Assembly (NCBI GenBank): GCA_017114885.1
Contig: WNLJ01000013.1
Coordinates: 1 to 64,000, forward strand
Direction: 5' to 3'
DNA from: Neisseriaceae bacterium PsAf
GTDB taxonomy: Bacteria > Pseudomonadota > Gammaproteobacteria > Burkholderiales > Neisseriaceae
DNA length: 64,000 nt
Position numbers and translations under genes: made by a program. The notes beneath the pieces were generated by a model that worked only from the letters and a program-made list of their open reading frames with translations, ran no database searches and was not told the DNA's origin. The first letter of the stretch is position 1. The number at the start of each line of letters is the position of its first letter. Shown here one piece after another: positions 1 to 64,000 of the stretch.

Positions 1-5
1 TACAA

Positions 6-44
6 GAAAGCCCTTGACTTATGCTAACGCAGTCAAGGGCTTTC
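6..44. terminator. Perfect 14-bp inverted repeat, possible terminator of an upstream gene
   Basis: Positions 6-19 and 31-44 are perfect reverse complements around an 11-base loop. No clear T-run follows the right arm; a G7 run (50-56) lies just beyond. It probably ends whatever gene lies before the window, but the gene is not visible, so a terminator role is inferred from the stem only. Confidence 0.45.
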
Positions 45-184
45 GCTTTGGGGGGGTATGTAATAAGCTAATGCTTTTGTTAATATTTTTAAATAAAGGT
101 TGTTTTTCTATTTTTAAATATTTATTATAAATACATATTTAAAAATAATTAACAAACCACTATTAAAATTAAGGAGTATTAAAA

Positions 185-1852
185 ATGTTTTGTATTCAAT
201 GTGAACAAACGATTAGAAGTCCCAATAAAAATGGCTGTATGTATAGCCAAGGAATGTGCGGTAAAACTGAAGAAACAGCAGATTTGCAAGATATATTGGT
301 TAAATGGTTACAGGGACTTTCTTTTTGGGCTAACTTGGGCAGAAAATATAATATTATTGATGCCAAGATTGATCGTTTTGCAACAGAGGCTCTTTTTTCA
401 ACTTTAACCAATGTTAATTTTGACTCTGATAGGATTGAATCCTACATTAAAGATACCCAAAAATATACAGATATTTTGAGAGAGAAGGTTGAAAACGCTA
501 TTACTGTCAATGGGGATGATTATACTACATTAACAGCAGCCGCTAAAATGACACTACCTGAAAATAAATTAAGTACGAAAGAAGCCATTCCAGAAGTAGC
601 TTTTAATTTTAAATTAGCACGAGATAATGAAGATACAATCAGTTTACATTTGTTAAATCAGTATGGTATTAAAGGTGCTGGTGCTTATTTAGAACATGCC
701 CAAGCCTTGGGTAAAAGCGATGAGTCGATTTTTAGTACCTATCATCAATTAATGAGCCAAATTGGTGATGATGATCATTCTTTAGACACGCTTTTTGATA
801 TAGCAATGCAAATAGGCCAATTAAATTATAAAGTTATGGATTTATTGGATCAAGCTGAGAATGAAAAGTTTGGCCATCCAGAACCTACTAAAGTAAACAC
901 TCAACCTATTGAAGGTAAATGCATCTTAATTTCTGGTCATGATTTGAACGATCTGGATCTTTTATTAAAGCAAACATAGGGATTAGGAATAAATGTTTAT
1001 ACGCATGGTGAAATGTTGCCTGCTCATGCTTATCCTAAATTGCATGCTTATTCTCACCTAGTAGGTAACTATGGTGGTGCTTGGCAGAATCAACAAACTG
1101 AATTTTCAGAATTTCCAGGCCCAATCGTCATGACCTCAAATTGTTTAATAGATCCCACAGTTGGTCAATATCAAGATCGTATATTTACTTGTAATATGGT
1201 GGGTTGGCCAGGTGTTAAACACATTGAAAATGGTGATTTTTCAGAAGTAATCCAAAAAGCGCAAGAAATGTCTGGATTTACTGATTCAAACCAGTTCATG
1301 AAACAGTAACAGGTTTTGCGCATAATACGTTGATGAGTGTTGCTCCAACCGTTATTGAAGAAATTAAAGCTGGCCATATAAAACATTTCTTTTTAGTTGG
1401 TGGCTGTGATGGTGCAGGATGGTAGAAATTACTATCGTGATTTTGCTTTAAATGCACCTAAAGATACGGTTATTCTAACTTTAGGTTGTGCTAAATATCG
1501 TTTCAATAAAGAAGAATTTGGAGATATTAATGGTGTACCACGCATGATTGATATTGGCCAATGTAATGATTCTTTTTCAGCGATTGGGCTAGCATTGGCA
1601 TTAGCAGATGCGTTTGAATGTGAAGTGAATGAGTTACCTTTGACTTTGGTTTTATCATGGTTTGAGCAAAAAGCAATTGTGATTTTATTAACTTTATTAT
1701 CTCTAGGAATTAAAAATATCTATACAGGCCCAACATTACCGGCTTTTTTAACAGATAATGTGATTGGTATATTGCAAGATAAGTTTGCATTAAAAGCAAC
1801 AGGAAATGCAGTTGAAGATTTAGAAACTATCTTGGGTCAAAAAGTCGCTTAA
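185..1852 (+). pseudogene. hcp: Hybrid cluster protein / hydroxylamine reductase, disrupted
   Basis: The pieces together match Hcp, a cytoplasmic Fe-S-O cluster enzyme that handles hydroxylamine or NO. The N-terminal cysteine motif (MFCIQCEQT), [33 protein letters not shown] and the C-terminal GPTLPAFLT segment are all recognisable, and total length is about the family's ~550 codons. Three lesions break it: an in-frame TAG at 977-979, where the family has a charged residue; a one-base loss near 1290, after which the reading moves to another frame at [12 protein letters not shown]; and a shift back near 1423, before GRNYYRDF. A good AAGGAG ribosome site precedes the ATG. Not functional as a whole protein. 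It sits before a broken hcr and an intact nsrR. Confidence 0.93.
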
Positions 1853-1857
1853 GAGAA

Positions 1858-1882
1858 AAAGGATAGGCTTTGCCTATCCTTT
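1858..1882 (+). terminator. Hairpin between hcp and hcr
   Basis: An 11-bp stem (1858-1868 with 1872-1882) and a 3-base loop follow the hcp stop directly. The right arm ends in CTTT and then ATTAAAT, a weak T-tail. It could be a terminator or a stabilising intercistronic hairpin. Confidence 0.55.
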
Positions 1883-1901
1883 ATTAAATAGGTTAATAGA
1901 A

Positions 1902-2868
1902 ATGTCACAAACAAATATTAAGTTTCCAAGAGAATTAAAATTAGTTAAAAAAATACCAGAGACACCCAATGCGGTTAGTTTTTATTTTGAATCTAAAGAT
2001 AAAAGTGTAATCAATTTTAAACCAGGACAATTTATCTTGATAGAGGTGGAAATTGAAAAAGAGAAACATTATAGAGCTTATTCCTTATGTTCATTACCTT
2101 CAGATCGACTACTACAAATTATGGTCAAAAGAGTAAAGAATGGTTTAATTTCTAATTGGATGATTGATAATCTTGAGGAAAATATGACTATTAATTGTCT
2201 TGGTGTGGAGGGTTCATTTAATATTGTTGACACTCATCCTAAAGATAAAATATTGTTGATCAGTGCTGGTTGTGGCATTACGCCTAATTTTGCTATGTTG
2301 AAATATTTACTAACTTCAGGTAATCAGAGCGATATTCGTTTGCTACATTGCGCACCCAATACAAAAGAAACTGTTTTTATTAATCAAATTTATGATTTTA
2401 AAGATAAATACGATAATTTTGATTATCAATTTTTATTTGATGAATGGGATAATCAAGTAAAAGATAAAACAAAAGCTAGTCTAGAAAGATTTAGCACAGG
2501 ATTGTTAGAAGCGTATTTTGGTAGTATTCATGATTATTCAATTTATGTTTGCGGACCTGATGGTTTTATGCAAATAGTAAAAAAAGATTTACAAGAATCT
2601 GGCTTTGACACGAGCCATTATTTTCAAGAATTGTTTAAATCTGAAAATTTATCGCCTATTTGTGATTATGAAATCAAAGAACCTAGCTTGGTTACAGTTA
2701 AAGTTCCTGATTTTAATTTTGAACAAGAAGTACCAGTTGGTTTTGTATTAGTAGATGTGTTGGAAAAAGGAGGTGTGCCCATTATTACAGCTTGTCGTTC
2801 GGGTATATGTGGTTCATTTGGCTTGTTCGAGCATTATTAAAAGTAACTTAGTCGTATCTTTGAAATAA
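1902..2868 (+). pseudogene. hcr: NADH:Hcp oxidoreductase (Hcr), 3' end deleted and shifted
   Basis: This is the FAD/NAD(P) reductase that donates electrons to Hcp. The FAD-binding RAYSLCS motif (about residues 60-66), the SAGCGITP nucleotide motif (about 122-129) and YVCGPDGF are present. The C-terminal 2Fe-2S domain should carry CxxxxCxxC and a final cysteine. Here it reads CRSGICGSF and stops at 2838-2840, so the third cysteine is missing. In another frame, 2818-2868 reads LACSSI...LVVSL, which resembles the normal Hcr C-terminus around its fourth cluster cysteine. An internal deletion therefore seems to have removed the cluster-binding loop and shifted the frame at about 2815. The flavin domain could still fold, but the protein should lack its Fe-S cluster. 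Confidence 0.88.
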
Positions 2869-2959
2869 AATCATCTTTAATGAAGTAAATACTTGCATAT
2901 TGATGCTTGCCTATTTATTATCATATTAGATTGATATTCAAATTGAGTATAAATAATTT

Positions 2960-3412
2960 ATGCAACTATCCAGTTTTACCGACTTTGGCTTAAGAACTTT
3001 AATCTTTCTTGCTGCCTTGCCTGAAGGAGAGTTGAGTAATGTTAAAACGGTAAGTGAAATTTATAAAATTTCTTATCACCATATCGTGAAGGTAGTGCAT
3101 CGTTTGGTTCAATTGGATTATGTAGAATCCATACAAGGCAAATATGGCGGTATCAAACTCAAAAAAGGTAAGCATGATATTTATGTAGGTCAAGTTATTC
3201 GTGATTTAGAACCTTTGGAATTACTTAATTGTAGTGAGAGTTTTTGTAATATTACTTCTTATTGTCGTCTAAAAAACCATTTAGTTACAGCTAAAAAGGC
3301 TTTCTTAAATGCGCTTGATGAGATTACTCTAGCTGATTTAGTAGAAGATAATCAAGAGTTGATTCAATTTGTGAATAAAAATAAGGTCGTTCCTTTGCAG
3401 AAAGTAAACTAA
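2960..3412 (+). CDS. nsrR: Rrf2-family nitric-oxide sensing repressor NsrR
   Basis: 150 residues, normal length. It has the Rrf2 winged helix with the typical N-terminus MQLSSFTDFGLR and the KYGGIKL wing. Cysteines 91, 96 and 102 occupy the positions that hold the [Fe-S] cluster in NsrR. The protein senses NO by cluster nitrosylation and relieves repression of NO-defence genes. Here its classical targets hcp and hcr, just upstream in the same direction, are pseudogenes, so the retained regulator must serve other genes or is a remnant. The AT-rich region 100-165 before hcp contains an ATGTATTT-like dyad (read on the minus strand) that could be an old NsrR site, but the match is loose. Confidence 0.93.
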   Translation: MQLSSFTDFGLRTLIFLAALPEGELSNVKTVSEIYKISYHHIVKVVHRLVQLDYVESIQGKYGGIKLKKGKHDIYVGQVIRDLEPLELLNCSESFCNITSYCRLKNHLVTAKKAFLNALDEITLADLVEDNQELIQFVNKNKVVPLQKVN

Positions 3413-3457
3413 TATTTGCTATAATTATATTGTTAATTATTTAAATTTATTTATGAA

Positions 3458-4079
3458 ATGATATATGATTTTTCTTCCTTTAAGTTAAGTGATGACGATT
3501 TTGAAAAATTAAGTGAAGGTAGTCAAGGAATAATAAAGCAATTTAAAATATTAAAATCTGGTAGCAAAATATTCATGGATATTAAGAAAGAGATAGAAGA
3601 TAATTATGAAGATAGAGAAATATCAGATGAGATTGGTTGTATTAAGTTGCCAAAAAAAAAGTAGCTTCAACTTACAATCTTTCTCTTTCATCGGGATGTT
3701 AATTACATATTGCAAGTTTGTAGATGTATGGGATTATAAGAAAATTTCGAAATTTTTAATCAACAATTCTTCTAATGATATATTTGAGGAAAATCATGAA
3801 GAATTAAAAAAGATAAGAGATGGATATGTTGCTCATTACAACTATATTGATATAGATGATATAAGCTTTTCATACTATAAGGAAGGTCAGAAAATTATTC
3901 CTAGTTATTTTTCTTTTAATTCTCAACCATTAGATTGTTTATATATAGTCCTTCTTTTGGAGAACATTGAATCGTTAAAAATATTTATAAATCATAAGAT
4001 TGAGAAATTAGAATCTATTTTTGATAGTAAACTATCAGATGAAGATAGAAAAATATTATTAGATAACCAATTAAAATAG
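3458..4079 (+). pseudogene. HEPN-like protein with frameshift in an A9 run
   Basis: Two overlapping reading frames join at an A9 run (3652-3660). The first ends at a TAG at 3662-3664, and the second continues to 4079. Removing one A (A8) gives one protein of about 206 residues without other lesions. The second half contains IRDGYVAHYN, with Arg120 and His126 (composite numbering) spaced as the R-x4-6-H motif of HEPN RNases found in toxin and defence proteins such as the AbiU2 group. It is rich in Lys/Glu and predicted helical, with no signal peptide. No antitoxin-like partner is evident; nsrR is upstream. RNA polymerase slippage on nine A's could restore the frame, so it may not be dead. The HEPN assignment rests on the short motif only. 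Confidence 0.6.
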
Positions 4080-4094
4080 TAAAAAATTATCTTA

Positions 4095-4943
4095 TTAATC
4101 GGGTGATTTATTCTTCAAATACTGTTTATAACGATATAAACGATAACGCAATTTGACATCATAATTGATAGAGGTAGAACCCAAAATTAGCAAGAATAAA
4201 GCAATAGGTAATACTATTTTATAGCCTAACTCAAAAAATCCCCAAGCACCGATAACACCTCCTACAACGAAAGAAACAATAATACCCATTAATAATTTCA
4301 TTTTAGGCATATTAATTGCTACTCTTTCCTTATCATCTTTTTTAAAACCTAAATTATAAATCAATTTAGAAAGTTCAATTCCAACGTCGGTAACATGTCC
4401 TGTCATATGAGTTGTTCTGATAACACCTTTGGATAGTATGGTTAATACAGCATTATGCATGCCCATAATAAAACACATTAAAACAATCAAAATAGACGTT
4501 AGAGTGCTAGAGATGTAGAGTTCATAACCAATCAAGCCGAAGATAATTAAATATATTGCTTCAATCCACATAGAGAGGGCATAGGAACTATGATAGCGAT
4601 GTTTTTTTGTCCAAATGATAGTCCAACTAGAGTGAGCAGAACCAAGTATAAAAGCAAGAACACATAAAAAAGTCATCAATGCTAAATGCCAATTACCTAA
4701 AAATATATCATTAGACATGCTGGCCAATTCACCAGACATGTGAGAGGTATATTTATTAAAGGAGAAAAAGCCGACGGTATTAATAGTCCCAGCGCAAAAA
4801 GCCATAAAATAACCCAACCAACGCAACCAGCGTAAAGTAATATTGGCTTCTTGTAAATAAGGCAATAAATGAGGGGAACGAAATAATTTTCGTTTAACTG
4901 ATTTTTGAGTAGAAGGAAGGGAATTGGATTTATTAGAAAACAT
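4095..4943 (-). CDS. DUF1275 (YoaK-like) inner-membrane protein
   Basis: 282 residues with about six hydrophobic segments. It matches the DUF1275/YoaK family of unknown function: FCAGTINTVGFFSFNKYTSHMSG is the family's first conserved block, and IMGMHNAVLTILSKG followed by TTHMTGHVTDVG the second. It overlaps the end of ureD by 11 bases, so it is very likely co-transcribed as the last gene of the urease operon. The location suggests a link to urea, ammonia or metal handling, but this is inference only; the family is widespread outside urease operons. Residues 1-40 form a longer polar N-terminus than usual. Confidence 0.8.
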   Translation of the reverse strand: MFSNKSNSLPSTQKSVKRKLFRSPHLLPYLQEANITLRWLRWLGYFMAFCAGTINTVGFFSFNKYTSHMSGELASMSNDIFLGNWHLALMTFLCVLAFILGSAHSSWTIIWTKKHRYHSSYALSMWIEAIYLIIFGLIGYELYISSTLTSILIVLMCFIMGMHNAVLTILSKGVIRTTHMTGHVTDVGIELSKLIYNLGFKKDDKERVAINMPKMKLLMGIIVSFVVGGVIGAWGFFELGYKIVLPIALFLLILGSTSINYDVKLRYRLYRYKQYLKNKSPD

Positions 4944-5748
4944 TATTATTTTGATTAATAAAAAAGTTTGAAAGTATTTTTAATATTATTTCTAGGTCTT
5001 GGAAATTTTTAGCAACCGCTTTGATAACCATACCATTATCATGAATTTGACTAATACCATATTCAATCTGTTTCGATAGAGGTGTTATCAATTCATGTAA
5101 TCTTTCAATCAGTAAAGGCTTGAGTATAACACTGGTATCAAAAAAATACAGGCTTAATAAATGTGAAAAATGATGCATTTGTCCTTTTTGGGTTAAGTCC
5201 ATTTTGCCAGGTTGCCAATTTAATTTATCTTCTAGTATTTTTTTATCATGAAAATAGATACTAATTTTTGAAAAAAAATATTCAAAAAGGTAGGATTCAT
5301 TACATCCAGTACGCCCAGTTGTAACGATTTCTCCTAGTAATATTTTTGTATCATCTTCTAAATAGAGATTAGTTTCTTGTACATAATTGGCATTTTTTTG
5401 TAAAACAGTAGGACGAGGAAGATAATGAAAAAAAGTATTGTTTTTACAATAAATATTCATTTTTTGAGAACCTTGTTGGTGCTTGGACATACTCAATATC
5501 CGATTGAAAGCTTGAGTATCAAAGAATAAGGCGCTATTTTCTCCTAATTGAATATCTATATTAAATTCATCATTGCCTAAAACACCAGGTGATGATGACA
5601 TTAGCATGCCGTATAAAAAACCTTGTTGATTAATTTCTTCATAAGGAATTGAAAAAAATTTATAAGGAGCGGTAGTATAACAGCGTTTTAAAACACTTTT
5701 TTGGGTTTGATGACAGTATTCGACGTTAAGATTTAAAGTACTTTTCAT
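4933..5748 (-). CDS. ureD: Urease accessory protein UreD (UreH)
   Basis: 271 residues. UreD is the scaffold that binds apo-urease and, with UreF and UreG, delivers nickel. Recognisable family segments include SSSPGVLGNDEFNIDIQLGENS near residues 51-72, the QEttNLYLEDD-like strand, and GEIVTTGRTGCNE near 137-149, where the family has GRxxxGE. The gene follows ureG by two bases and runs into the DUF1275 gene by 11 bases. Finding ureD at the end of the accessory genes differs from the common ureD-first order of many proteobacteria but does occur elsewhere (ureH in Helicobacter). Confidence 0.9.
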   Translation of the reverse strand: MKSTLNLNVEYCHQTQKSVLKRCYTTAPYKFFSIPYEEINQQGFLYGMLMSSSPGVLGNDEFNIDIQLGENSALFFDTQAFNRILSMSKHQQGSQKMNIYCKNNTFFHYLPRPTVLQKNANYVQETNLYLEDDTKILLGEIVTTGRTGCNESYLFEYFFSKISIYFHDKKILEDKLNWQPGKMDLTQKGQMHHFSHLLSLYFFDTSVILKPLLIERLHELITPLSKQIEYGISQIHDNGMVIKAVAKNFQDLEIILKILSNFFINQNNNVF

Positions 5749-5750
5749 TA

Positions 5751-6386
5751 TTAATACTTAAGCGCATCAGGTTCTTGAATATCTTCTAAAAGAGCATATT
5801 TTTTAATCCAATTGATAACAGAATCAACATTGATCATATGCATTAAATCGGTAAATATAAACGGCGCACCTTGTCGCATATGTTTTGAATCTCTTTCCAT
5901 TATCTCTAAATTAGCACCGACATAGGGTGCTAAATCTATTTTATTAATAACGAGAAGATCAGAACGAGTAATACCAGGACCACCTTTTCTCGGAATTTTA
6001 TCACCTTCAGCGACATCGATGACAAAGATTGTTAAATCAGCTAAATCAGGACTGAAGGTAGCAGAAAGATTATCACCGCCAGATTCAATAAAAATAAGTT
6101 TTACATCGGGAAATTTATCAACCATCTCATCAATAGCTTCTAAATTCATAGAGGCATCTTCTCGAATAGCAGTATGAGGACAACCACCAGTTTCAACACC
6201 TATAATTCTATCTTCGGGTAATAAGCTATTATGGATTAAAAATTCGGCATCTTCCTTGGTATAAATATCGTTAGTAATCACTGCTAAACTGTAGTCTTCT
6301 TGCATTTTTCTAGTAAGTTTATCGATCAATGCTGTTTTACCGGAACCTACTGGTCCAGCGATGCCAATTTTAATATAATTTCTCAT
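5751..6386 (-). CDS. ureG: Urease accessory GTPase UreG
   Basis: 211 residues, normal length. It is a SIMIBI-class GTPase that loads nickel into urease. The P-loop GPVGSGKT lies at residues 11-18, the [13 protein letters not shown] switch/metal region near 101-113, and the nucleotide specificity motif NKID near 147-150. The Cys-Pro-His nickel motif is visible as [11 protein letters not shown]. Its ATG overlaps the ureJ stop by four bases, indicating translational coupling. Confidence 0.97.
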
Positions 6387-6949
6387 GATAACATCATCCC
6401 CATGCCAATTAAGACAATAACGCCACCTGTTGTTTGTAATATAGTATTATTTTTTGAGAGAATGCTACCAGCAAAAATTCCTAGTATATGCAATAACATA
6501 GTAGATAAAATAAAACCTAAAGCAAAACTATTAGCAGAACTTCCTACTAATTCTTGTCCATGCGCAACACCGTGATAAAAACCAAAAACACCAACCGTGG
6601 CAATTGCTAAACTCAAACTAGGCTTCGCTTTTATGGCTATTATAAAACCCAAACAAATAACTGAAAACACAATAACAGTCTCTAACAGAGGTAATTGTAC
6701 ATGATTCATTCCAGCAATAAATCCGAATGTCATCATGCCAACAAAGCTAATAGGCAAAGCCCATTTAATCGAACCTGAAAAAAAACTAGCCCAAATACCA
6801 ACGGTAAGCATTGCTAATAAATGGTCTAAACCAGTTAGAGGATGCATAAATCCTGTTATAAAATTACTACTTCCTAAATGCCCTGGATGAGCAAAAATAA
6901 AAGTAGGTAATAGAAGTAATAGATAAATAATATTATTTTTTCTGAACAT
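6383..6949 (-). CDS. ureJ: HupE/UreJ-family nickel permease
   Basis: 188 residues with an N-terminal signal-like segment followed by HPGH and about six membrane helices. The signature [21 protein letters not shown] (around residues 32-52), with its His and Asp, is the HupE/UreJ nickel-binding helix, and a second histidine motif, FYHGVAHG, occurs near 124-131. It probably imports Ni2+ for urease. A strong AAGGAG site lies 5-10 bases before the ATG. It lies between ureF and ureG in the operon. Confidence 0.9.
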
Positions 6950-6958
6950 AAGAACTCC

Positions 6959-7663
6959 TTAACTCATATAAAGTCTTGTATATAAATTTTCATGTTGCAT
7001 GCAACGAATTTCTGTTAGAACAGAAGTTGTACCCAATAAATTTTTATCAGGATCTAAAGATGCTCGAACCGCTGTTTCAATAATGGGTTTAATAGAAAAG
7101 ATAATTTTCTGACCTTGTAACTGTCCTAAAGGAATGAGTTTAACACCGTTGTTAATTAAGCTGACTAAAGAATTGTAATAATAAGCATATAAAGTAACTT
7201 GTTTAGATAAATTGAATAAAAAAGAAAATAATACGAAGACTAAAGGGTGATACATCATTATCTTTTTTGTCTGGATGGTATCAAGAATAGGATGAGAAAA
7301 TTCGGAAACAAAAATTTTGAATAGACGAGTACCTAGTTTCATTTGAGCTTCTTTAATTTCTCTAGATAATCTTGTTATTCCAAAATGTTGGTTTAACTCG
7401 AAAAAATCATCAAATTTTTCTTTGATTAAGCTATCAAAAGCAAGGGAGATGTAGGCGCCTTCGTTATAAACCCAGTTTTGTTGTAGCTGTTCTTGAGCAT
7501 ATTCATATAGAGATTGAGCATCATGAATAATGTTTTTTTGCACAAAGGTTTCTAAGCCAAAAGAGTGATTAAATCCACCAATAGGTAAATTAGGATCTAC
7601 TATGTGTAACAGCCAACCTAATTGATTCAGATCGGCATAAGAAAATAGTTGTTTAGTGTTCAT
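6959..7663 (-). CDS. ureF: Urease accessory protein UreF
   Basis: 234 residues. UreF is an all-helical partner in the UreD-UreF-UreG activation complex. The family hallmark LPIGGFNHSFGLETFV (around residues 25-40) is clear, as is the C-terminal stretch where the family carries its conserved RLYMS-type tail. The start overlaps the end of ureE by 11 bases. A segment around residues 125-160 is more hydrophobic and AT-coded than in typical homologues, but the frame is intact. Confidence 0.93.
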   Translation of the reverse strand: MNTKQLFSYADLNQLGWLLHIVDPNLPIGGFNHSFGLETFVQKNIIHDAQSLYEYAQEQLQQNWVYNEGAYISLAFDSLIKEKFDDFFELNQHFGITRLSREIKEAQMKLGTRLFKIFVSEFSHPILDTIQTKKIMMYHPLVFVLFSFLFNLSKQVTLYAYYYNSLVSLINNGVKLIPLGQLQGQKIIFSIKPIIETAVRASLDPDKNLLGTTSVLTEIRCMQHENLYTRLYMS

Positions 7664-8123
7664 GATGGTGATGTTCTGTGGTTAGGGTGTTGCGTAAAGC
7701 GTGGTCTAAGATTCTTCTTTCTTTAAAAGGTTTGAATCCAGCCTCTTCTAGCCAAATAAAAATCGGATTTTCATAAGGTAAAAGTAATTCATTATTTTCC
7801 ATAAAAAGAGGGATGTGTTTATTGCCGATTTCATAGCATACTTTTGCCATATCAGATAGATTATTAGGTTTTAATACAATACAATCACTTGCTTCAATTT
7901 CTACCCATATAATTAAATCATCATCCTTATAGAGAACATCTTCTTGGTGTAATGGTTGATTCTCTTCTAAGCGTTTAATAACTATATTACGGCCATTAAC
8001 AGTGGCTTTATGTAGAATCTTCCGATTACACTCATACCATTTGAGAATAACGGTATCTTGACTTAAATCAGTATCAAAGTCTTTAAGTGTGCCTAAAGTA
8101 GCTTGAAGAATTAAATTTGGCAT
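7653..8123 (-). CDS. ureE: Urease nickel metallochaperone UreE
   Basis: 156 residues. It has the UreE N-terminal peptide-binding domain and the C-terminal metal-binding domain, with CYEIGNKHIPLF around residues 91-102 as the conserved dimer nickel site. The C-terminus ends in a short histidine-rich tail (HHHHEH) that would bind extra Ni2+. It lies 12 bases after ureC with an AGGAAT ribosome site, and it overlaps ureF. Confidence 0.94.
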   Translation of the reverse strand: MPNLILQATLGTLKDFDTDLSQDTVILKWYECNRKILHKATVNGRNIVIKRLEENQPLHQEDVLYKDDDLIIWVEIEASDCIVLKPNNLSDMAKVCYEIGNKHIPLFMENNELLLPYENPIFIWLEEAGFKPFKERRILDHALRNTLTTEHHHHEH

Positions 8124-8135
8124 ATCAGATTCCTA

Positions 8136-9851
8136 TTAAAAAAGAAAATAACGCTGAGCTAAAGGTAAAGTTTTAGCAGGTTCGCAAGTTACTATTTTTC
8201 CATTCACTTTAACTTCATAGTTTTCAGGATTAACCTCAATATTAGGCATAGCGTTATTGTTAATCATATCCTTTTTTCCAATGGTACGACAATTTTTAAC
8301 AGGAAGTAATGTCTTATTCAATCCGTATTTGGTTTTAATATCATTATCTATGGAAAGTTTGGAAGTGAAAATAACAGCTGTTTTTTCGACGGCTCTTCCA
8401 AAAGAACCAAACATAGGTCTGTATAGAGTAGGTTGAGGTGTTGGGATAGAAGCGTTTGGGTCACCCATTTTTGCATAAGTAATAAAGCCATTTTTAATAA
8501 TCATTTCTGGTTTGACCCCAAAAAACCTAGGTTGCCATAATACAATATCTGCTAGTTTTCCTATTTCTATTGAACCTACATAATCACTAATTCCCTGGGC
8601 AATTGCTGGATTAATCGTATATTTTGCCAGATATCGTTTAATTCTAAAGTTATCATTATCACCCGTTTCTTCTTCTAGTCTGCCTCTTTGCTTTTTCATT
8701 TTATCTGCGGTTTGCCATGTTCTAATAATAACTTCAGCCACTCTACCCATGGCTTGAGAGTCAGAGCTCATAATAGAAAACACTCCCATATCATGCAGAA
8801 TGTCTTCAGCAGCAATGGTTTCAGGTCTGATTCTTGAATCGGCAAAAGCAACATCTTCTGGAATTCGTTTATCCAAATGGTGGCAAACCATTAACATATC
8901 TAAATGTTCTTCGATGGTATTTGCAGTAAAGGGACGAGTAGGGTTGGTAGACGCAGGTAATACATTAGGATACATACTGGCTTTAATGATATCTGGAGCA
9001 TGTCCTCCTCCTGCACCTTCAGTATGGAAGGTATGAATAATACGGTTATTAATCGCAGCCATGGTTTCTTCTAAATAACCACTTTCATTAAGTGTGTCTG
9101 TATGAATAGCAACTTGTACATCTAACTCATCCGCCACTGTTAAAGCAGCATCAATAACAGCAGGAGTAGCTCCCCAATCTTCGTGTATTTTCAAACCTAG
9201 CGCACCTGCTTTAATTTGCTCTTGCAGAGGTTCAAGAGAGGAGCAATTTCCTTTACCCATAAAGCCTAAATTAACAGGAAAATTTTCTGCCGCTTGCAGC
9301 ATACGCATGATATTCCAAGGACCAGGAGATACTGTGGTAGCATTTGTTCCATCTGCAGGACCTGTTCCACCACCAATCATGGTAGTAATTCCTGATTCAA
9401 TTGCATGATAGATTTGTTGTGGGCTAATAAAATGAATATGAGTATCGATACCACCAGCAGTTGCGATTAAATGAGCACCATTATGTACTTCTGTTGCGGC
9501 CCCAATAATCATGTTTTCAGCAATATTGTCCATGGTATCAGGGTTTCCCGAAGGACCAATACCAACAATTCTACGGTCTTTAATTCCAATATCCGTTTTA
9601 ATAATTTTATCATGGCTCAATAAAATAACATTAGTGATGACTAAGTCCAGTGCTTGTTCGCATGTTGCGAGACTAGATTGTCCCATGCCATCTCGAACTG
9701 TTTTACCACCACCAAATTTACACTCATCTCCATGATTTAATAAGTCTTCTTCTATTTCTAACCACAAATCAGTATCGGCAAGTCTAATTTTATCCTGAAG
9801 AGTAGGGCCATAAAGAGCAACATATTGTGATTTACTTAAAGTGGTGGGCAT
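8136..9851 (-). CDS. ureC: Urease alpha (catalytic) subunit UreC
   Basis: 571 residues, full length. It hydrolyses urea to ammonia and carbamate at a di-nickel centre. All active-site residues can be read: His138 and His140 (THIHF), the carbamylated Lys221 (GLKIHEDWG), His223, His250, His276, the flap Cys323-His324 (VCHHLD), and Asp364 ([10 protein letters not shown]). No truncation or frameshift, in contrast to the neighbouring accessory loci, so urease is likely functional. A GAGGATG ribosome site precedes the ATG; 44 bases separate it from ureB. Confidence 0.98.
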
Positions 9852-9895
9852 ATAATAACATCCTCAAAAATAAGAGATTAAAAGCACTAAAGTAA

Positions 9896-10192
9896 TTATT
9901 TATTTCTATGACTAAAACCATGAAGATTTTTATTGCCAGAAAATTCAACTAATTGTACTTTTTTGGTTTCCCCCGCTTCAAATCTAACAGCATTACCAGA
10001 AGGGATATCCAAATGATAACCCATCGTTTCTGAACGATTAAAGTGCAAGGCAGGGTTTACTTCAGAAAAATGATAGTGAGATCCTATTTGTATGGGTCTA
10101 TCACCCTTATTGGTTACAGAGATAAAGATGGTTTTTCTACCTTGATTGATCTCAATATTATCTTCAGAGAGTTTGTATTCGCCTGGAATCAT
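9896..10192 (-). CDS. ureB: Urease beta subunit UreB
   Basis: 98 residues, typical of separate bacterial beta subunits. It starts MIPGEY and carries the conserved GDRPIQIGSHYHFSEVNPAL block. The last residues (GFSHRNK) match the family end. It lies 20 bases after ureA, with AAGGACT as ribosome site. It assembles with UreA and UreC in the (ABC)3 holoenzyme. Confidence 0.97.
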   Translation of the reverse strand: MIPGEYKLSEDNIEINQGRKTIFISVTNKGDRPIQIGSHYHFSEVNPALHFNRSETMGYHLDIPSGNAVRFEAGETKKVQLVEFSGNKNLHGFSHRNK

Positions 10193-10212
10193 ACATTAGT
10201 CCTTATGGAGTA

Positions 10213-10515
10213 TTAGCGAATAGGTTTATGAACCGTTATTAACTTGGTACCATCTGGGAAAGTAGCCTCTATTTGTATTTCTTCAATCATCTCAGGCACG
10301 CCTGGCACAACTTCATCTCGAGTAAGATAGGTTGTCCCTAAATACATAAGTTCTGCTACACTCAAACCATCTCTTGCAGCCTCTTGTAATTGGCTACTGA
10401 TATAAGCAATAGCTTCTGGATAATTTAATTTTAAACCACGATTTAAACGTTTTCCGGCTAATTGACCAGCTAAGAATAACATTAGTTTTTCTTGCTCTCT
10501 AGAAGTAAGATGCAT
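10213..10515 (-). CDS. ureA: Urease gamma subunit UreA
   Basis: 100 residues, normal length, starting [12 protein letters not shown] and containing the conserved [21 protein letters not shown] region and the VPGVPEMI motif. It is the first gene of the operon. The upstream 165 bases are very AT-rich and hold a Fur-like box and a possible minus-strand promoter (TTTACA, 16 bases, TAATAT). The spacing of the nearest AGGA to the ATG is long, so translation initiation may be modest. Confidence 0.97.
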
Positions 10516-10597
10516 GATGATTTTGAATAAATTTTCCTAAATAAATTGTCCTATCAGCAAAGATATTAAATTAAAAAAAAATAAATGTAAATAAAAA

Positions 10598-10617
10598 GAA
10601 CATTGATTATCATTATG
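10598..10617. promoter_or_regulatory. Fur-family-like box upstream of the urease operon
   Basis: The minus strand here reads ATAATGATAATCA, matching 13 consecutive positions of the 19-base Fur consensus GATAATGATAATCATTATC; the last positions diverge. It lies between the divergent urease and SRP RNA promoters. Fur-family proteins include nickel (Nur) and zinc (Zur) sensors, so the metal cannot be told from the sequence. Confidence 0.4.
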
Positions 10618-10635
10618 AGACAGCGGCAATCCTTA

Positions 10636-10664
10636 TTGTGAAAAAATATAACTCATGTTATAGT
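10636..10664 (+). promoter_or_regulatory. Sigma-70 promoter of the SRP RNA
   Basis: TTGTGA (10636-10641) and TATAGT (10659-10664) are separated by 17 bases. A start near 10671 would sit about 13 bases before the mature RNA end. Confidence 0.7.
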
Positions 10665-10683
10665 GCAGATTCAATCTATCAAT

Positions 10684-10778
10684 GGCGGGTCTCCTCGCAT
10701 TAATCTTTGAAACAACGGGTCAGGTGCGGAAGCAAGCAGCCCACTTCATATGAATAAGTGCCGAGGGTTGGGCTCGCC
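10684..10778 (+). ncRNA. ffs: 4.5S / bacterial signal recognition particle RNA
   Basis: The sequence contains the SRP RNA core CAGGTGCGGAAGCAAGCAGCC: the GGAA tetraloop, the asymmetric and symmetric internal loops that bind Ffh, and flanking pairing strands. The outer ends GGCGGGTCT (10684-10692) and GGGCTCGCC (10770-10778) pair completely when G-U pairs are allowed, giving a ~95-nt rod like the small Gram-negative SRP RNA. It converges on the pilL stop only 9 bases further on. A consensus-like promoter precedes it. Confidence 0.93.
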
Positions 10779-10786
10779 TCCTTATT

Positions 10787-11281
10787 CTATTGATTTAAAC
10801 GAGTAGCGGTAATGGCTTGACGACACGTGCCACCTTTTGCTTCGTATAGATTAGGAGCATCACGGCAAATATCTATAGTAAAATCATTCAAAGACATTCG
10901 AGCATAAGATTTATAGTTGTGTTTTCTTTGTGGCACGGCTAATAAATAATTTGTATTAAAGTCAGGTTGAATTAGAAAATAAGTATTGTATTGTGGGTTA
11001 TTATTAGGATCTAATTTAAACTGAGCTAAGAGTGTATTATATTCGTTACTGTTTTTAGGCAAGCGTCCTGCTTTTAATTGGAAAGCGACTAATTCTTGAG
11101 CATACATCGTTAACATTGATTCTGCTATGGCCAGTTGAGATTTTTCACGGTATTGAGAAAAATAGCCAATGCCAAAAGCCATGAGAATACTGATGATCAG
11201 CAAAGCAACCATTATCTCAATAAGAGTAAAACCAACTTGATTTTTAAAATTTAAGCCTTTAAGGGTATTTTTTTTAATCAT
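10787..11281 (-). CDS. pilL: Type IV minor pilin (PilL/PilX-like)
   Basis: About 164 residues. After a short basic leader it has the prepilin peptidase site G-FTLIE (GFTLIEIMVALLIISIL) and the hydrophobic helix of class IVa pilins. Near the C-terminus, two cysteines (ICRD and GTCRQ) probably form the pilin disulfide loop. I choose the ATG at 11281 (MIKKNTLK); an earlier ATG at 11293 overlaps the preceding gene. It is the last of five pilin-like genes downstream of dnaB, where Neisseria has pilL/pilX, a modulator of adhesion and aggregation. The exact paralogue name is by position. Confidence 0.85.
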   Translation of the reverse strand: MIKKNTLKGLNFKNQVGFTLIEIMVALLIISILMAFGIGYFSQYREKSQLAIAESMLTMYAQELVAFQLKAGRLPKNSNEYNTLLAQFKLDPNNNPQYNTYFLIQPDFNTNYLLAVPQRKHNYKSYARMSLNDFTIDICRDAPNLYEAKGGTCRQAITATRLNQ

Positions 11282-11954
11282 AACTAATCTCATAGGTTGA
11301 TTCTAACTTAACTGTTGTTTTGGGATTTTGGCCCCAAGCAATAACGGTAATGCGATAGCGTAGTATTCGTTCTGGATTAATCCCTAAAAATTCTACTACA
11401 TAACAAGGATTTCTGGAGGATATATTAGGAAGATTATTTTTACTAATGGTTATTGCATTTTGGCACTGTTGTCCAAATTCGTTAAAGACGTTAGGCCTTG
11501 ATGAAACAGGAGTACCATTACCATATTGTTTTCCATCGATAATAGCAGAAGGGGCACAAAATCCTGGATATTTGCCTCTCCCAGAGCAATTATTGGTAAA
11601 ATATTGGGGCCATTCTTTACCGTCAACTGTTTTTAAAGCAGAGCCACCTTCTAGTAGTTGGCTAAAAATAACAGGATATTGAGATTGATCATAATCTGTA
11701 ATGGGAGGGAGAATACCATTTTGAGGATCTGAAAATTGCTGTGCTATTTGTTGTGACGCAATCTTAGTAGCTTGTTCGGCAATTGAAAGCGCATATTTTC
11801 TATCTGAATCATAAGAGCTTGTTTTTAAATTAGTTTCCGTAGAGACATAAGTAGCAACTACCATTAAAGAAATAAGTACTAACATAGATAGGACTATAAT
11901 TAGTACGTAACCACCTTGTTGATTATTTAATCTAGTAAATTTCTGTTGGCGCAT
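11274..11954 (-). CDS. pilK: Type IV pilus assembly protein PilK (PilX family)
   Basis: 226 residues. It has a short basic leader, then GGYVLIIVLSMLVLISLMVVATY, the PilX-type N-terminal helix with a G-Y cleavage context instead of GFTLIE. The remaining domain is extracellular, with several cysteines (NNCSGRG, GFCAP, QQCQN, NPCYV). In Neisseria PilK belongs to the core minor pilin set PilH-PilK that primes pilus assembly. It overlaps pilJ by 28 bases and pilL by up to 20 bases, so the genes are tightly coupled. Confidence 0.88.
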   Translation of the reverse strand: MRQQKFTRLNNQQGGYVLIIVLSMLVLISLMVVATYVSTETNLKTSSYDSDRKYALSIAEQATKIASQQIAQQFSDPQNGILPPITDYDQSQYPVIFSQLLEGGSALKTVDGKEWPQYFTNNCSGRGKYPGFCAPSAIIDGKQYGNGTPVSSRPNVFNEFGQQCQNAITISKNNLPNISSRNPCYVVEFLGINPERILRYRITVIAWGQNPKTTVKLESTYEISYD

Positions 11955-13231
11955 TGATTACCCCCTCTAATAGAGGAAAATATTCTAAAAGTTTGAGATG
12001 TGATATTTTGTCCGTTATTAATGTCAATACGGATAGTTTCATTAGAATTACCTTGTCCATCCTGACTTAAACTAAAAGGTTTGTCTAGTGTTGGATAACT
12101 GACCGTTAGTATTACATTGACCCCAGCAGGAGGTAAGAAATATTCATCTTGTAATGGACTTCCTAAATCTACTCCTTGTGATTGCTTAGCGTTACTAGGG
12201 TCTGAGGTATTTACAAAAGTTGTATTCGCCTTTTCGTAAAAAAGGTAATCATTAAATTTTTGATCAATATTGTTTACTGATGGACTAAAAATATCATCAT
12301 TAAAAGCACTAGGACAACCTATGGGTTGATTATTTTCATTAAGTGTAGTTGGATAAAAAAATGATGTATTCATATTAGTTACATATTCAGAAATCAAAAT
12401 AGGGGGGCCAAAAACCCCATTTTCATTCAATTCTATCTTGTATAATCCTGTTTGACCGTTAGCAGTTCCAACAACATAGGCATGCACAATATAGCGTAAT
12501 AAACTTATTTCAGATGCTTTTTGTTTGTTGGGTTCATCTTCGTAGGCAATTCTTACATCTCCAAAGTCAGAATGGTCAAAATCCAGTTCTGATTTATTAT
12601 TAGATTTGAAAATATTAAGAGCTTGACAACTAGACAAGGCAAGATACCCACCTTGACTGGCAACAGCTTGTAAAGATTGATAAACATCACCATCAGTAAA
12701 AGAAATACTATCTATTTTATTGCCATTGCTTCCAAATTCAATATTATTGACTCCTGAAGAACCAAGGCCATAATAAAAGATAAGTGCATTGCCTTGAGCT
12801 TTAAAATTAGGAATATTAATATTATCACTAGAAATAATATTAACGCCAAAGTTTTGATTATTAGACATAGCAGAAGCACTTGGTCTATCAAAAACGATGG
12901 GACTACTGTTATCAACTCCATTAAAAAAAACATGGAATTCACGATTGAATTTATTATCAGTATTTTGGCTGTCTTTTTGATAGAGAGAACCCAAAGATAA
13001 ACAACCAAAATTACCTGCTAAAGAAGCATCTCTTGATATTAGTTGTGAAGCTTCACGTAAGTCTTCCTGTACTTTTAAATCAGTTTGTGCAATGTGATTG
13101 AGTCGATTGGTGTAAAAATAAAGTGATCCAACAGCGAGCATGATCAAAAGTGCCAAGGCACTTGCTACGACAAACTCAATTAGAGTAAAACCCTTTTGAT
13201 TTGAAAAAGAAATATGTGTAGGTGAATTCAT
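11927..13231 (-). CDS. pilJ: Type IV pilus assembly protein PilJ (PilW family)
   Basis: 434 residues, somewhat longer than many PilW proteins (~320-350). The prepilin motif KGFTLIEFVVASALALLIMLAVG lies at residues 13-35, followed by the PilW segment LREASQLISRDASLAGNFGCLSL. The C-terminal part is Asn/Asp-rich and likely extracellular. It is the third gene in the pilH-I-J-K-L order, 20 bases after pilI. Confidence 0.88.
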   Translation of the reverse strand: MNSPTHISFSNQKGFTLIEFVVASALALLIMLAVGSLYFYTNRLNHIAQTDLKVQEDLREASQLISRDASLAGNFGCLSLGSLYQKDSQNTDNKFNREFHVFFNGVDNSSPIVFDRPSASAMSNNQNFGVNIISSDNINIPNFKAQGNALIFYYGLGSSGVNNIEFGSNGNKIDSISFTDGDVYQSLQAVASQGGYLALSSCQALNIFKSNNKSELDFDHSDFGDVRIAYEDEPNKQKASEISLLRYIVHAYVVGTANGQTGLYKIELNENGVFGPPILISEYVTNMNTSFFYPTTLNENNQPIGCPSAFNDDIFSPSVNNIDQKFNDYLFYEKANTTFVNTSDPSNAKQSQGVDLGSPLQDEYFLPPAGVNVILTVSYPTLDKPFSLSQDGQGNSNETIRIDINNGQNITSQTFRIFSSIRGGNQCANRNLLD

Positions 13232-13250
13232 AATATATTCTATACAATTA

Positions 13251-13889
13251 TTATTCTGTTAAAGGAACTTCATAAGATAAAATAATTTTATTATTGTTAT
13301 CTATTACGCCTGAATTATTTAAGTTATTTTGGCTTTCTGTCTTGGTTTGATATTTCCATACAACTTTAACAACAGTTTCTGTGCCATTGTTATTACAAGA
13401 AAAGTCCCAAGGCAAATTACCCTGTATGCTGGAGTTGGTACACACTTTAAGCTGTATATCATTTGGGGAGATACTTCTAATTTGTTTAATTTCTTGACAA
13501 AATTGGTCTAATTGTTGTGCCGCAAGTTGTTGATGGTTAAGTTGGGAGTCTACATTTAGAAAAGCAGCGCTTTCGCGATCACTACAACCGTTAAAATTAT
13601 TATAGTTACTATAATCTTTTTGAGTAATATAACCTTTTTGAGGAATAAGTTTTAATTTTAAATAAGGATTAATACTTAAGCCCTGGGCTAAATTATCAAC
13701 CGCTTGAGATACTTGAGCGATATTTTGTGCTTGTCTGATACTGCCTAAGGAGCGTGTTTGCATGCCCAATAAAGCCAAAATACCGAGTCCTAAGACGAAC
13801 ATAGAAACCACCACTTCGATGAGTGTAATCCCTGACTGTTTATTATGTAAATGAATATTTGCTTGGTTTAATTTCATATTAGACATCAT
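13251..13889 (-). CDS. pilI: Type IV pilus modification protein PilI (PilV family)
   Basis: 212 residues. The SGITLIEVVVSMFVLGLGILALLGMQTRSL stretch is the PilV N-terminus: a cleavage Gly, a Glu at +5 and the conserved LLGMQ. Cysteines in the C-terminal domain (FCQEI, KVCTN, FSCNN) could bond. The gene lies 3 bases after pilH and before pilJ. In Neisseria this minor pilin is needed for efficient pilus assembly. Confidence 0.88.
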   Translation of the reverse strand: MMSNMKLNQANIHLHNKQSGITLIEVVVSMFVLGLGILALLGMQTRSLGSIRQAQNIAQVSQAVDNLAQGLSINPYLKLKLIPQKGYITQKDYSNYNNFNGCSDRESAAFLNVDSQLNHQQLAAQQLDQFCQEIKQIRSISPNDIQLKVCTNSSIQGNLPWDFSCNNNGTETVVKVVWKYQTKTESQNNLNNSGVIDNNNKIILSYEVPLTE

Positions 13890-13892
13890 AAC

Positions 13893-14588
13893 TTAGTTAT
13901 TGTTAGGAGGTTGCCAACAAGTACAAATATCTTTAATACGTTGTGGTGTGTTTTTTGAAGCAACATTATTTGGACAACTTCTCGCTCTAGCCAGGCTATC
14001 TACCCATACAACATGACAAATGTTTGTATCATAGGCATTGCTAATGATAATTCTAGCTTGGTATCCTGAGTTACCCCTAGAAACACTTGTATAATTACTG
14101 GATACTTTCATTTCACCACTTGGGTAGATGATTAAGCCAATTTCAGATGGATCAGAATTAGGTTGGCTAACAGAAGTAAAAGTATTGGCACTTAAATTAA
14201 TTTTTTTGGGTTGAGATTCACTGCCTGGTTTTGTTATCTGTAGGCTTCTAATTTCTTCATTTTGGTTATATTGAGCAATGGTATTATTAGGATTGTTTAA
14301 TCGATCTACAAAAGCAATCATGCCATTAGCATTGGCCCAAGATTGAGCTTGCCCATTTAATTTTCCATTTGTTCTAAAATAGGCTGGATAGACAAAAGCT
14401 ACTTGATTACGGCGCAAAGACTCATTTCTTGTATAGTTGATTAAATCCGCAATATTTTGTCCTATAGAGCGAACTTCCTGTTTGCGAATAGCACTTAAAA
14501 ATGGAGGAACAGACATAGCGGCAAAAATACCAATGATGATAAAGACGACCATTAATTCTATTAAAGTAAATCCGCTATTTTTATACAT
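13893..14588 (-). CDS. pilH: Minor pilin PilH (FimT/GspH family)
   Basis: About 231 residues from the ATG at 14588; an ATG seven codons earlier is possible, but the later one gives a normal six-residue leader before GFTLIELMVVFIIIGIFAAM. The FimT/GspH features are the N-terminal helix, the RSIGQNIADLINYTRNESLRRNQ segment, and paired C-terminal cysteines. It is the first pilin of the cluster and follows dnaB by about 90 bases, the arrangement known in Neisseria. Confidence 0.9.
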   Translation of the reverse strand: MYKNSGFTLIELMVVFIIIGIFAAMSVPPFLSAIRKQEVRSIGQNIADLINYTRNESLRRNQVAFVYPAYFRTNGKLNGQAQSWANANGMIAFVDRLNNPNNTIAQYNQNEEIRSLQITKPGSESQPKKINLSANTFTSVSQPNSDPSEIGLIIYPSGEMKVSSNYTSVSRGNSGYQARIIISNAYDTNICHVVWVDSLARARSCPNNVASKNTPQRIKDICTCWQPPNNN

Positions 14589-14681
14589 AACTCTACCCTT
14601 ATTAATCAAGTGAATATTAGTTTATTTTTTGGGAAAATTCATCCTTTTAAGATTAATGGTAAAAAAATAAGGATAAGTGAC

Positions 14682-16094
14682 TTATTCGATAAAATCATAA
14701 TCATTTTTAGTTGCATTAACAAATTTGGTAAATTCATTTTGAAATATTAAATTAATAGTACCTATAGGACCATTCCTATGCTTGCCAATGATAGCTTCTG
14801 CTTCTGAGTTAATAGTAGCGATGGCAGGACCATCAGTCTCATGATTGTAATAGGAATCTCGGTACATAAAAATAATCAAGTCTGCATCTTGTTCGATAGC
14901 ACCAGAATCTCTTAAGTCGGACATCATTGGTCGTTTATTGGTACGTGATTCTACGCCACGGGATAATTGAGATAAAACAATAATTGGGGCATTGATTTCT
15001 TTGGCTAAGGTTTTTAATGATCTTGAAATCTCTCCTAATTCAGCAGTCCGATTATCACTTTTACCCGAACCACTCATTAACTGTATGTAATCGATGACAA
15101 CTAAACTTAAATCAGGCTGAGCTCTTTTTAAACGACGAATTTTTGCTTTAATTTCTAAAGCTGAAAGACCTCCCGATTCATCAATAAAAAGTGGAGCGCT
15201 ATTAAGACGAGGGAATATGTGACTAAATTTATCCCAATCTTGCTCTTCGAATTGACCTGTTTTTAGTTTGGATAGCTCTATTCCTCCTAGCGAACTAATC
15301 ATTCTTGTCGCTAATTGGTGAGCAGGCATTTCCATAGAAAAAATAGCCACGGGTTTTTTTAGTTCAACAGCGACATATTCGGCAATATTCATGGCAAAAG
15401 AAGTTTTACCCATAGAAGGGCGTCCCGCTATAATGATTAAATCACCCGCTTGTAGTCCAGATGTTTTTTTATCTAAATCGTAAAAACCAGTTTCTACGCC
15501 AGTAATTCCTTGATTTGGAGAGTTATAGAGTGACTCAAGACCTTCGTTAACGGTAAGCAGCACATTCTGAATAGGCATTAACCCAGCTTTAGCACGTTGA
15601 CTTTGTTCGGCTATATTAAAAACCAATTGTTCGGCTTCATCTAAAATATCTTTAGAAGTCTTATTGGCAGGAGTGTAAGCCAATTGACTAATTTTTTGTC
15701 CTATATCATACAATTGACGCATGATTGATTTTGTTCTAATAATTTCAGCATAATCCTTAACATTGAAAGAAGAAGGGGAGTTAGACATTATTTCAACTAA
15801 ATAAGCTTTACCACCTATTTTGTCTAAATTATCCAGTTTTGTTAATTCTTCTGTTAAGGTGATTAAATCAGCTTTTCTATCGCTATTGATGATATCAGCA
15901 ATTGATTCAAAGATAATTTGATGTTGAATATTATAAAAATCAGTGCTTGATATGGTGTTATAAAGATTATGTTCATGCCATAATTCATTATTAAGTAAAA
16001 TAGAACCTATAACTGCCTGTTCTGCCTCTGTATTATGAGGAGGAGTGAAAATTAATTCATCTTCTTCAGGCGGGATTTGAGTAAATGCTTGCAT
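14682..16094 (-). CDS. dnaB: Replicative DNA helicase DnaB
   Basis: 470 residues. It has the N-terminal DnaB domain (NTEAEQAVIGSILLNNELW) and the RecA-like C-terminal domain, with Walker A GRPSMGKT around residue 225, Walker B LVVIDYIQLM, and the later motif SDLRDSGAIEQDADLI. This is the hexameric 5'-3' helicase at replication forks. It is divergent from purL across a 180-base promoter region and starts the run into the pilin genes. Confidence 0.98.
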   Translation of the reverse strand: MQAFTQIPPEEDELIFTPPHNTEAEQAVIGSILLNNELWHEHNLYNTISSTDFYNIQHQIIFESIADIINSDRKADLITLTEELTKLDNLDKIGGKAYLVEIMSNSPSSFNVKDYAEIIRTKSIMRQLYDIGQKISQLAYTPANKTSKDILDEAEQLVFNIAEQSQRAKAGLMPIQNVLLTVNEGLESLYNSPNQGITGVETGFYDLDKKTSGLQAGDLIIIAGRPSMGKTSFAMNIAEYVAVELKKPVAIFSMEMPAHQLATRMISSLGGIELSKLKTGQFEEQDWDKFSHIFPRLNSAPLFIDESGGLSALEIKAKIRRLKRAQPDLSLVVIDYIQLMSGSGKSDNRTAELGEISRSLKTLAKEINAPIIVLSQLSRGVESRTNKRPMMSDLRDSGAIEQDADLIIFMYRDSYYNHETDGPAIATINSEAEAIIGKHRNGPIGTINLIFQNEFTKFVNATKNDYDFIE

Positions 16095-16200
16095 GATTTT
16101 ATTACAATAAAATTTCTTATTAAATTAGGTCTTGATTATTATACAGTGAAATTCATTTTACATTAAACTATTCTTGCTAATAAATTTTTATTGAAAAGCG

Positions 16201-16229
16201 TTGAGTGTAAAGTTATTAAACCCTATAAT
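16201..16229 (+). promoter_or_regulatory. Promoter of purL
   Basis: TTGAGT (16201-16206) and a perfect TATAAT (16224-16229) are 17 bases apart, 45 bases before the purL ATG. I saw no clear PurR-type operator. Confidence 0.75.
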
Positions 16230-16273
16230 CTAGCAATATTGATGATTAACATTTAATCTAGGAAAGTGCTTTC

Positions 16274-19200
16274 ATGACAATTTTGGCAATGCAAGGAGAA
16301 GTAGCGTTATCTGAGTTTCGAATAAAAAAAATATTGGAAGGAGTAAAAGCTGAAAAAATTTCTTTGCCTTCTGATATAGAAACGAGGTATTGGTACTTAA
16401 TAGAAATAAAGGAAGAACTGAGTTCATTAGAACTTAAAAAATTAGAATCATTACTAGAAGCCAAACAGATGTCATCAGTGGGTTCTTTATTATCACAAAA
16501 CAATGCATTAACTATTTTCCCAAGAGTAGGCACGGTTTCTCCTTGGTCATCTAAAGCAACAGATATTATTTTAAATATTGGTATTACTAAAGTTGTTAGA
16601 GTTGAAAGAGGCATTTATTACCACTTTTTAAATTTAGAAAGTGGGGCTTTGAATCATTATTTACCAATTATTTCTGATCGTATGACAGAAGCTTGTTTTA
16701 CTAGTGATGAAGAGCTATCTCTTTTATTTTCACAGCAAGCTCCTAAATCTTATCTTGAAATCGATATTTTATCAGAGGGAATTACGGCCTTAAGAGATAT
16801 CAACAAAAATTTAGGGTTGGCTTTGTCAGAAGATGAGATAGATTATTTATTTTCAAATTATAAGCGTATTCAAAGAAATCCCACAGATGTTGAACTTATG
16901 ATGTTTGCACAAGCGAATTCCGAGCACTGCCGACATAAAATTTTTAATGCAGACTTTGTATTAAATAATGAAAAAATGCCTAATACTTTATTTTCGATGA
17001 TTAAAGCGACTCATATGGCCAGTCCAGACGGAACGATTGTTGCTTATAAAGATAATTCATCGGTCATAGAGGGGAGAAGTATTAATCGCTTTTATGCTCA
17101 TCCTAAAAATCAAGCGTATGAGTTTTATCCTGAACTTACTCATGTATTAATGAAAGTAGAAACACATAATCATCCAACGGCTATTTCTCCATTTGCGGGA
17201 GCAGCAACTGGTTCTGGAGGAGAAATTAGAGATGAGGGTGCAACGGGAAGAGGTTCAAAACCGAAAGCAGGTTTGTGTGGTTTTTCTGTTTCGAATCTTG
17301 AAATTCCTGACCATATACAAAGTTGGGAGTATATCCAACCGAATACTTTATATGGGAAACCGAATCGAATTAGTAGTGCATTGCAAATTATGCTTGATGG
17401 CCCAATTGGAGCAGCGTCTTTTAATAATGAGTTTGGACGACCGAGTTTATTAGGTTATTTCAGAACTTTTGAAGCTTTATTTCAAGAAAAAGTTAGAGGT
17501 TACCATAAGCCTATCATGGTAGCTGGGGGGTTGGGTAATATTCAAGATGAACAAACATTTAAAGAAACCATACCAGAGGGTGCCTTACTTATACAATTAG
17601 GAGGTCCTGGATTTTTAATTGGTCTAGGAGGTGGTGCCGCATCTAGTATGGCAACTGGTACCAATCAAGCAGATTTAGACTTTGACTCAGTACAAAGAGG
17701 CAACCCAGAAATTGAACGTAGATGCCAAGAAGTCATTGATCAATGTTGGCAATTAGGCAAAGAAAATCCAATATTAGCCATACACGATGTGGGTGCAGGG
17801 GGATTATCCAATGCTTTTCCTGAATTAGTTAATGATGCCGATCGTGGGGCTCACTTTGAATTAAGAAAAATTCCTATCGAAGAAAAAGGCATGTCACCTA
17901 AAGAAATCTGGTGTAATGAATCACAAGAGCGTTATGTTTTAGCCGTATTGGAAAAAGATCTATCTGTTTTTGAGAATATATGTCAAAGAGAAAGTTGTCC
18001 TTTTGCGGTGGTGGGAGTGACGACACAAGATAAAAATTTAAAAGTGACTGATGAATTATTTGATAATCATCCTGTTGATTTATCGTTAGAAGTTTTACTG
18101 GGAAAACCACCTAAAACTATCAGAAAAGATCAAGATATTTCTTTTGAAGCTAAAGAATGGGAGGGTTTAAAAGAGATTTCATTGCAAGATGCTTTATATA
18201 AGATATTAAACTTACCTTCAGTTGCTGCTAAAAACTTTTTAATTACCATAGGGGATAGAACAGTTGGTGGTTTAACCCATAGGGATCAAATGGTGGGTCC
18301 TTATCAAGTACCAGTGGCTGATTGTGCCATTACTAATATGGGATTTGATACTCATGTTGGTGAAGTGATGAGCATGGGAGAAAAAAGTTTATTGGCACTG
18401 ATTGATGGTCCTGCCTCCGCACGTATGGCTATAGGAGAATCGATTACTAATTTAATGTCAGCTTATATAGGTAATTCTTTATCTAATATAAAGTTATCAG
18501 CTAATTGGATGGCGTCATGTGGAGAACCTGGAGAAGATGCTAAATTATATCGAACAGTCGAAGCAACTTCTGAAATATGTCAAAAGCTAAATATTTCTAT
18601 TCCTGTTGGTAAAGATTCATTATCGATGAAAACAGTTTGGGAAGAAGAAGGTCAAGAGAAATCTGTTATTTCACCTTTATCACTAATTATTTCCGCTTTT
18701 TCTGTTACTGATGATGTTCGTTTGAGTGTAACGCCAGAATTAAAGAAGATACCTGATTCCTCACTGGTTCTGATTGATTTAAGTCAATTTCAGTCTAGAA
18801 TTGGGATGTCCGCACTCGCTCAAGTGTATAAAGAATTTTCATCTGAGGTTCCTGATTTTGAATACATTTCAGAAATGAAGTCTATTTTCAAAATCATTCA
18901 AAAATTGTTAACTGAGAAAAAAATCTTGGCCTTACACGATCGTTCTGATGGAGGTTTAATAACGACACTGATAGAGATGATGTTTGCCTCTCGAGTAGGG
19001 ATAGACGTTATTTTAGATGATGTTATTGATAGAGTGATGCAAAATATAAATTATTCTATTGATGAAGCAATTATACGCGCTTTATTCAATGAAGAATTGG
19101 GAATTGTATTACAGTTGAAAAATGAGGATGCGGCCGCTTTATTCGAAGAATTCAAGCAAGCTAAACTTAGTAATTTTATTGTAGAATTAGGAACCATTAG

Positions 19201-20215
19201 TGATGAGGATAGAATTCTAGTTGAGCTTGATGGAGGGGAATTACTTAAAGAAAAAAGAGAGGAACTTCAAGAAGTATGGGGCAATACTTCTTTTCGAATT
19301 CAATCTTTAAGAGATAATCCGATTTGTGCCAAACAAGAATTAGAGACTATTAAAACAAATAATAGCAAATTGTATTCTGAAGTTAATTTTGATACTGAAC
19401 ATTTACATGAGTTGCCCTATATTCAACAAAATAAAAATCCTAAAGTAGCCATTTTAAGAGAACAAGGTGTTAATGGTCATTTAGAAATGGCATTTACTTT
19501 TAAACAAGCGGGATTTGATACCTATGATGTGCATATGAGTGACTTGTTGGCAAACCGAATCAGTTTAACTGATTTTCAAGTATTGGCAGCATGTGGTGGT
19601 TTCAGTTATGGGGATGTGTTAGGTGCTGGTAGAGGTTGGGCTAGTACTGTTTTATATCATGAAGCGTTAAAAAATCAATTTGAAAGTTTCTTTCATCGTT
19701 CAGACACTCTAACCTTGGGCGTGTGCAATGGTTGTCAAATGTTAAGTGAATTAAGTTCTATTATTCCAGGAACTGAATTATGGCCACGATTTAAGAAAAA
19801 TCTATCTGAACAATACGAAGCAAGATTGGTTATGGTTAATATTGAAAAGTCAAATTCGATTTTTTTAAATGAAATGTCTAATTCTAGTTTACCCATAGTT
19901 GTTAGTCATGGAGAAGGTAGGGCTGATTTTTCTCATATGCAGAATTTGGAAGAAAATTTAGTTCCAGATAACTTATCTGTTGTACTACATTATGTTGATA
20001 ACGACGGCAGTATTAGTAAGAACTACCCGATGAATCCAAACGGCTCACCTAATGGAATTGCTGGCATCAGTAATCAAGATGGTCGAGTCACTATTATGAT
20101 GCCACATCCAGAAAGGGTTATTCGAAATGTGCAGTTTAGTTGGCATCCTGAATCTTGGCAAGGAGAGTACAGTCCATGGATGCAAATGTTTTTATCTGCA
20201 AGAACATATTTTTAA
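16274..20215 (+). CDS. purL: Phosphoribosylformylglycinamidine synthase
   Basis: 1313 residues, the large single-chain form found in beta- and gammaproteobacteria. It converts FGAR, glutamine and ATP to FGAM in purine synthesis. The FGAM motif [13 protein letters not shown] is near residue 218, the ATP-site segment with [20 protein letters not shown]-like glycines near 310, and the glutaminase nucleophile is Cys1151 (GVCNGCQM) with PHPERV near the C-terminus. Codons 17-20 contain an A8 run (16324-16331) that stays in frame. An AGGAAAG ribosome site lies 8 bases before the ATG. Confidence 0.98.
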
Positions 20216-20397
20216 AAATATAGTAAAAAGAGAATTTAAAATTAGACAGATTGAAGTGTTAAAAATAACTTTTAAAAATATCAAATATTATGTTTTCTAG
20301 CTAAAACATATGTGGCAAAATGACAAGGTAAGAGTTTTTTAGTGAGATAGATACTAGCTCTTTGCAAATATTTTATATTTTATTAGGGGACAAAAAC

Positions 20398-21816
20398 ATG
20401 TCGATTGAAAAATTACTAGGGTTAATTGAAGAAAATGATGCCACATTTGTGGATTTGAGATATACAGATACAAAGAGTAAACAACACCATGCAACAATCC
20501 CTGCACATGTAGTTCAAGAAGATCCTGAAGATTGGTTGGAAACAGGACAAGCTTTTGATGGTTCTTCAATTGAAGGTTGGAAAGGAATACAAGCATCGGA
20601 TATGCTTTTGATTCCTGATATCGATACTGCATTCATGGATCCATTTTATGATGAACCAACTATAGCTGTTCATTGCAATGTGATAGACCCAGCTAATGGT
20701 CAAGGTTATGACAGAGATCCTAGATCGATAGCTAGAAGAGCTGAAAATTATCTTAAATCAACAGGGATTGGTGATACTGCTTATTTTGGTCCTGAACCAG
20801 AGTTTTTTGTTTTTGATGGCGTAGAATACGAAACGAATATTTCTGGCTCACGCTATCAAATCCATTCAGAATCAGGTGTATGGGCCAATGGATTGAGTTT
20901 AGACGGGATGAATTCAGGACATCGTCCTGCGGTAAAAGATGGTTATGCTCCTTTGCCTCCAGTAGATTCAGGTCAAGACTTACGTTCGGCTTGTTGTTTA
21001 TTATTAGAGGCTATTGGTATTCCTGTAGAAGTACATCACCCTGAAGTAGCGACTGGCTCTCAAATGGAAATTGGAACGAAGTTTAGCACATTGGTTACTC
21101 GTGCAGATTGGACTCAAATCCAAAAATATATTATTCGTAATGTTGCACATAGTTTTGGTAAAACAGCTACTTTTATGCCTAAACCAATTTTTGGAGACAA
21201 TGGTTCAGGTATGCACATTCATCAATCTATTTGGAAAGACGGCACCAACATATTTGCAGGTAATGGCTATGGTGGTTTGTCTGAAATAGCTCTTTATTAT
21301 ATAGGTGGTGTTATTAAACATGGTAAAGCATTAAATGCTATTACTAATCCAAGTACTAATTCATATAAACGCTTGGTGCCGCATTTTGAAGCACCTACTA
21401 AATTAGCTTATTCTGCCAAAAATCGTTCTGCATCAATTAGAATCCCACATGTGGCTTCGAGTAAAGGAAGAAGGATTGAAGTTCGTTTTCCAGATCCAAT
21501 GGCCAATCCTTATTTGGCATTTGCTGCTTTATTAATGGCAGGTCTTGATGGAATTCAGAATAAAATTCACCCAGGAGATGCAGTTGATAAAAATCTATAT
21601 GACTTACCACCTGAAGAAGCAACTTTAGTGCCAACGGTTGCTGAAACTTTAGAAGAAGCACTTAATGCTTTGAGGGAAGATCATGAGTTTTTAATTAAAG
21701 GAGGTGTGTTTTCTAAGGATTGGGTAGAAAGTTATTTGGAGTTAAAACTTCAAGAGGCAAGGAAAATAAGTATAGCACCTCACCCATTAGAGTTTGATAT
21801 GTATTATTCTCTATAG
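20398..21816 (+). CDS. glnA: Glutamine synthetase type I
   Basis: 472 residues from the ATG at 20398, chosen because a GGGG ribosome site lies 6-9 bases before it; an in-frame earlier start would add 12 unlikely residues. It makes glutamine from glutamate and ammonia, so it can capture the ammonia made by urease. Conserved blocks: FDGSSIEGW (53-61), [10 protein letters not shown] (131-140), [10 protein letters not shown] (268-277), and the adenylylation site Tyr401 in [10 protein letters not shown], showing the GlnE-regulated I-beta form. The 180-base upstream region is AT-rich; I found no convincing sigma-54 site. Confidence 0.97.
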
Positions 21817-21836
21817 TTATAAATTGCAATAATTAT

Positions 21837-21866
21837 AAAAAAGCACACCATTCGGTGTGCTTTTTT
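21837..21866. terminator. Bidirectional terminator between glnA and prmC
   Basis: A GCACACC / GGTGTGC stem with loop ATTC is flanked by A6 on the left and T6 on the right, so it can work on both strands. The genes converge here. Confidence 0.92.
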
Positions 21867-21879
21867 ATAATTATTTTAG

Positions 21880-22707
21880 TTATTTCTTTTTGGCTTTTCT
21901 AGCAATGGTAACTCGGTCTATATTAGAATAGTCTTTATAAGTTTGTATTTCTTCAAAAAGATAATTTTCTAGAATAGCTTGAATTTTTCTGGCTTGATCG
22001 TAGCCATGCTCAAGACAAAGATATCCTTGTGGATTAAGAAAATTAATCGCTTCTCTGGCTAAAATTCTAAAGGCATCCAGTCCATCATTGAAATCAGTTA
22101 AAGCCATTTGTGGTTCGAAACGTAAGTCACCTTGGGTAAGATGATAATCATCTTTTTTAATATAAGGTGGATTAGAGACGATAATATCAAAGGTATCGTC
22201 AGTAAAACGAGATTCTAAGTCAAACCAAGAACCTAAACCAAAAATAACATCCGCCCCCAGTAATCGACTATTTTTTTGTGCAATTTTAAGAGCTGCTTCA
22301 CTCACATCCGAAGCAAAAACATTCCAGTTGGGGCGTTCTAATTTAAGTGTAATAGCAATAACGCCAGAACCCGTACCGACATCCCAAATATTTAACGTTT
22401 CTGACGCATCGAAATTTTGTAGTATATAGTCGATGAGATGTTCGGTTTCTGGTCTTGGAATCAACACATCAGGTGTTGTGACAAATGGCCTACTGTAAAA
22501 CTCTTGTGTGCCAAAAATATAGGCGATGGGTTCACCCTTGAGCCTTCTATCTCTTAATTCATTAAGTGTATCTATATATAAACTAGGAATAGATTCATGT
22601 AATTGACTAATTAAGCGTGCTGAAGAATAACCGGTAGCCTGTTTAATAATAATATTAGCTTCAATTAGATCTAATTGACTGTTTTGCCGCCATTCATAAA
22701 ATGTCAT
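21880..22707 (-). CDS. prmC: Peptide chain release factor N5-glutamine methyltransferase PrmC
   Basis: 275 residues. It methylates the GGQ glutamine of release factors RF1 and RF2. The SAM motif I WDVGTGSGVIAI (around 119-130) and the catalytic NPPY motif (SNPPYIKKDDY, around 188) are intact, with the N-terminal helical domain carrying LIPRPETEHL. It starts 2 bases after murJ ends, so the two are one operon. Confidence 0.95.
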   Translation of the reverse strand: MTFYEWRQNSQLDLIEANIIIKQATGYSSARLISQLHESIPSLYIDTLNELRDRRLKGEPIAYIFGTQEFYSRPFVTTPDVLIPRPETEHLIDYILQNFDASETLNIWDVGTGSGVIAITLKLERPNWNVFASDVSEAALKIAQKNSRLLGADVIFGLGSWFDLESRFTDDTFDIIVSNPPYIKKDDYHLTQGDLRFEPQMALTDFNDGLDAFRILAREAINFLNPQGYLCLEHGYDQARKIQAILENYLFEEIQTYKDYSNIDRVTIARKAKKK

Positions 22708-22709
22708 AC

Positions 22710-24254
22710 TTACACCCTCTTCATAAAATTACTCTTTTTAAAACCCAATAGAAAGAGTGCACTAAAATACACAATAATTCCTATCACAATCAGTACACTT
22801 AATTGTACCACGCGCATGTAAGCACTGATATCCCATTTTATAGGATAATAAGTTTGATTCAGTAGAAAATAGAGAGAAAAGCCCATGATAGCCACTGCAG
22901 TAGTTACTTTAAAACTAAATAATAACCATCCTTTTTTAGGCGTATAGTAATTTTTTTTACGCAACAGATAGTACAAGATAAAACTATTGGCACAGGCAGC
23001 TAAACCAATTGATAGATTCAGACCGACGATGCCAAGTTTAAAATAGAGAACTAAGAATAAATTTAAAAATTGTGTAAAAAAGAGGATAAAAAATCCGATT
23101 TTAACAGGAGTGGTGTAGTCTTGTCTTGAGGTAAAGCCAGGAGCTAGAATTTTGACAAAGATAAAACCAGGAACAGCAACACTATAAGCCATAACAGCAG
23201 GATAAGTCATATTGGCATCATAGAGAGTAAATTGTCCGTGTTGAAATAAAGTCATAATTAGAGGCATGGCTAAAACAGCAAGTCCCACAGCAGAAGGGAG
23301 CGCCAAAAGAACAGATAGTCTTAGTCCCCAATCCAATAAATCGGAAAATTCTTCTTGTTTATTTTGAGCTGAAAATTTTGCCAATGTTGGTAATAAAATA
23401 GTTCCAAGAGCCACACCCAAGAGACCAGAAGGTAATTCCATTAAGCGATCAGAAACATATTGCCAGGTAATACTGCCTTTGATCATATAAGACGCATAGT
23501 TACTGTTGATGACAAAAGAAATTTGGCCAGCCGATACGCCAATAATAATCACGCCCATAGCTTTAATAACACGGTTAATAACGGGGTCATTCCAAGCTAG
23601 TTTAGGTAGCTTTAAAAAACCTAATTTAGCCACAAAAGGAAGTTGAAATAGTAGCTGTACAACACCAGCTACAAAAACACCCCAAGCAAGCGCATAAATT
23701 GGCTGAGCAAAAAAAGGAGAAATCCAAGCTGCAAATATTATCAGGGAGACGTTAAGAAATATAGGTGTGATAGCAGGGATGGAGAATTTATTATGTGTAT
23801 TTAAAATAGCACTAAAAAAAGAAGTAAGAGAAATAAAAAAGATATAAGGAAACATTATTTTTAAGAGATCACTGGCCAAATAAAATTGCTCAGGATCTTT
23901 CAAAAAGCCGCTGCCCACTATGGTAACAAGGAATGGGGAAGCAATAATTCCTATGACTGTCACAATAAATAAAATAAAGGATAGTAAACCACATACTTTT
24001 TGGGTAAATTCTACTGCTTCTGCATGAGATTTATTTTTCTTAAAATCGCTTAGTATGGGTACAAACGCTTGAGAAAAAGCGCCTTCGGCAAAAATACGTC
24101 TCAATAAATTAGGGATTCTGAAAGCGAGCCAGAACGCATCAGTGACTTTGGTTGCACCAAAATATTGGGTAATCAACATATCTCTGACAAAACCAAGAAT
24201 CCTAGAAAGAAAGGTAAAGGCACTAATAGAAACAAATGATTTAGCTAGATTCAT
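22710..24254 (-). CDS. murJ: Lipid II flippase MurJ
   Basis: 514 residues with about 14 membrane helices. It flips lipid II across the inner membrane for peptidoglycan synthesis. Family blocks include the N-terminal SRILGFVRDMLI, the TDAFWLAFRIPNLLRRIFAEGAFSQAFVP segment, and LPSGLLGVALGTILLPTLAK. A T8 run (22951-22958) within the gene leaves the frame intact. It is divergent from dusB. Confidence 0.96.
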   Translation of the reverse strand: MNLAKSFVSISAFTFLSRILGFVRDMLITQYFGATKVTDAFWLAFRIPNLLRRIFAEGAFSQAFVPILSDFKKNKSHAEAVEFTQKVCGLLSFILFIVTVIGIIASPFLVTIVGSGFLKDPEQFYLASDLLKIMFPYIFFISLTSFFSAILNTHNKFSIPAITPIFLNVSLIIFAAWISPFFAQPIYALAWGVFVAGVVQLLFQLPFVAKLGFLKLPKLAWNDPVINRVIKAMGVIIIGVSAGQISFVINSNYASYMIKGSITWQYVSDRLMELPSGLLGVALGTILLPTLAKFSAQNKQEEFSDLLDWGLRLSVLLALPSAVGLAVLAMPLIMTLFQHGQFTLYDANMTYPAVMAYSVAVPGFIFVKILAPGFTSRQDYTTPVKIGFFILFFTQFLNLFLVLYFKLGIVGLNLSIGLAACANSFILYYLLRKKNYYTPKKGWLLFSFKVTTAVAIMGFSLYFLLNQTYYPIKWDISAYMRVVQLSVLIVIGIIVYFSALFLLGFKKSNFMKRV

Positions 24255-24265
24255 AAATGATGAAT

Positions 24266-24292
24266 TTGAAAATTTTAAATGTGGATTATAAT
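24266..24292 (+). promoter_or_regulatory. Probable promoter of the dusB-fis-purH operon
   Basis: A perfect TATAAT (24287-24292) with TTGAAA (24266-24271) 15 bases upstream; the spacing is short, so the -35 assignment is less sure than the -10. Confidence 0.5.
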
Positions 24293-24353
24293 ACTCAGTT
24301 TATTAAAAAAGTAAATGAAACATTTTACCTTAAAAAAACAGTTAGAGAAAAAT

Positions 24354-25367
24354 ATGGCGTTTTCAATTGGTTCTTTTCAATTAAATAGAGGTTTGGCTTT
24401 GTCTCCTATGGCAGGGATTACCGATAATCCTTTTAGAAAAATTTGCCGTGAGTTTGGTGCTGATTGGGTAGTGGGAGAAATGATAAGTGGGGATCCAACA
24501 TTAAGGCATACACATAAAACCTTGCATCGAATTTCTCATACTGGTGAAGAAAAACCAATTGTAATGCAAATATTAGGCAATCAACCACAAAAAATGGCTG
24601 AAGCAGCGCAGTTTTATGAAAAAATTGGTGCGGATGTGATTGATATTAATATGGGCTGTCCTGCTAAAAAAGTATGTCATACCTATGCTGGTAGTGCGCT
24701 CATGCAAAATGAAACTTTAGTCGCTGAAATTATTGATAGTGTTGTTTCTGCTGTAAATATTCCAGTAACGCTTAAGACCAGATTGGGTTGGAATGATGAT
24801 AATTTAAATGTATTAACTATTGCTAAGATAGCACAGGAAAAAGGAATTAGCGCTATCGCAATACATGGAAGAAGTCGTACTCAGATGTATAGAGGCGAAG
24901 CTAAATATGATTTGATTAAAGAAGTTAAAAAAGAAGTGTCTATTCCAGTTTGGGTCAATGGTGATATAACAACGCCTCAAAAAGCTATTGAAGTTTTGGC
25001 ATATACGGGTGCAGATGGGGTTATGATTGGTAGAGGAGCACAAGGGCAACCTTGGTTATTTCAAGAAATTAGGCTATTTATGGAAGAAGGGCGGAAAATC
25101 ATATTGCCATTTGATTTGATTTCAAGGACAATAAAAAGACATTTGTCAGATATTTATGCTTTTTATGGTGATAATTATGGCCATAAAATAGCAAGAAAAC
25201 ATATTGGTTGGTATCTGAAAAATTTAACCAATGATAGAGCGATTAAAAACCAATTATTTACTTTAGATAATTCAAGTCAACAATTTGATATGTTATGTCA
25301 GATTTTACAACAAGCAGAAGTGGAAGATTATTACTATCGTTATCGCTCTACTTATCTACAAGATTAG
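24354..25367 (+). CDS. dusB: tRNA-dihydrouridine synthase DusB
   Basis: About 337 residues from the ATG at 24354 (MAFSIGSFQLN); an in-frame ATG 13 codons earlier is also possible. It is an FMN enzyme that reduces uridines in the tRNA D-loop. Motifs: SPMAGITDNPFR near the N-terminus, the catalytic cysteine in NMGCPAKKV, TRLGW, HGRSRTQMYRG, and GADGVMIGRGAQG for phosphate binding. It is followed by fis after 7 bases, the conserved dusB-fis operon. Confidence 0.95.
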   Translation: MAFSIGSFQLNRGLALSPMAGITDNPFRKICREFGADWVVGEMISGDPTLRHTHKTLHRISHTGEEKPIVMQILGNQPQKMAEAAQFYEKIGADVIDINMGCPAKKVCHTYAGSALMQNETLVAEIIDSVVSAVNIPVTLKTRLGWNDDNLNVLTIAKIAQEKGISAIAIHGRSRTQMYRGEAKYDLIKEVKKEVSIPVWVNGDITTPQKAIEVLAYTGADGVMIGRGAQGQPWLFQEIRLFMEEGRKIILPFDLISRTIKRHLSDIYAFYGDNYGHKIARKHIGWYLKNLTNDRAIKNQLFTLDNSSQQFDMLCQILQQAEVEDYYYRYRSTYLQD

Positions 25368-25374
25368 GTGGATT

Positions 25375-25629
25375 ATGACTGAGCAAAAAAAATGCATCAC
25401 AATTGGCCAATGTATTCAAGATAATATGATTATTTACTTTGATGAGCTAGAGGGCGAAGAGCCAACCGGCGTTTATGATATGGTGATAAGTCAAGTAGAA
25501 AAATCATTAATCGATTTTATATTAGAAAAATGTAATGGAAACCAAACGAAAACCGCTAAAATGTTGGGGATTAGTCGTAACTCTTTAAGGGTTAGAATCG
25601 AAAAACATAATTTGAACATGAAGGGTTGA
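25375..25629 (+). CDS. fis: Nucleoid protein Fis
   Basis: 84 residues from the ATG at 25375, with AGGTGG as ribosome site. The C-terminal helix-turn-helix NQTKTAKMLGISRNSLRVRI is typical of Fis, a DNA-bending dimer that acts at growth-phase promoters. Shorter than the 98-residue enterobacterial protein, as is normal in Neisseriaceae. It stands between dusB and purH with gaps of 7 and 6 bases. Confidence 0.93.
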   Translation: MTEQKKCITIGQCIQDNMIIYFDELEGEEPTGVYDMVISQVEKSLIDFILEKCNGNQTKTAKMLGISRNSLRVRIEKHNLNMKG

Positions 25630-25635
25630 TAAATT

Positions 25636-27219
25636 ATGAGTTCAGTAAAACGTGCCTTAATTAGCGTTTCTGATAAAACAGGCGTAGTGGAATTTGCTCA
25701 AGAATTAGAAAAATTGGGCATGGAAATTATTTCAACAGGTGGGACAGCAAAACTACTTGCTGATGCTGGTGTTAAGATTATTGAAATATCCGATTATACG
25801 GGATTTCCTGAAATGTTGGATGGTCGAGTTAAGACCTTGCACCCGAAAGTTCATGGTGGTATTTTAGCAAGAAGAGATTTAAAAGAACACATGGATACAC
25901 TCTCCAATCATGATATTGGAACCATAGATTTAGTGTGTGTTAATTTATATCCTTTTAAGGCAACTATTGAAAAGCAAGGTTGTACTTTAGAAGATGCTAT
26001 TGAAAATATTGATATTGGCGGACCGGCGATGGTTCGTTCAGCGGCTAAAAATTGGAGATTTGTAGCGATAGTAACAGATACCCAAGACTATTCTAAAATT
26101 ATTCAAGAGTTAAAATCATCAGATAAACATCAATTGAGTGAACAAACCCTGTTTACACTTTCTGCTAAAGCTTTTTCTCATACAGCTCAATATGATGGAT
26201 TGATAAGTAACTATTTAACATCAGTGAATTTAGAAAAATTATCAGGAGAACCTGAGTTAAAATTATTTTCACAACAATTAAACCAACAATGGTTAAAAGT
26301 ACAAGATTTGCGCTATGGGGAAAATCCTCATCAAAAAGCTGCTTTTTATCGAGACATTGAGCCTTTGGCTGGCAGTTTATCATCTTATCAACAATTGCAA
26401 GGCAAAGAACTTTCGTATAATAACTTAGCGGATTCAGATGCAGCTTGGGAAGCTGTTAAAGCATTTGATGAACCTGCTTGTGTGATTGTAAAACATGCAA
26501 ACCCTTGCGGTGTAGCCGTAGCAGAAGATACTTTATCCGCCTATCTAGCAGCATATGAAACGGATAAAACCAGTGCTTTTGGGGGTATTATTGCTTTTAA
26601 TCGTGAAGTAGATGAAAAAACAGTAGAAACCATTTTAGTGAATCAATTTATGGAAGTATTAATGGCTCCGGGTTTTAATGCAAAAGCATTGGAGTTAATG
26701 AAAGCCAAAAAAAACGTGCGGGTATTAAAAATTCCATTAGAGCATCAACATAATCAATTTGAAATGAAACGTATTGGTGGAGGTTTGTTGCTACAAACTC
26801 CGGATATTCATTTACTTTCAAAAAACGATTTGAAAGTGGTGTCAAAACGTCAGCCAGATGATTCTCAATTAAAAGATTTATTATTTTTATGGAAAGTAAC
26901 TCAATTTGTGAAATCCAATGCAGTAGTGTTTGGAAAAGAAGGCAGAACTTATGGAGTGGGTGCAGGACAGATGAGTCGAGTAGATTCTACTTTGATTGCT
27001 GCACGAAAGGCTAAAGAAGCGGGTTTGGATTTAACCAATGCAGCGGCAGCTTCAGATGCTTTTTTCCCTTTTAGAGATGGCGTGGATGTAATTGCAGAAC
27101 AAGGAATTAAAGTAGTTATTCATCCTGGTGGCTCTATTCGAGATGAAGAGGTTATTCAAGCAGCAGATGAACACGATATGGTAATGGTATTAACAGGTAT
27201 TAGACATTTTAGACACTAG
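25636..27219 (+). CDS. purH: Bifunctional AICAR transformylase / IMP cyclohydrolase
   Basis: 527 residues, normal length. The N-terminal MGS-like IMP cyclohydrolase domain ([24 protein letters not shown]) and the C-terminal AICARFT domain ([22 protein letters not shown]) are both complete. It performs the last two steps of IMP synthesis. It is the third gene of the dusB-fis-purH run. Confidence 0.98.
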
Positions 27220-27229
27220 AGAGATTGGT

Positions 27230-28240
27230 ATGAGTTATTATGTTGTGACAGGAGCAGCAGGATTTATAGGCAGTAATATTGTGAGTGCTTTAAATGAGAG
27301 AGGGATTACAAATATTATTGCGGTTGATGATTTAACAGAGGGCAATAAATTCCTGAATATGGTTGATAGTGAGATTGCGTATTACTATGATAAAACAGAA
27401 TTTATGCAATATGTTTGCGAACATCGTTTTAGTGATTTAAAAATAGCGGCGATTTTTCATGAGGGTGCTTGTTCTGACACGATGAATCATGACGGTCGAT
27501 TTATGATGGCAAATAATTATCAATATACTGTTGATTTGTTTCACTGGGCTCAGGATAAAAAAATTCCTTTCTTGTATGCCTCAAGTGCTGCTGTCTATGG
27601 TAAAGGGACAACCTTTAAAGAAGCAAGGCAGTATGAAAGCCCTTTAAATGTTTATGGGTATTCTAAATTTTTATTTGATCAGTATTTAAGAAACTATGTT
27701 AAAAATAACAAGTTAAAATCCCAAGTGGTGGGTTTTCGTTACTTCAATGTATACGGTTTTCACGAACAACATAAGGGGCGTATGGCGTCAGTTGCTTTTC
27801 ATCATTTTAATCAGTTTCATGAAAAGGGATATGTGGAACTGTTTGGCGAGTATGATGGTTATGAAAATGGGGAACAAAAAAGAGATTTTGTATCCGTAGA
27901 GGATGTGGTTAAAGTGAATTTTTATTTCCTAGATAATCCTGAAAAATCAGGAATTTATAATTTAGGTACTGGGAAAAGTGAATCCTTTAATGAGCTCGCT
28001 AGAGCCACAGTAAATGCCATTCGTGAATCTCAAGATAAAGAGAAATTATCTTTAGATGAAATGGTCGCGCAAGGTTTAATTCGTTACATTGATTTTCCTG
28101 ATAGCTTAAAGGGAAAATATCAAAGTTTTACTGAGGCAGATATAAGCCAATTGCGTCAAGCAGGCTATCATGATGATTTTTTCTCAGTAGAAGAAGGTGT
28201 CTCTCGATATGTTAATCAATTATTAGAACAAAATACCTAA
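27230..28240 (+). CDS. hldD: ADP-L-glycero-D-manno-heptose-6-epimerase
   Basis: 336 residues. It is a short-chain dehydrogenase-type epimerase making the heptose precursor of the LOS inner core. The NAD(P) motif [11 protein letters not shown] (residues 7-17) and the catalytic Tyr-Lys pair in [11 protein letters not shown] are present, as is the family segment EGACSDTM. With the hldE-type adenylyltransferase at 60184 it supports a heptose-containing LOS core. It lies 10 bases after purH. Confidence 0.96.
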
Positions 28241-28256
28241 GCAATAAGGAGATACT

Positions 28257-29306
28257 ATGTTAAAAAGAATAGGGATATTCTTATTAATAGGTGGATTGAT
28301 GAGCTCTTGCGCCACCGATAATAAAAATAATACATCTGTAACTACTGAAACACTGCAACGAGATTATCAGGGCTTTAATTATCAAGGCAATTATATATGG
28401 GCAGGTGCTATGAATTTGGCTTGGACAGAAATGAGCGAGCAGGTGATAGGAGCACCGATTCAGGTAAAGTCTAATCTTCAAAAAATTCAAAATAAGATTT
28501 ATTCTTATAACCACCCAGTTTTTACTAAAAAAGATATTAGTGCTGACAGTTACTATATTAAAAGTGGTTATGGGCAGAAGACGATTGATGCAATCAATCA
28601 AGAAGTGAAACAAAAATTTCCTCAAAAAAGTTTTCCTGATTTAAAAATTAAATTAGGCGACAAAGATATTATCAGTTACGCTTATTTATTAAAAGAAGTT
28701 CAATACAAAACGCCTTTTTCGATCACTTCTCTTAATTTTAATGGACAAGTTGTACAAGCATTTTCTGCAACTAATTCAGAAATGAGGAATAATATTCAAA
28801 TTTTGGATTATGACAACGATGATCGATTTATTTTGAAACTAAAGCTTAAAGATACAAAAGATGAACTTTTTTTGGTTAAAGGATATGAAAATTCCTCGGC
28901 TAAAGAAATTGTGCAACTTATTAATAAAAATAATATTAATAAAAATAATACTGGGAATTTTGAATTACTTGATACTAAAGATGAATTTAAAGCACCTAAA
29001 TTAGTTTTAGATGTGGGTCATCAACATAAAGAATTGATTAATGTACCAATTGCAAATGCTGGATTTGAAAACTATATAATTGGTGCAATGATAGAAAATA
29101 TTAAATTTAATATGAATGAAGTAGGGGCTAAAGTTGAAAATGAAGCCTATATTGGATTTACGGCGACAGCAGCAGTAATGAAAACACCCAAAAGACTTAT
29201 TTTAGATAAGCCTTATTGGGTTATTATGAAAGACGCACAAGGTCAGTCACCTTACTTTATTCTTGGTGTGAAAAATAGCGAATTAATGCAAAGAGTTAAA
29301 GAGTAA
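28257..29306 (+). CDS. Lipoprotein with a serpin-like C-terminal half
   Basis: 349 residues. An N-terminal signal ends in the lipobox MSSC (Cys18), so it is a lipoprotein. The middle and C-terminal parts resemble the serpin fold: DIISYAYLLKEVQYKTPF fits the conserved serpin strand (normally VLVNAIYFKGxW..F), FNMNEVGAKVENEA resembles the reactive-loop hinge NEEGxEAxA, and LDKPYWVIMKD comes close to the serpin signature around DxPFxFxI, ending in a YFILGVKN strand like LFxGRVxNP. Hinge-to-signature spacing is about 31 residues, as in real serpins. The N-terminal helices are divergent or shortened. It is within an operon with hldD and apaH. Function is unknown; an inhibitor role is inference from the motifs. 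Confidence 0.55.
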   Translation: MLKRIGIFLLIGGLMSSCATDNKNNTSVTTETLQRDYQGFNYQGNYIWAGAMNLAWTEMSEQVIGAPIQVKSNLQKIQNKIYSYNHPVFTKKDISADSYYIKSGYGQKTIDAINQEVKQKFPQKSFPDLKIKLGDKDIISYAYLLKEVQYKTPFSITSLNFNGQVVQAFSATNSEMRNNIQILDYDNDDRFILKLKLKDTKDELFLVKGYENSSAKEIVQLINKNNINKNNTGNFELLDTKDEFKAPKLVLDVGHQHKELINVPIANAGFENYIIGAMIENIKFNMNEVGAKVENEAYIGFTATAAVMKTPKRLILDKPYWVIMKDAQGQSPYFILGVKNSELMQRVKE

Positions 29307-29311
29307 AGTAA

Positions 29312-30136
29312 ATGGCACACTATGTAATAGGGGATGTACAGGGTTGTTATACTGTCTTGAGTGATTTGTTAGAATCGATTGATTTTAATTATGGCAAGGA
29401 CAGCATATGGTTTGCTGGAGATATCATTAATCGTGGACCTGAATCATTGGAAACCATACGTTTTATTAAAAAGCATGCTGATTGTCTGCAAACGGTTTTA
29501 GGCAATCATGATATATATTTGTTGTATTTAGCCACAAGAAAATCTGTTACCTACAAGAAAAAAGATACTATTGCCCCTATTTTACAAGCGCCTGATTCAA
29601 AAGAGCTCATTGATTGGTTAAGACAACAACCTTTGTATTTGCAAAATGAACATTATATTGTGGTGCATGCGGGGGTGTTTCCTGAGTGGTCTTTAGAAGA
29701 TGTACAGAAAAATGGTGATGAACTATCCCATTGGTTGCAATCAGCGCATTACGCAGAGCTTTTGAATCATATGTATGGAGATTTACCTAATCAATACTCC
29801 AAAGATTTACATGGATTTGATCGCTTAAGATTTAATATGAATGTTTTTACGCGCATGCGAGCGTTGTATCGCTGGGATAAAACATTAGATTTTAAATTTA
29901 AATCTTCTTTAAGCAATATGCCTTTTTATCTTAAAGCTTGGTTTGATTTTGAGAACCAAAATTTAGCAGATAAGAAAATTCTATTTGGTCATTGGTCAAC
30001 CATAGGACCTTATTATGGTGATTATGCCATTGGCTTAGATACAGGAGCAGTGTGGGGTGGTCGTTTAACTGCTTACAATATGGACACTGAGGAAACTTTT
30101 AGCGTACCCAATTATTCAGCCATTGATATTTTATAG
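29312..30136 (+). CDS. apaH: Diadenosine tetraphosphatase ApaH
   Basis: 274 residues. It is a symmetrical Ap4A hydrolase of the PPP phosphatase fold: the metal motifs GDVQGC (residues 7-12), GDIINRGPES and GNHD are intact, with HAGV and GHWST further on. It hydrolyses Np4N alarmones and can decap Np4-capped RNAs. It lies 5 bases after the serpin-like gene. Confidence 0.96.
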   Translation: MAHYVIGDVQGCYTVLSDLLESIDFNYGKDSIWFAGDIINRGPESLETIRFIKKHADCLQTVLGNHDIYLLYLATRKSVTYKKKDTIAPILQAPDSKELIDWLRQQPLYLQNEHYIVVHAGVFPEWSLEDVQKNGDELSHWLQSAHYAELLNHMYGDLPNQYSKDLHGFDRLRFNMNVFTRMRALYRWDKTLDFKFKSSLSNMPFYLKAWFDFENQNLADKKILFGHWSTIGPYYGDYAIGLDTGAVWGGRLTAYNMDTEETFSVPNYSAIDIL

Positions 30137-30189
30137 TTGTACTTTTATATGATTTCTCTAAAAATCAATTATTTTAAAAAATAAAATTA

Positions 30190-30198
30190 TGTTATAAT
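30190..30198 (+). promoter_or_regulatory. Extended -10 promoter element before tig
   Basis: TGTTATAAT combines an extended TG element with a perfect TATAAT. No good -35 is seen, which extended -10 promoters do not need. It is about 108 bases before the tig start. Confidence 0.5.
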
Positions 30199-30305
30199 AA
30201 CCGACTAAAATTTTTTAAAATAATAATATTGTTTAGGTAATCGGAATGATTGGCTAGATTTTAAATAACAACTTTTAATATACTTACATAGTGGAAGGTT
30301 TATAA

Positions 30306-31613
30306 ATGGCTGTTGAAATTGAAACATTAGATGGGTTGGAAAGAAAGCTAATTTTATCTTTGGCATGGGAAGAAATCAATAAAGAAGTCAATGCTCGTTT
30401 AAGAGATACCCAAAAAAGAGTTCGTTTAGATGGTTTTCGTCCAGGAAAAACGCCGTTGAAGATGGTTGAAAATATGTACGGACAATCGATTCAAAATGAT
30501 GTTTTAAACGATAAAGCATTTAAAGCTTTCTATGAAGTTGTTAATAATGAAAAAATAGCCTTGGCAGGATTAAAAAAGCTAGAAGCTTTGCCACAAGACG
30601 ATGATAAAGCAACCATGAAAGTGGCAGCAATTTTTGAAGTTGTGCCTGATAACATTGAATTAGGAGATTTGTCTAAAAAAGAATTAGATAAAGTTGTCTC
30701 TGAAGTGACCGATAAAGATGTAGAAAAAACATTAGAAGTGTTACAAAAACAAAGAGTAAAATATGAGCCTGTGACTCGTGCTGCTAAAAGAACGGATAGA
30801 GCCATTGTAGATTTTGTGGGTAAAATTGATGGCGAAGCTTTTGAAGGAGGTTCTGCAGAAAATTATCCAATCATTGTGGGTGCGGGCCAAATGCTTCCTG
30901 AATTTGAAAAAGGAATTATAGGCTTAAAACCAGGTGAATCTAAGGATGTTGAAGTGGATTTCCCAGAAAATTATCATGGTAAAGATGTGGCAGGTAAAAA
31001 AGCGGTTTTTACCATTACCTTAAAGAAATTAGAAAAAGAAGTTTTGCCCGCTTTAGATGAAGAATTTGCTAAATCACTTGGTATTGAAGATGGTGATGTA
31101 GCCAAGATGAAAGAAGAGATTAAAACAAATCTTTCTCGTGAAGTAGCAAGAAGAGTAGAAGGAGTCAATAAAGAAGCAGTTATTACTTTATTGTTAGATG
31201 CTGCTGAATTTGATATTCCCCAAGTGATGGTGGATCGTGAAGTAGCTAGACTACAAGAAAGAGCAAAACAAAATTTCTTAAATCAGGGAATGAGTCAAGA
31301 AAGCATTCCAGAATTACCTGAAGACTTATTTAAAGAACAAGCTGAAAAATCAGTGAAAATTGGTTTGATTTTAAATCAAATTATGGATAAAGAATCATTG
31401 GTAGCAACAGATGAGGAAGTAAAAGCAGTGATAGAAGATATTGCTCAAAATTACGAAGATCCAGCTGAAGTACTACGCTACTATATGAATAATAAAGATG
31501 AATATGCTAATGCACAATCAGTAGCGACTGAGAAAAATATTGTGGATTTTGTGTTAGATAAAGTTAAAACAAAAGAAGTAAAACAAAATTTTGATGAATT
31601 AATGAAAGTATAA
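30306..31613 (+). CDS. tig: Trigger factor
   Basis: 435 residues, full length. It is a ribosome-associated chaperone and prolyl isomerase. The ribosome-binding signature GFRPGKTPLKMVE (around residues 44-56), the FKBP domain (DRAIVDFVGKIDGEAFEGG, LPEFEKGIIG) and the helical C-terminal arms are intact. It opens the tig-clpP-clpX group. Confidence 0.97.
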   Translation: MAVEIETLDGLERKLILSLAWEEINKEVNARLRDTQKRVRLDGFRPGKTPLKMVENMYGQSIQNDVLNDKAFKAFYEVVNNEKIALAGLKKLEALPQDDDKATMKVAAIFEVVPDNIELGDLSKKELDKVVSEVTDKDVEKTLEVLQKQRVKYEPVTRAAKRTDRAIVDFVGKIDGEAFEGGSAENYPIIVGAGQMLPEFEKGIIGLKPGESKDVEVDFPENYHGKDVAGKKAVFTITLKKLEKEVLPALDEEFAKSLGIEDGDVAKMKEEIKTNLSREVARRVEGVNKEAVITLLLDAAEFDIPQVMVDREVARLQERAKQNFLNQGMSQESIPELPEDLFKEQAEKSVKIGLILNQIMDKESLVATDEEVKAVIEDIAQNYEDPAEVLRYYMNNKDEYANAQSVATEKNIVDFVLDKVKTKEVKQNFDELMKV

Positions 31614-31705
31614 TTTTATCTAAATTAATAACTTGTTTTAGAGTATTATAAAGCTTAGGTACAAATTGTATTTAAGCTTTTTCTATTTTAGGAGAGAAAA
31701 GAAAC

Positions 31706-32326
31706 ATGATAACGGCAAATTATTTAGTTCCTACCGTCATTGAACAGACAGGCAGGGGAGAGAGAGCATTTGATTTATATTCAAGATTGTTAAAGGATAG
31801 AATTATTTTTTTAGTAGGGCCTGTTGATGATGCTATGGCGAATTTGATTGTCGCGCAATTATTATTTCTAGAGAGTGAAGATGCGAGTAAAGATATTTAT
31901 TTATATGTAAATTCTCCAGGAGGCTCAATTACAGCAGGAATGGCAATTTATGACACCATGAATTATATCAAGCCAGAAGTATCAACCATATGCACGGGTA
32001 TGGCAGCCAGTATGGGTGCTTTTTTACTTTCTTCTGGTGTTAAAGGCAAGCGTCTGGCTTTGCCTAATAGTCGCATTATGATTCACCAACCATTGATTAG
32101 TGGTGGCTTGTCTGGTCAAGCTTCTGATATCGAAATTCACGCCAAGGAATTAATTAAAACCAAGCAAATTATGAATGAATTGTTGGCAAAGAATTGTGGT
32201 AAATCAATAGAAGAAGTTGAAAAGGATACAGATAGAGATAATTTTTTGTCGGCAGAAGAAGCAAAAGACTATGGTTTAATTGACCAAGTCATTACTTCTA
32301 GATCTGAATTAAAAGGAAATAAATAA
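31706..32326 (+). CDS. clpP: ATP-dependent Clp protease proteolytic subunit
   Basis: 206 residues. The serine protease triad can be read as Ser102 (GMAASMGAF) and His127 (RIMIHQP), with an Asp in the DTDRDNF segment near 174-178. The oxyanion loop SPGGS is at 70-74. It forms the tetradecameric chamber used by ClpX. A GGAGAG ribosome site precedes it; clpX begins 2 bases after its stop. Confidence 0.98.
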
Positions 32327-32328
32327 TT

Positions 32329-33603
32329 ATGACACAAGATACGAACTACTGTGATTTTTGTGGAAGAAGTGTAGATGAAGTGAATACTTTAATTCAAGGG
32401 AAAAATGCATGTATTTGTGATGCCTGTATTGAAGAAAGTATTCATTATTTAGAATTACAAGAATCTTTGGATGAGGGTTATTCTGAACCAGATTTTGAAT
32501 TTAATTTACCAACACCACAAGAAATTGTTGATAATTTGAATGATTATGTTATCGGTCAGGATGATGCTAAGAAATCGTTAGCAGTTGCAGTTTATAATCA
32601 CTACAAGCGATTAAAAAATAAAGAAAAAATAGATGAGAATGCCGTCGAAATTAATAAAAGTAATATTTTATTAATTGGTTCGACAGGCTCAGGTAAGACT
32701 TTGTTGGCACAATCATTAGCAAGGAAATTAGATGTTCCTTTTGTGATTGCAGATGCGACCACTTTAACTGAAGCAGGCTATGTGGGTGAAGATGTTGAAC
32801 AAATTATTACCAAACTATTGAATACTTGTGATTTTGATATTGAAAGAGCAGAAAGAGGCATCATCTATATTGATGAAATTGATAAAATTGCCCGTAAAAG
32901 TGAAAATCCATCTATTACTCGTGATGTATCTGGTGAGGGAGTTCAACAAGCATTGTTAAAGATTATAGAGGGTACAGTTGCATCTGTGCCACCACAAGGC
33001 GGGAGAAAGCACCCAAGTCAAGAATTTTTAAATGTGGATACTTCTAATATCTTGTTTATTTGCGGTGGGGCTTTTGATGGATTGGAAAAAATCATTCAAA
33101 GAAGATCAGAACCAGGTGGTATTGGTTTTGGTGCAGAAATATCAGATAAAAATGAAGCAAATACTTCGGCATTATTAAAACAAGTCGAACCAGATGATTT
33201 GACGCACTTTGGATTAATTCCTGAGTTGATTGGTCGTTTACCAGTGATTTCTACTTTAGAAGAGTTGGATGAAGAAGCTTTAGTGCGTATTTTAACAGAG
33301 CCTAAAAATGCCATTTTGAAACAATATCAAGCTTTGTTAGAGATGGAAGGGGTAGAACTAAAAGTAATGCCTTCTGCGCTACGAAGTATTGCCAAAGTAG
33401 CTAAAGAGAAAAAAACAGGTGCTAGGGGACTGCGTTCCATTATGGAGAAATTACTGTTAGATGTTATGTATGAAGTGCCGCAAGATGACACAATCAAACA
33501 GGTTATTATCAGTAAAGAGAATGTAGAAAAAGGAACTAAACCCGAGTATGTTCGAGAAGGAGATTCTCTCGAGAAAAAATCTAAAAAAGAAAAAGTTTCC
33601 TAA
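32329..33603 (+). CDS. clpX: ATP-dependent Clp protease ATPase ClpX
   Basis: 424 residues. The N-terminal zinc domain uses Cys8, Cys11, Cys30 and Cys33. The AAA+ core has Walker A GSTGSGKT (117-124), Walker [11 protein letters not shown], the sensor region and the IGF-type loop for ClpP (here near GGIGFGAE). It unfolds tagged substrates into ClpP. The C-terminus ends in a lysine-rich tail. Confidence 0.98.
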
Positions 33604-33723
33604 TGAAGTAAAAAATAAACTATTTTTTCCATAGATTTTTATTATCAAAAAAGAAAAGGATATTGGTTATAATAAAGACAATGTTTTTGTTTTTATTTAT
33701 GAAAATAAAATTAGGAGAAGAAA

Positions 33724-34050
33724 ATGAGTGAAGGTATTGTTAACACAACAGATCAAAATTTCGAAGCGGATGTTTTAAAATCAGATATTCCAGTACTAGT
33801 GGATTTTTGGGCACCATGGTGTGGTCCTTGCCGTATGGTTGCACCTGTTTTAGAAGATATCTCTAAGGAGTATGCAGGTAAAATAAAAATTGTTAAATTA
33901 GATGTTGAAGAAAATCAGCAAGTTGCTTCTCAATTGGGTATTAGAAATATTCCTACCATGAAAATTTATAAAAATGGTGAGGAAGTGGCTACTAAAGTAG
34001 GCGCATTGGGTAAACCACAATTGGCTGCATTTATTGATGCTTCTATTTAA
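33724..34050 (+). CDS. trxA: Thioredoxin
   Basis: 108 residues. The redox motif WCGPC (Cys33, Cys36) in FWAPWCGPCRM and the cis-proline segment RNIPTMKIYKNGE are standard for thioredoxin 1. A TATAAT-like element (33668-33673) and a good AGGAG site precede it, so it probably has its own promoter. Confidence 0.97.
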   Translation: MSEGIVNTTDQNFEADVLKSDIPVLVDFWAPWCGPCRMVAPVLEDISKEYAGKIKIVKLDVEENQQVASQLGIRNIPTMKIYKNGEEVATKVGALGKPQLAAFIDASI

Positions 34051-34079
34051 ATTTTATTTTTCTTATTAATTTATAGGTT

Positions 34080-34112
34080 AGAATAATAGTCATCGAAGAT
34101 GACTATTATTCT
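34080..34112 (+). terminator. 15-bp hairpin directly before cmk
   Basis: Positions 34080-34094 and 34098-34112 are perfect reverse complements around a GAA loop, followed by TTTTATT. It has the form of a rho-independent terminator for trxA, but it ends 6 bases before the cmk ATG, so it leaves no room for a ribosome site outside the stem. Confidence 0.8.
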
Positions 34113-34118
34113 TTTATT

Positions 34119-34778
34119 ATGACAACACAAATAATTACTATTGATGGACCCGTAGCATCGGGCAAGGGGACTATTGCTAATTTAGTGGCCCAAGAGTTGG
34201 GCTGGCGTTATTTAGATTCGGGCGCTTTATATCGTTTAGTAGCTTTATCAGCAAAGGAAAATTCTGTTGCTGTTGAAGATGAAATTCAACTAGCAAAATT
34301 GGCAGCAGAATTACCAGTTGAATTTTTAGAAGGTGAAATTTATCTTTATTATCAATTGGTTACCAATAAAATTAGAGCAGAAGAAATTGGTTTGATTGCG
34401 TCTCAAATTGCCATGCATCCCAAAGTTAGAACAGCGTTGTTAGAACGACAAAAAGAGTTTGCCAAAGAGGCTAATTTAGTAGCTGATGGTAGAGATATGG
34501 GTTCAGTAGTATTTCCAGAGGCTCAGTTAAAAGTGTATCTGACTGCTTCGGCAGAGGAAAGAGCAAAAAGACGAGTTAAGCAACTTGGTTTAGCAATTGA
34601 TTCTCCAGAGTATCAAAAAATCTATCAAGATATCTTAGCAAGAGATGAAAGAGATAAAAATCGTACAGTAGCTCCTTTAAAACCTGCCCAAGGCGCCAAA
34701 ATTCTTGATTCTTCAACATTGAGCATTGAAGAAACAGTAAAAAAAATTATAAAGTGGTACCAAGAATTGGTTAATTAA
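34119..34778 (+). CDS. cmk: Cytidylate kinase
   Basis: 219 residues. It phosphorylates CMP and dCMP. P-loop DGPVASGKGT (residues 8-17), LDSGALYRL, the DGRDMGSVVFP substrate segment and RDERDKNR lid arginines are intact. The ATG at 34119 has no Shine-Dalgarno sequence, because the preceding bases are the T-tail of the hairpin. The start is supported by alignment of TIDGPVASGKG with family N-termini. It comes before rpsA, as in many proteobacteria. Confidence 0.95.
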   Translation: MTTQIITIDGPVASGKGTIANLVAQELGWRYLDSGALYRLVALSAKENSVAVEDEIQLAKLAAELPVEFLEGEIYLYYQLVTNKIRAEEIGLIASQIAMHPKVRTALLERQKEFAKEANLVADGRDMGSVVFPEAQLKVYLTASAEERAKRRVKQLGLAIDSPEYQKIYQDILARDERDKNRTVAPLKPAQGAKILDSSTLSIEETVKKIIKWYQELVN

Positions 34779-34826
34779 GTTATAATGTGCAACTTATAAT
34801 TTTGATTTATATGGGTTTAACTCCAT

Positions 34827-34854
34827 ATTCACTACGCCAAGGTAGTGAATTTTT
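34827..34854 (+). terminator. Hairpin with T-tail in the rpsA leader
   Basis: ATTCACTAC (34827-34835) pairs with GTAGTGAAT (34842-34850) and is followed by a T-run. It lies between cmk and rpsA, 50 bases before the coding start, and could end cmk transcripts or act as a leader structure for S1 control. Confidence 0.65.
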
Positions 34855-34901
34855 ATTAATTTAACACAACAGCATTCTTGGCGATGCTTGAGATTAATTA
34901 C

Positions 34902-36578
34902 ATGGAAAGTTTTGCAGAGTTATTAGAAGAATATTCATCAACCCAGGATATGGCAGTTGGCGAAGTGATTACCGCTGAAGTTGTCGATATTGATAACAGT
35001 ACTGTTACGGTCAACGCAGGTTTAAAATCAGAAGCTTGGATTGATATTAATGAATTTAAAGATGCGAATGGCGAATTGGAAGTTAAAGTTGGTGATTTCG
35101 TAACTGTTACTATTGAATCTATTGAAAATGGTTTTGGTGAAACTAAACTATCTAGAGAAAAAGCCAAAAGAGCAGCTGATTGGATTGTACTTGAAGATGC
35201 TTTAGAAGAAGGTACGGTTTTATCTGGTGTTATCAATGGAAAAGTAAAAGGTGGTTTGACTGTTATGGTTAATAGTATACGTGCCTTTTTGCCAGGTTCT
35301 TTAGTAGATATTCATCCGATTAAGGATACATCTCCTTATGAAGGTAAAGAAATTGAATTCAAAGTAATTAAATTAGATAAAAAACGTAATAATGTAGTTG
35401 TTTCTCGTCGCGCAGTGTTAGAAGAAACACTAGGTGAAGAAAGAGAAGCACTATTAGAAAACTTAAAAGAAGGTGCAGTGGTTAAAGGTATTGTTAAAAA
35501 TATTACAGACTACGGTGCGTTCGTTGACTTAGGTGGTATAGACGGTTTATTACATATTACAGACTTGGCTTGGGGAAGAGTGAAACACCCGAGTGAATTA
35601 TTGGAAGTTGGTAAAGAAATTGAATCTAAAGTTCTTAAGTTTGATGAAGAAAAAAATCGTGTATCTCTAGGTTTGAAACAGTTAGAAGATGATCCTTGGG
35701 AAGGTTTATCTCGTGTTTATCCAGCGGGTACTAGATTGTATGGTAAAGTTTCTAATCTTACCGATTATGGTGCTTTTGTTGAAATCGAAAGAGGAATTGA
35801 AGGTTTAGTGCATGTTTCAGAAATGGACTGGACTAACAAAAACGTACATCCAAGCAAAGTTGTTCAATTAGGCGATGAAGTACAAGTGATGATCTTGGAT
35901 ATTGACGAAGAACGTCGTCGTATTAGCTTGGGAATGAAACAATGTATGCCTAATCCATGGGAAGATTTTGATGCTAATTATCAAAAAGGTGATAAATTAA
36001 CAGGTACTATTAAATCTATTACAGATTTTGGTATTTTCGTAGGTTTGCCAGGTGGTATTGATGGATTGGTTCATTTATCTGATTTATCATGGAATGAGCC
36101 AGGTGAAGAAGTCGTTAGAAATTATAAAAAAGGCGATGAAATTGAAACGGTCATCCTTTCAATCGATACTGCTAAGGAAAGAATTTCTTTAGGGGTTAAA
36201 CAATTAGAAGGAGATCCTTTCGGTAACTATATAGATGCTCATGATAAAGGCAGTGTGGTTAAAGGCGTTGTGAAATCTGTTGAACCTAAATTAGCAATTG
36301 TTGAATTAGATACAGATGTTGAAGGTCAACTACGTGCTTCAGAAATTTTAACTGATAAAGTAGAAGATGCGAGAAATCACTTGAAAGAAGGTGATGAGGT
36401 TGAAGCAATGATTATTAGCATTGACCGCAAAAATCGTGTTATTAATTTATCGATTAAAGCTAACATTGAAAAAGAGCAATCTGAAGTTTTGGTTTCAGTA
36501 AATCGCAGTAATGTAAATACTGGTACTACAAGTTTGGGTGATTTATTAAAAGAAAAACTTTCTGAAACTGAAGATTAA
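34902..36578 (+). CDS. rpsA: 30S ribosomal protein S1
   Basis: About 558 residues from the ATG at 34902 ([11 protein letters not shown]), the start expected from homologues; ATG 34884 or TTG 34878 would add 6-8 residues. Six S1/OB repeats are visible, with the repeated signatures [43 protein letters not shown] and [23 protein letters not shown]. It binds mRNA and helps initiation at weak ribosome sites. The C-terminal [14 protein letters not shown] tail matches the neisserial S1. The start has only a weak TTGAG upstream, as is common for rpsA. Confidence 0.96.
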
Positions 36579-36604
36579 TAATCACCACTAGAAAAGGAAA
36601 AAAA

Positions 36605-36916
36605 ATGACAAAATCAGAGTTAATTAATCAAATTGTAGAGTCAAGTATGTCTCAAGATTTAGAGAAATTAAATTCAAAAGTAGTAATTGAACAAAGCGTG
36701 AAAGTAATTGTGGACAGCATGACACGCTCTTTAGCAAGAGGACAACGAATTGAAATTCGAGGTTTTGGAAGTTTTGATTTAAATGATAGACCAGCAAGAG
36801 TTGGTCGTAATCCAAGAACTGGCGAAAAAGTTGATATTCCTGCTAAAAAAGTTCCTCATTTTAAACCAGGTAAGGAATTACGTGAACGGGTTAATGAGGC
36901 AGTTCAAGACAAATAG
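36605..36916 (+). CDS. ihfB: Integration host factor beta subunit
   Basis: 103 residues. The HU/IHF fold shows the DNA-contacting segment [41 protein letters not shown] in its usual place (residues 45-86), with the intercalating proline in RNPRTG. It works with IhfA to bend DNA. It follows rpsA by 26 bases with an AAGGAA ribosome site, the conserved rpsA-ihfB pair. Confidence 0.96.
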
Positions 36917-36932
36917 TATTAAATGTCATTAT

Positions 36933-36962
36933 AAAAAAACATCACTTCGGTGATGTTTTTTT
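36933..36962. terminator. Terminator after ihfB
   Basis: ACATCAC-TTCG-GTGATGT stem flanked by A and T runs; a UUCG tetraloop makes it very stable. Confidence 0.92.
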
Positions 36963-36971
36963 ATTTAGTTT

Positions 36972-36990
36972 GACTAATTGTCCAAAAAAT
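36972..36990 (+). repeat. 19-base repeat, copy 1, candidate operator of leuA
   Basis: GACTAATTGTCCAAAAAAT occurs here and again at 37046-37064. With the preceding TT it forms an imperfect dyad, TTGAC-TAATT-GTCCAA. The TTGACT at 36970-36975 is also a good -35 element, with TAAATT 17 bases on as -10, so a bound protein would block this promoter. Confidence 0.6.
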
Positions 36991-37045
36991 AATAAATTAG
37001 TTGCTACACGAGTAGCTAATATTTTCATGAAATATTTAATTATTA

Positions 37046-37064
37046 GACTAATTGTCCAAAAAAT
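37046..37064 (+). repeat. 19-base repeat, copy 2, candidate operator of leuA
   Basis: An exact copy of the 19 bases at 36972, 74 bases (about seven helical turns) downstream, in the leader 19 bases before the leuA fusion start. The pair could allow cooperative binding or looping. Confidence 0.6.
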
Positions 37065-37082
37065 TATTTTTATAGGTGTTAA

Positions 37083-38864
37083 ATGTCAAATCTAATTTTA
37101 GACGTATCGAAACTCATAGATTATTTTGGAGGTGTTTCAGCATTAGAGCAAGGATTAAAAGATGTTGGTGTAGATGTTTCTAGTGCTGCGATATATAAAT
37201 GGAGACAGAGAGGTTCCATGCCGATGTCTAAATTAGAAGGTTTGCTGAATTTAGCCAAGAAAAAAAATTTAGATTTTGATATTAATGAGTTTATACAAAC
37301 AGAAACAATGGAGCACACGACAATGAATCCAAATAGAGTAATAATTTTTGATACCACACTAAGAGACGGTGAGCAGACGCCAGGTGCTGCCATGACAAAA
37401 GAAGAAAAAATTCGTATTGCTTTGCAATTAGAAAAACTGGGCGTTGATGTACTTGAAGTTGGATTCGCAGCAGCAAGTCCTGGTGATTTTGAATCAGTGA
37501 ATGCAATTTCTAAATTAATTAAGCAAGCTACTGTTTGTTCTTTAGCAAGAGCTAATGAAAAAGATGTTAGAAAATCTGGAGAAGCATTAGAACCAGCAGC
37601 ACATAAAAGGATTCATGTCTTTATTGCGACCAGCCCATTGCATATGGAATTTAAACTAAAGAAAACACCAGAGGAAGTGTTAGATGCTGCGATTAAATCA
37701 ATTAAAATTGCAAAAGAATATACGGATGACATAGAGTTTTCGGCCGAAGATGGTTTCCGTTCAGATATGGATTTTCTAGAAAAAATATTTACAGCAGCTA
37801 TTGAAGCAGGGGCCACGACTATTAATATGCCAGACACTGTTGGTTATTCAATACCAAGTCATACCAAAAAACGTTTTGAAGAAATTATTAAACGAGTACC
37901 TAATAGTGATAAGGTAGTATGGTCAGCTCATTGTCATGATGACTTAGGGATGGCAGTTGCTAATTCCATTGCAGCCGTTCAAGGAGGTGCAAGGCAAATT
38001 GAGTGTGCTGTTAATGGAATGGGAGAACGAGCAGGAAATGCTAGTTTAGAAGAAGTAGTAATGGCGATTAAAACAAGGCAAGATTTACTAGAATTAGAAA
38101 CGAATGTTGATACTAAACAGATTTTAGCAACATCTAAACTAGTTTCAACCATTACTGGTTATCCAGTACCTTCCAATAAGGCTATAGTGGGTGTTAATGC
38201 TTTTGCGCATGAATCAGGCATTCATCAAGATGGGGTTTTGAAGTGTCGTGAAACCTATGAAATTATTTCTCCAGAATCAATTGGTTGGAGTGCTAATCGT
38301 TTGACATTGGGAAAACTATCAGGAAGAAATGCTTTTAAAACAAAGTTACAAGAGTTGGGTATTTTCTTGGAGTCTGAAGAGAAAGTAAATGCGGCATTTG
38401 CTCGTTTTAAAGATTTAGCAGATAAAAAACGTCAAATTTTTGATGAAGATTTGCATGCTTTAGTGTCTGATGAAATTAGTAATATGGGTTTAAGTGAAGA
38501 TTTACGCTTTATCTCATTGAAAATTGACACAGAAACAGGAGAATCACCATTGGCTAGAATTTATTTTTCAGAACATGGCAAAGAGGTGATGTCTGAAGCA
38601 TCAGGAGTGGGCGCTGTTGATTCAGTTTTTAAAGCTATAGAATCGGTAATTAATAGTGGTGCAACTCTTGAGCTGTATTCAGTTAATGCGGTGACTGAAG
38701 GGATAGAAAGTCAAGCTGATGTGACGATTCGTCTTAAAAAGGGTGATAAAATTGTCAGTGGGCAAGGAACAGATTTGGATATCTTAAATGCGAGTGCTAA
38801 AGCATATTTATCTGCATTAAGTAAATTTCAAACAGGAAAAGAAGGGCTGAAAATTCAAGCTTAA
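37083..38864 (+). CDS. leuA: 2-Isopropylmalate synthase with N-terminal phage-repressor-like domain
   Basis: 593 residues. Residues 81-593 are a normal Leu[16 protein letters not shown], the metal-binding HCHDDLG, GERAGNA, and the C-terminal leucine-regulatory domain. It condenses acetyl-CoA with 2-oxoisovalerate in leucine synthesis. Residues 1-75 are extra: a small helical Cro/CI-like domain ([15 protein letters not shown]...[13 protein letters not shown]) resembling YdaS/Cro-type phage regulators. I recall an NCBI family called carph-isopro naming this combination, but cannot check it. Internal in-frame ATGs at 37308 and 37323 (the latter with GGAG 9 bases upstream) could also give plain LeuA. 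Two repeats upstream may be its binding sites. Confidence 0.93.
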
Positions 38865-38883
38865 TTTGAAAATAATTAATATT

Positions 38884-38917
38884 AGGACCTAAAAGAAAAA
38901 CTTTTAGGTCCTTTTTT
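38884..38917 (+). terminator. Terminator after leuA
   Basis: A 12-bp perfect stem, AGGACCTAAAAG / CTTTTAGGTCCT, with an A5 loop and a T6 tail. Confidence 0.93.
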
Positions 38918-38959
38918 ATATGAGTCATGATTTTTAGTAAAGTAATGATTAAAATCAGA

Positions 38960-38965
38960 TATAAT
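38960..38965 (+). promoter_or_regulatory. -10 element of the APE cluster promoter
   Basis: A perfect TATAAT 35 bases before the GTG of the ketoreductase gene; the -35 region is weak. It follows the leuA terminator directly, so it is the likely start of the APE operon. Confidence 0.45.
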
Positions 38966-38999
38966 AAAAATTATTTATAAAGACAAAAGGTGGTGCTCA

Positions 39000-39722
39000 G
39001 TGCGTAAAATATTAGTCACTGGCTCTAGTCGAGGAATTGGCAAAGCGATTGCTTTATCTTTATTAAAAGAATCTTATTATGTTATTTTTCATGGCAAAAC
39101 CGAGAGTAATGCTCTTAGAGAGACCTTAACAGAAGCAAAAAACATTTCAGAAAATTTTGATTATTTATCTTTTGATGTGGGCAACCATCTGGAAAGTAAG
39201 GAAACCTTAGAAAAATTTATTAATGATAAAGGTGCTCTTTATGGAGTAGTTTTAAATGCGGGTATTAGTAAAGATGGCCCATTCCCTGGCTTAACCCAAG
39301 AAGATTGGCAAGATGTGATAGATGTATCTTTAGGAGGATTTTATAATGTTTTACATCCTTTAGTTATGCCTATGATTCGTCTAAAAGAAGGGGGTCGCAT
39401 CATTACTCTGTCTTCAATTTCTGGTGAAGTGGGCAATAGAGGGTAAGTTAATTATAGTGCAGCTAAAGGAGGAATTATTGCTGCTACTAAAGCATTAGCA
39501 TTAGAACTAGGTAAAAGAAATATTACTGTTAATTGTGTTTCTCCTGGTTTAATCGAGACAGATATGTTGACGCAAGAAGTTATAGATCATTCTCTTAAAT
39601 TAATCCCATTACAACGTTTAGGAAAGCCTCAAGAAGTTGCTAATTTAATTAAATTTTTATTTTCTGATGAAGCAGCTTATATCACACGTCAAGTTATTTC
39701 GATTAATGGGGGGTTAGTTTGA
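39000..39722 (+). pseudogene. apeQ: APE 3-ketoacyl-ACP reductase (FabG/ApeQ type), nonsense mutation
   Basis: An SDR-family ketoreductase of about 240 codons starting GTG, with AAGGTGG upstream. The NADP motif TGSSRGIGKAI and the LNAGISKDG region are normal. A TAA at 39444-39446 interrupts the sequence GNRG-stop-VNYSAAKGG; the family has Gln here, so CAA to TAA is the simplest change. The frame continues cleanly to the natural stop at 39720-39722. The catalytic Tyr-x3-Lys lies just after the stop, so the truncated product (148 residues) cannot reduce substrates. The natural stop overlaps the next ATG (TGATG). Confidence 0.92.
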
Positions 39723-40954
39723 TGAAAAGGGTTGTGATAACAGGGGTTTCAGGTATTACGCCATTAGGTAATGATTGGTCTACAATATGGGAAAAAATAA
39801 AAGGTAAAAAATCGGGTATCACACAGGTAAAAATGTTATCTGAATATCCGGAAATGAACAGTCATCTTGGAGGGCTAGCCGAATTTACTTTACCTAGTCA
39901 TTTTACTAGGAAGATGACTAGAGGAATGGGAAGAGTAGCACAGATGGCCGTAACCACTGCATACCAAGCGTTACAGGACGCTAATTTATTGGATAATCCT
40001 ATTTTGACATCAGGACATACTGGAATTGCATTTGGTTCATCTTCTGGAAGTTCTAAAGCAGTTGAAGATTTTGGTCGCTTTATTGTTGAAAAAAATTATA
40101 AAAAAATGAATGCAACAACTTATATCCGAATGATGTCACATACAGCTTTGGTAAATATCTCTGTTATATTTGGTTTGAAAGGTTTATCTTTACCAACTTC
40201 TTGTGCCTGTGCTTCTGGTTCTATGGCAATAGGTCAAGCCTATGAAGCCATAAAATATGGTAAGCAAACAGTAATGTTGGCCGGAGGAGCTGATGAATTT
40301 TCTAGCGGTGCAGTGGCTGTTTTTGATGTTATGTATGCTACAAGTTGTTTAAATAAAACACCAGAATTGACACCTAGACCCTATGATATGAATAGAGACG
40401 GGTTGGTGATAGGAGAAGGGTCAGGCTGTTTGATTTTAGAAGAGTATGAGTTTGCAAAAAAGCGAGGCGCCACTATTTATGCGGAAGTAGTAGGTTATGG
40501 TAGCAATACAGATGGAGTACATGTCACTAATCCTAATTATGAAACCATGCAACGTTGTATGGTGTTAGCATTAGAGGATGCTCAATTAACTCCCAAAAAA
40601 ATTGGGTATATTTCAGGACATGGCACAGCAACGGAACATGGTGATATTGCTGAAAGCTTAGCAACGGAAAATGTTTTTGGTTATGTTCCTATTAGTTCTA
40701 TGAAAAGTTATTTTGGACATACATTAGGTGCTTGTGGTGTTTTAGAAGCGTGGTTGGCAATAGGAATGATGAATCGAAAGCAGTTTGCACCTACTTTAAA
40801 TTTAGATGTAGTTGATATAAAATGTGGAAATCTAGATTATGTTATGCATGATGTAAGAAAGTTAGATTGTGAATATGTAATGAGTAATAATTTCGCTTTT
40901 GGTGGAATCAATACTTCGTTAATTTTTAAGAAAAGGGATGAACATGAATTATAA
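39722..40954 (+). CDS. apeR: Ketosynthase of the APE pathway (ApeR/FabF type)
   Basis: About 410 residues, full length. A condensing enzyme with active cysteine 163 in SCACASGS and the two histidine motifs GHGTATEHGD and GHTLGACG, as in FabF-like KS enzymes. In known APE systems a KS with this position after the ketoreductase extends the polyene chain on ACP. The frame is intact although the gene just upstream is broken. It ends overlapping the next gene. The ape letter is by gene order. Confidence 0.85.
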   Translation: MKRVVITGVSGITPLGNDWSTIWEKIKGKKSGITQVKMLSEYPEMNSHLGGLAEFTLPSHFTRKMTRGMGRVAQMAVTTAYQALQDANLLDNPILTSGHTGIAFGSSSGSSKAVEDFGRFIVEKNYKKMNATTYIRMMSHTALVNISVIFGLKGLSLPTSCACASGSMAIGQAYEAIKYGKQTVMLAGGADEFSSGAVAVFDVMYATSCLNKTPELTPRPYDMNRDGLVIGEGSGCLILEEYEFAKKRGATIYAEVVGYGSNTDGVHVTNPNYETMQRCMVLALEDAQLTPKKIGYISGHGTATEHGDIAESLATENVFGYVPISSMKSYFGHTLGACGVLEAWLAIGMMNRKQFAPTLNLDVVDIKCGNLDYVMHDVRKLDCEYVMSNNFAFGGINTSLIFKKRDEHEL

Positions 40955-41372
40955 GTTTGGAATAGTAGCAGCATTAGTATGTGTGTCAGCGGTTTCTTAT
41001 GCGAGAAATGATGCAGTGTATTATGATTTTCAAAAACACGTGCAAGCAGCCATTCAAGATGGTTCGATTGATGGAAGTGTTAAATTTTATTTACAAGGTG
41101 CGCCTGGCAACAGTGGTACAATTATCACTAAAGATTTGGTGACTAATAAAAAGAGCAGCGCCATGACATTACCTGAAGAGCAAAGATGTGCTTATGTGTT
41201 AAAATCTGCTTTAATTCAACTGCACAATCGCGCTAAATCAGAAGGTGCTACTAAGGTTATTAATATAAAGAGTTTCTATAAGAAAAATACCTATTCTGAT
41301 CCAAATAAATATGAATGTCACGTAGGCAATACAACCGTTGGTGTGACATTAAAAGGTGATTTAGCTAAATAA
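40944..41372 (+). CDS. Small periplasmic protein of unknown function in the APE cluster
   Basis: About 142 residues from the ATG at 40944, which has GGG at a good distance; an ATG two codons earlier is also possible. A clear signal peptide (LVCVSAVSYA, cleavage near residue 20) is followed by a soluble domain with two cysteines (QRCAYVL and YECHVG) that could form a disulfide. Similar small exported proteins, often mislabelled as excinuclease, occur in APE loci; that is from memory. It overlaps the ketosynthase end by 11 bases. Confidence 0.7.
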   Translation: MNYKFGIVAALVCVSAVSYARNDAVYYDFQKHVQAAIQDGSIDGSVKFYLQGAPGNSGTIITKDLVTNKKSSAMTLPEEQRCAYVLKSALIQLHNRAKSEGATKVINIKSFYKKNTYSDPNKYECHVGNTTVGVTLKGDLAK

Positions 41373-41380
41373 ATATAAAT

Positions 41381-41995
41381 GTGACTAATAAAATTTATCT
41401 TTATGCTGTTTCCTTAGATGAGATAGTTCAAAAAGGAAGCAGTTTGAGAGAACAAAGACAGCAGATACGGGAGTACAAGTATTATCTGCTGTCTAATATA
41501 TTGGGCACTCGTATTACTAAAGATGATATGAGTTATACTGAAAGAGGAAAACCATTTATTCACGATAAAAATTTTTCTTTTAGTATTTCTCATAGCAAGG
41601 AATATTACGCAATTGCTTGGATTAATGAGCAGATAGAATTAGGTTTGGACATAGAATCTTTGTCTAGAAATGTTAATTTAGGGGTTGTTAAGAAGACATT
41701 ATCCAAACAACAACGGTCTTATTTTGTCTCTAATGGTCAAAAAATGACCGATTTCTTGTACTTTTGGACGCAGAAAGAATCATTTATAAAAGCCAAAGCG
41801 CTTAGTATTTACATAGGATTGAATCGATTAAATTTTGAGACAATCTCTGATTCGACACAAAATAATTTAGTGATTAGTGAATACGATAATCAAATTTATA
41901 GAATGATACCTTTTCAGTTATATGGTCAAATAGGGACTGTTTGTTGTCGTTCTTCAGAAATTGATACACTTGGAATTGTCGAATCAATTGCTTAG
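41381..41995 (+). CDS. 4'-Phosphopantetheinyl transferase
   Basis: 204 residues from a GTG at 41381. It has the Sfp/AcpT signature: SISHSKEYYAIAW, LGLDIES and FWTQKESFIKA, with the Asp and Glu magnesium ligands. It activates acyl carrier proteins, here most likely the two APE carriers at 43444 and 43711. The intact reading frame contrasts with several dead partner enzymes. No good ribosome site is seen; translation may be coupled to the gene before, 8 bases away. Confidence 0.88.
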   Translation: MTNKIYLYAVSLDEIVQKGSSLREQRQQIREYKYYLLSNILGTRITKDDMSYTERGKPFIHDKNFSFSISHSKEYYAIAWINEQIELGLDIESLSRNVNLGVVKKTLSKQQRSYFVSNGQKMTDFLYFWTQKESFIKAKALSIYIGLNRLNFETISDSTQNNLVISEYDNQIYRMIPFQLYGQIGTVCCRSSEIDTLGIVESIA

Positions 41996-42038
41996 GTTAC
42001 TTTTAATTTAAAGAAAATTTTTCTAAGAGGTTATGGCG

Positions 42039-42698
42039 ATGCTTGAATTGCATGTGCAAAAAACATTGTTTTATCATGGTAAATCAGACATTAATTCTAA
42101 TAAAATACAAATTATTCCAGCAGGACAAAGAAGAAAGTTATCAACTTTAGCCAAAATGGCCACTTCAATTGCTTTAGAAGCATTAGAAAATGATGAAGTA
42201 GATTTTATTGTTTGGGTTTCTCGTTATGGAGAAGAGAATAAAACGGTTGATATCATGTCCAATATTGTAGAAAATTATCCTCCATCGCCTTTACAATTTT
42301 CATCTTCTGTTCATAATTCCATAGGAGGGTTATACTCGATTTTATTGAAAGACACTACCCCTTATACTAGCTTAGGATTAAGTGAAAGTATTTTGTTAAA
42401 TGCTTTATTTGAAGCACAATCTTACATTCAGTCTGGATATGCAAAAAAAGTTTTACTAGTGATATATGATGAACCTTTGCCAGAATTATATAAAATGGAT
42501 TCTTTGTTAACACCATTTTCTTTTGCATGTTTGTTAAATGATGAACAACCTAACTTATTTTTTGGGCCAGTGAAAAACGAGAATATTAATAGAAATTTAT
42601 TTCAAGAGATACAAAAATTCTATGATTTTTTTCAAAATGAGATACCTAGTTTTACCCTAGAAGATTGTAAAATTAACAAATGCATCTCCAATCAATAA
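42039..42698 (+). CDS. apeC: Short ketosynthase-like protein (ApeC / chain-length-factor type)
   Basis: About 219 residues from the ATG at 42039, which has AGAGG 8 bases upstream; ATG 42033 is too close to it. It matches the short ketosynthase-like domain of APE clusters, with QFSSSVHNSIGGLYSI in place of the active-site region, so the catalytic cysteine is missing, as expected for a chain-length factor. It would pair with a true KS. Its end overlaps the start of the acyltransferase gene by 19 bases. Confidence 0.78.
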   Translation: MLELHVQKTLFYHGKSDINSNKIQIIPAGQRRKLSTLAKMATSIALEALENDEVDFIVWVSRYGEENKTVDIMSNIVENYPPSPLQFSSSVHNSIGGLYSILLKDTTPYTSLGLSESILLNALFEAQSYIQSGYAKKVLLVIYDEPLPELYKMDSLLTPFSFACLLNDEQPNLFFGPVKNENINRNLFQEIQKFYDFFQNEIPSFTLEDCKINKCISNQ

Positions 42699-43443
42699 CT
42701 AAATTTCTTTCAATCGTCTTAGGCTTTACCCTGTTTGGCTTGGGAGGGGTTTTGTTTGGTGCTATTTATTTACCCATTAAAGCAATATTTTTTAGAGGAG
42801 AAAAAAATATTTGTTTTATCAACAAAATATACACAATATATTCAATAGGTTTGTGAATATTTTGGTTAAATTAAATATTTTTGAAATTAATATTCAAGGC
42901 GAAGATAAAATCAATCAGATAAAAAATGAGTTAATCGTAGCCAATCATCCTTCGTTAATGGATGTTGTTTTCTTAATTTCCATCCTACCAAAAGTTACTT
43001 GCATTGTTAAACCGGCAGTTTGGTACAACCCTTTTATGAAAAACCCTGTTAGAGGCGCCCAATACATAAAAAGTGATCAAGCGGAAACACTTATTCAAGA
43101 CTGTGTGGATATTATTACTGAGGATAAGCGTTCTATTCTAATCTTTCCAGAAGGAACCAGAACGCTTAAGGGAAATCAATTAAATCCACTGAAAAAAGGC
43201 TTTGCTAATATCGTTTATAAACAAAATATACTTGTCCGACCGATTACAATTACTATGAATCCTCGCTTTCTTTGTAAAGAAGACAAATGGTATAATATTC
43301 CGAAGGGCGTCGTTAAGGTCACCATTGATATAGAGGACCCTTTGGATGTCCAAAAATGGTATCAATTAACAGACTCTAGATCCATTGCTGTTCGTAAAAT
43401 AACAACACAAATGTATGAATATTTTTTAAAAAGGATAAAATAA
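42680..43443 (+). pseudogene. apeD: APE acyltransferase (1-acylglycerol-phosphate acyltransferase type), frameshift
   Basis: The ATG at 42680 opens a frame with a membrane segment (FLSIVLGFTLFGLGGVLFGAIYLPIK), which then ends at a TGA near 42855. The rest of the protein lies in the frame that is open from 42811 to 43443, with the acyltransferase motifs NHPSLMD (HX4D) and FPEGTR. One missing base at the A7 run 42804-42810 joins the two. A TTG at 42811 could start a soluble version without the membrane anchor, so some activity is possible. In APE systems this enzyme is thought to act on the lipid anchor. Confidence 0.8.
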
Positions 43444-43698
43444 ATGAGTGATTTATCCAATGAAGTAAAAGTGATGATGATTGATGTTTTATCTTTAGAG
43501 GATATAACACCAGAAGATATTGATAATACAGTACCTTTATTTGGAGAAGGTCTGGGATTGGATTCAATTGACGCATTAGAATTAGCACCTGCTTTAAAAA
43601 AACGCTATAACATTCAATTATCGGCAGATTCTGAAGAAACTAAAAAACATTTCGAGTCTGTTCAAAGTTTAGTAGAGTTAATAGAAGCGAATCAATAA
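43444..43698 (+). CDS. apeE: Acyl carrier protein 1 of the APE pathway
   Basis: 84 residues. It shows the four-helix ACP fold with the phosphopantetheine site Ser in GLDSIDALELA. It starts directly after the acyltransferase stop. One of two ACPs typical of APE loci, each thought to carry different stages of the chain. Intact. Confidence 0.9.
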   Translation: MSDLSNEVKVMMIDVLSLEDITPEDIDNTVPLFGEGLGLDSIDALELAPALKKRYNIQLSADSEETKKHFESVQSLVELIEANQ

Positions 43699-43710
43699 AG
43701 GTGGTTGATA

Positions 43711-43947
43711 ATGCAAGAACAAGAGATATTACAACAAGTTAGGCAATGGTTAGAGGAACTGTTTGAAATAGATCCAGAAGAAGTTCAAATGGATACTCAT
43801 TTATTTGAAGACTTAGATATCGACAGTATTGATGCTATTGATTTAATCGTTAAAATTAGAAACGAAACAGGAAAGCAGGTAAAACCTGAACAGTTTAAAG
43901 AAGTTCGATATATTAAAGATGTTGTGAAGATCATTGAAAGCTTGTAA
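43711..43947 (+). CDS. apeF: Acyl carrier protein 2 of the APE pathway
   Basis: 78 residues from the ATG at 43711, with AAGGTGG upstream. Phosphopantetheine Ser in DLDIDSIDAIDLI. More acidic than ACP 1. It overlaps the next gene's TTG start by 14 bases. Confidence 0.9.
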   Translation: MQEQEILQQVRQWLEELFEIDPEEVQMDTHLFEDLDIDSIDAIDLIVKIRNETGKQVKPEQFKEVRYIKDVVKIIESL

Positions 43948-44488
43948 TACGCGACTTTTTTTAAAACTATTTTTGGTTATATTGGGTGTTGTTTATCCAT
44001 TTATCGTTTATTTTGGATTGGATAAATACGGGCCTATATTTTTAGCAGTATTTTTATTGGTGTTGATTCTGCTTAGGTGGTATTTCGATACAGACAATTC
44101 TTTTAAGTGGGTTTACATTGTTGCAATAGTAATGTGTCTACTGACTATTGTTAAAAGTAATGAAATATGGATTCAATTTTACCCAGTTTTGATGAGTTTT
44201 GGTTTTTTTAGTATTTTTCTATATAGCTTGTTATACCCACCAACTATTATAGAGCGATTTGCACGAATAAAATACCCTACATTGGATCAAAAGGCAACTC
44301 AGTGGATATATAGGGTAACAGTTGTCTGGACTGTTTTTTTTCTTCTTAATGGTCTTATAGCCTTAGGGACTGTTTTATATGGTTCGCTTGACTTATGGAC
44401 ATTATACAATGGCCTAATATCCTATTTGTTAATGGGTGTGATTTTTGTTGGTGAATGGATATTACGTTTTTTTAAAACTAAAAATTAA
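43934..44488 (+). CDS. APE cluster inner-membrane protein (COG4648 type)
   Basis: 184 residues from a TTG that overlaps the ACP 2 stop. About six hydrophobic segments cover most of the length (FLVILGVVYPFIVYFGLDKYG, LAVFLLVLILL, WVYIVAIVMCLLTI, and others). It resembles the COG4648 membrane protein found after the ACPs in APE clusters (apeG position). The role in the pathway is not established. Intact. Confidence 0.8.
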   Translation: MKACNTRLFLKLFLVILGVVYPFIVYFGLDKYGPIFLAVFLLVLILLRWYFDTDNSFKWVYIVAIVMCLLTIVKSNEIWIQFYPVLMSFGFFSIFLYSLLYPPTIIERFARIKYPTLDQKATQWIYRVTVVWTVFFLLNGLIALGTVLYGSLDLWTLYNGLISYLLMGVIFVGEWILRFFKTKN

Positions 44489-44497
44489 AAGCTTGAT

Positions 44498-46163
44498 ATG
44501 AATATTGTCATTGATAAATTAAAAAAGAATATTGATAGTGAATTAACACTAGCTTATTCAGAAAATAATATTTGGAGTTATCAAGATTTTTGGTTAAAAG
44601 TTTTCAACCTAAAGAACCAATTAGAACAAGAATCTTATACAGATTATTGTTTATGGGAAGATAATGGATATTATTTTTTAGTTAGTTTTTTTGCTTTATT
44701 ATTGAGTAATAAACAAGTCTATTTACCGCCTAATAACCTTATTTCAACTATTCATTCCTTAGCATTACGCAATATATTTAACTTCAAGTATGATACGTAT
44801 GCTGTTTCTGAGCATTCTAATGCCAACGCTGTGCTGCCAAGTTCAATCGATTGGGATGCATTACTGAATAATAGTTTTTTTATGCAAACATCAGGTTCAA
44901 CTGGAGAGCCTAAACTTATAGAAAGAAAATTAATACAGCTTTTTAGAGAAACTTTATTTTTATCAAAATTAGCTAAAGTTAATGAAAATAGTTCTTTTTT
45001 AGTAACAGTATCTCATCAGCATATGTTTGGTTTTTTGTATCAATTATTTTTGCCTTTAATTAATGGTGCTTCTTTCTATGCCGAAATGATTTTATTCACA
45101 GAAACACTGTGCCAAAAAATAGAGCAAAGTGTAGAAAATAATCAATTTCCAATCGTGATTAGTAGCCAAAGTTTTTTATCAAGAACAAGTCAAAAATTAC
45201 CCTTAGAAAATACTTTGATATTTTCATCAGGAGGTTCCGTCGCTCCCAATATTAGAAGTCAATACAAAGGGAAGTTAATTGAAATATACGGCTCTACCGA
45301 AACCGGAGGAATAGCCTATTCACGGCAATTAGGGCAATTTACCCCATTTGAACAAGTTGAAATTAAAACAGATGAATTTAATCAAATTTATATACGGTCA
45401 CCTTATTCATTTATTGATGAATGGTACAGTACAGGGGATATTGTCAATTTTTCTGATAAAAAAAAAGAATTTTTTTGATGGGACGTTCTAATCGTTTGAT
45501 TAAATTGCAGGAAAAACGTATTTCTTTAGATGAGATAGAAAATCAAATCTTAAATTTGGCTGAAGTTGTCAATGTTTTTGTTTTTATTGGTGAGAATGAC
45601 AATAAAAGAGAGATTGTCAATGCCGTATGCGAATTGTCCAATGATGCTTGGCAAACATTAAAAAAATTGGAAAAGTTCAATTTGTTAGTCAGTTGAAAAA
45701 AGAATTAAGGAATTATCTAGAATTAAGTTTTATTCCTAAGCAATGGCGGTTTGTGGAAAAAATTCCAGTAAACAGTGTCAATAAAATAAATTGGCAGCAA
45801 GTTAATGCTTTGTTTGCACATCCAGCCAAAATGCCTCTATATGAAATTATTACCTATCATGATAAAGAAATTAATCTAAGATTATTTTTTAATGAAGAAT
45901 TAATTTATTTTAAAGGACATTTTCCTGATAATCCAATTTTTCCTGGGGTTGCTCAATTGGCTGTTTCTTTACAGTTAGGAAGAGATTTATTTTCACTTAA
46001 ACAGATAGTTGAACGGGTCGAAAAAATTAAATTCGCCAAAGTAATACAACCTTACGAGATAGTTGTTATGAATATGCAACTTAAAGATAATAAAAAATTA
46101 TTATTTAAGATGAATAACTTAGAAGAAGAATTGGTTTCTTCTGGTACTTTTATATTGAAATAA
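44498..46163 (+). pseudogene. apeH: Fused AMP-ligase / dehydratase (ApeH-ApeI type), two frameshifts
   Basis: The first 980 bases encode an acyl/aryl-ACP ligase domain with TSGSTGEPK (P-loop) and YGSTETGG. One missing base at a T7 run (45470-45476) shifts into GRSNRLIKLQEKRISLDEIE, the hinge and C-terminal domain. A second missing base at an A7 run (45660-45666) shifts into IGKVQFVSQLKKELR and then, without a break, a FabA/FabZ-like hot-dog domain with GHFPDNPIFPGVAQL. The enzyme should load 4-hydroxybenzoate-type starters and dehydrate 3-hydroxyacyl-ACP. The join at residues after WRFVEKIPVN...W shows the two were one polypeptide. Neither full activity is encoded now. Confidence 0.9.
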
Positions 46164-46166
46164 ACT

Positions 46167-46920
46167 ATGAATAATTTTTGCGCCATTATTCCAGTATACA
46201 ACCATCCCCAGCATCTAGTAGAACTGGTTGAATATTTTCAAAGATTAAATATTTTTGTAATCATGGTAGATGATGGTAGTTGTGCAGAAACGGCACATGT
46301 TATTGATGATATTTGGCAGCAAAAACAAAATGAGATGACCTGTATCCGACACCCTTATAACCAAGGAAAAGGAGCGGCCATCAAAACAGGCATAAAAGAA
46401 GCTCAAAAGTTAGGATTTTCACATGCTATTCAAATAGACGCAGACGGACAACATGCTTGGCAAGATGTACCCGAATTTATTAAAGTTTCAGAGCAATATC
46501 CAGAAAGAATTATTATTGGTTATCCAGTATATGATGAGAGTGTTGATAAAAAAAAGGTTTTATGCACGTTATTTAACACATGTTTGGGTTTGGATAAATA
46601 GTTTATCATTAGAAATTAAAGACAGTATGTGTGGATTTAGAATTTATCCTGTAGATATCGTACAAAAACTTTTAAATCATATCGAAATAGGGGATTATAT
46701 GGATTTTGACTCAGAAATTTTAGTCTGTTTAAAATGGCAAGGTTATCACTTCGTTAATATTGCAACTGAGGTAAAATATCCAGAAGGGAATACTTCAAAT
46801 TTTAATTTGGTTAAGGACAATATTCGGATTTCTAAAATGCATGCTAAACTTTTTTTATTGATGTTAATAAAAAGTCCAGTGATTTTATATAGAAGAATAA
46901 TAGAGAAAGATAATGGCTGA
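46167..46920 (+). pseudogene. APE glycosyltransferase family 2, frameshift in an A8 run
   Basis: The N-terminal GT2 domain reads CAIIPVYNHPQHL, MVDDGSCAET and QIDADGQHA, with the DxD nucleotide-sugar site as DAD. At the A8 run 46548-46555 one base too many puts the reading out of frame and it stops at 46601. One A less (A7) continues into RYLTHVWVWINSLSLEI and SMCGFRIYP, the typical second half. A fusion with an acyltransferase (ApeJ) is known in APE loci; here the acyltransferase is a separate overlapping gene. Slippage on eight A's might give some full-length protein. Confidence 0.88.
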
Positions 46921-47833
46921 AAAGAAATGGAATGATATACAAGAAAGAGGAAACTTAATTTTTTTTGAAATTATGTTTTTTTTCTATCGGGTAGGTGGAA
47001 GAGCATTATTTAATTTTATTTTATTTTTCGTCATATTTTGGTATTGGATTTTTTCTCCTTTGGCTCGGCAATCATCTTATGAATATTTAACCAACGTACA
47101 TAATTATTTTAAAGAAAATTCGCCATTTAGAAAAAAACCCAATATTTTTTCTACGTATAAACATCTTTATTATTTTGGTTATACCTTATTGGAAAAAATG
47201 TTTGGTTGGTTTGGGGTAGTAACCGAAGAGAATATTAAATTATTCGGTTGGGATTGTTTTCACGAAAATTATCAAAAGGGTGCTGTTATTATTGTTAGTC
47301 ATTTTGGTAATGTAGAAATTATTCGTTCTTTAAGAGGTCATCGGCAGAAGATTAATGTACTGGTTTATACCAAGCATTCTGAATCTTATAATAGAATGTT
47401 AAATAAATATGCTAAAAAAAATAAAGTAGAATTAATACCCATAGAAAAAATAGATATTGCAGAAGCATTACTATTGCAAGAAAAAATAGCACAAGGGGAA
47501 TGGGTTTTAATAGCAGCAGATAGAGTTCCTGTACATTCTAAGCGAGTGATATCATGTGATTTCTTAGGCAAAGCCGCTGATTGGCCCATAGGCCCATGGT
47601 TGTTGGCTAATTTATTAGAATGTCCTGTAATTTCATTATTTTGTTATTTTAATCAAGATCAATACGAAATTCATATAGGAGAAATGTATCGCAAAATTGA
47701 GTACACTAGAGAAAATAGGGATAAGATTATTAAAGAGGCGATAGAAGAATATGCTTTGATTCTTGAAAAACATTGTCAAGAAAAGCCTTACTTATGGTTT
47801 AATTTTTTTAAATTTTGGAATGATTATGCTTGA
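46913..47833 (+). CDS. Lipid A acyltransferase-like protein of the APE cluster
   Basis: 306 residues, LpxL/HtrB-type fold. An N-terminal membrane segment (FNFILFFVIFWYWIF) is followed by the catalytic HxxxxE in VSHFGNVE and the ADRVPV region. It matches the C-terminal half of ApeJ-type proteins, thought to build the lipid anchor of the pigment. It overlaps the glycosyltransferase by 8 bases and the thioesterase gene by 8 bases. Frame intact. Confidence 0.82.
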   Translation: MAEKKWNDIQERGNLIFFEIMFFFYRVGGRALFNFILFFVIFWYWIFSPLARQSSYEYLTNVHNYFKENSPFRKKPNIFSTYKHLYYFGYTLLEKMFGWFGVVTEENIKLFGWDCFHENYQKGAVIIVSHFGNVEIIRSLRGHRQKINVLVYTKHSESYNRMLNKYAKKNKVELIPIEKIDIAEALLLQEKIAQGEWVLIAADRVPVHSKRVISCDFLGKAADWPIGPWLLANLLECPVISLFCYFNQDQYEIHIGEMYRKIEYTRENRDKIIKEAIEEYALILEKHCQEKPYLWFNFFKFWNDYA

Positions 47834-48279
47834 TTCTAATGTTTTAATAAAAAACAATACGGTTATTGAGGTTCCCTTTTATGATGTTGATGTTATGGGA
47901 ATTGTTTGGCATGGTAATTATCTAAAATATTTTGAAGTAGGCCGATGTTCTTTATTGAATGACATTCATTATGATTATTTTGCAATGGAAAAATCAGGTT
48001 ATCTTTGGCCTGTTGTTGATACTCAAATTAAATTTATTCAACCTGCATTTTTTTAAACAGAAAATATTAGTTGTCAGCACCTTACTTGAATGGGAAAATC
48101 GTCTAAAAATAGGTTATGAAATTTTTGATGAACTAAATCACAAAAAACTAACCAAAGGGTATACCGTACAAGTGGCGGTTGAGGCAGATACTCATGTACT
48201 TTGCTTACAAAGTCCGGATGTTTTTCTAGAAAAAGTAAATGCTTATTTATCAAAAAATAACCAAGAGATGAGACAATGA
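47826..48279 (+). pseudogene. apeK: APE thioesterase (4-hydroxybenzoyl-CoA thioesterase fold), frameshift
   Basis: A hot-dog thioesterase with the family motif DVDVMGIVWHGNYLKYFE, whose Asp is catalytic. At a T7 run (48048-48054) one base too many gives a stop at 48055-48057. With T6 the frame continues as PAFFKQKILVVSTLLEWENRLKIGYE to 48279, the expected full length of about 150 residues. It would release or edit the acyl chain. It overlaps its neighbours on both sides. Confidence 0.88.
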
Positions 48280-48884
48280 AAAAATTTTTTGTATTAATGA
48301 ATTTAGTCATGTTAAGTTTATTTTCATTTTCTTATGCAGATGACTTAACAGATATTTTGGATATCATTTCAGTTAAAAATAATGTACAAGCTGATTTTAT
48401 TCAAGAAAAAAAACTATCACAATTAAATAAACCGATGATTTCTAGTGGAAGATTTGTTTATAACCCTCAAAAAGGCATTTTATGGGAAATGCAAAAACCA
48501 GTGGTTGCTGATATTGTCATTACAGATAAAAAACTGATACAAAAAACGAATCGTTCTCAATCAGAAATCAACTTAAAAAATAGCCCTTATGCTTCAATTG
48601 CATCTTTAACGAGTCAGCTGATGTCAGGCAATAAAAAGGCTTTAACTGATTCTTTTATTGTACAAGAAGTGACTAACAATCCCAATGCTTGGAAAATTAT
48701 TTTAACGCCCAAAGATAGCAATTTAAAAAACTTATTTAATAAGATTCAAGTTTCTGGGCAAAATTATATCAATCGTATTGATATAGAAGATAAAAATCAA
48801 TCGAATACATTAATTAAATTTAGTCATCATCAATCTCAACCTTTGACGAGTAGAGAAAATGAACTTTTCCAGATGGCACAATAG
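48276..48884 (+). CDS. apeL: LolA-like periplasmic lipoprotein carrier of the APE cluster
   Basis: 202 residues. A signal peptide (FVLMNLVMLSLFSFSYA) is followed by the LolA-type half-barrel: NNVQADFIQEKKLSQL and SGRFVYNPQKGILWEMQKP are recognisable. It probably shuttles the lipid-linked aryl polyene from the inner-membrane MMPL exporter to the outer membrane. The frame is intact, although its partner exporter is broken. It overlaps the exporter gene by 26 bases. Confidence 0.85.
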   Translation: MKKFFVLMNLVMLSLFSFSYADDLTDILDIISVKNNVQADFIQEKKLSQLNKPMISSGRFVYNPQKGILWEMQKPVVADIVITDKKLIQKTNRSQSEINLKNSPYASIASLTSQLMSGNKKALTDSFIVQEVTNNPNAWKIILTPKDSNLKNLFNKIQVSGQNYINRIDIEDKNQSNTLIKFSHHQSQPLTSRENELFQMAQ

Positions 48885-51164
48885 ATTAAAATATTTATGG
48901 CTATTTGTTATCCTTTTACTCATAGGTACTGTTACTTTTTGGTATCAAAATAACAAGATAAATATTCAAAATGATATTTATTCTTTGTTGCCTGAACAAA
49001 TATTCCCCGCTGAAATTAATCAATCTTCAAAAGAAATAATGGATAAATTAGGCAGCAAATTATTTGTTATGCTTGAATCATCCAGTGAAAAAGATTTAAA
49101 TGCCAGCACTCAATTTTTAGCTCAAAAGGTAAAAGGGATTGATTGGATAAAAGAGATTTCATTTCCTGATTTTAAAACAGGCTATCAAACTATTTTTCAG
49201 TATCGGAACAATTTATTGAGCACTTCTGATAAAAACTTGTTAAAAGAGCAAGATTATGAATCATTAATTGATGCATCATTATTAAAACTATATAGTCCGG
49301 GGACTATACTTTCAGATGATTTGCTAAAGCAAGATCCTTTTTTATTTTTTTCATCTTTTGTATTCGAGCAATTGGAGTTCCAAGCAGTTAAGTCTCATAT
49401 AGAAATGATAGATGCTTATCCTACTATTCATAACGATGACCAATGGCATCGATTATTAATGTTTGAAGTTAATGGTAATGTCATGGATGTGGCTTTTCAA
49501 GAAAAAATATTGCCAGTATTTGAATCAATCAAACAAGATGTAGCGACTAGTTATCACAGTAAAATTTTTGCAACTGGGTTTTTATTATTTTCAATATCAG
49601 GGACACAGTCTGCCAAAAGTGAGATATCAATTATTAGTTGGGGCTCCATTTTAGGGCTGATATTGTTAATTATTATAGGTTTTAAATCTATTCGTCCCAT
49701 TTTTACAGAATTAACAGCAATTACGTCTGGATTTTTATTGGCCTTTGTCTTGACCCATAGTCTTTTTGGAGAAATTCATTTATTAACTTTGGTATTTGGC
49801 GCTAGTTTGATTGGAATTAGTATCGATTTTTCTTTTTACTATCTTTTTACGCAATCAGGTAATCGAGAATTGACGGCCTTAGAGCTACTAGCGCAACTAA
49901 TGCCAATTTTGTTAATGAGTCTTATAACAACATTACTGGCATATTTATGTTTGTATTTTACCGGTCTGGTCGGCTTGCAGCAAATTGCTATTTTCTCCAT
50001 TTTTGGCTTGATTGGGGCCTGGGTAACTAACTTCTTTTTATTGCCTCAATTACCAGCACTGGATACTGGTTTGGTGCAAAAAATATTCTATTTTTTACCT
50101 AAAATACGCGCTTATTGTTTACAAAACAAAAGAGTGGTTAATTTATTTTTAGGGGTTGTCTTATTTTTATCTGTAGGTGGTATTTTTTATCTACAAGCAG
50201 ATGATAATGTACAAAGCTTACAAGCAAAAAATTCAGAACTGGTAGCACAACAAGAAGCGATTCAAAAATGGTTTGGAGAACAAAATTTAAATCAATATTT
50301 TATTGTAACCGGACAAGATGAAAATAATATAGTCCTACAAGAATATTTATTATTGAATGAATTAAAAAAATTACAAAAACAAAAAATGATTTCGCAGATA
50401 AATGCTATTGGTCTATGGGTATTACCTCAATCCATACAATTGGAAAATAATCAATTAATACAAAACATTCCAGATGATGCTTTATCTAACTACGCTGAAT
50501 TATCAGGACTTAGTTATCAACAATTAAGAGATTGGAAAAAAGAAGTTGAGAACTTAAAAATTTTAACGTTAGACGACATTAAAGATATATTAATGCTATC
50601 GGACTTAAATTAAGTAATGGGGCTAGGGTTATCCTGGTTGATTCAGATCAAATAGACGTTTTACAGGCTTTAGCCAATCAATTTAAACAAGTGTTTTATG
50701 TGAATACAGGCTATTATTTAAGTGAATTATTCAAAGACTATTGGATTAAAGCAGAAATTCAACTGGGAATAGCTATTGCTATTTTATGTTTACTCATGTG
50801 TGTTGTTTATGGACTTAAAGTGGGTATTCGTTTAATGACACCTGTTATCATTGCTTTATTAGCAGCTTATAGCACTTTATCGGTGCTAAATTATTCAATT
50901 AATTTATTTAGCATTATGCCTGCTTTTTTGATATTGGGAATAGGAGTAGATTATACAATCTATTTTTATTCTAATAATTTGAAAAATAGTTTAACTTCAA
51001 TCGCTTTATTGTTTTGTATGCTCACATCAATTATTGGGTTCGGTTTATTGGCTTTAAGCAGTACCTATGCAGTTAAGTCCTTTGGAATGCTGATACTTTT
51101 TGGTGTATTATATTCGTATATTTTTGCTTTTATTTCCATCCCCCCTAAATGTTTAAACGACTAA
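48859..51164 (+). pseudogene. apeM: MMPL-family exporter of the APE cluster, frameshift
   Basis: The RND/MMPL exporter has a first transmembrane segment, a periplasmic domain, a block of five to six helices (from about residue 255), a second periplasmic domain and a second helical block. The frame ends at 50613. Near 50591-50593 one lost A would continue as LNAIGLKLSNGARVILVDSD and join the second half, which is open to 51164 and contains NLFSIMPAFLILGIGVDYTIYFY. The present product loses the last membrane half and should not transport. The lesion is not in a long homopolymer. Confidence 0.88.
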
Positions 51165-51174
51165 AGAGAGAATC

Positions 51175-51516
51175 ATGAATATAAATAATGAAAACAGTGC
51201 TGACTATGATGTAATTATCATTGGTGCGGGGCCTTCAGGTGCGTCTGCGGCTGCCTTATTAAGACAAAAAGGATTTTCAGTTTGCATTTTAGAGAAACAG
51301 CATTTTCCTAGATTTGTAATAGGTGAATCTCTTTTACCGCATTGTATGAGTTTTTTTGAAGAAGCTGGTTTTTTATCTGCCTTGCAAGATAAAGCACAAG
51401 AATTGGCGTTTCAAAAAAAGATTGGTGCTTTTTTTATGAAACATGACATGAATACTTTTTTCGATTTCAGAGAGAAGTTTACACCAGGACCTGCTATTAC
51501 CTGGCAGGTTAATTAA
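51175..51516 (+). pseudogene. FAD-dependent oxidoreductase of the APE cluster, 3' truncated
   Basis: 113 residues remain of a flavoprotein that is normally about 400 residues (tryptophan-halogenase / geranylgeranyl-reductase type). DVIIIGAGPSGASAAALL is the Rossmann FAD motif and GESLLPHC the second conserved block. Coding stops just after TWQV, where the family continues with an arginine-rich segment. The rest of the gene is missing, so a deletion is likely. It follows the exporter by 10 bases. Confidence 0.85.
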
Positions 51517-51637
51517 ATATGATAAAAGACCATCAGTTATTAATTTGTCGGTAACAAAAGATTTAAATACTGGTTATTATAAGATTGATGATATTGTTTC
51601 TACTGATTTTTCTAGTCAAGTTTATAACATTAGATAA
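51509..51637 (+). other. Unassigned coding-like remnant at a deletion junction
   Basis: In the frame starting at 51509, 42 codons read without a stop (containing KRPSVINLSVTKDLNTGYY and DDIVSTDF) up to TAA at 51635-51637, just before a strong terminator. It looks like the tail of a different protein joined to the truncated flavoprotein. I do not recognise the family. Confidence 0.4.
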
Positions 51638-51640
51638 TAA

Positions 51641-51684
51641 AGGTTGCAAAAAAAAGAGGCCTTAGCCTCTTTTTTTTGCAACCT
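51641..51684. terminator. Strong bidirectional terminator closing the APE cluster
   Basis: A 20-bp perfect stem (51641-51660 with 51665-51684) with loop CTTA contains A8 and T8 tracts inside the arms. It is the longest perfect hairpin in the window. Confidence 0.93.
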
Positions 51685-51800
51685 AGAAAATTAAATAAAT
51701 GTTTTATAATGCATTAATTGTGGTTATCATGGCTTATGGACTATGATATAACCATTTTCAATAAATTATATGACTTTAATAAACAAGGGGGAAATATATT

Positions 51801-52224
51801 ATGGGAGCTTGGCAATCATTTATGTATTGTATTCAGAATATTTTTTTATATTAAGGGAAGAGCAAGAAGATCTGAGTTTTGGTATTTTGTTTTATTTAGT
51901 TTTCTCAGTGGTTTATTTTTATTTGGAGTTTGGATGGGTTCAATATTTTTACACTTAAGATTTTTAACATTCGGTTTATTATTCTTTATTCTTATTTATG
52001 GTGTGATTATTTTCCTATCCAGTTTATCGGCATCTACAAGACGCTTACACGATACTGATCATAGTGGTTGGTGGCTATTTTCTTATTATCTTTTTTATCT
52101 TGTATATTATGCTCTAATTATGGTAGTAGGATTTTATTTTGCCTCGCAAACAACACATAGTAGTTTTGATGTAGATCAACTGTTAACGCAGAAACCTTAT
52201 TCTAATTACATGACAATTGAATGA
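51801..52224 (+). pseudogene. DUF805 membrane protein, frameshift in a T7 run
   Basis: The true start is probably the ATG at 51801, because an AGGGGGA site lies upstream and MGAWQSFMYCIQNIF is a normal DUF805 N-terminus. A T7 run at 51841-51847 stops this frame after 17 codons. With T6 it enters YIKGRARRSEFWYFVLFSF, the family signature, and runs through STRRLHDTDHSGWW to 52224. Three or four membrane segments follow the signature. A TATAAT at 51705-51710 may be its promoter. Function of DUF805 is unknown. Confidence 0.8.
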
Positions 52225-52574
52225 CGAGACGCTTTCATGATCTTGGGAAAAGTGGTTGGTGGACTGCTTGGAGTTTTTTATTAATTATTATTATTAACAT
52301 TTTGATGTATTGCCTATATTTTAGCGGAGTAGATAAAATTTTACATTTAATTATGATTAACCCTGAACCTTCAGATGAAGCAATTATGAAAGTTTTACAA
52401 GCGTTTATCATGAACCCTAATATTCAAGTTTTATCAGTTTCTTTGATTGTTTTCGGCATATTGGGATTTTTAACTATGATTGTTTATACATTTATTTTGG
52501 CTAAACCAGGAACAAAAGGAGATAATCGATACGGACCTGAGCCATCGGAATATTTTATTGCTGAAAGTAAGTAA
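52221..52574 (+). CDS. DUF805 C-terminal half, likely a fragment
   Basis: 117 residues starting MTRRFHDLGKSGWWTAW, which is the middle of a DUF805 domain, and ending in the family's NRYGPEPSEYF tail, with two membrane helices. It lacks the GRARRSEFW half. The ATG overlaps the previous stop (ATGA). It may be what is left of a second DUF805 gene after a deletion, or a separately translated half. Confidence 0.6.
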   Translation: MTRRFHDLGKSGWWTAWSFLLIIIINILMYCLYFSGVDKILHLIMINPEPSDEAIMKVLQAFIMNPNIQVLSVSLIVFGILGFLTMIVYTFILAKPGTKGDNRYGPEPSEYFIAESK

Positions 52575-52585
52575 AGAAAAGTCAT

Positions 52586-52613
52586 AAAAAAAGAGGCTAT
52601 TGCCTCTTTTTTT
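52586..52613. terminator. Bidirectional terminator after the DUF805 genes
   Basis: Stem AAAAAAAGAGGC / GCCTCTTTTTTT with a TATT loop. The GAGGC/GCCTC core is shared with the terminator at 51641, suggesting duplication. It separates converging genes. Confidence 0.92.
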
Positions 52614-52639
52614 TTGTTTTTATGTTTGGGTAGAGGAAT

Positions 52640-53221
52640 TTAGATTAACCAACTTTGATAAATTTTTTGTTTAAAATAGCGTTCTTTGATATTTTTTAAG
52701 ACATAGTTGGCTAAAATAAAGCGATTGTAATCCAGTACATGGCCTTTTAAATCAAAGCATTTTTCTTTCTTATGATTTTTATTATAAATATCATTAAATT
52801 CCTCAAAAGTAAAAGGGTGTTGCATGGCCATTAAATAAGGGGAAAATAGAAAATGGCTCTCACTAACCAAATCATTAATTACTTGCTCAAAATAACCATA
52901 GATTTGTTGTTCTAAAATATAGTCTAAATCACTATAAAGAAATTCACTTAATTCCTCAATTGTCTTATATTCCAAGTCTTTCAATTTCTGTTGGTAGTGA
53001 GAAAACTGAGGTAAATTTAAAATTTCATTAATGGAAAGATTATTGTTAAGGAAATATTGATGGACTGGTAAATATTCTTTTTCATTAAAAATTAAATCTT
53101 CTTTGGCACGATTGTTAAAGTCATACAACATTTTTGTCAAAGTAATATTAGTAATTTCTTCTATTTCTTCAAATAGTTGTGTTTGTATAGAAGATGGAAC
53201 TTTGAAAGTTTTAAAAATCAT
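52640..53221 (-). CDS. Hypothetical cytosolic protein
   Basis: 193 residues from the ATG at 53221 (MIFKTFKVPSS), chosen because AAAGG lies 9 bases upstream; a longer in-frame start at 53311 would add 30 hydrophobic residues with no ribosome site. The protein is mostly charged and helical, rich in Glu, Tyr, Phe and Asn, with no signal peptide or motif that I recognise. One stretch, IEELSEFLYSDLDYILEQQIYGYFEQVINDLVSES, looks like paired helices. It lies alone on the minus strand between converging terminators and the oppA genes, with no partner gene. Confidence 0.65.
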   Translation of the reverse strand: MIFKTFKVPSSIQTQLFEEIEEITNITLTKMLYDFNNRAKEDLIFNEKEYLPVHQYFLNNNLSINEILNLPQFSHYQQKLKDLEYKTIEELSEFLYSDLDYILEQQIYGYFEQVINDLVSESHFLFSPYLMAMQHPFTFEEFNDIYNKNHKKEKCFDLKGHVLDYNRFILANYVLKNIKERYFKQKIYQSWLI

Positions 53222-53382
53222 TGTATCGCCTTTGAGAACACTCATTAAAAAAGACATTGTAAATAAAATATTAAAGTTTGTTAATTGATAAATGAAAGAA
53301 TAGTTCATCATGAAGGGTATTTATTTTATGAAAATAATTTTAATGTTATTATTAACAGATATTTTTCGTTTAAGGACTGGGC

Positions 53383-55029
53383 TTGAACACTATTCTGCGT
53401 TATTTTTTAGGACTATTTTTTCTTATCAACGTTGTTTCTTGCGACTGGGATAGTGATATCTTAATAAAAAATAAAAGCCTAAAATTTGGACCTAAAGATA
53501 AAAAAAGTTTGATTATAGGAAATGCAGCAGAACCAGAAAGCTTGGATCCTCAGAAAGCCAGTGGAATGCCAGAAGCACAAATCTTGAAAGATTTATTTGA
53601 AGGCTTAACTGATGTGAATAGCCAGGGTAAGGTGGTGCCAGGGGTTGCCGATTCTTGGGAGAGTAAAAATAACCAAATTTGGACTTTTCATTTACGTGAA
53701 GATGCTAAATGGTCTAATGGTGAACCTGTTACCGCTGATGATTTTGTATATGCGTGGCGACGTTTAGCAGATCCCAATTCCGCTTCTACTTATGCCAGTT
53801 ATTTAAATGATATGTATGTAGCAAATGCTGAGGAAATTATTCAAGGCAAACTACCTACTACAGAACTGGGTGTAAAAGCAATTGATGCACATACGCTTGA
53901 AGTGACTTTGTCTCGTCCTGTACCTTATTTACCAGCGATGTTGATTCATCAATCTGTTTTTCCAGTTTATCAAGCTGCGATTGATCAATATGGCATTAAA
54001 TGGACACAAGCAGGTCATATGGTAAGCAATGGGGCTTATCAGCTCAAAGCGTGGTACGTTAATAATCGTATTATTGCAATCAAAAATCCTTATTATTGGA
54101 ATGCCCATCAGGTTAAGATTGAGCGAGTAGAATATTTACCCATAGAACAAGCCATGACTGATGCCATTACTTTTATGTCTGGTTCGTCAGATATTACTTA
54201 TAGTACACTGCCGCCTGAGATATATCCTCGCCTAGAAACATTGTATTCAGAAGAATTGAAAACAACACCTCAATTATGTACTTATTATTACGAAATCAAT
54301 CAAACTAGAGAACCCTTAAAAGATGTTCGGGTTCGACAAGCCTTGAGTTTATTGGTAGAAAGAAAAAATATTACTGACCAAGTATTAAAACAAGGTCAAA
54401 AACCTGCCTATACATTAACACCCTCTTATACCAATAATTTTCGTTATTATGAACCAGAGTGGGCGAGTTGGAGTATGGAAAAAAGAACTAAAAAAGCCAA
54501 GGAGCTTTTGAATGCGGCAGGTTTTAATGAGCAGAATCCATTAAAATTTAATATTGTGTATAACACGCAAGAAACACATAAAACGGTTGCATTAGCACTT
54601 TATTCTGAATGGAGTACCAGGTTAAATTTTATTCAAGTATCTTTAGTCAATAAGGAATGGAAAAGTTATTTAGATTCAATGCGTTTAGGGGATTTTGATG
54701 TTATTCGAAGAGGTTGGTGTGGTGATTATAATGAACCATCCTCTTTTCTGAATGTTTATAAAGGCAACAGCAGTAATAATTATATCAATTATCAAAATGT
54801 TCAATTCGATCGTTTATTGGATCAAAGTTTACAAGCAAATTTATCAGATTTACAACGACAAAATATCTATCTTGAAGCGGAAAAAGCATTAATGCAGGAT
54901 GCAGTAGCACTTGTTCTTTATACTTATGTTGCTCCTCGTTTGGTGAAATCTTATGTCAAAGGTTATAGCACGGAAGACCCGCAAAATTTTGTACATGTCA
55001 AGGATTTAGAATTTGAATATGAAAATTGA
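53383..55029 (+). CDS. oppA: Oligopeptide ABC transporter substrate-binding lipoprotein, copy 1
   Basis: 548 residues from a TTG with AAGGA 8 bases before. The signal peptide ends in the lipobox VVSC (Cys20), so this OppA is a lipoprotein, whereas enteric OppA is free in the periplasm. The SBP_bac_5 signature is visible (AEPESLDPQKASG, WTFHLREDAKWSNGEPVTADDFVYAWRR). It captures peptides for OppBCDF. The next gene is a close paralogue, so the two arose by tandem duplication. Confidence 0.93.
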   Translation: MNTILRYFLGLFFLINVVSCDWDSDILIKNKSLKFGPKDKKSLIIGNAAEPESLDPQKASGMPEAQILKDLFEGLTDVNSQGKVVPGVADSWESKNNQIWTFHLREDAKWSNGEPVTADDFVYAWRRLADPNSASTYASYLNDMYVANAEEIIQGKLPTTELGVKAIDAHTLEVTLSRPVPYLPAMLIHQSVFPVYQAAIDQYGIKWTQAGHMVSNGAYQLKAWYVNNRIIAIKNPYYWNAHQVKIERVEYLPIEQAMTDAITFMSGSSDITYSTLPPEIYPRLETLYSEELKTTPQLCTYYYEINQTREPLKDVRVRQALSLLVERKNITDQVLKQGQKPAYTLTPSYTNNFRYYEPEWASWSMEKRTKKAKELLNAAGFNEQNPLKFNIVYNTQETHKTVALALYSEWSTRLNFIQVSLVNKEWKSYLDSMRLGDFDVIRRGWCGDYNEPSSFLNVYKGNSSNNYINYQNVQFDRLLDQSLQANLSDLQRQNIYLEAEKALMQDAVALVLYTYVAPRLVKSYVKGYSTEDPQNFVHVKDLEFEYEN

Positions 55030-55053
55030 AACATTTTGAGTAAGGTTAAACAT

Positions 55054-56697
55054 TTGAGATATTCTTTATTTATCTATTTATTATTTGTGTTAAGTGCTTG
55101 TGATTGGCAAGTGGGCGATAATGCCTATCGAGAAACCCCTTATGCAAAAGCCGACAAAAAAGATATTATTATTAATATAGCTCTAGAACCTGAGTCTTTA
55201 GATCCCCAATTAACCAATGGCGTTTCTGAAGTTTTAGTTTTAAAAACTTTATTTGAAAGGCTGGTTAGTACAGATAAACAAGGCAAACCAATTCCTGCAT
55301 TAGCGGAATCTTGGGAACATCAAGATTATCGAGTATGGACTTTTCATTTGAGAAAAAATGCGCGCTGGTCAGATGGCAGTCCAATTACCGCTCATGATTT
55401 AGTTTATGCTTGGCAGCGTTTAATTAATCCAGAAACAGCCTCGCCTGTAACCAGTGCATTAACCGATGTGTGGGTGCTGAATGCTAAGGAAATTATTGCA
55501 GGCGAAAAAGAGATACAAGAATTAGGGGTTAAAGCATTAGATGATTATACGTTTGAAGTCACATTAGAAAAACCCGTGCCTTTTTTTGTTATTACTTTAG
55601 ACTTTCCAGCTCTAGCGGCTTTACCTAAAAAAGCCATTCAAAAATATGGTAAAAAATGGACCAGACCTCAAAATATGCTAACCAGTGGTCCTTATCGCTT
55701 AAAAGTGTGGAATATTAATAGCAATATTGAGGTGGTGCGCAATCCTTATTATTGGGATAATGCACATACAATGAATGAACAATTAGTCTTTTTACCAATT
55801 ACTTCTACCATTAGTGACACCATTAATTATATGTCTGGTAATGAGGATATAACCTATAGTGCTATTCCACCAGAGCTTTTTGATAAAATTAAATTACATT
55901 ATCCTAATGAATTAAAAACGGCTCCTCTAGCTTGTAATTATTATTATGACTTAAATTTGACCAGACCGCCTTTTAACGATAAAAGGGTGCGCTTAGCTTT
56001 GGCCATGACCCTACCTAGAGAAATAATAGTAGAAAAAGTATTGGGACAAGGACAAGAAGTGAGCTATACACAGACTCCTTATTTTATGAATCATATTACT
56101 AGGTTAGAGCCTGAGTGGGCAAAATGGAGCCTAGAAAAAAGAGTAGCTAAAGCCAAACAACTCTTAAAAGAGGCGGGTTATAGTGAACAAAATCCTCTAA
56201 AATTTGAGATTCTATATAATACACAAGAAAGTCATAAAAATATTGCAGTGACAGTATCGACTGAATGGGCGAAACAATTAGGATTTGTTAAAGTAACTTT
56301 AAATAATATGGAGTGGAAAGCGTATTTAGACGCTATGCGTTTGAGCAATTTTGATATGCTAAGACAAGGGGGTTGCGCTCTGTATAATGATCCGGCTACT
56401 TTTTTATTGACCAATTTATCGGACAGTCCTGATAATTATTCAGGATATAATAATCCACGCTATGATAAGGTGATACAAGGAGTTTTTCGATCTGATATGA
56501 GTGATGAAAAATTAACAAAACAATATATTCAAGCGGAAAAAATTTTATTGGAAGACGTCCCCGCTTTAACTATTTACTCTTATATACAACCAAGATTGGT
56601 TAAAACTTATGTTAAGGGGTTTGAAGTAGGACCATTAGGAGATATTAAATTAAACCATTTATGGCTAGATTATGAGAAAACTAATTCACAGAAATAA
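55054..56697 (+). CDS. oppA: Oligopeptide ABC transporter substrate-binding lipoprotein, copy 2
   Basis: About 547 residues from the TTG at 55054, which has TAAGG 8 bases upstream; a TTG at 55036 is a weaker choice. Lipobox LSAC (Cys16), then LEPESLDPQLTNG and WTFHLRKNARWSDGSPITAHDLVYAWQR. The two copies align over their whole length with many substitutions, in regions such as the YYWDNAHT/YYWNAHQV loop. They may differ in peptide preference. It is followed by oppB after 20 bases. Confidence 0.93.
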   Translation: MRYSLFIYLLFVLSACDWQVGDNAYRETPYAKADKKDIIINIALEPESLDPQLTNGVSEVLVLKTLFERLVSTDKQGKPIPALAESWEHQDYRVWTFHLRKNARWSDGSPITAHDLVYAWQRLINPETASPVTSALTDVWVLNAKEIIAGEKEIQELGVKALDDYTFEVTLEKPVPFFVITLDFPALAALPKKAIQKYGKKWTRPQNMLTSGPYRLKVWNINSNIEVVRNPYYWDNAHTMNEQLVFLPITSTISDTINYMSGNEDITYSAIPPELFDKIKLHYPNELKTAPLACNYYYDLNLTRPPFNDKRVRLALAMTLPREIIVEKVLGQGQEVSYTQTPYFMNHITRLEPEWAKWSLEKRVAKAKQLLKEAGYSEQNPLKFEILYNTQESHKNIAVTVSTEWAKQLGFVKVTLNNMEWKAYLDAMRLSNFDMLRQGGCALYNDPATFLLTNLSDSPDNYSGYNNPRYDKVIQGVFRSDMSDEKLTKQYIQAEKILLEDVPALTIYSYIQPRLVKTYVKGFEVGPLGDIKLNHLWLDYEKTNSQK

Positions 56698-56717
56698 AAG
56701 ATTATTTTAGGGAAAAT

Positions 56718-57638
56718 ATGATAAAACTTATTATTAAAAGAATTTTACAAGCAATACCTACTTTATTTATTTTAATTGCTTTATCTTTTTTTATTATGCG
56801 TATGGCACCGGGCAGTCCATTTACAACAGAGAAAGGTTATCCACCAGAGGTGATGCACAATATCGAAGCAAAATACCATTTGGATAAACCATTAATTACA
56901 CAGTTTGGCTATTATTTAAAAGACTTATCGCATGGAGATTTTGGTCCTTCTTTTAAATATAAAGACTATTCAGTGAATGATTTATTAGAATATGCCTTAC
57001 CTGTTTCGGTGGAGATAGGCCTATATGCTTTTGTGTTAGCGGTTAGTTTAGGATTGTTGTTTGGGATTATAGCGGCCCTTAATCAGAATACTTGGTTGGA
57101 TTATATTTTTATGGCTTTTGCTATGATAGGTGTGGTGATTCCTAATTTTGTCATAGGACCAATTATGATTTTAATTTTTGCCGTAGTGTTACAGTTGCTC
57201 CCTTCGGGAGGGTGGAATGATGGGGCAGTGGCCAATTTGATTATGCCTGTCATTGCCTTATCACTTCCTTATGTAGCAGGGATTGCCAGAATTACTCGAG
57301 GCTCTATGATAGAAGTAATGCATAGTTCTTTTATTCGCACAGCACGAGCCAAAGGAATGCCCACACGTACCATTGTAACCCTTCATGCCATGAAACCTAC
57401 CTTAATCCCTGTCATTTCTTATTTAGGTCCTGCTTTAGTGGGTATTATTACGGGTTCAGTGATTATTGAACAAATTTTTGTTTTACCAGGAATAGGTCAG
57501 TTATTTGTGAATGGCGCTTTAAATAGAGATTATGGTTTAGTCATTAGTCTGACTATTTTGGTGGGGACATTAACAATTACCTTCAATATGTTAGTGGATA
57601 TTTTGATTGGTATTTTAGATACCAGAGTTAAATATTAA
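56718..57638 (+). CDS. oppB: Oligopeptide ABC transporter permease OppB
   Basis: 306 residues, six membrane helices. The permease EAA loop (around HSSFIRTARAKGMPTRTIVTLHAMKPTLIPVISY, residues 196-229) that contacts the ATPases is conserved. It forms the translocation path with OppC. A GGGAAA site precedes the ATG. Confidence 0.96.
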   Translation: MIKLIIKRILQAIPTLFILIALSFFIMRMAPGSPFTTEKGYPPEVMHNIEAKYHLDKPLITQFGYYLKDLSHGDFGPSFKYKDYSVNDLLEYALPVSVEIGLYAFVLAVSLGLLFGIIAALNQNTWLDYIFMAFAMIGVVIPNFVIGPIMILIFAVVLQLLPSGGWNDGAVANLIMPVIALSLPYVAGIARITRGSMIEVMHSSFIRTARAKGMPTRTIVTLHAMKPTLIPVISYLGPALVGIITGSVIIEQIFVLPGIGQLFVNGALNRDYGLVISLTILVGTLTITFNMLVDILIGILDTRVKY

Positions 57639-57650
57639 GGAGAATGATAC

Positions 57651-58550
57651 ATGTTTATTAGTAAAAAAGATCAAAAACTAGTATCAGATGCCTTAAATAT
57701 GAAAGGCCGTAGTTTATGGCAAGATGCTTGGTTAAGGTTTAAACACAATAAAGCGGCCATGACGAGTGTCTTCTTGCTGAGTATGATTATTCTTTTTTCC
57801 ATCATTGTACCTATGATTGCACCACATCATTATGCCGCAACTAATTGGAATTATGTGTTAAGTCCACCTAGTATTGAACAGGGTTATTGGATGGGAAGTG
57901 ATGCTTTAGGACGTGATGTTTTGGCAAGAGTGGCCGTAGGGGGTCGAATCTCTCTTTTGGTTGGCATACTTGGTGCTTTGATGGCGGTCACAGTAGGAAC
58001 GATTTATGGTTCTATATCGGGTTTCTTTGGTGGTATTGTAGATACAATTATGATGAGAATTGTTGATATTATTAATGCTTTTCCCTTTATGTTTTTTGTT
58101 ATTTTATTAATCACTATTTTTGGTCGAAGAATTGAATTTATTTTTATTGCAATTGGTTTATTCTCCTGGGTTGATGTTGCTCGTATTGTTAGAGGGCAAA
58201 CCTTAAGTTTAAAACAAAAAGAATTTATTGATGCGGCTTTTGTAAGTGGTTTAAAAAACAGACAAATTATTTTCAGGCATATTATTCCTAATGTGCTGGG
58301 AATTGTGGTGATTTATGCTTCTCTAATGGTGCCTACCATGATTTTATTTGAATCCTTTTTAAGTTTCTTAGGACTAGGTGTACAAGAACCAATGACAAGT
58401 TGGGGCGCTTTGTTGCAAGAAGGGGCGCAAAATATGCAAGTAGCCTTATGGCAATTGATTTTCCCTAGTTTATTTTTAATTACCACTTTATTTAGTTTTA
58501 ATTTTATTGGTGATGGTTTGAGAGATGCGCTAGATCCGAAAGATAGGTAG
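57651..58550 (+). CDS. oppC: Oligopeptide ABC transporter permease OppC
   Basis: 299 residues. The N-terminal OppC domain (SLWQDAWLRFKHNKAAM), GSDALGRDVLARV, the EAA loop KEFIDAAFVSGLKNRQIIFRHIIPN and the LSFLGLGVQEP signature are all present. It lies 12 bases after oppB with AAGGAGA as ribosome site. Confidence 0.96.
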   Translation: MFISKKDQKLVSDALNMKGRSLWQDAWLRFKHNKAAMTSVFLLSMIILFSIIVPMIAPHHYAATNWNYVLSPPSIEQGYWMGSDALGRDVLARVAVGGRISLLVGILGALMAVTVGTIYGSISGFFGGIVDTIMMRIVDIINAFPFMFFVILLITIFGRRIEFIFIAIGLFSWVDVARIVRGQTLSLKQKEFIDAAFVSGLKNRQIIFRHIIPNVLGIVVIYASLMVPTMILFESFLSFLGLGVQEPMTSWGALLQEGAQNMQVALWQLIFPSLFLITTLFSFNFIGDGLRDALDPKDR

Positions 58551-58554
58551 TCAT

Positions 58555-59355
58555 ATGATTTTATTATCGGTAAAACATTTAAATATTTCTTTTAAGACCC
58601 AAGATGGCATGATACATGCGGTCAAGTCCTTGAACTTTGAACTTGAAAAGGGAAAAACGCTAGGTATTGTCGGAGAATCAGGATCAGGGAAAACACAAAC
58701 AGGCTTTGCAATAATAGGATTGCTTGCCGATAACGCTCAGGCTGATGGTGATATTCTTTTTAATGGCAATAATATTTTAAATTTACCTGATAAAGAAATG
58801 AATCGCTTGCGTAGTAACCAAATTGCTATGATTTTCCAAGATCCTATGACGGCATTGAATCCTTATTTAACTATTGGTAAGCAATTATGTGAGGTATTAA
58901 TTTATCATAAAAAAATGTCAAAAAAACAGGCCTATACCAAAGCAGTTGAAATGTTAGAGGCAGTACAAATTCCTTACCCAGAACAAAGGATGAAGCAATA
59001 TCCACATGAATTTTCTGGAGGTATGCGACAACGTGTGGTAATAGCAATGGCTTTATTATGTGAGCCTGATTTATTAATTGCTGATGAACCAACGACTGCT
59101 TTAGATGTAACTGTTCAGGCTCAGATTGTTGATTTATTAAAAAATATTAAAAATGAATTTGACATGGGCATGATATTTATTAGTCATGATTTGGGCGTAG
59201 TTGCTAGTTTGTGTGATGACATATTGGTGATGAAATTAGGTGAAGAGGTTGAATCAGGGACAAGAGATGAAGTGTTCTTAAGACCCGAGCATCCTTATAC
59301 TAAAGGACTGTTGAGTGCTATTCCTAAATTACCAGACGGGACATATGGAGAATGA
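58555..59355 (+). CDS. oppD: Oligopeptide ABC transporter ATPase OppD
   Basis: 266 residues. Walker A GESGSGKT (around 40-47), the Q-loop [10 protein letters not shown], signature FSGGMRQR and Walker [13 protein letters not shown] are intact. It is shorter than the ~335-residue OppD because it ends soon after the AIPKLPDG oligopeptide-transport motif and so lacks the Fe-S-containing C-terminal extension found in some homologues. It overlaps oppF by 4 bases (ATGA). Confidence 0.95.
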
Positions 59356-60164
59356 ATAAAATGTCTGACGTACTATTAGAAGTCAACAACTTATCGGTAG
59401 ACTTTTATATTCCTAAAAAAGATTCTATTTTTCCATTTAAAAAAGATATTGTCACAGCGGTTAATAATGTATCTTTTCAAATGCAAAAAGGAGAAGTGTT
59501 AGGTATAGTAGGGGAATCTGGTTCGGGTAAATCTACTATTGCACGTGCTATTATAGGTTTGAATAAATCAACTTCAGGCTCGGTCAAATTGAATCAGCAA
59601 GAGTTAACGGATTTACATGCTCATCAATTACGTTTGGCACGTAAAGACATGCAAATGATTTTTCAAGATCCGCTTGCTTCGTTAGATCCTAGAATGACTT
59701 TAGGCAATATTATTGCAGAACCCCTAAAGATTTATGAACCTGAATTGTCCAAACAAGAAAGAAGGAAAAAAGTAGAAGAGATGTTGGAGAGAGTAGGTTT
59801 ATCTAAAAATATGATTAACCGTTATCCGCATGAATTTTCAGGAGGTCAATGCCAACGTATTGGTGTAGCAAGGGCATTGGTGGTTAGACCTCAATTACTT
59901 ATTTGTGATGAGCCAACCACAGCTTTGGATATGACCATACAGGCGCAGATTATCGAATTGTTACAGCAGATTAATCGTGAATTTAATATGGCCATTCTAT
60001 TAATTACACATGATTTTCGAGTAGTGGCAGGTATGTGTGAACATGTTTTAGTTATTCAACATGGAAAACAAGTAGAATATAGTGATACCTTATCTTTATT
60101 TTGCCAGCCTCAAGAAAATTATACCAAAGAACTCTTGGCTTCTATCCCTAGATTGCCTGATTAA
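59352..60164 (+). CDS. oppF: Oligopeptide ABC transporter ATPase OppF
   Basis: 270 residues. Walker A GESGSGKST (around 57-65), FQDPLASLDPRMT, signature FSGGQCQR, Walker [13 protein letters not shown]. It pairs with OppD to power uptake. It ends at the AIPRLPD-like motif. Last gene of the oppA1-oppA2-oppB-C-D-F operon. Confidence 0.95.
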   Translation: MNKMSDVLLEVNNLSVDFYIPKKDSIFPFKKDIVTAVNNVSFQMQKGEVLGIVGESGSGKSTIARAIIGLNKSTSGSVKLNQQELTDLHAHQLRLARKDMQMIFQDPLASLDPRMTLGNIIAEPLKIYEPELSKQERRKKVEEMLERVGLSKNMINRYPHEFSGGQCQRIGVARALVVRPQLLICDEPTTALDMTIQAQIIELLQQINREFNMAILLITHDFRVVAGMCEHVLVIQHGKQVEYSDTLSLFCQPQENYTKELLASIPRLPD

Positions 60165-60183
60165 TCATTAAAGGGTTATTATT

Positions 60184-60669
60184 ATGTCAAAAGTTGAAAT
60201 AGCATTTGAAAAAAAGATATTACCTGCTGAAAAAATAACTTCTCAGTTAAAAAATTCAATCCATCCCGTGGTGTTTACCAATGGCTGTTTTGATATCTTA
60301 CATAGAGGTCATGTAACTTATTTAGCAGAAGCCAAAGCGTTAGGACAATCTTTAATTGTAGCTCTAAATACAGATGAATCTGTTAAACGACAAGGTAAAG
60401 GAGAAGATAGACCGATTAATACCTTGGATAATCGCATGGCTGTCATTGCCGCTTTAGAAAGTGTAGATTTTGTGACCTGGTTTGATGAAGATACTCCTTT
60501 AAAATTAATAGAATTACTAAAACCCGATATCCTAGTTAAAGGAGGAGATTGGCCAATTGAAAAAATAGTAGGTTATCAAGAAACGATATCAAGAGGTGGA
60601 AAAGTTTATTCTATCCCTTTTTTGTATCACACTTCGACAACACAAACTATAAAAAAAATAAGAGGATAA
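60184..60669 (+). CDS. hldE: D-glycero-beta-D-manno-heptose 1-phosphate adenylyltransferase
   Basis: 161 residues, matching only the C-terminal nucleotidyltransferase half of enteric HldE (rfaE2). Motifs: [16 protein letters not shown] (the HxGH site, residues 31-46) and the C-terminal STTQTIKKI (the ISTT-type motif). It makes ADP-heptose for the LOS core, and with hldD at 27230 it supplies the pathway. A separate rfaE1 kinase gene must be elsewhere, as in other Neisseriaceae. The start is 20 bases after oppF. Confidence 0.92.
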
Positions 60670-60688
60670 TTTATTTAAAAAATTAGTT

Positions 60689-61660
60689 ATGAGTCTCTCT
60701 CCCCAATATCCTTTTTTGAATATTATTTCTTTGTTGAATAAAAATAAATTTTGGTATTTTACCGATTTGGAAAAGACGCTGAATTTAAACCATAGCGATT
60801 GTTTAAAGCAAATTAAAATGCTTGAACAGTTATTTCCAGAGCATATTCAAGTAACATCTGATTCCATAGAATTATTAATTCCAATTGCTTTATTTACCTC
60901 AAATGATTTTATAGAGTTTAGTTCGAAACATTTATTGCAAGTGGAAGTAATCAATACCTGTTTATCCACCAATAGCGTACTAATTAACCGGATTAAAGAA
61001 GGACAACAAGGAGTTGCTCATCAGGTACTTGTGACCAATGAGCAATTAGAAGGTCGTGGAAGGCAAGAGCACCATTGGCAAAGTGTTGTAGGTCATAGCC
61101 TAATTTTCAGTCTAGCTTGGGAAGTACAATTAACTCAAGAGATACAAACAATTCCATTGGTTATAGCGGTTGCCATTGGCAGAGCATTACAGCATTTTAA
61201 TGTTGAAATTCAGATTAAATGGCCTAATGATATTGTCATTGCTTATCAAAAATTAGCTGGTATCTTGGTTGAAAGTATTAGGTATCAGTCCCATAAAATG
61301 CTTGTTATAGGAATAGGGATGAATTTTAATTCAGGATACGTTAAAAATGCGGATAATATTTCTTTAAATCAATTAAATCCCGATATTAATCCTACACAAT
61401 TATTAAGCGTGTTGCTAGATGAGATTGAGCAAGCTTTGATAACTTATTTGGAAAATGGATTTGAAAGTTTTCAAAAAGAATTCAATCAATGGCATAGAGA
61501 TGTTGGCAAAATGGTCAGACTAACGTTTAAACAGGAAACTATCTTGGAAGGAATAGTCCAAGAAATTGCTAGCAATGGTGCATTGGTTATCGTTGATTTA
61601 GAGGGTAAAAAACATGATGTAACCACTTCTGACTTCTCTTTACGGGTTCTAGATACTTAG
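60689..61660 (+). CDS. birA: Bifunctional biotin ligase BirA
   Basis: 323 residues. An N-terminal winged-helix region (ISLLNKNKFWYFTDLEKTLNLNHSDCLKQI) precedes the ligase domain, with the biotin-binding GRGRQEHHW (around 128-136), IKWPNDIVI and AGILVES. The C-terminal SH3-like domain is complete. It attaches biotin to AccB and may repress biotin genes. In Neisseria the homologue is fused to a CoaX pantothenate kinase; here the gene ends at the ligase, and argC follows. No ribosome site stands out. Confidence 0.93.
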   Translation: MSLSPQYPFLNIISLLNKNKFWYFTDLEKTLNLNHSDCLKQIKMLEQLFPEHIQVTSDSIELLIPIALFTSNDFIEFSSKHLLQVEVINTCLSTNSVLINRIKEGQQGVAHQVLVTNEQLEGRGRQEHHWQSVVGHSLIFSLAWEVQLTQEIQTIPLVIAVAIGRALQHFNVEIQIKWPNDIVIAYQKLAGILVESIRYQSHKMLVIGIGMNFNSGYVKNADNISLNQLNPDINPTQLLSVLLDEIEQALITYLENGFESFQKEFNQWHRDVGKMVRLTFKQETILEGIVQEIASNGALVIVDLEGKKHDVTTSDFSLRVLDT

Positions 61661-61681
61661 TAACTAGTAAGCCTATAGACT

Positions 61682-61709
61682 TTGCAGTAAAATCAGTATG
61701 TAATATAGA
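61682..61709 (+). promoter_or_regulatory. Candidate promoter of argC
   Basis: TTGCAG (61682-61687) and TATAGA (61704-61709) are 16 bases apart, 45 bases before the argC ATG. I saw no clear ARG box. Confidence 0.55.
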
Positions 61710-61753
61710 ATATCAAAATATTTTAACATAACCTCGAACTTTAAGGATATTTC

Positions 61754-62800
61754 ATGAGTCAAAAGATAAGAGTGAGCGTAGTAGGTGCCACAGGCTATAC
61801 GGGTGTTGAGTTATTGAGATTATTAGCCAATCATCCTCAGGTAGAAGTCGTTAATGTAACCAGTCGTCAAGAGCAAGGGCGTTTGGTCTCTGAAATTTTT
61901 CCTAGTTTGCGTTCTTTTTATAACTTGAAATTTACCAATCCACATGATGATGAATTAAGTCAATCAGATGTAGTGTTTTTTGCAACACCCCATACAGTGG
62001 CGATGAAACAAGTTGCTAAGTTGTTGCAAAAAGGAACAAAAGTTATTGATTTATCAGCTGATTTTAGATTAAAAAACATTCCTATTTGGGAGCAATGGTA
62101 CAAAGTTAAGCATGAAGCGACTGAATATGTTAAGCAAGCAGTTTATGGATTGGTTGAATTGAATCGTGAAAAAATTAAAAAAGCTCAATTAGTAGCGGCA
62201 CCAGGTTGTTATGTTACTTGTGTTACTTTAGGTTTATTACCAGTATTAGCGCAGGATTTATTAGATAAAGATACTAATATTATTGCTGATTGTAAGTCTG
62301 GAGTTTCTGGGGCGGGAAAATCCGCGAAAATACCTAACTTATTTTGTGAAGCGAGTGATAGCATGAAAGCCTATGCATTACAAGGTCATCGCCATTTTCC
62401 AGAAATTCAACAGAATATTGCTTTATTTGATCAGGATATAGCTAAAAAACTGGTCTTTTTGCCCCATCTAATTCCTATGATAAGAGGCATGCAGGCAACA
62501 ATTTATATTCGATTAAAAGACGATTCAATTGATTTACAAAAAGTGTTTGAAGATTACTATAGAAATGAAAAATTTGTAGATGTGCTACCACAAGGGGCAG
62601 TACCAGAAACTAAAAATGTTCGAGGTTCTAATATTTGCCAACTGGCAGTGCATAAAATGTATGAGAGTGATTGCTACGTTATATTATCTACTATTGATAA
62701 TTTAATGAAAGGGGCTTCAGGGCAAGCAGTACAAAACATGAATGTTATGTTTGGACTGGCAGAATCCTTAGGTTTAGATTTAGTGCCTTTGGTCCCTTAA
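61754..62800 (+). CDS. argC: N-acetyl-gamma-glutamyl-phosphate reductase
   Basis: 348 residues. The NADP motif VGATGYTGVELLRLL (residues 10-24) and the catalytic cysteine in APGCYVTCVTLGLLP (around 150) are intact, followed by SGVSGAGKSAK. It is the third step of arginine synthesis. The gene stands alone, and the following lipoprotein starts 16 bases later. Confidence 0.97.
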   Translation: MSQKIRVSVVGATGYTGVELLRLLANHPQVEVVNVTSRQEQGRLVSEIFPSLRSFYNLKFTNPHDDELSQSDVVFFATPHTVAMKQVAKLLQKGTKVIDLSADFRLKNIPIWEQWYKVKHEATEYVKQAVYGLVELNREKIKKAQLVAAPGCYVTCVTLGLLPVLAQDLLDKDTNIIADCKSGVSGAGKSAKIPNLFCEASDSMKAYALQGHRHFPEIQQNIALFDQDIAKKLVFLPHLIPMIRGMQATIYIRLKDDSIDLQKVFEDYYRNEKFVDVLPQGAVPETKNVRGSNICQLAVHKMYESDCYVILSTIDNLMKGASGQAVQNMNVMFGLAESLGLDLVPLVP

Positions 62801-62815
62801 ATTAGGAGAAAGAAT

Positions 62816-63445
62816 ATGCAAAAAATAACAGGTTTATTAGGTATAGCTATATTAACTTTATCAGGTTGTGTGAGTGTTGGTGATGGACAATCTCGAATGC
62901 ATAAATCAGCTTTGTATGGGTTAACCAGTGCGGCTACTTGTGCTGCTATTGGTGCAGCAACTGCCCCTGATGGTAAGAGTGGCCGATATGCCACTAATGC
63001 TGGGGCAGTATGTGGCGCTATTGGGGCGATTGCAGGCTCTGTGGCTGAAAATAATGCCACACGCTTACAAGAAGATATAAGAGTACTCAATCCTCAGGTA
63101 GGTGTTTCTTTTGGTCCTAATAATAGTTATGTATTGGTTTCTATGCCAGAATATTTGGCCATGTCTGATAGTAATACAGTTAATCCCAATATGTATCCAG
63201 TATTACAACGTGTAGGTAAGTATTTAAGAGATAATCCGATGATACAACCTGAAATTTATAGTTATGTGAATAACGGCATAGATGAATCTGAAAATTCATT
63301 AATTGCTCGACAAGAAGCACAAGCAGTAGCTAATTATCTTAGAAACTATACAACGAATACAAAACCTCCTGTTGTTTATCCTAGAGGTTCTAATGATAAC
63401 GCCCAACAGCATGGTAATAGAGTAGAAATTTTAATGCGAAAATAG
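62816..63445 (+). CDS. OmpA-family lipoprotein with glycine-zipper region
   Basis: 209 residues. Lipobox LSGC (Cys18). Residues 30-70 form a Gly/Ala-rich hydrophobic stretch (TCAAIGAATAPDG, AVCGAIGAIAGSVAE) like the glycine zipper of outer-membrane lipoproteins. The C-terminal 120 residues fit a reduced OmpA-like peptidoglycan-binding domain, with LIARQEAQAVANYLRN and HGNRVEILMRK at the end. A tether between outer membrane and peptidoglycan is inferred. Good AGGAG ribosome site. Confidence 0.82.
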   Translation: MQKITGLLGIAILTLSGCVSVGDGQSRMHKSALYGLTSAATCAAIGAATAPDGKSGRYATNAGAVCGAIGAIAGSVAENNATRLQEDIRVLNPQVGVSFGPNNSYVLVSMPEYLAMSDSNTVNPNMYPVLQRVGKYLRDNPMIQPEIYSYVNNGIDESENSLIARQEAQAVANYLRNYTTNTKPPVVYPRGSNDNAQQHGNRVEILMRK

Positions 63446-63544
63446 TTAAGTTCATATGGTCATATTAATATAATTAATAATGATTGAAAATTTGATAAAA
63501 AAGATTACAATTAGAGTTAGATAATGTTTGAGAAGGAGAACGAA

Positions 63545-63907
63545 ATGAGTGATGAATTTGAAACTTCTGCTACAGCGGAAGAACCTATCGTTTTCACAGA
63601 AAGTTGTTGTGTGAAGGTGCAGGATTTGATTGCAGAAGAAAATAATCCAGATTTAAAATTGAGAGTTTTTGTACACGGTGGTGGTTGCTCAGGCTTTCAG
63701 TATGGTTTTACATTTGATGAAATTGTGAATGAAGATGATTTTCAAGTTGAAAAGTCAGGGTTAACATTCTTAATTGATCCAATGAGCTATCAATATTTAT
63801 TGGGCGCTGAGATTGATTATAAAGAAAGTTTACACGGTTCTCAATTTGTGATTCGCAATCCTAATGCAGTAACAACTTGTGGTTGTGGTTCTTCATTTTC
63901 AGTTTAA
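63545..63907 (+). CDS. erpA: Iron-sulfur cluster insertion protein ErpA
   Basis: 120 residues from the ATG at 63545, because GAAGGAGAAC lies at a good distance; an earlier ATG at 63524 is within the leader. A-type carrier with cysteines 48 (GGGCSGF), 112 and 114 (TCGCGSSF). It delivers Fe-S clusters to apo-proteins. The fold and length are standard. Confidence 0.95.
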
Positions 63908-63938
63908 TATTCAATAAATATAATATTAACGACTAAAA

Positions 63939-63971
63939 TAAACTCTCTGATTAAAGAGAGTTTATTTTTTT
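63939..63971 (+). terminator. Terminator after erpA
   Basis: Ten-base perfect stem TAAACTCTCT / AGAGAGTTTA with a six-base loop and a T7 run after it. Confidence 0.93.
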
Positions 63972-64000
63972 ATGCAACTAGTGTTATAGTAGTTCATAGA

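Follow-up and report, generated by a model that had tools for sequence, protein, structure and literature searches.

The open reading frame at 28257-29306 of this contig raises two questions: whether its product is a serpin and, if so, whether it handles proteases as inhibitory serpins do. We examined it within the window, by which we mean the whole stretch of 64,000 nucleotides that was analysed. The gene and its immediate surroundings are as follows.

28257..29306, + strand: serpin-fold lipoprotein gene, 349 aa (ORF listing, fold model, congeneric orthologue)
28246..28251, + strand: Shine-Dalgarno-like AAGGAG (direct reading), with 5 bases between its end and the ATG
27230..28240, + strand: hldD/rfaD-like epimerase gene, upstream, 16 bases from the serpin gene
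29312..30136, + strand: apaH-like metallophosphoesterase gene, downstream, 5 bases from the serpin gene, with the same order in the congeneric genome G056

According to the ORF listing of the window, the frame begins with ATG and belongs, with hldD and apaH, to a run of co-directional genes. It is a real gene, because the congeneric genome G056 has an orthologue in the corresponding position whose product is 76% identical to the window protein, and the dN/dS between the two is 0.21 (Nei-Gojobori). The gene is under purifying selection, though its dN/dS is above that of six nearby genes (0.03-0.12). Its G+C content is 30.3%, against 33.2% for the window. The original prediction had placed it in an LOS/alarmone gene neighbourhood, and the ORF listing and Pfam scans confirm hldD and apaH there. 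These two genes flank it in both congeneric genomes; the few neighbours examined in other lineages differ, so that the neighbourhood says little about function.

The protein had also been described as a lipoprotein, and its beginning bears this out.

28257..28310, + strand: signal peptide and lipobox-like MSSC with acceptor Cys18 (sequence; Cys column kept in the close clade)

The start, MLKRIGIFLLIGGLMSSC, has the signal peptide, lipobox-like motif and cysteine of bacterial lipoproteins, with Met, which is unusual, at position -3. Cysteine occupies the lipobox column in 20 of the 23 rows of the close clade described below. The window protein is probably exported and held by a fatty anchor, and we infer lipid attachment at Cys18 and a location in the outer membrane.

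Searches of Pfam, NCBIfam, PHROGs and the PDB sequences with the window protein brought up nothing meaningful, and the serpin profile PF00079 was unmatched in it and in its own genome. A two-row profile (the window protein and its orthologue) fared no better against the PDB sequences, plasmids and phages searched with tblastn were negative, and single-sequence BLASTP with a canonical serpin came back empty. Automatic pattern scans of genome and viral contig collections confirmed no relative. A further pattern scan of viral contigs gave two, one with an 11-residue match to the window protein and the other with none, both taken as chance, and viral contigs scanned for the canonical serpin of L006 were negative. 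These null results suggested an orphan, a reading overturned by the homologues that a degenerate-motif scan returned.

For that scan, the motif D-I-[hydrophobic]-x-[YF]-A-[YF]-[LF]-x-K-(7)-F was turned by hand into a degenerate DNA pattern and run over genome contigs, of which at least 118 matched. At least 43 homologous ORFs lie in 42 of the 118 contigs listed (E < 1e-10 with the two-sequence profile, best near 1e-105), and the other 76, with no family ORF below 1e-10, were taken as chance pattern matches. A short, weak family match was seen in L083 (E 3e-4), and the canonical serpin found in L069 lies at a distance from the site that matched the pattern. By record titles and tree labels, the relatives among the matches listed belong to about 13 phyla (Patescibacteria counted once), including Patescibacteria, Cloacimonadota, Ignavibacteriota, Planctomycetota, Elusimicrobiota, Omnitrophota, Bacillota, Chloroflexota and Verrucomicrobiota; most are metagenome-assembled, and some of the phylum labels may be wrong. 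On an Elusimicrobiota contig (L052:1-1841) two family ORFs are adjacent, the first truncated by the start of the locus, and they are perhaps a tandem pair. A DUF4147/MOFRL gene, which we take to be glycerate-kinase-like, adjoins the family gene in three of the four Cloacimonadota loci examined, and no shared neighbour was found among the loci of other relatives that were scanned. No protease gene adjoins the family gene at the window locus or in relatives, among the one or two neighbours scanned at each, several of them without a Pfam match; an ORF at 31706, 2.4 kb downstream of the serpin gene, is presumably clpP-like and its product cytoplasmic.

An alignment of 36 rows (A3) was built from 34 of the 43 ORFs, the window protein and its G056 orthologue. 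The nine sequences left aside are fragments, masked or multi-domain (L091, L037, L108, L135, L080, L087, L061, L067 and the shorter L052 ORF). Apart from the orthologue, the rows share 22-48% identity with the window protein. The invariance of columns D137, I138, A142, K146 and F154 stems at least in part from the search pattern, which required these residues; the columns fall within DIISYAYLLKEVQYKTPF (residues 137-154), which, like NEVGAKVENEA (residues 287-297), is one of the motifs named in the original prediction, and both are present. The rows fall into a close clade of 23, which holds the window protein and reads NYVWGGAMNLAWNEL with the hinge GARVENEAVI, and a distant clade of 13, which reads NLLYCSTFQLAWNEL with the hinge GxxLxSEA. 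The split is well supported, and long branches meet there, as the tree program warned. The window pair sits in its clade on a long stem (0.91), at a position that the tree does not fix.

Among 83 genomes of the same bacterial family, the gene occurs in two, its own and that of the congener, and the wider profile likewise gave two of 83. This distribution, with the long stem, suggests that the gene was transferred into the genus. Serpins had been called uncommon in this group, and indeed PF00079 is matched in one of 399 genomes of the order. When 349 genomes of the phylum were searched with the 36-row profile at E <= 0.001, besides the window's own gene only two sequences were recovered (E 2.4e-5 and 2.8e-5), both canonical serpins of another family of the phylum:

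L142:1444-3003, - strand: canonical serpin (Pfam match, LGAC start)
L143:1444-2793, - strand: canonical serpin (Pfam match, LGAC start)

Like the window protein, these two combine a lipobox-like start, LGAC, with a serpin domain; unlike it, they have the hinge DEKGTEAAAATA and score 336 and 340 bits against PF00079. The divergent serpin branch is rare in the window's phylum. Weak profile matches in single genomes (L005, L007-L011; E 0.008 to 0.1) were taken as chance.

Descent from serpins can be followed in sequence once the family, instead of one protein, is used as the query. Against 177,635 PDB sequences, the 36-row profile gave 42 matches at E <= 10, of which 41, counting 9hbk, are serpins (best 5.6e-5), and all six matches at E <= 0.01 are serpins; the many matched entries stem from a small number of proteins, chiefly PAI-1 and antitrypsin. 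With the 13-row distant subfamily, 53 of the 59 matches at E <= 1 are serpins, the best 16 included, and the remaining six are alcohol dehydrogenases and a flagellar protein. A search with the serpin Pfam model had been put forward as a check, and its outcome is divided: it fails for the window protein, and 15 of the 36 members match PF00079 at E <= 1 (best E 1.2e-4), all below the curated cut-off. The best score of ten members scanned singly is 21.9 bits, and the gathering cut-off is 27 bits. The family is not filed under PF00079 as curated; it is a divergent branch beside it.

Profile-profile comparison (hhalign) of the mature 36-row alignment with nine serpins (alignment A2, in which one row, L017, has an unrelated tail) scored 41.7. 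By comparison, 300 column shuffles had a mean of 15.6 and a maximum of 26.8, and the reversed profile scored 18.2; the hhalign probability was 55%, ranging from 44 to 76% with the settings. The distant subfamily aligned to the same serpins with P 7.6e-7 and a probability of 92% over 221 collinear columns, and the close clade alone (23 rows) with P 0.0027. The two-sequence profile reached 24.75, a value equalled by 5 of 300 column shuffles (P 0.02), so that the resemblance seen with it is suggestive only. The N-terminal 240 columns alone gave no hhalign signal against serpins, and the similarity in sequence is concentrated in the C-terminal third. There the original prediction had pointed to a near match to the serpin signature. 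Taking this signature to be [LIVMFY]-x-[LIVMFYAC]-[DNQ]-[RKHQS]-[PST]-F-[LIVMFY]-[LIVMFYC]-x-[LIVMFAH], we found that the best site of the window protein is indeed LDKPYWVIMKD (residues 316-326), with two mismatches at nine constrained positions. Ten of the 36 family rows, all of them members of the distant subfamily, have the signature exactly; among 7200 shuffled sequences, 5 do. Common descent with serpins is detected by the family profile and not by the single window sequence.

The fold was modelled with AlphaFold2 on the 36-row alignment, which contains no canonical serpin, and without templates. The model has a mean pLDDT of 84.4 and a pTM of 0.79, with pLDDT below 50 at residues 1-3, 11-34 and 302-314; a model from two sequences (pLDDT 32) was useless. 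Three segments of the confident model serve as landmarks.

28668..28706, + strand: strand of residues 138-150, s3A equivalent (model secondary structure; hhalign of the distant subfamily with serpins)
29082..29114, + strand: strand of residues 276-286, s5A equivalent (model; hhalign of the distant subfamily with serpins)
29193..29234, + strand: s1C/s4B equivalent, residues 313-326, with the signature-like LILDKPYWVIM (model, entropy, signature match)

All of the best 50 Foldseek rows listed against the PDB are serpins (E 1.7e-10 to 2.8e-8), with TM-scores by query length of only 0.44-0.54. Their identity was taken from the title or molecule name, save for 9hbk and 9hl2, which we take to be serpins, 9hbk being a poxviral protein. 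The best 50 rows listed by VIA-align are all serpins too, the top one with Z 19.9 and 3.6 A over 268 residues, covering residues 36-344 of the model. A fold search of a viral library gave 19 matches at E <= 0.001; 10 carry serpin or serine-protease-inhibitor names, and the best match is not among these. The model thus points to a serpin fold across the whole domain. The N-terminal region had been thought too divergent to judge, which for the fold no longer applies, as the best structural match shows; the serpin-like character claimed for the protein is upheld by the model, the structural matches and the family profile together. Because of the family-profile matches and the confident serpin-fold model, we assign the protein to the serpin superfamily, and consider its serpin fold and descent close to certain. 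The family forms a deep branch of that superfamily, as yet without a name, that extends over many bacterial phyla.

In its fold and in the strand order of its C-terminal two-thirds the family resembles the serpin superfamily (PF00079, MEROPS I4; for instance PAI-1, alpha-1-antitrypsin and the poxviral 9hbk), and it shares with it the P17 Glu, the P15 Gly, the loop spacing, the DKP[FY] step and the C-terminal s4B/s5B. It differs in the hinge, GA(R/K)VENEA or GxxLxSEA instead of GTEAAAA, in Val or Leu at P12, and in falling below the Pfam cut-off. The window protein is also shorter than serpins, its modelled part covering about 310 residues (34-345) where the serpin profile has 370 positions, and, judged from the secondary structure of the model, it appears to be without helix A and the helix-E/strand-1A segment.

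Whether such a protein inhibits proteases depends largely on the hinge and the reactive-loop equivalent.

29118..29153, + strand: hinge P17-P6 (EVGAKVENEAYI), entropy 0.53 bits, from residue 290 modelled as an inserted s4A
29154..29192, + strand: variable reactive-loop centre, residues 300-312, entropy 2.17 bits, with pLDDT < 50 at 302-314

Of 13 segments compared within the close clade, P17-P6 varies least (mean entropy 0.53 bits). The loop centre averages 2.17 bits, against 0.53 and 0.73 bits for its flanks, the latter being residues 313-326. The hinge Glu (E288) precedes the DKP proline (P319) by 31 residues, as had been noticed from the sequence; the P17-to-Pro distance is 28-38 in 35 family rows and 28-32 in eight of nine canonical prokaryotic serpins, those in which it was measurable. 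P17 is Glu in 20 of 23 close rows and in 9 of the 12 distant rows with a letter, and P15 is Gly in all 35 rows with a letter. At P12, 22 of the 23 close rows have Val and each of the 12 distant rows with a letter has Leu, and P9 is mostly Glu; in the window protein P14 is Ala and P13-P9 is K-V-E-N-E. Inhibitory serpins have ExGTEAAAA at P17-P9, according to the passages cited from PMC8233489, and a strongly conserved Ala at P12, according to those cited from PMC7946950. The window protein departs from this rule, with AKVENE against TEAAAA at P14-P9. The hinge, offered as serpin-like in the original prediction, is therefore unlike that of inhibitory serpins.

The best explanation, to which we would give about an even chance, is a lipid-anchored protein of the serpin branch with insertion-based handling of proteases. 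Entry of the loop into beta-sheet A as strand 4 is the move by which serpins trap a protease. As an exported, lipid-anchored member of this deep branch, the window protein would have a reactive-loop equivalent (residues 288-318) built to make the same entry, for which the hinge turn D/N-E-K/V-G and the in/out pattern A-x-V-x-N-x-A-x-I would be suited. A protease of the envelope or the environment would cut the variable loop centre; the hinge strand would then stay in sheet A or complete its insertion, and the protease would be caught or, failing that, kept off the cell. The protein could act as a trap or as a mere bait. The variable centre between conserved flanks and the canonical loop spacing speak for an inhibitor. 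Because the hinge departs from the inhibitory rule and is modelled as inserted, we judge that protease inhibition by the window protein could go either way.

One relative, from Pseudobacteroides, also speaks for an inhibitor.

L087:1576-3999, - strand: protein of 808 aa with a dockerin, a chagasin-type I42 peptidase-inhibitor domain and a serpin-like domain; also a carboxypeptidase-regulatory-like domain below cut-off

Cellulosomal dockerin serpins are known, and this protein is like them in joining a dockerin to a serpin-like domain; it is unlike them in its divergent hinge and its I42 match, which is weak, its 22.3 bits falling short of the 27.2-bit cut-off.

An alternative that we rate as plausible, with a chance somewhat short of even, is a constitutively relaxed, non-inhibitory serpin, in which the protein's own hinge fills s4A on folding. 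It would be latent from birth, and would serve as a scaffold or ligand binder at the surface or in the periplasm. The original prediction expected an exposed loop between hinge and signature; in the model, residues 290-302 instead form a strand following s5A (276-286), with a block pLDDT of 92 for 291-300, and from the strand order of this hairpin the hinge is apparently already inserted in sheet A. Moreover, of the best 50 VIA-align titles, 21 refer to a form that is cleaved, latent, loop-inserted or in complex with a peptide; against this, 25 name no state and four another (1ath, intact and cleaved; 1nq9 and 3evj, intermediate; 2vh4, a loop-C-sheet polymer). All 18 antithrombin rows from entries with a chain L are chain L, which we assume to be the latent chain in the matched entries other than 1AZX; two further antithrombin rows, 1att_B and 1ath_B, are not chain L. 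In 1AZX chain L is the latent one, as stated in the passages cited from PMC11226102. The VIA-align library holds one chain per set of identical sequences, however, and native antithrombin chains may be absent from the comparison.

AlphaFold is said to force antithrombin into its native form (PMC11226102, passages cited), and because of this the inserted-loop model is noteworthy, but not proof: AlphaFold2 may simply return the relaxed state, and may be biased with shallow alignments. The relaxed state would also fit a hinge that is the most conserved segment and yet breaks the inhibitory rule. On the other side, the conservation of residues 313-326 may be easier to reconcile with an intact s1C than with a latent form, and the Pseudobacteroides relative joins the domain to another peptidase-inhibitor domain. 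More tentatively still, the whole branch could consist of ancient, overlooked relaxed-state serpins, with the hinge as a permanent strand of sheet A, that are not suicide inhibitors. We regard this as rather unlikely; if true, the branch would be an outgroup for deciding which is older, the metastable trap or the relaxed fold.

An improbable alternative is that the protein is displayed at the surface to neutralise serine proteases of a host. Miropin, a lipoprotein, reportedly does so in Tannerella forsythia, and the lipid anchor, the serpin fold and the presence of the gene in both species of the genus examined would be compatible with such a role. According to the passages cited from PMC8233489, published bacterial serpins inhibit host proteases. 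The hinge, however, is not canonical, and the relatives, mostly metagenome-assembled candidate phyla with other bacteria, give no sign of a common contact with hosts. That the protein is no serpin at all, but an unrelated fold with a chance resemblance in its last 70 residues, is scarcely credible: the null single-sequence BLASTP, the missing PF00079 match in the window and the poor two-sequence profile and model are contradicted by the 36-row and distant-subfamily profiles, hhalign, the AlphaFold2 model, Foldseek and VIA-align.

A published comparison is with the prokaryotic serpins of group T, namely miropin, the siropins and tengpin, which are likewise bacterial (PMC8233489, passages cited). 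Most of the miropin group are judged inhibitory there, and the same passages do not mention the window's branch. They describe prokaryotic serpins as sparse and mostly from actinobacteria, proteobacteria, bacteroidetes and firmicutes, and propose a metazoan origin for them. We did not find a published description of the branch in the literature searched, which is no proof that none exists. The curated profiles searched miss this branch, in candidate phyla as elsewhere, and it offers a natural test both of which hinge residues are essential to the trap and of where the fold came from. In the scans made, it also gives a likely identity to proteins that match no curated model above cut-off over this domain.

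Some minor observations were made along the way. On two Rhizobium plasmids (L018 and L019), the serpin gene lies directly between genes for a trypsin-like serine protease and a Ser/Thr kinase, in both of the two examined; 75 Rhizobium records matched the serpin query behind these loci. Within the window, positions 9404-9700 give an Rfam match to the 5' ureB sRNA (70 bits), antisense in a ureC-like ORF (8136-9851), which may reflect coding conservation only. In the region 39000-51516, which we take to be a cluster resembling those for aryl-polyene or fatty-acid-like synthesis, several genes are seemingly short or split across neighbouring ORFs. Finally, the ORFs at 185-979 and 1397-1852 look like the two ends of one interrupted gene, presumably hydroxylamine-reductase-like.
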